Below are positions 1 through 13,883 of a stretch of DNA of 13,883 nt, piece after piece (position 1 is the stretch's first letter; every line of letters begins with the position of its first letter). The DNA is from Chloroflexota bacterium (GTDB lineage: Bacteria > Chloroflexota > Dehalococcoidia > GIF9 > UBA5629). Where the stretch lies: assembly GCA_026389655.1 (NCBI GenBank), contig JAPLHL010000100.1, positions 1-13,883 on the forward strand, in the 5' to 3' direction. The notes under the pieces were generated by a model. The model searched no databases, was not told the DNA's origin, and worked only from the letters and a program-made list of their open reading frames with translations. The translations under genes and the position numbers were made by a program.

Positions 1-987
1 TGTTTGCTATTCGATGCGGGCAACGGGGTCTGCCACCAGATCGTAGCGGAGGACCTGGCAAATCCCGGCGACGTAATCATAGGGGCCGACTCGCACACCG
101 TTACGGCGGGGGGACTGGGGGCATTTGCCACAGGAATGGGGTCCAGCGATATCGCAGTTGCCATGTCCCTGGGCAAGACCTGGTTCCGTGTGCCGGAAAG
201 CTTCAAAATACTGGTTACCGGCAAATTCCAGAAATATGTCAGCGCCAAGGACCTGATAATTCACCTGATCGGGATGATCGGCGCCGACGGCGCTACCTAT
301 AAGGCCCTCGAATTCGATGGAGAGACCATCCGCAATATGCCCATGACGCAAAGGCTGACCATCGCCAATATGGCCGTCGAAGCCGGGGCCAAGGTGGGCA
401 TTTTCCCCAGCGACAACGTGACCAAGGCATTCCTCGTGGGCCACGGCCGTGAGCAGAATTACCGTCCCCTGCAGCCGGACGCCGGCGCAGTTTACGAACG
501 CACAATCGAGATCGACGCGTCCAAGCTGGAACCCGTTGTGTCGAAACCGCACACGGTAGATAATGTAGCCCCCGCGCGCACGCTGGGCGATATCAAGATA
601 AACCAGGCCCTGATCGGCACCTGCACCAACGGGAGACTGGAAGACATGCAGGAAGCGGCGGCGATACTGAAAAATAAAAAGGCCGCCAAGGGGGTACGGT
701 TGCTGGTATGCCCCGCATCCAGGAGCATATTGACGCAATCAATCGACGCCGGTTATATCAAGACCATCATTGAAGCCGGTGGGGTCATCCTGCCGCCGGG
801 CTGCGCATCCTGCCTGGGACTCCACCAGGGCATTTTGGGAGACAAGGAAGTATGCATCTCGACAGCCAACCGCAACTTCAAAGGGCGCATGGGCAATCCC
901 GAGGGATTCATTTACCTGGCCAGCACAGCCACGGCAGCCGCCTCGGCGATAACGGGAAGAATCTCAGACCCAAGAGAGGTCCTCTAA
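1..987 (+). CDS. Aconitase / 3-isopropylmalate dehydratase family large subunit, 5'-truncated by the window
   Basis: This is the large subunit of a two-subunit 4Fe-4S hydro-lyase (LeuC/HacA/bacterial-archaeal aconitase type), which isomerises a hydroxy-tricarboxylic acid by dehydration and rehydration. The frame is open from base 1, so the 5' end (probably about 90 codons of a usual 420) lies outside. The three cluster cysteines are visible: one in GTCTNGR (codon 622-624) and two in PPGCASCLG (codons 802-804 and 811-813). The GADSHT and GxGxFATGMGSSD stretches are also typical of the family. The stop overlaps the small-subunit start by one base (TAATG), so the two are co-translated. An isocitrate dehydrogenase directly downstream suggests the substrate is citrate/isocitrate rather than isopropylmalate. 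Sequence alone does not settle isopropylmalate, homoaconitate or citrate specificity. The family call is firm and the substrate is inferred. Confidence 0.93.
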   Translation, partial: CLLFDAGNGVCHQIVAEDLANPGDVIIGADSHTVTAGGLGAFATGMGSSDIAVAMSLGKTWFRVPESFKILVTGKFQKYVSAKDLIIHLIGMIGADGATYKALEFDGETIRNMPMTQRLTIANMAVEAGAKVGIFPSDNVTKAFLVGHGREQNYRPLQPDAGAVYERTIEIDASKLEPVVSKPHTVDNVAPARTLGDIKINQALIGTCTNGRLEDMQEAAAILKNKKAAKGVRLLVCPASRSILTQSIDAGYIKTIIEAGGVILPPGCASCLGLHQGILGDKEVCISTANRNFKGRMGNPEGFIYLASTATAAASAITGRISDPREVL

Positions 988-1496
988 TGGCGCAGCTTCT
1001 GTTGAAAGGGAAAACGTTCAAATTCGGAAATGATATCTCGACCGATCTCATCATAGCCGGCAAATACGCCCACCTGCGCAGCAACCTGCCTGAACTGGCC
1101 AAGCACGTGATGGAAGATGCAAACCCCGATTTTGTTAAACAGGTAAAGCCAGGGGATTTCATCGTCGGCGGGTCCAACTTCGGACTCGGCTCCAGCCGTG
1201 AGCATGCGCCGCTGGTAATCAAGATGTCCGGCGTCAGCGCCATACTGGCAAAATCGTTTGCCCGCATCTTCTTCCGCAACGCCATCAACCAGGGCGTCCC
1301 GGTATTGATCTGCGATACCGACAAGATCGCCGACGGGGACAACCTTGAAATAGACCTCAATGCAGGAACTATCAAGAACGTGACCAAGAACGAGAGCTAC
1401 AGCTTCACCAAGATACCACCCGCCATGCTCAGCATCCTGAATGAAGGCGGGCTGGTGCCGTATATAAACAAATACGGCGACTTTAAATTGTCCTGA
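987..1496 (+). CDS. Aconitase / 3-isopropylmalate dehydratase family small subunit
   Basis: This 169-aa swivel-domain subunit partners the large subunit just upstream. The start at 987 (MAQLLLKGK) is chosen over an in-frame start at 852 because it gives the usual family length, overlaps the upstream stop as TAATG, and has GAGAGG at 974-979. The family motif GSSREHAP lies at residues 68-75, contributing the substrate-binding Arg, and GNDISTD is near the N-terminus. The substrate-recognition loop reads YAHLRSNL (residues 27-34). That is neither the YLVYT type I associate with isopropylmalate isomerase nor the YLRT type of archaeal homoaconitase. The loop and the dehydrogenase next door point to a different tricarboxylate, most simply citrate/isocitrate. 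Gap to the next gene is 27 bp. Confidence 0.93.
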   Translation: MAQLLLKGKTFKFGNDISTDLIIAGKYAHLRSNLPELAKHVMEDANPDFVKQVKPGDFIVGGSNFGLGSSREHAPLVIKMSGVSAILAKSFARIFFRNAINQGVPVLICDTDKIADGDNLEIDLNAGTIKNVTKNESYSFTKIPPAMLSILNEGGLVPYINKYGDFKLS

Positions 1497-1523
1497 ATAC
1501 GTCGAATTTCCGAGGTTATACAG

Positions 1524-2603
1524 ATGACATATCGAGTTACACTCCTCCCCGGCGACGGCATCGGGCCTGAGATCACCGACGCGACGGTCCGCGTGCTGGA
1601 AGCGACGGGCGTTAAATTCCAGTGGGACGTTTTCACGGTCGGAGAGGTGGCCATTGCCGAACACGGCACTCCCCTACCCATTACCACCCTCGACTCGATA
1701 CGCAAGAACGGCATCGCCCTGAAAGGGCCGGTTACGACGCCCATCGGGAAGGGGTTCAGAAGCGTCAACGTGGCTCTCCGCAAGGAGCTTGACCTCTACG
1801 CCTGCCTCAGGCCGTGCAAAAGCTACAAGGGCGTGGTGACGACGCGGTACGAGAATGTAGACCTGGTAATAGTAAGGGAGAACACGGAAGACCTTTATAT
1901 CGGCATCGAGTTTGCCAAAGGCACACCCGAAGCTGATGAACTGTATAATCTCATCTCAAAGAACTACAAGGGCACACTGCGAAAAGACGCGGGATACAGC
2001 ATAAAAACGATCTCCGAATTCGGCTCCCGCCGCATCGTGAAGTACGCCTTCGAATACGCACGCAAATACAAGAGGAAAAAGGTCTCGGCGGTCAGCAAAG
2101 CCAATATTATGAAGTTCAGCGACGGCCTGTTCCTGTCCACAGCAAGGGAAGTAGCCAAAGAGTACCCGGATATCGAGTTCGACGAGGTCCTGGTGGATGC
2201 GCTCTGCATGCGCCTGGTAAAAAGTCCGGAGATGTATGATGTGCTGGTGCTGCCCAACCTTTACGGCGATATTATCTCCGACCTATGCGCCGGGCTGGTC
2301 GGCGGACTGGGGCTGGCCCCGGGCGCCAATATCGGCGAAGGGATAGCGGTTTTTGAAGCTACACACGGCAGCGCCCCCAAGTATACCGGGTTAAACAAGG
2401 TCAGCTCCATGGCAGAGATGCTATCAGCGGTCCTGATGCTCAGATACCTGGGAGAGACAGACGCCGCCGACAGGATGGAAAACGCCATCGCCGCCGTTAT
2501 CAAAGAAGGTAAAAACGTTACCTATGACCTGCGCAAAGACCGTAATGAGCCCAGTGTCGGCACTTCACAGGTGGCGGACGCGGTGATTGAAAAGCTCCGT
2601 TAG
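1524..2603 (+). CDS. icd: Isocitrate dehydrogenase, short form with NADP-type cofactor residues
   Basis: This 359-aa decarboxylating beta-hydroxyacid dehydrogenase would oxidise isocitrate to 2-oxoglutarate and CO2. The substrate loop reads S80-V-N82-V-A-L-R86, the isocitrate pattern, rather than the leucine-rich loop of isopropylmalate dehydrogenase. The family signature NLYGDIISDL lies at 245-254, followed by the glycine-rich GANIGEG. HGSAPKYTG (281-289) places Lys286, Tyr287 and Val293 where E. coli NADP-Icd has Lys344, Tyr345 and Val351. Tyr334 in VTYD matches Tyr391, and Lys338 sits at the Arg395 position. These suggest NADP+ use despite the short length typical of NAD enzymes. GAGG at 1512-1515 is a ribosome site 8 bases before ATG. 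It is third in an operon with the two aconitase subunits. Its last 10 bases form the 5' side of a tRNA-like sequence. An isopropylmalate or homoisocitrate dehydrogenase is a less likely alternative. Confidence 0.9.
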   Translation: MTYRVTLLPGDGIGPEITDATVRVLEATGVKFQWDVFTVGEVAIAEHGTPLPITTLDSIRKNGIALKGPVTTPIGKGFRSVNVALRKELDLYACLRPCKSYKGVVTTRYENVDLVIVRENTEDLYIGIEFAKGTPEADELYNLISKNYKGTLRKDAGYSIKTISEFGSRRIVKYAFEYARKYKRKKVSAVSKANIMKFSDGLFLSTAREVAKEYPDIEFDEVLVDALCMRLVKSPEMYDVLVLPNLYGDIISDLCAGLVGGLGLAPGANIGEGIAVFEATHGSAPKYTGLNKVSSMAEMLSAVLMLRYLGETDAADRMENAIAAVIKEGKNVTYDLRKDRNEPSVGTSQVADAVIEKLR

Positions 2604-2669
2604 CTCAGTTGCCAGAGCAACTGACTTTTAAGCAGTGGGTCGCAGGTCCGATTCCTGCACGGCCTACCA
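2594..2669 (+). tRNA. tRNA-Lys(UUU)-like sequence, overlapping the icd stop and possibly degenerate
   Basis: A 76-nt cloverleaf with CCA encoded at 2667-2669. The D-stem pairs (GCTC/GAGC), the T-stem pairs (GCAGG/CCTGC), and the anticodon loop CTTTTAA (2625-2631) gives anticodon UUU. Abnormal positions are: the 5' acceptor strand GCTCCGT against 3' ACGGCCT fails at pairs 2-71 and 3-70, with a G-T wobble at 1-72; an A-G mismatch at pair 31-39; C instead of G at position 19; and C instead of T at position 55. The first 10 bases are also the end of the upstream coding sequence, including its TAG stop. The 3' half looks normal. It may be a functional but unusual tRNA, a recombined hybrid whose 5' end was replaced, or a pseudo-tRNA. 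Confidence 0.72.
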
Positions 2670-2689
2670 AAGTCACTTATCCCGGTTTA

Positions 2690-2718
2690 TTGCTCAAAGC
2701 CAATTATTTGACTACAAT
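2690..2718 (+). promoter_or_regulatory. Candidate promoter for the FecR-domain gene
   Basis: TTGCTC (2690-2695), a 17-bp spacer, then TACAAT (2713-2718, five of six consensus bases). Transcription would begin near 2725, about 25 bases before the ATG at 2750, with GGAGG at 2740-2744. It lies in the gap between the tRNA-like sequence and the gene, so the gene is probably a separate unit. The -35 match is weak. Confidence 0.42.
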
Positions 2719-2749
2719 ACGCTAACGATATTTATAGCTGGAGGTCGTA

Positions 2750-4324
2750 ATGCCGATATCCGCCCGTTTGCCGTATAACCTGCGTTACATCTTGCCCCGC
2801 ATAGCCGGACTATTAATCATCCTTTCCCTGGTGTTTTATCCCTGCGGACCGGTTTCGCCGGTCATGGCTGATGGCGACGGATGGTACCTGGACGGTGCAC
2901 CGGTTATTAAAAAGGGCGATATGACAGATACCGCCGCCTATTTCGGGAAGAAGCTGAGTTTAAGCGACGGCTCGGCCACTGGTTCAATGTCATGGAAAGA
3001 GACCAGCCTGTATAAATGCAGTGGCACCTACACAGGCACGGTGACATGGACACCCCTGCCTTCTTTTATGCAGCCCGGGAGCAAGGTCAATTTCACTGAG
3101 TCAGCGAAGACGACCGCACAAAACACCTGCGGCGATCGATCTATTGGTTCGTGGGGCACGGTAAACGTTGGCGGGATAAATATAGTTGAAGCCGCTGACA
3201 CACAGGCAGCGCCGGCTACAGGTACATACACGGTAAGAACTGGATCGCCCGGTGCGAAGCTGGTCGTTAATGTTCATGTGCAAGCCGCCAATCTGGGTGG
3301 CGACGTAACTTACAATTATACCTACAAGGGCCCGGGTACTCCGGCGCCAACTTCCACATCATCCACAACATCACCCAAAGCGTACGATGCACCCGGGCCA
3401 CTGGTGGATAACCTACCGGCCCCGCCGGGAGAAGAACCACTCGGCTTTGTCAACGAATTCAACGGCACAGTATATGTATCAGCCGGACCCTCAGACCTGC
3501 CTCCCTCACAGCAGAAATGGATGATCGTCAAAGGCAGGACGGCTTTGTATGATGGCTGGAACATCAGGACCGCCCCCGGAGCAGAAGCGTTAGTATTATT
3601 CTCGTCCGGCGCCCTGCTTAGAACTAAGGAAGCCACATGGTGGGAGATGAAACCGTTTATTACGGCAGAAACAGGTCAGCGGGAGATGTATGGGCGGCTT
3701 TTCAAGGGTATATACGATTTCTATATGGAAAAACACAAGGAAGATAATAAAAAATTCGAGGTTGAAACCGACATGGCCATCTGCGGCATCAGGGGTACCA
3801 ACTTTGTAGTGGAAGTGACGGATGCGCAGACGCTACTGAAGGTGATAGAGGGCATCGTGGAATTCACCTCCAAAAAGGACGGGCAGAGCGCATCCGTTGA
3901 GGCTGGTCAGATGATGGCAGCAATGGATTCAGGCCTGGGACAGAAGTCCACTTTTAATGCCGTCGCTGAGAAGGCCAAATGGGGTCCCATGCCACCGGCG
4001 GACAGCACCCCGGCTGGTACAGCACAATCCGGCAGTACCACACAGACCAAGAAGCCGGGTATTACTCTGCCCAAATGTCCCATCACATCGGCTCTCGAAG
4101 TCAACCCTGCTTCCCCCAGGTTGACCATATTCCGCAACTTCAGGGACAAAGTGCTGGCGAATTCAGAGCCAGGCAGGGAATTCATAGGCCTTTACTACGG
4201 GGCCGGGACATGGATTGTCGACAATTTACTGCCTTATCCGATAACACGGGCCCTGGCCAGGAACCTGATAATTGAGCCTGCCTCACTTGCATTGAACGCC
4301 AGCTCGTTTATCTGGAACAACTAA
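2750..4324 (+). CDS. Secreted FecR-domain protein with a degenerate CFI-box-type C-terminal domain
   Basis: This 524-aa protein starts with a basic segment and hydrophobic core (about residues 17-30) and a likely signal-peptidase site after VMA (residue 40), so it is exported. Residues 41-195 form a Cys- and Gly-containing beta-rich region of unknown type, followed by a Thr/Ser/Pro linker (196-230). Residues about 232-395 match the FecR fold: VKGRTALYDGW, FSSGALLR, then FEVETDMAICGIRGTNF and a V-EGIVEF segment. In many anaerobes such domains are ligand-sensing or structural surface modules rather than true sigma-factor regulators, and no sigma factor is adjacent. Residues 442-515 (KCPITSALE, then FRNFRDKVL, GLYYG and a hydrophobic helical tail) resemble the CFI-box C-terminal domain, but the box reads CPITSALE rather than CFIATAAYG. 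GGAGG at 2740-2744 supports the start. The biological role is unknown. Confidence 0.85.
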   Translation: MPISARLPYNLRYILPRIAGLLIILSLVFYPCGPVSPVMADGDGWYLDGAPVIKKGDMTDTAAYFGKKLSLSDGSATGSMSWKETSLYKCSGTYTGTVTWTPLPSFMQPGSKVNFTESAKTTAQNTCGDRSIGSWGTVNVGGINIVEAADTQAAPATGTYTVRTGSPGAKLVVNVHVQAANLGGDVTYNYTYKGPGTPAPTSTSSTTSPKAYDAPGPLVDNLPAPPGEEPLGFVNEFNGTVYVSAGPSDLPPSQQKWMIVKGRTALYDGWNIRTAPGAEALVLFSSGALLRTKEATWWEMKPFITAETGQREMYGRLFKGIYDFYMEKHKEDNKKFEVETDMAICGIRGTNFVVEVTDAQTLLKVIEGIVEFTSKKDGQSASVEAGQMMAAMDSGLGQKSTFNAVAEKAKWGPMPPADSTPAGTAQSGSTTQTKKPGITLPKCPITSALEVNPASPRLTIFRNFRDKVLANSEPGREFIGLYYGAGTWIVDNLLPYPITRALARNLIIEPASLALNASSFIWNN

Positions 4325-4420
4325 TTGGTAGAAGTGCTAAATGTCAAAATGGCATGAGATATATAACGAAAACGAAATTGGCGGCTCGGTTTTAACGTAA
4401 CAAGCTTTTAATCATGTTAT

Positions 4421-4507
4421 CACGAGGAACGAAGCAATGTGGTGATCTGTCGGCTTGCATTTACACCGTGCATTAGATTGCCACGTCACCTACGGTTCCT
4501 CGCAATG
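4421..4507. repeat. Imperfect inverted repeat resembling a dispersed intergenic element
   Basis: CGAGGAAC (4423-4430) is matched by its reverse complement GTTCCTCG (4495-4502) about 64 bp away. The flanks continue the similarity: GAAGCAAT after the left arm, and ATTGCCACGTCACC before with GCAATG after the right arm. The words (GATTGC...TTCCTCGCAATG) resemble a short intergenic repeat I recall as common in several anaerobe genomes. Only one copy is in this window, so dispersal is not shown here. It sits in the 287-bp gap after the FecR gene. I see no gene in that gap. Confidence 0.5.
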
Positions 4508-4611
4508 GGCATAACTGTTCATTAATCAGCCCGCTAAAGGAGAGCGCTTGTTTCCCAAGCAAGATGTCAAGGGTGGAAATAACGGACGATGTCTTCCTGA
4601 GCAATATTGTA

Positions 4612-4956
4612 TCAATCGATATCCAGATGTTCCTGGATGGCCTCATGCACAGCACTGCGCAGATCGCTATCATCCAGATGGCCCAATAATCTGCCCAGGC
4701 GTCGCTTTGAGATAGTCCTTATCTGATGGGCCATAATAATAGACTGGGAGGGTTGCCCGGCCTTATGCTCCGGCAGAAGAACCTCGGAAGGATACAGGTT
4801 ACGCTGAGTGGAAGTCAGAGGCAACACGGTGACATTTGGCATGGCCTGATTGAATTCCTCGTTGCTGACTATGAGCACCGGCCTTAGGCCATTCTGCTCA
4901 GCCCCGGTTACCGGGTCGAGATTAGCTTCCATGACAGCCCACTGGTAAACAGGCAT
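4612..4956 (-). CDS. PemK/MazF-type toxin
   Basis: This 114-aa protein has the PemK/MazF (CcdB-like fold) plan of sequence-specific mRNA interferases. After the N-terminal strand comes G18-x-x-Q-x-G-L-R25-P-V-L-I-V-S, carrying the catalytic-type Arg. Then LPLTST (residues 46-51) provides the conserved Thr/Ser, YPSEVLLP is the next strand, and the C-terminal helices follow, ending HLDID. Its ATG overlaps the antitoxin stop by one base (TAATG on the minus strand), as is usual for co-translated toxin-antitoxin pairs. Length is typical. It is quite different from the rightward MazF at 5665-6012, so the two pairs are separate modules. The 3' end of this gene has a degraded relative at 6051-6118. 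Confidence 0.9.
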   Translation of the reverse strand: MPVYQWAVMEANLDPVTGAEQNGLRPVLIVSNEEFNQAMPNVTVLPLTSTQRNLYPSEVLLPEHKAGQPSQSIIMAHQIRTISKRRLGRLLGHLDDSDLRSAVHEAIQEHLDID

Positions 4957-5222
4957 TATCGAATCCCCCTGGATGATTCGGCGTCAGCGGACTTATAAAT
5001 CTCTTCCGTTTCTTTAATGTCTCTAATTAACAGCGGATCGGCAGCCCCTTCCTTCCACCTGGCCTGTCTTGACTGCCTGCGTATCTCTTTCAATTCCTTT
5101 ATGATAGCCTGCTCCACCAGGGCGTTCTTGCTCGCCATTGCACCCTGTGCCACGACCTCGTCGATTGCATCAAGAACGTCGGTATGCAGGTTAAATGTTG
5201 CTTTCTTGGTCTTACCGCGCAT
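4956..5222 (-). CDS. Ribbon-helix-helix antitoxin partner of the PemK-like toxin
   Basis: This 88-aa, charged protein has an N-terminal DNA-binding strand KATFNLHTDVL (residues 7-17) followed by two helices (about 17-27 and 31-48, SKNALVEQAIIKELKE). This is the CopG/MetJ-like ribbon-helix-helix pattern. The Lys/Arg/Glu-rich C-terminal half would wrap the toxin and neutralise it. The start is supported by GAGGTG (reverse complement of 5227-5232) five bases from ATG. It is first in the operon, with the toxin overlapping its stop. A palindromic site directly at the promoter (5248-5262) suggests autorepression, normal for this family. Confidence 0.87.
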   Translation of the reverse strand: MRGKTKKATFNLHTDVLDAIDEVVAQGAMASKNALVEQAIIKELKEIRRQSRQARWKEGAADPLLIRDIKETEEIYKSADAESSRGIR

Positions 5223-5239
5223 ATATCACCTCACACTGC

Positions 5240-5340
5240 GATCACTGATAACTTCCAGTTATAAGAATAACATGGGATTCCACTAATGGCAAGTCATAAC
5301 TGGAAGTCAATATAGCTTGCCCGATATCAATGCAGTGATC
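5240..5340 (-). promoter_or_regulatory. Promoter and nested operator repeats of the leftward toxin-antitoxin operon
   Basis: On the minus strand TTGCCA (5292-5287), a 17-bp spacer and TATTCT (5269-5264) form a good promoter. Directly downstream of the -10 lies a palindrome, ATAACT-TCC-AGTTAT (5248-5262), covering the expected transcription start. A second, inverted copy, ATAACTGGAAGT (5296-5307), lies just upstream of the -35 and matches the first over 12 bases. An outer pair, GATCACTG (5240-5247) and CAGTGATC (5333-5340), encloses the whole arrangement. The core promoter thus sits between two related sites, fitting repression by the ribbon-helix-helix antitoxin. Binding is inferred. Confidence 0.68.
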
Positions 5341-5370
5341 CTACCCCTGGAATAAAGACCTCTCCTTCAA

Positions 5371-5411
5371 TTGACAACTATCCGTACAAAATGTATCCTC
5401 AATGTAGATAC
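5371..5411 (+). promoter_or_regulatory. Promoter and operator-like repeats of mazEF
   Basis: TTGACA (5371-5376, perfect), a 17-bp spacer, then TATCCT (5394-5399). Overlapping the -10 are AATGTA (5390-5395) repeated at 5401-5406, exactly 11 bp or one helical turn apart, and an inverted pair GTATC (5393-5397) / GATAC (5407-5411). This is a natural position for autorepression by the MazE-MazF complex. GGAGG at 5418-5422 follows, 6 bases before the mazE ATG. Confidence 0.68.
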
Positions 5412-5428
5412 TTTTATGGAGGTTAGAC

Positions 5429-5671
5429 ATGAGAGCTCGCATCCAGAAATGGGGCAACAGCCTTGCGTTGCGTATCCCCAAATCTTTCGCTACCGAAGCA
5501 GGACTACAGAGAGAAACTTCTGTTGAAGTATCGCTAGCAGAAGGAAAACTTGTAATAACTCCTTTAGCTCAACCCAAGCCTACACTAAAACAACTTCTGG
5601 CAAAAGTCACCAAAGAGAATTTGCATCATGAGATTGATACCGGCCCTGCTACAGGGAACGAAACGTGGTAA
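5429..5671 (+). CDS. mazE: MazE-family antitoxin
   Basis: This 80-aa protein has an AbrB/MazE swapped-hairpin DNA-binding domain at the N-terminus: KWGNSLALRIPKSF (residues 7-20), then VEVSLAEGKLVITPL. The acidic C-terminal tail (TLKQLLAKVTKENLHHEID, ending NETW) is the toxin-wrapping segment and closely follows the E. coli MazE pattern (ENLHENID...EVW), including the terminal Trp. ATG has GGAGG six bases upstream and a TTGACA promoter before it. The stop lies 7 nt inside the mazF frame, so the pair is translationally coupled. Transcription is divergent from the leftward PemK-type module. Confidence 0.92.
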   Translation: MRARIQKWGNSLALRIPKSFATEAGLQRETSVEVSLAEGKLVITPLAQPKPTLKQLLAKVTKENLHHEIDTGPATGNETW

Positions 5672-6012
5672 GCCCCCAGGATTACGTTCCTCAATGCGGT
5701 GATATTGTATGGATTACCCTAAATCCGCAATCAGGACACGAGCAAACCGGACGACGGCCTGCAGTAGTGCTGTCACCTGGAAATTATAACAGCAAGACGG
5801 GACTGGTTATATTTTGTCCTATTACCAGCCAAATCAAGGGCTATCCATTCGAGGTCCTTCTTCCCGAAGGATTGCCGGTTGCAGGGGCAATCTTATCTGA
5901 CCAGGTTAAAAGTTTAGATTGGCGTGCTAGAAATGCGGAATTAGTATGCGCCCTACGTGCCGAGACTATCTCGGAGGTACTCCAAAAATTGACTACATTA
6001 TTATCGCAATAG
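5665..6012 (+). CDS. mazF: MazF-family mRNA interferase toxin
   Basis: This 115-aa toxin cleaves mRNA at short sequence motifs in the MazF family. The start is GTG at 5665 (MVSPQDYVPQCGDIVW), which overlaps the mazE end by 7 nt and matches the E. coli MazF start MVSRYVPDMGD. Conserved parts are G-HEQTGRRPAVVLSP (24-38, with Arg31), YNSKTG, then CPITSQIKGYPFEVLLP (51-67, with Thr54) and SDQVKSLDWRAR (78-89). No catalytic residue appears lost, so the toxin should be active. The cleavage motif cannot be read from the sequence. The intact promoter and antitoxin upstream suggest a working module. Confidence 0.93.
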   Translation: MVSPQDYVPQCGDIVWITLNPQSGHEQTGRRPAVVLSPGNYNSKTGLVIFCPITSQIKGYPFEVLLPEGLPVAGAILSDQVKSLDWRARNAELVCALRAETISEVLQKLTTLLSQ

Positions 6013-6050
6013 GGTTTTATTCAATATTGTGATTGTATAATATAAAGTTT

Positions 6051-6118
6051 ATTGATATCCAGGTGTTTCCGGATGGCTTCACGCACCGCATTGCAGTTTC
6101 CCTGTTATGTCCAGTGGC
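6051..6118 (-). pseudogene. Remnant of the 3' end of a second PemK-like toxin gene
   Basis: Read leftward, this encodes NAVREAIRKHLDIN, matching the end of the intact toxin at 4612-4956 (SAVHEAIQEHLDID). At the DNA level 6051-6093 matches 4616-4658 at about 35 of 43 bases by my hand alignment. Beyond that the match continues only after a one-base difference that shifts frame (LDITGKL against LDDSDL), and it fades by about 6118. The stop codon is lost, and no N-terminal toxin part or antitoxin is seen. It is in the same orientation as the intact copy, on the far side of mazEF. A 62-codon open frame on the plus strand here is a by-product. Confidence 0.7.
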
Positions 6119-6226
6119 AGGGGCTCACTCAAAATTATCCTGAAATTTACCTAAATTTTACTGTCTGCTGCTATCATATCGCCCATAACCGGTTAATATA
6201 CGTTTATTTCGAGGGAATAAATCGAT

Positions 6227-7384
6227 ATGGCCAAGAATAAGCTATTAAATTCAATCGAAAAAGATCAGAAGAGCGCCTCTATAAAGGCCGAGCAGACGCA
6301 TTCACAAGTTGAGCAGGATGATGAAGAGCAAGGCATAAGGACCGATACAGCCTTCCCCCCACTCTCCAGGGCTGAAGCCATATTTGAACTTCAACAAACA
6401 TACGGCAATCAATATGTACGGGGGTTGGTGGAGCATAAAGAAGAAATAACTGATGAGAAAAGTGATAGCGCTATTGCCTCGCAAGCCCGTTCCATGCATG
6501 GACAGGGTAAATCACTACCGGGCAGTATGCGGGAGAGGGCTGAAAACAGGCTGGGTGAGAACCTGGAAAGTGTCCGGGTCCATACCTATCCCGAGGCTGA
6601 CCGCCTTATCACCGAAGCCGGGTCCCCGGCATTCACCGTGGGACAGGACATTTTCTTACGGGAGAATATTTTAGACAATGGCGAATCAGATATACTGGCA
6701 CACGAAGTGGTCCATACCATTCAGCAGAAATACGGGAGCGTGTCAGACCCGGAATATGAAGCTGAAAACGCAGGCCAAAGGGTCCTTAAGGGTGAATCGG
6801 TGTACATGCATCCGGGTCAGAGAATTCCAGTCCCTGCTTTACAACGCTATGCTACAAAGAACGGCAATATTACAGTCCATCAACCGACATATACCGACTT
6901 TGAGGTTACCGGAACATTGTCACGAGTAAAAATGGCATTGGACGCCAGGGGTGAATGGGGCAAGTGTTCATGGTACTTTGTAGAGGATACGCCCGGAGAC
7001 AGCAATGGAACCATACTCAAATGCCATCTGGATGTTTCCAATGAAATATTTCTACCGAAATGGACGGGCCCCGGATTTGAAAAGGCACCACCTGCTGCGG
7101 TGAAAGAATTCAACAGGATGTTAGGCTGTCTAAAAAAACACGAGGTAGGTCATGCCAAGAAAGCAGAGGCGGACGCCCCAAATTTCCAGAAGTATTTTAT
7201 AGGTAAGAATAATGCTGACATTGACACGCTCCACCAGGAAGCATTGGATAAACACAAAGCTGATGTACAAGACCCTTATGACGAGAAAAACAGCCACGGT
7301 GCGGATGAAGGTGTGTCCCTGAATACAGATACAGACCCGAAACGCACTCAAGCCGGGAATAAAAACAAACCGCGGCTAATATGA
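6227..7384 (+). CDS. eCIS-core (DUF4157-like) protein with a second DUF922-like metalloprotease domain
   Basis: This 385-aa protein is charged and has no signal peptide. Residues 52-66 (IFELQQTYGNQYVRG) match the short LQxxxGN motif that often precedes eCIS-core domains. Residues about 97-168 form the DUF4157-type domain: MRERAENRLGENLESVRVHT, AFTVGQDIFL, then the zinc motif H159-E-V-V-H163 followed by TIQQ. Residues about 215-360 look like a second metalloprotease: a beta-rich part (LPKWTGPGF), H305-E-V-G-H309, and YDEKNSHG (351-358), a pattern I associate with DUF922-type zinc proteases. DUF4157 domains mark cargo or toxins of extracellular contractile injection systems, but no sheath, tube or baseplate gene is here. 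GAGGG at 6211-6215 is a fair ribosome site. It overlaps the converging M28 pseudogene by 9 nt. Domain 1 is firm; domain 2 is probable. Confidence 0.82.
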   Translation: MAKNKLLNSIEKDQKSASIKAEQTHSQVEQDDEEQGIRTDTAFPPLSRAEAIFELQQTYGNQYVRGLVEHKEEITDEKSDSAIASQARSMHGQGKSLPGSMRERAENRLGENLESVRVHTYPEADRLITEAGSPAFTVGQDIFLRENILDNGESDILAHEVVHTIQQKYGSVSDPEYEAENAGQRVLKGESVYMHPGQRIPVPALQRYATKNGNITVHQPTYTDFEVTGTLSRVKMALDARGEWGKCSWYFVEDTPGDSNGTILKCHLDVSNEIFLPKWTGPGFEKAPPAAVKEFNRMLGCLKKHEVGHAKKAEADAPNFQKYFIGKNNADIDTLHQEALDKHKADVQDPYDEKNSHGADEGVSLNTDTDPKRTQAGNKNKPRLI

Positions 7385-8457
7385 TTCGATATAACGTTCC
7401 AATACCCTGACCATTAATTTCAGGTTATCGACGTTGACCCGTGCGGGATTATCCGCCGTGCTGTGAAAGGCTGTAACGCCAAGCCCCGGCTCACCCGAGT
7501 TGCTGATCGTAACCGCAGGGATACCTGCCGCCAAAAAGCGTTGAGCGTCGTCGGTGAGAGACGGATAACCCGGCTCGAGATCCTTGCCCGATTCAGCCTT
7601 CCATGCCTGGCCAACCCGGGTAATGAGTCCTGGATCGGCATTATAAAATATCAAAAATTCACCGTCCTTTTTCCAGTAGATCATCGGGCCATTCTGTCCT
7701 ACGCACTCCAGGTTGACGAGGCTTATGGGAAGATCGGGATTTGCTCCTTTGTAAAAGAGCGCCCGCACGTACGCATCGGCGCCCTGCAAGTTCACTTCTT
7801 CGCCCGACGTGAGAAGGATGGTAACCCTGCTATTGCCGAGGTCCACCTTTCCGTCATGGATATCTTTAGGACAAAGACCAGTCCCCAGTAGACTACTACC
7901 AGGCCTGCGAGCGAGACGACCACTGCCGTTACGGCTTTCTTCTTAAGCGCTGCATATCTCCCCGAAAATAACGTAAACGCGGCGAGGATGAGGCCAAGGA
8001 CTACCGCTACGGGAATGAAGGCATAAATCCTGGCACGCTGAATATGGTCCCAGAAATCCGTCTTGGAATCGAAATGCGCGGCAAAGACAAGTTCACGGAC
8101 AGGGTTAGGCACATTGTTGACAATGATGATATCCTGCCCGGCCTTCTGAATGATACCCGAGACAACAGGGATAAAAAGTTCGAACTCGGCGATGAGCAGG
8201 AAGGGTATCACAATTGCCACGATCAAGGCCGCGATGGATTTTTTCCTTAACAAGAAGATGAAAAGCAGTACCGCCAGCAACAGGATTGTTGAGCCGACGA
8301 TAAGCTGCATATAGGGATGCAGAGGGAATATCTGGACTACATACGGTATTCCCCAGTCCTTAAGCAGCGCCTGGATATATTTTGCGGTTTCTTCCAGGGC
8401 CTGGCTCTGGTTGGGCCGCGGCATCGAGAGTTGAGCTAGAATTTCAGCAAGGTCCAT
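7376..8457 (-). pseudogene. M28-family membrane peptidase gene, frameshifted with an apparent internal deletion
   Basis: Two frames together give one peptidase. Frame one (8457 to about 7865) encodes an N-terminal cap, two hydrophobic stretches (about 50-70 and 72-98), AAHFDSKTD with zinc-type His128 and Asp130, then two more hydrophobic stretches (about 145-163 and 175-197). Frame two (about 7865 to 7376) encodes HDGKVDLGNS, then TILLTSGEEVNLQG with the catalytic Glu pair, LECVGQNG, DDAQRFLAAGIPAV, and AFHSTADN with the last zinc His. The D-N-x-S-G segment, which supplies a bridging Asp in M28 enzymes, should lie between and is absent from both frames. The join is therefore a net loss of 3n+1 bases rather than a single-base slip. 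Frame one otherwise runs out at 7792. The start has GGGGAGG (8463-8469 reversed). Loss of the ligand makes activity unlikely. Confidence 0.8.
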
Positions 8458-8485
8458 ATCTGCCTCCCCGCAATGATTTATGACG

Positions 8486-8514
8486 CCGCATTATAGCATG
8501 CTTATGCTATGCGG
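8486..8514. other. Bulged inverted repeat between the ligase and M28 genes
   Basis: CCGCAT (8486-8491) pairs with ATGCGG (8509-8514) and AGCAT (8495-8499) with ATGCT (8504-8508), giving 11 pairs, a 3-base bulge and a 4-base loop. It lies 50 bases past the acyl-CoA ligase stop on the minus strand, a fitting place for transcript termination or 3'-end protection. No T-tract follows, so it is not a standard intrinsic terminator. Confidence 0.45.
8490..8498 (-). promoter_or_regulatory. Extended -10 promoter element for the M28 pseudogene
   Basis: On the minus strand 8498 to 8490 reads TGCTATAAT, a perfect extended -10 (TGnTATAAT). Transcription would start near 8483, about 26 bases before the ATG at 8457. 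No good -35 is seen, as is normal for extended -10 promoters. The element is buried in the left arm of a hairpin (8486-8514). Confidence 0.5.
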
Positions 8515-8564
8515 TGGTCCTGGATACCCAAGCCCAAACTCCTGCTGAGGAAAGGGCGAGACAA

Positions 8565-10238
8565 TTACTTTGTTTTCAGCTTTTCTTTGATATCCTCTCT
8601 GAGGGAAGCCTTCATAATTTTACCCACCGGGTTCCTGGGAATGGCAGTGATAATCTCCAGGCGTTCCGGCAGTTTGTATGCAGCGATGCCTTTCTCCTTC
8701 ATGAAAGCCTTGATCTCATCCAGAGTCACCTTTTCCTCGCCCTTGGGGACAACGTAAACGGCGACCTTTTCGCCCATAGCCTCATCCGGCATGGCAACGG
8801 CTGCCACGTCAAGTATCTTAGGAAAGCCGAGGAGCATACCTTCCACCTCCTGGGCACTGATATTAAAACCGCCCCGGATGATGATGTCCTTGGTCCGATC
8901 GAAGAACCCTATGCAGTCGTTATCCTTGATCTGGAAAAGATCGCCCGTGTTAAAGAAACCATCCTTATCGAAGGCCCTGGCGGTAAGATCCGGCCGTTTG
9001 AAGTAACCCGGGATGACGCTGGGGCCTTTGTACCAGAGTTCCCCGACATCCCCTTCTTTGGTGATTTCCTCATGCGTAAGGGGATTAACTATTTTCAGCC
9101 GGGTATTCTTTGCCATTACCGACTGTTTGGCAGCCCATTTCGAGCCAGGTTTTCCATACTGGGGGAAATGATCGATGCGCATCTCGAGGTCCGGGATATC
9201 GTTGGGGCCGGCCACGTTACCCGTGCCTTCATTCTGCCCCCATATATTGGCAAACTCTATCCCCCACCTCCTTTTCAACTCCTGCACGGACCATAAGGAT
9301 GGAGGCGCAGCACCTATGGTGATGGCCTTCATTTTGCTTAAATCGAACTCATCCACCTTGGGGTGCTTCAGCAGGGCATTCACGATAGCCGGAACCAGAA
9401 GCGTATACTGGATATCTTCGAACATAAGCTGCATGATAAAAGTAGCGCCATCAAAGGGGTGGTGCAGATGGAAAGTTCCCCCGCTAATCAACCAGGGAAC
9501 AAAAACCGTCCCGATCGAAGCCATATTAACCAGCGGCCCAGCCGTAATAAGGTTGTAGCCCGGCTTAATCGGCGCCGTTTCATACTCGAAATTCATCAGG
9601 CAGATCCAGTTATTGTGACTTAAGGGGCAACCCTTCGGCTGGGCCTCAGTACCCGACGACCAGCACAGGGTGAAAGCATCGTTGGCATCAATGCGGATCT
9701 TATCGAGCTTACCGGTAACCGGCCCTTTGGCCATTTCCCTGATATCAGCCAGGGTAAAAATATATTTTATTGAAGGAAACTTGGGCTGGAGATTCTCAAT
9801 CATTTCCTTATGTTTGAATTTGGAAAATTCCTCGACGGTGATAAAAGCCCGCGCCTCAGTCATGCCTGCGATAAACTCGATCTCCGACTGACGCCACTGC
9901 ATGGGCATGGGAGAGATCAATGCCCCGGCCCGGGTGATGGCAAGGTAAAGCATCGCAAGCTCCCAGCAGTTGGGCAGTTGTACCAGGATGATGTCGTCTT
10001 TTTTGATACCCTTAGCCATCAAAGCCTCGGCGGTGGCATCTACGGCCCTATCTATTTCCCGGAATGTCATCCGCTCCGGTTTCAAACCAACCAATACTTC
10101 CTTATTGGGAGGATCGACAAGTCCCACTGCGTCCGGCGTTTTTGCGACGTTCTCCTTGAAATAGTCGATTAAAGTTTTCTTACCCCATACACCTTTCTTT
10201 GTCCACTCATCAATACTGGCCTGCGATGCAAAAATCAT
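8565..10238 (-). CDS. AMP-forming acyl-CoA ligase / synthetase
   Basis: This 557-aa adenylate-forming enzyme would activate a carboxylic acid to its acyl-AMP and then the CoA thioester in the cytosol. Motifs in order: the phosphate loop at 193-203 (WSSGTEAQPKG, normally TSGTTGxPKG), WGQNEGTG at 333-340, the TGD hinge at 431-433, DRTKDIIIRGGFNISAQEVE at 447-466, and the C-terminal catalytic Lys540 in NPVGKIMK. All key positions are present and the length is normal. AGGAGG lies 8 bases before ATG. The substrate cannot be told. Similarity to medium-chain, cyclic or aromatic acid ligases is only an impression. A relic of a 2-hydroxyacyl-CoA dehydratase subunit about 2 kb away hints at anaerobic acyl-CoA metabolism. 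No other pathway gene is adjacent. Confidence 0.92.
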   Translation of the reverse strand: MIFASQASIDEWTKKGVWGKKTLIDYFKENVAKTPDAVGLVDPPNKEVLVGLKPERMTFREIDRAVDATAEALMAKGIKKDDIILVQLPNCWELAMLYLAITRAGALISPMPMQWRQSEIEFIAGMTEARAFITVEEFSKFKHKEMIENLQPKFPSIKYIFTLADIREMAKGPVTGKLDKIRIDANDAFTLCWSSGTEAQPKGCPLSHNNWICLMNFEYETAPIKPGYNLITAGPLVNMASIGTVFVPWLISGGTFHLHHPFDGATFIMQLMFEDIQYTLLVPAIVNALLKHPKVDEFDLSKMKAITIGAAPPSLWSVQELKRRWGIEFANIWGQNEGTGNVAGPNDIPDLEMRIDHFPQYGKPGSKWAAKQSVMAKNTRLKIVNPLTHEEITKEGDVGELWYKGPSVIPGYFKRPDLTARAFDKDGFFNTGDLFQIKDNDCIGFFDRTKDIIIRGGFNISAQEVEGMLLGFPKILDVAAVAMPDEAMGEKVAVYVVPKGEEKVTLDEIKAFMKEKGIAAYKLPERLEIITAIPRNPVGKIMKASLREDIKEKLKTK

Positions 10239-10323
10239 GACTGCTACCTCCTAAACCCTTTATCTTCGCTTTTCCCGGCTTGTATGTTTTAGAGTCCCCT
10301 GAACACCGTCCCGAACCTAAGAT

Positions 10324-10441
10324 TTGATCACAGCCCGACCCGATAATTTAATTGATCATCAGGCCGGTTATGACTCGTATTTGCATTATTGCATAGTGAT
10401 AGACCGTATGCAACATGGGGCAATTCAGGCGGATTGATCAA
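10324..10441. promoter_or_regulatory. Intergenic region with three TTGATCA words and an inverted repeat
   Basis: The 214-bp gap between the surface protein stop and the ligase start holds TTGATCA at 10324-10330, 10352-10358 and 10434-10440, the last within the palindrome TTGATCAA (10434-10441). It also holds an inverted pair TTGCATA (10389-10395) / TATGCAA (10407-10413) with an 11-base spacer. These may be operators upstream of the ligase. I found no convincing -35/-10 for the ligase, and no T-rich terminator for the surface protein gene. Confidence 0.3.
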
Positions 10442-10452
10442 GCGGACTGCTA

Positions 10453-11256
10453 CTAGTAATCCGGACGCTTTCTAATGATTGCCAGGAAAACGAATACTAT
10501 TAATATGCTCCAGACAACGATGGCACCCATCACCAGTACTTCCGTTACGGATATCGGCGCGCCGGCAGGCGAGGTCGAAGCGACTCCATCCTGTAGACTT
10601 GTTTTTGCGATTGGAAAGTCCGCAGCCGGAGGAATGGTTTCAGAATCCGGTGCAGCCGCGGGAGTTTGTGCAGTGGAAGATTGAGAACTGGTGTGTGTGG
10701 GTTGTGAAAGCGGGGAATCTGAAGGCGATGAGCTCACGGAAGGCTGTGGACCTATAAAGAAGGTCTGCGTGGATGATGGGGACTGGGAACCCGAATCCGC
10801 TGAACTCGAGGAAGGCAGACTATTATCTGTCCCTGAAACGGCGGGAACGGTGGTTGAAGCGGCTGAAGCTGTGGAGGCCGAAGTATGTGGAGCCCAGGAC
10901 GCCGTCAAATTAAGCTCATTGGTTGCGATACAGCTGGAAGCTGATCCCACGAGGTCGCCATTCACGTAGAATTCTATCAGAGCACAACCACCGATCGCGA
11001 CGGTGAACGGTTGAGAAACCCCCCATTTTCCCTGGTCATCGGTTGTAGCAGAAGCCACTTCCTTTCCGTTCACCATGGCGGTAACGACATAACCTTCCCC
11101 TACAATCTTGCCGTTGTAGCTGACAGTGCCGTAGAACGCATGCGTTGGGCCGTCCGCCATGGCAGCATGAGGCAATAAAAACAGTACACTGCAGATGAGT
11201 GAGACCGCTAATAAAACCTGAATTACCTTGAATTTGGTCATAGCCATCACGTCCAT
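10453..11256 (-). CDS. Membrane-anchored surface protein with Ser/Thr/Pro-rich stalk
   Basis: This is a 267-aa exported protein. The signal peptide has a hydrophobic core at about 11-29 and a likely cleavage after AMA (residue 34). Residues 35-115 are a small beta-domain: FYGTVSYNGKIVGEGYVVTA, VNGKEVASATTDDQGKWG, with two Cys (about 91 and 109) that could form a disulfide. It resembles carboxypeptidase-regulatory/Ig-like repeats of bacterial surface proteins. Residues 118-235 are a long low-complexity Ser/Thr/Pro/Ala stalk, perhaps glycosylated. Then comes one membrane helix (about 238-260) and a short basic tail RKRPDY, so most of the protein is outside the cell. The start at 11256 is doubtful: TATAAT overlaps it and no ribosome site precedes it. 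The in-frame ATGs at 11247 and 11241 are better candidates. Specific role unknown. Confidence 0.8.
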   Translation of the reverse strand: MDVMAMTKFKVIQVLLAVSLICSVLFLLPHAAMADGPTHAFYGTVSYNGKIVGEGYVVTAMVNGKEVASATTDDQGKWGVSQPFTVAIGGCALIEFYVNGDLVGSASSCIATNELNLTASWAPHTSASTASAASTTVPAVSGTDNSLPSSSSADSGSQSPSSTQTFFIGPQPSVSSSPSDSPLSQPTHTSSQSSTAQTPAAAPDSETIPPAADFPIAKTSLQDGVASTSPAGAPISVTEVLVMGAIVVWSILIVFVFLAIIRKRPDY

Positions 11257-11260
11257 TATA
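11255..11260 (-). promoter_or_regulatory. Perfect TATAAT -10 overlapping the surface protein's first ATG
   Basis: Read leftward, TATAATGG contains the first ATG (11256-11254). If this is the -10, transcription starts near 11248, at or next to the GTG/ATG codons at 11250-11245, giving a leaderless or nearly leaderless mRNA. The -35 region is poor (TAGGGT at 17-bp spacing), so the call is tentative. Confidence 0.38.
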
Positions 11261-11309
11261 GAGCAGCGGCCGCCGTAACCCTAATTATTGAGAGCAGGAG
11301 CGGTTGGCT

Positions 11310-11338
11310 TTGACAGCAACGAGGCAAAGGAATATTAT
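11310..11338 (+). promoter_or_regulatory. Near-consensus promoter of the arrestin-like gene
   Basis: TTGACA (11310-11315, perfect), a 17-bp spacer, and TATTAT (11333-11338, five of six). Transcription would begin near 11345, leaving a leader of about 60 bases with GAGGAGG at 11391-11397 and ATG at 11404. Confidence 0.65.
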
Positions 11339-11403
11339 CGTGACCAATATAAAGCCACCAGTAAGTATTGATTTGCAGTGATATGCAATAGAGGAGGAAG
11401 CAG

Positions 11404-12276
11404 ATGGTCTTCAAGTCGCCGTTCAAACCCAAGGGTAACCTGGGTCTTCAATCCCAGGACACCATCCTGCCGGGCGCAACGCTCCCATTAGAGATACGGG
11501 TCACGCCTGAGGAAGAAGTGCAGCCGCGTGAGGTACGTGCGGAATTAACAGGTGAGGAGACATATTATGCAACAGAGCGACATTACCGTAACGGTCATTA
11601 TGAGACCCATACCGTGACGAAGACCAATACCTTTGCAAAGATAAACCAGACGCTAGCTGAACAGCCAACTCTTTTCAAGGGTGTGGAGCAAAAATGGAAT
11701 TGCTCCCTGCAATTGCCTCCTGATGCTCCGCCCAGCTGCCGTGGGGAAGTGGTAAATATTTGCTGGACACTAAAAGCGGTACTTGATGTACCCAAACGGG
11801 CCGACCTGTCGCAGGAAAAGCCCCTCAAAGTCGTATGCCCGGCCCCACAGATGAGCGAAAATCCGGCTATGCCTGCGGAGAACAGTTACAAAGAGGCCGC
11901 ACTTATCCTCAAAGCACCGCAGGTTGCATCCACAGGCAGTACCCTGAAAGGGCAGTTGACCCTGCAGGTAAAAGACAAGGTCAGCATCCGCAGTATCAGG
12001 GTTGAACTGGTGAAGGCCGAGAAAGCCGGAGTTCGTGGAGGTGATAAAGTCGTTTCAACAACTCAGATATCGGGCACCGCTTCATACAACCAGAGTGAAT
12101 CTCCGTCTTTTGAATTCTCGCTGGACATACCTGCCGAGGCCCCGCCAACTGTTCTCTACGGAAGCAGCAACCTGCACTGGAAGGTCAAAGCTGTCATCGA
12201 CCGCAAAATGACCACTGATTTCAATGTAGAACAGGAACTGTTTGTTTATAATGCACCAAAGGTAACGGCCAAATAG
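11404..12276 (+). CDS. Arrestin-fold protein (Spo0M-like), two tandem lobes
   Basis: This 290-aa protein has no signal peptide and so is cytosolic. Residues 1-148 and about 163-285 are two beta-sandwich lobes of the arrestin type. Their ends correspond: CSLQLPPDAPP then WTLKAVLD (100-128) in lobe 1, and FSLDIPAEAPP then WKVKAVID (238-266) in lobe 2, each leading to a final strand. The N-terminus (LPGATLPLEIRVTP) and lobe 2 (ASTGSTLKGQLTLQV) repeat the same strand pattern. Bacterial relatives include the Spo0M sporulation-control family, where the fold is a protein-interaction scaffold. No sporulation genes are near, and the partner is unknown. GAGGAGG lies 6 bases before ATG, and a strong promoter precedes it. 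It stands alone as a single-gene unit. Confidence 0.78.
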   Translation: MVFKSPFKPKGNLGLQSQDTILPGATLPLEIRVTPEEEVQPREVRAELTGEETYYATERHYRNGHYETHTVTKTNTFAKINQTLAEQPTLFKGVEQKWNCSLQLPPDAPPSCRGEVVNICWTLKAVLDVPKRADLSQEKPLKVVCPAPQMSENPAMPAENSYKEAALILKAPQVASTGSTLKGQLTLQVKDKVSIRSIRVELVKAEKAGVRGGDKVVSTTQISGTASYNQSESPSFEFSLDIPAEAPPTVLYGSSNLHWKVKAVIDRKMTTDFNVEQELFVYNAPKVTAK

Positions 12277-12304
12277 CTTGTGTCGTTAGCCAACTGTTAA
12301 TTTT

Positions 12305-12640
12305 CTACCCGCACCCAACATCGCAGGTATAACCCTGTATTACGCCGGACAGGTATTTGTACTCACAGCGCAGCGCCCTCTCCAGTGAATTCCGCATATA
12401 GGGTCACATAAAATTGGGGACCAGGGAGCCTGCGTTCTCGATCCGTATCATACCGCCGTGGATCCTCACCGGCAGAAATCCGGCAGCATGGATCAACTCT
12501 ATGGGGGTGTAGGTGCAGAACCAGCCGAACACCTTCTGTTTTTCTGCATGGCGGGACAGCCGCTCAGTCCTGTTATTAACAGCATCCACAAAAGGAGCGA
12601 GGCCGACATGAAGCCGTATATCCCCAATACTATCCGTCAT
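12305..12640 (-). pseudogene. N-terminal fragment of a 2-hydroxyacyl-CoA dehydratase (HgdB/BcrC-like) subunit with an in-frame UGA
   Basis: The first 78 codons carry the family N-terminus: KVFGWFC42TYTPIELIHAAGFLPVRI, then ENAGSLVPNFM. A TGA follows (12406-12404), and the same frame continues PYMRNSLERALRCEYKYL and GYTCDVGCG before TAG at 12307-12305. In relatives the residue after the NFM-equivalent is a Cys of the iron-sulfur site (SFVCP-type), so UGA stands exactly at a cysteine. The whole is about 111 codons against about 400 for the family, and homology stops at the TAG. The upstream in-frame TGA before the ATG and the poor ribosome site (GGGG) also fit decay. It lies between the arrestin gene and the methyltransferase gene. 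Selenocysteine is possible but unlikely in a truncated gene. Confidence 0.72.
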
Positions 12641-12741
12641 AAACCCCGCTCATTAACAGTGTGTGCCCTCTGCTACCCATCAGGCTAACCATTCGTGCGG
12701 CTTATTCAGTCCACTATATTACCACACTGTCACCGGGAAGG

Positions 12742-12757
12742 TCAGTCGCATGACTGA
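12742..12757. other. Small perfect hairpin at the methyltransferase stop
   Basis: TCAGTC (12742-12747), loop GCAT, GACTGA (12752-12757). The TGA stop forms part of the stem. No T-tract follows on the minus strand, so it is not a clear terminator. It may be chance. Confidence 0.25.
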
Positions 12758-13707
12758 GATGCTATCAGCGATTTGACTAAGTGCTTCATAACGGGTGGAC
12801 AAACAGCATTCCCCATCAATTTTACCTTATCTCGTCTTGTTGCAATTCCTAATTTATAGCTTGCCGGGAAACCCATTGCTAATTTAAGCTCCTCCGGTTG
12901 TAACATGCGCATAAGATGGCCAGTCTTCGAGGGCTTCACAAATGCGAACCGATCCAGCGTTGTGATAGTTCGAAGTGGCTCATCTATTGGCTGCCACCCC
13001 CCACTTCCATCAGTCCCATAATATACAATCAAAAATGGCTCTTTTTTACCAAGAGCAGAAAAAGCACGTTCAGCACGTTCGATAGTTGCTGCCGCCCGCT
13101 TAGGAGAGAATAGCGACGTAAAGGCATATTTGCCGTTTAAATCAATAATATCACAAGCCATCCGCATCTTCCTTCGGGAAGGGTGCGTAATTTTAGGCAC
13201 CTCTTCTATTTGTGAGCAAATAAGGAACAGTCTGCGTCTCGACTGCGGAACACCAAAATCCTTGGCATTAAATATTTCTTGCCGTACAGAATATCCTAAT
13301 TCATTGAGTTCATTTAGTAAATCCTGGTGTCTGCCCCAGGAATTCATCTGAACAACATTTTCGACAATAATCCATTTTGGTCGAAATTCCTGTGCAAATC
13401 TTGTTACTTGAAACGCTGTTAATCGACTCTGTTCATCCCTAAGTGCAGCCCCTTTGGCACAACTATGATTAGTACATTCCGGAGATGCTAATATAAGTTC
13501 AATATCTCCAATCTGGCCATGAAGCCTACGTGGAATAATTTTACGGATATCTGCATTAATTGCAGTAACGTTGGGGAAGTTGCTTTTATAGGCGCTCGTA
13601 GCGATATCCCAATAGTCAACGCCAGCTACGATGTCTGCGCCAGCCGCCAGCGCACCAACACTGCTTCCACCTGCGCCATGAAATAAGTCCAGAGTTCTAA
13701 CAGTCAA
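12742..13707 (-). CDS. DNA (cytosine-5-)-methyltransferase
   Basis: This 321-aa enzyme transfers a methyl group from SAM to C5 of cytosine in a specific DNA site. Motifs: I, DLFHGAGGSS (7-16); IV, SPECTNHS (75-82) with catalytic Cys78, where the usual PPC is PEC; VI, VENV (115-118); VIII, QSRRRLF (155-161); late motifs PLRTITTLDRF (244-254) and GNAVCPP (299-305). The target-recognition region is short (about 165-240), so a short target is likely, but it cannot be read. The start is TTG at 13707 with GGAG (13713-13716 reversed) five bases before. An alternative ATG start would cut into motif I. Local base composition is visibly AT-richer than the metabolic genes, suggesting horizontal acquisition. 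The gene 12 bp upstream may be its partner in a restriction-modification or other defence locus. Confidence 0.93.
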   Translation of the reverse strand: MTVRTLDLFHGAGGSSVGALAAGADIVAGVDYWDIATSAYKSNFPNVTAINADIRKIIPRRLHGQIGDIELILASPECTNHSCAKGAALRDEQSRLTAFQVTRFAQEFRPKWIIVENVVQMNSWGRHQDLLNELNELGYSVRQEIFNAKDFGVPQSRRRLFLICSQIEEVPKITHPSRRKMRMACDIIDLNGKYAFTSLFSPKRAAATIERAERAFSALGKKEPFLIVYYGTDGSGGWQPIDEPLRTITTLDRFAFVKPSKTGHLMRMLQPEELKLAMGFPASYKLGIATRRDKVKLMGNAVCPPVMKHLVKSLIASQSCD

Positions 13708-13719
13708 GGTAACTCCAAC

Positions 13720-13883
13720 CTATTTAGCCAAATCACCCAGAATTATTTCGGCTTTTTTCAAATTCTTTCGGCTCAAAGGAACATACCAAGCATTCATTCT
13801 TTTATCCCATGCTTTTACTGACTGAAAATTCTTCCAGGAATAACGATATATTGCCTGTAATTCAAACAGACTACTAAGGTGAA
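13720..13883 (-). CDS. Unidentified gene, 3' end only, upstream of the methyltransferase
   Basis: Reading leftward from the window edge, a frame stays open for 54 codons and ends in TAG at 13722-13720, only 12 bp before the methyltransferase start. The TAG lies beside the ribosome site of the next gene. Visible peptide pieces are HLSSLFELQAIYRYSWKNF, KAWDKRMNAWYVPLS and KNLKKAEIILGDLAK. It is rich in Lys and aromatic residues. I do not recognise the family. The spacing indicates one operon with the methyltransferase, so a restriction enzyme subunit or other DNA-handling partner is a natural guess, but nothing in the 54 residues shows it. AT-rich like the methyltransferase gene. Confidence 0.6.
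   Translation of the reverse strand, partial: HLSSLFELQAIYRYSWKNFQSVKAWDKRMNAWYVPLSRKNLKKAEIILGDLAK

Follow-up and report, generated by a model that had tools for sequence, protein, structure and literature searches.

The eCIS_core–DUF922 gene and its contig

The window that we analysed, a contig of 13,883 bases taken at its full length, carries on its plus strand an open reading frame of 385 aa with an ATG start (6227..7384), whose product joins an eCIS_core domain to a DUF922 domain; we refer to it as the cargo gene (eCIS, extracellular contractile injection system). The protein opens with a polar segment (residues 1–46, 6227..6364), which is hydrophilic and disordered by prediction only (pLDDT < 50), and continues with conserved leader helices that include LQQTYGNQYVRGLVE (residues 48–69, 6368..6433), the eCIS_core or DUF4157 domain (residues 97–169, 6515..6733; Pfam PF13699) and the DUF922 domain (residues 223–358, 6893..7300; Pfam PF06037). 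An intact HExxH is present in each domain: HEVVH in eCIS_core (residues 159–163, 6701..6715), followed by an EYEAE segment at residues 176–180, and HEVGH in DUF922 (residues 305–309, 7139..7153). These positions, and those of LQQTYGN (55–61) and YDEKNSHG (351–358), agree with the original prediction, which had also named both domains from their motifs; a Pfam scan of the 385-aa protein confirms the two, with eCIS_core at E 4.8e-18 (65.5 bits against a cut-off of 22) and DUF922 at E 2.1e-9 (38.1 bits against a cut-off of 27).

When residues 205–371 were modelled alone, AF2 returned a pLDDT of 96.9. No PDB relatives were found by sequence for either the 385-aa protein or the DUF922 domain profile, the best Foldseek hit of the whole-protein model (E 0.087) is not meaningful, and a zincin fold for the DUF922 domain model found no confirming match in the PDB. 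PHROGs and PADLOC gave no match for the protein, and a promoter/terminator scan placed no site on the plus strand, its counts differing from those of shuffled sequence by ~1 sd at most.

Ahead of the cargo gene lie genes for an aconitase-type and a dehydrogenase-type protein, tRNA-Lys, a FecR protein and two PemK/MazF modules; the remaining genes of the contig encode an M28-type peptidase, an AMP-ligase-type enzyme, an arrestin-type protein and a C5 methyltransferase (for aconitase, dehydrogenase and AMP ligase, the name was read off the translation). The C-terminus of the FecR protein (2750–4324) comes close to the CFI-box-CTERM model, at 36.7 bits against a cut-off of 40. Both of the toxin–antitoxin modules that had been predicted to adjoin the cargo gene are of PemK/MazF type and are upstream of it; they are divergent (4612–5222 and 5429–6012), and one partner is ribbon-helix-helix-like in a match below the cut-off. 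The upstream MazF-type gene ends at 6012, 215 bases before the cargo gene, and the gene downstream is convergent and encodes the M28-type peptidase (7376–8457, minus strand), whose overlapping frames (7376–7846 and 7792–8457) represent a frameshift or an assembly error. Two absences noted in the original prediction are borne out: there is no injection-system gene among the scanned proteins of this 13,883-base contig, which ends within several genes, and the ORF list shows no small same-strand gene after the cargo gene that could be an obvious immunity gene.

The stretch around the cargo gene (5400–7500) correlates in tetranucleotides with the remainder of the window at only 0.65. GC3 in the cargo gene is 0.48, against 0.55–0.71 in four of six further window genes for which it was counted (the MazF-type gene has 0.41 and the methyltransferase gene 0.36). 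From the correlation and the GC3 of the cargo gene, a recent acquisition of this stretch appears possible. The C5 DNA methyltransferase (12742–13707) has DrmMII as its best PADLOC match (E 8.1e-98); it lies near the contig end, so that a DISARM-type system is neither visible nor excludable.

Homologues and candidate metal ligands

A whole-protein search returned five proteins with both domains, the query itself counted, and one with leader and DUF922 only. The bare DUF922 domain of the window protein, used as a query, gave no match at E 0.01, and the DUF922 part of a protein from an Anaerolineae contig (locus L018) gave 45 proteins, itself and P0004 included. In the pooled set of homologues (n = 50), precomputed domains place eCIS_core in 16 proteins and leave it absent from 34, some of which may be cut by contig ends. 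The closest homologues, P0002 and P0003, were not located in any genome: apart from the genome of the cargo gene itself, a profile search of 84 genomes of the order matched two, and these over the leader–core part only.

Across the 50 homologues E294, R297, L302, H305, E306, H309 and G358 are invariant; the retention of the second HExxH in 50 of 50 is more than chance would leave. Position 352 is D in 48 and C in two, and position 357 is H in 44 and N in six. We also aligned 27 DUF922 rows, 7 from the family and 20 from loci (after removal of loci that were broken or partial), in which H305, E306 and H309 are kept without exception, distant rows included. Asp352 (7280..7282) is replaced in these rows by nothing other than H or C (D 23, H 3, C 1, the alignment of distant rows being less sure there), a restriction that fits a metal ligand. 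H357, near which the original prediction had looked for a third ligand, does not hold up as that ligand: H stands there in only 11 of the 27 rows, for all its frequency in the 44 of 50 close homologues. D352 is thus the better candidate for a third ligand. Two other proposals were rejected, namely H343 as third ligand (H in 21 of 50) and R297 as the constant partner of D352 (12 of the 27 rows have R there, while position 352 stays D, H or C). We infer the DUF922 metal site from conservation alone.

An E.EA segment after the core HExxH, presumably the third ligand of the core site by the practice for gluzincins, is present in 9 of the 16 fused proteins (window protein included) and missing from 7. 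Set beside the DUF922 HExxH, kept in every homologue, this makes DUF922 the better-kept site. The comparison bears on the reading in which metallopeptidase activity belongs to the core domain, by the example of the type VI protein VgrG2b, with DUF922 in a helper role. VgrG2b, with a C-terminal metallopeptidase of the Tpe1/Tpi1 type, resembles the window protein as an injected HExxH metallopeptidase of a contractile system (delivery being predicted in our case), and differs in that it belongs to type VI, has an immunity protein, is a gluzincin with a Glu ligand and is related to DUF4157, not to DUF922 (passages of PMC6899460). Against a catalytic core speak the fused homologues that lack the E.EA segment, and also the 34 of 50 homologues that carry no eCIS_core (contig ends permitting) while every one keeps the DUF922 HExxH; we consider this reading quite improbable.

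A different caution comes from Cgo1 of AlgoCIS, a DUF4157 cargo found in the tube lumen (PMC8894135, as are the following points, from the passages available). Cgo1 shares with the window protein a disordered N-terminus, a DUF4157 domain with HExxH and a second HExxH in its C-terminal domain, although it is encoded within its eCIS cluster and the passages do not name its C-terminal domain as DUF922. It inhibits the growth of E. coli independently of both motifs, which is a warning against assuming protease toxicity. The window protein could by this precedent be an eCIS cargo whose effect, e.g., membrane damage or binding, depends on neither HExxH; the strict HExxH together with D, H or C at position 352 across distant DUF922 proteins argues instead for a working metal site, and we give such an HExxH-independent effect little credence.

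Injection-system genes elsewhere in the genome

The genome of the cargo gene (G000; 2.59 Mb, 547 contigs, 89% complete, 5.5% contamination) was searched for eCIS sheath, tube and baseplate genes, as the original prediction had proposed, and these are present on three other contigs (C441, C510 and C309). By Pfam, the genome encodes a sheath protein, a gp19 tube protein, gp25, a spike with Phage_base_V and PAAR, and Tail_P2_I. DUF922 occurs once in it, and eCIS_core in three proteins: the cargo gene product, one on C441 beside the sheath and gp19 tube proteins, and one on C510 beside Tail_P2_I. C309 holds gp25 and the spike with its PAAR motif; reading of the translations adds baseplate J-type and LysM-type proteins on C309 and a second tube protein on C441. 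The three eCIS contigs have tetranucleotide correlations of 0.82–0.85 with the window outside 5400–7500, whereas stretches from seven other genomes reach 0.04–0.42; contamination is therefore not the explanation that fits most simply. None of the 547 contigs yielded Pvc16, and the AAA protein of L018 gave one partial match in the genome (E 1.3e-12, residues 337–526, in a 615-aa frame).

The C510 protein (L006, 1037–2107) is a second cargo-like protein, with a leader that is 54% identical over 28 residues and a core domain. Its C-terminus differs from DUF922 and reads as an H...D..HG-type pattern; it has no further Pfam match and no PDB sequence match.

Bearing in mind that eCIS genes are absent from its own contig, the gene under study gives the impression of an additional cargo gene located outside the cluster. 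That separation, and the failure to find Pvc16 in G000, count against an eCIS assignment, as do the merely partial AAA match, the low correlation of 5400–7500 with the rest of the window, the six of 15 neighbourhoods described below that show no eCIS gene, and the published figure that 88% of known eCIS toxins sit within ten genes of a cluster (PMC11297309, in part). Passages of PMC11566945 describe five DUF4157 proteins that are secreted in a sheath-dependent manner, three of which they do not assign to the cluster; by that precedent, a cargo gene lying apart from its cluster is plausible.

The same architecture within eCIS clusters of other genomes

One scan of genome contigs for the closest homologues gave L018 only (near records may be left out). 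On this Anaerolineae contig an AAA ATPase gene ends at 1685, the core–DUF922 fusion occupies 1688–2896 and a Pvc16_N gene begins at 2924. DUF922 itself was found in 4 of 198 relatives and in 19 of 400 genomes of the phylum (G000 counted in both), which, judged by the named relatives, would be the Chloroflexota. Outside G000 there are 23 DUF922 places, and we read the neighbourhoods of 15, comparing them with the eCIS proteins of G000 and L018; the eight left out (G150:C89, G150:C101, G191:C53, G052:C28, G224, G443, G280 and G513) are for the most part short loci that appeared secreted or broken. Nine of the 15 neighbourhoods read, or 9 of the 23 places found, lie within eCIS clusters (L036, L037, L038 and L042–L047). 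The others (L039, L040, L041, L048, L049 and L050) gave no eCIS query match at E 1e-3; four genomes of these six neighbourhoods have Pvc16 on other contigs. The eCIS link is therefore stronger than the original prediction had stated: structural genes occur in the same genome, and the same architecture recurs within eCIS clusters elsewhere.

The way in which the two domains are combined varies among these loci. Pfam assignments for the DUF922 proteins of nine loci show core and DUF922 together in L018, L036, L042, L045 and L046, and DUF922 without core in L037, L038, L039 and L041. A split form is found in L038, whose genes encode, in this order, AAA, the DUF922 protein, a core protein of its own, Pvc16 and sheath; L042 has a permuted form, a 1054-aa frame in which DUF922 (a partial match) precedes the core. 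Whether fused, permuted or in adjacent genes, DUF922 and core occupy one cluster slot. In L037 the genes that fill the space between AAA and Pvc16 encode three leader-bearing proteins, one after another, as well as a core-type protein; the leader-bearing frames (1108, 575 and 715 aa) lie at 9523–17245, between the AAA ATPase and the core-type protein. In clusters of genus g173 a large unassigned ORF (L046, 5130–9482, 1451 aa; L047, 10891–15285) lies between the AAA and core–DUF922 genes.

Pvc16 is present in 82 of the 400 genomes, and in 12 of the 19 with DUF922 against 70 of the 381 others (Fisher p 3.9e-5; this assumes the same 400 genomes in both counts and is inflated by kinship, because five of the 12 genomes belong to one genus and five to one family). 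Among 20 DUF922-negative Pvc16 loci, hand-picked from the 82 genomes, 13 show an AAA gene, and in six of these 13 (L066, L067, L071, L081, L082 and L084; phmmer) a core-type protein lies directly beside it; in L083, AAA and Pvc16 are immediate neighbours. The position next to the loader ATPase is thus often taken by core-type proteins, for which DUF922 is one of the optional partners.

These arrangements also bear on whether the DUF922 protein might be an accessory or maturation protease of the eCIS, one that works inside the producer, on the particle or on its cargo, and is not injected. The gene is packed between AAA and Pvc16 in L018 and L042, with no room for an immunity gene, and five DUF922 loci of genus g173 share one cluster position, as far as their contigs reach, in the manner of a stable component. 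Against this, DUF922 accompanies Pvc16 in only 12 of the 82 positive genomes of the 400, which marks it as optional, like cargo, and the DUF922-negative loci with AAA can have a core-type protein directly beside that gene. We regard an accessory role as rather unlikely.

A leader shared with eCIS-cluster proteins

A leader sequence is common to the window protein, the C510 protein and eCIS-cluster proteins of other genomes. In 47 of the 50 homologues GN aligns at the leader position, even though 43 of the 50 were found through DUF922 alone, and a strict pattern finds the leader in 37. A 9-row leader profile, run against seven genomes, gave seven matches at E <= 1e-3. Of these, G191 has three and G481 two, each on its eCIS contig; the others are one on C510 and the cargo gene itself, so that six are on eCIS contigs. 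Five of the seven matches are rows of the profile itself, and the two new ones also lie on eCIS contigs. G150, G340, G305 and G414 gave no leader match at E <= 1e-3, so that the leader is not universal. One leader-bearing protein on an eCIS contig (L057, 778–1866; G481:C27:9322) has a C-terminus that reads as a peptidoglycan-binding repeat.

We put forward tentatively, at somewhat less than even expectation, a two-part proposal: that in this lineage LQxxxGNxxVQRLV is a short, portable tag of conserved sequence (~22 residues) that would address proteins to eCIS loading, on cargo with or without a core domain, and that DUF922 is an exchangeable HExxH + Asp metallopeptidase warhead, with a two-long-helix fold for which no PDB counterpart was found.

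The leader also weighs upon the idea of an ordinary producer enzyme that captured a core domain by chance and is not delivered at all. Stand-alone DUF922 proteins with N-termini that read as lipoprotein-like do occur in the phylum (L011, L014, L019 and L020), and the neighbours of the cargo gene in the window resemble housekeeping genes. The start of the window protein does not read as a signal peptide, however, its leader is shared with eCIS-cluster proteins, and its family is found repeatedly inside eCIS clusters; capture by chance is accordingly very improbable.

A conserved N-terminus with an exchangeable C-terminal domain, as known from polymorphic toxins, is what we see here: the C510 protein has leader and core with another C-terminus, and the split and permuted forms point the same way. 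No immunity gene lies directly downstream of the cargo gene, and in L018 it is Pvc16 that directly follows the fusion. We therefore do not file the cargo protein among polymorphic toxins with cognate immunity, a class that the original prediction had considered. The absence of an immunity gene suggests to us either that the target is unlike the producer or that the site is inactive until release.

A proposed route of loading and delivery, and its relation to known systems

Since eCIS_core marks the cargo of phage-tail-like injection machines, the second domain is a likely zinc protease and relatives lie inside gene clusters of such machines, the protein is predicted to be a protease that one of these would take up and fire into other cells. 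We think it probable that it is an eCIS_core cargo loaded into the eCIS of its own genome and fired into a target cell, where a predicted zinc site in DUF922 would cut target proteins. By analogy with precedents for loading, docking and ejection (PMC8894135, PMC11495950, PMC13277306, PMC11126660 and PMC11566945, each in part), the disordered N-terminus and LQxxxGN leader would be read by an AAA ATPase of the Pvc15 type at loading, the core domain would dock the cargo at spike or baseplate, and contraction would release it. According to passages of two of these sources, a DUF4157 protein co-elutes with a tagged spike tip (PMC11126660), and a small DUF4157 protein binds the N-terminus of a core-less effector (PMC13277306). 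In DUF922, H305, H309 and D352 may hold zinc with E306 as the catalytic base; proteolysis in the target cell is a suggestion from motif conservation, and a toxin with a protease warhead is likewise a prediction.

That DUF4157 proteins serve as eCIS cargo, and that proteases occur among predicted eCIS toxins (46 annotated of 2194; PMC11297309, in part), is already known. eCIS-associated toxins (EATs) with an N-terminal DUF4157 (PMC8213781 and PMC11297309) resemble the window protein in having a core, a separate C-terminal domain, a hydrophilic N-terminus and an eCIS in the genome; they differ in that the two main texts make no mention of DUF922 (0 occurrences), and in that the contig of the window gene has no eCIS gene. 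DUF922 (PF06037) has been described as a predicted zincin-like metalloprotease family (passages of PMC3650047), a description that the window protein matches in its HExxH and its score over the Pfam cut-off; it departs from the family in its fusion to eCIS_core, and elsewhere in the phylum some DUF922 proteins appear to be secreted. The literature passages on DUF922 describe no proteolysis by a DUF922 protein. Sle1/Sle2 of Streptomyces lividans (passages of PMC13277306) are similar to the split form in L038, a core-less effector being paired with a neighbouring small DUF4157 protein, although Sle1 is tape-measure-like and not a DUF922 protein. Our literature search, which had supplementary tables and preprints outside its scope, found no published link between DUF922 and eCIS.

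The present analysis links contractile injection systems with DUF922, a domain on which hardly any literature exists, and it shows that a single cargo occurs naturally in fused, permuted and split versions within one operon slot. Two questions are thereby made testable: the role of the DUF4157 core, which may be a docking adapter in cis or in trans, and the mark by which cargo is loaded, for which the LQxxxGN leader is a candidate conserved cargo tag in another lineage.
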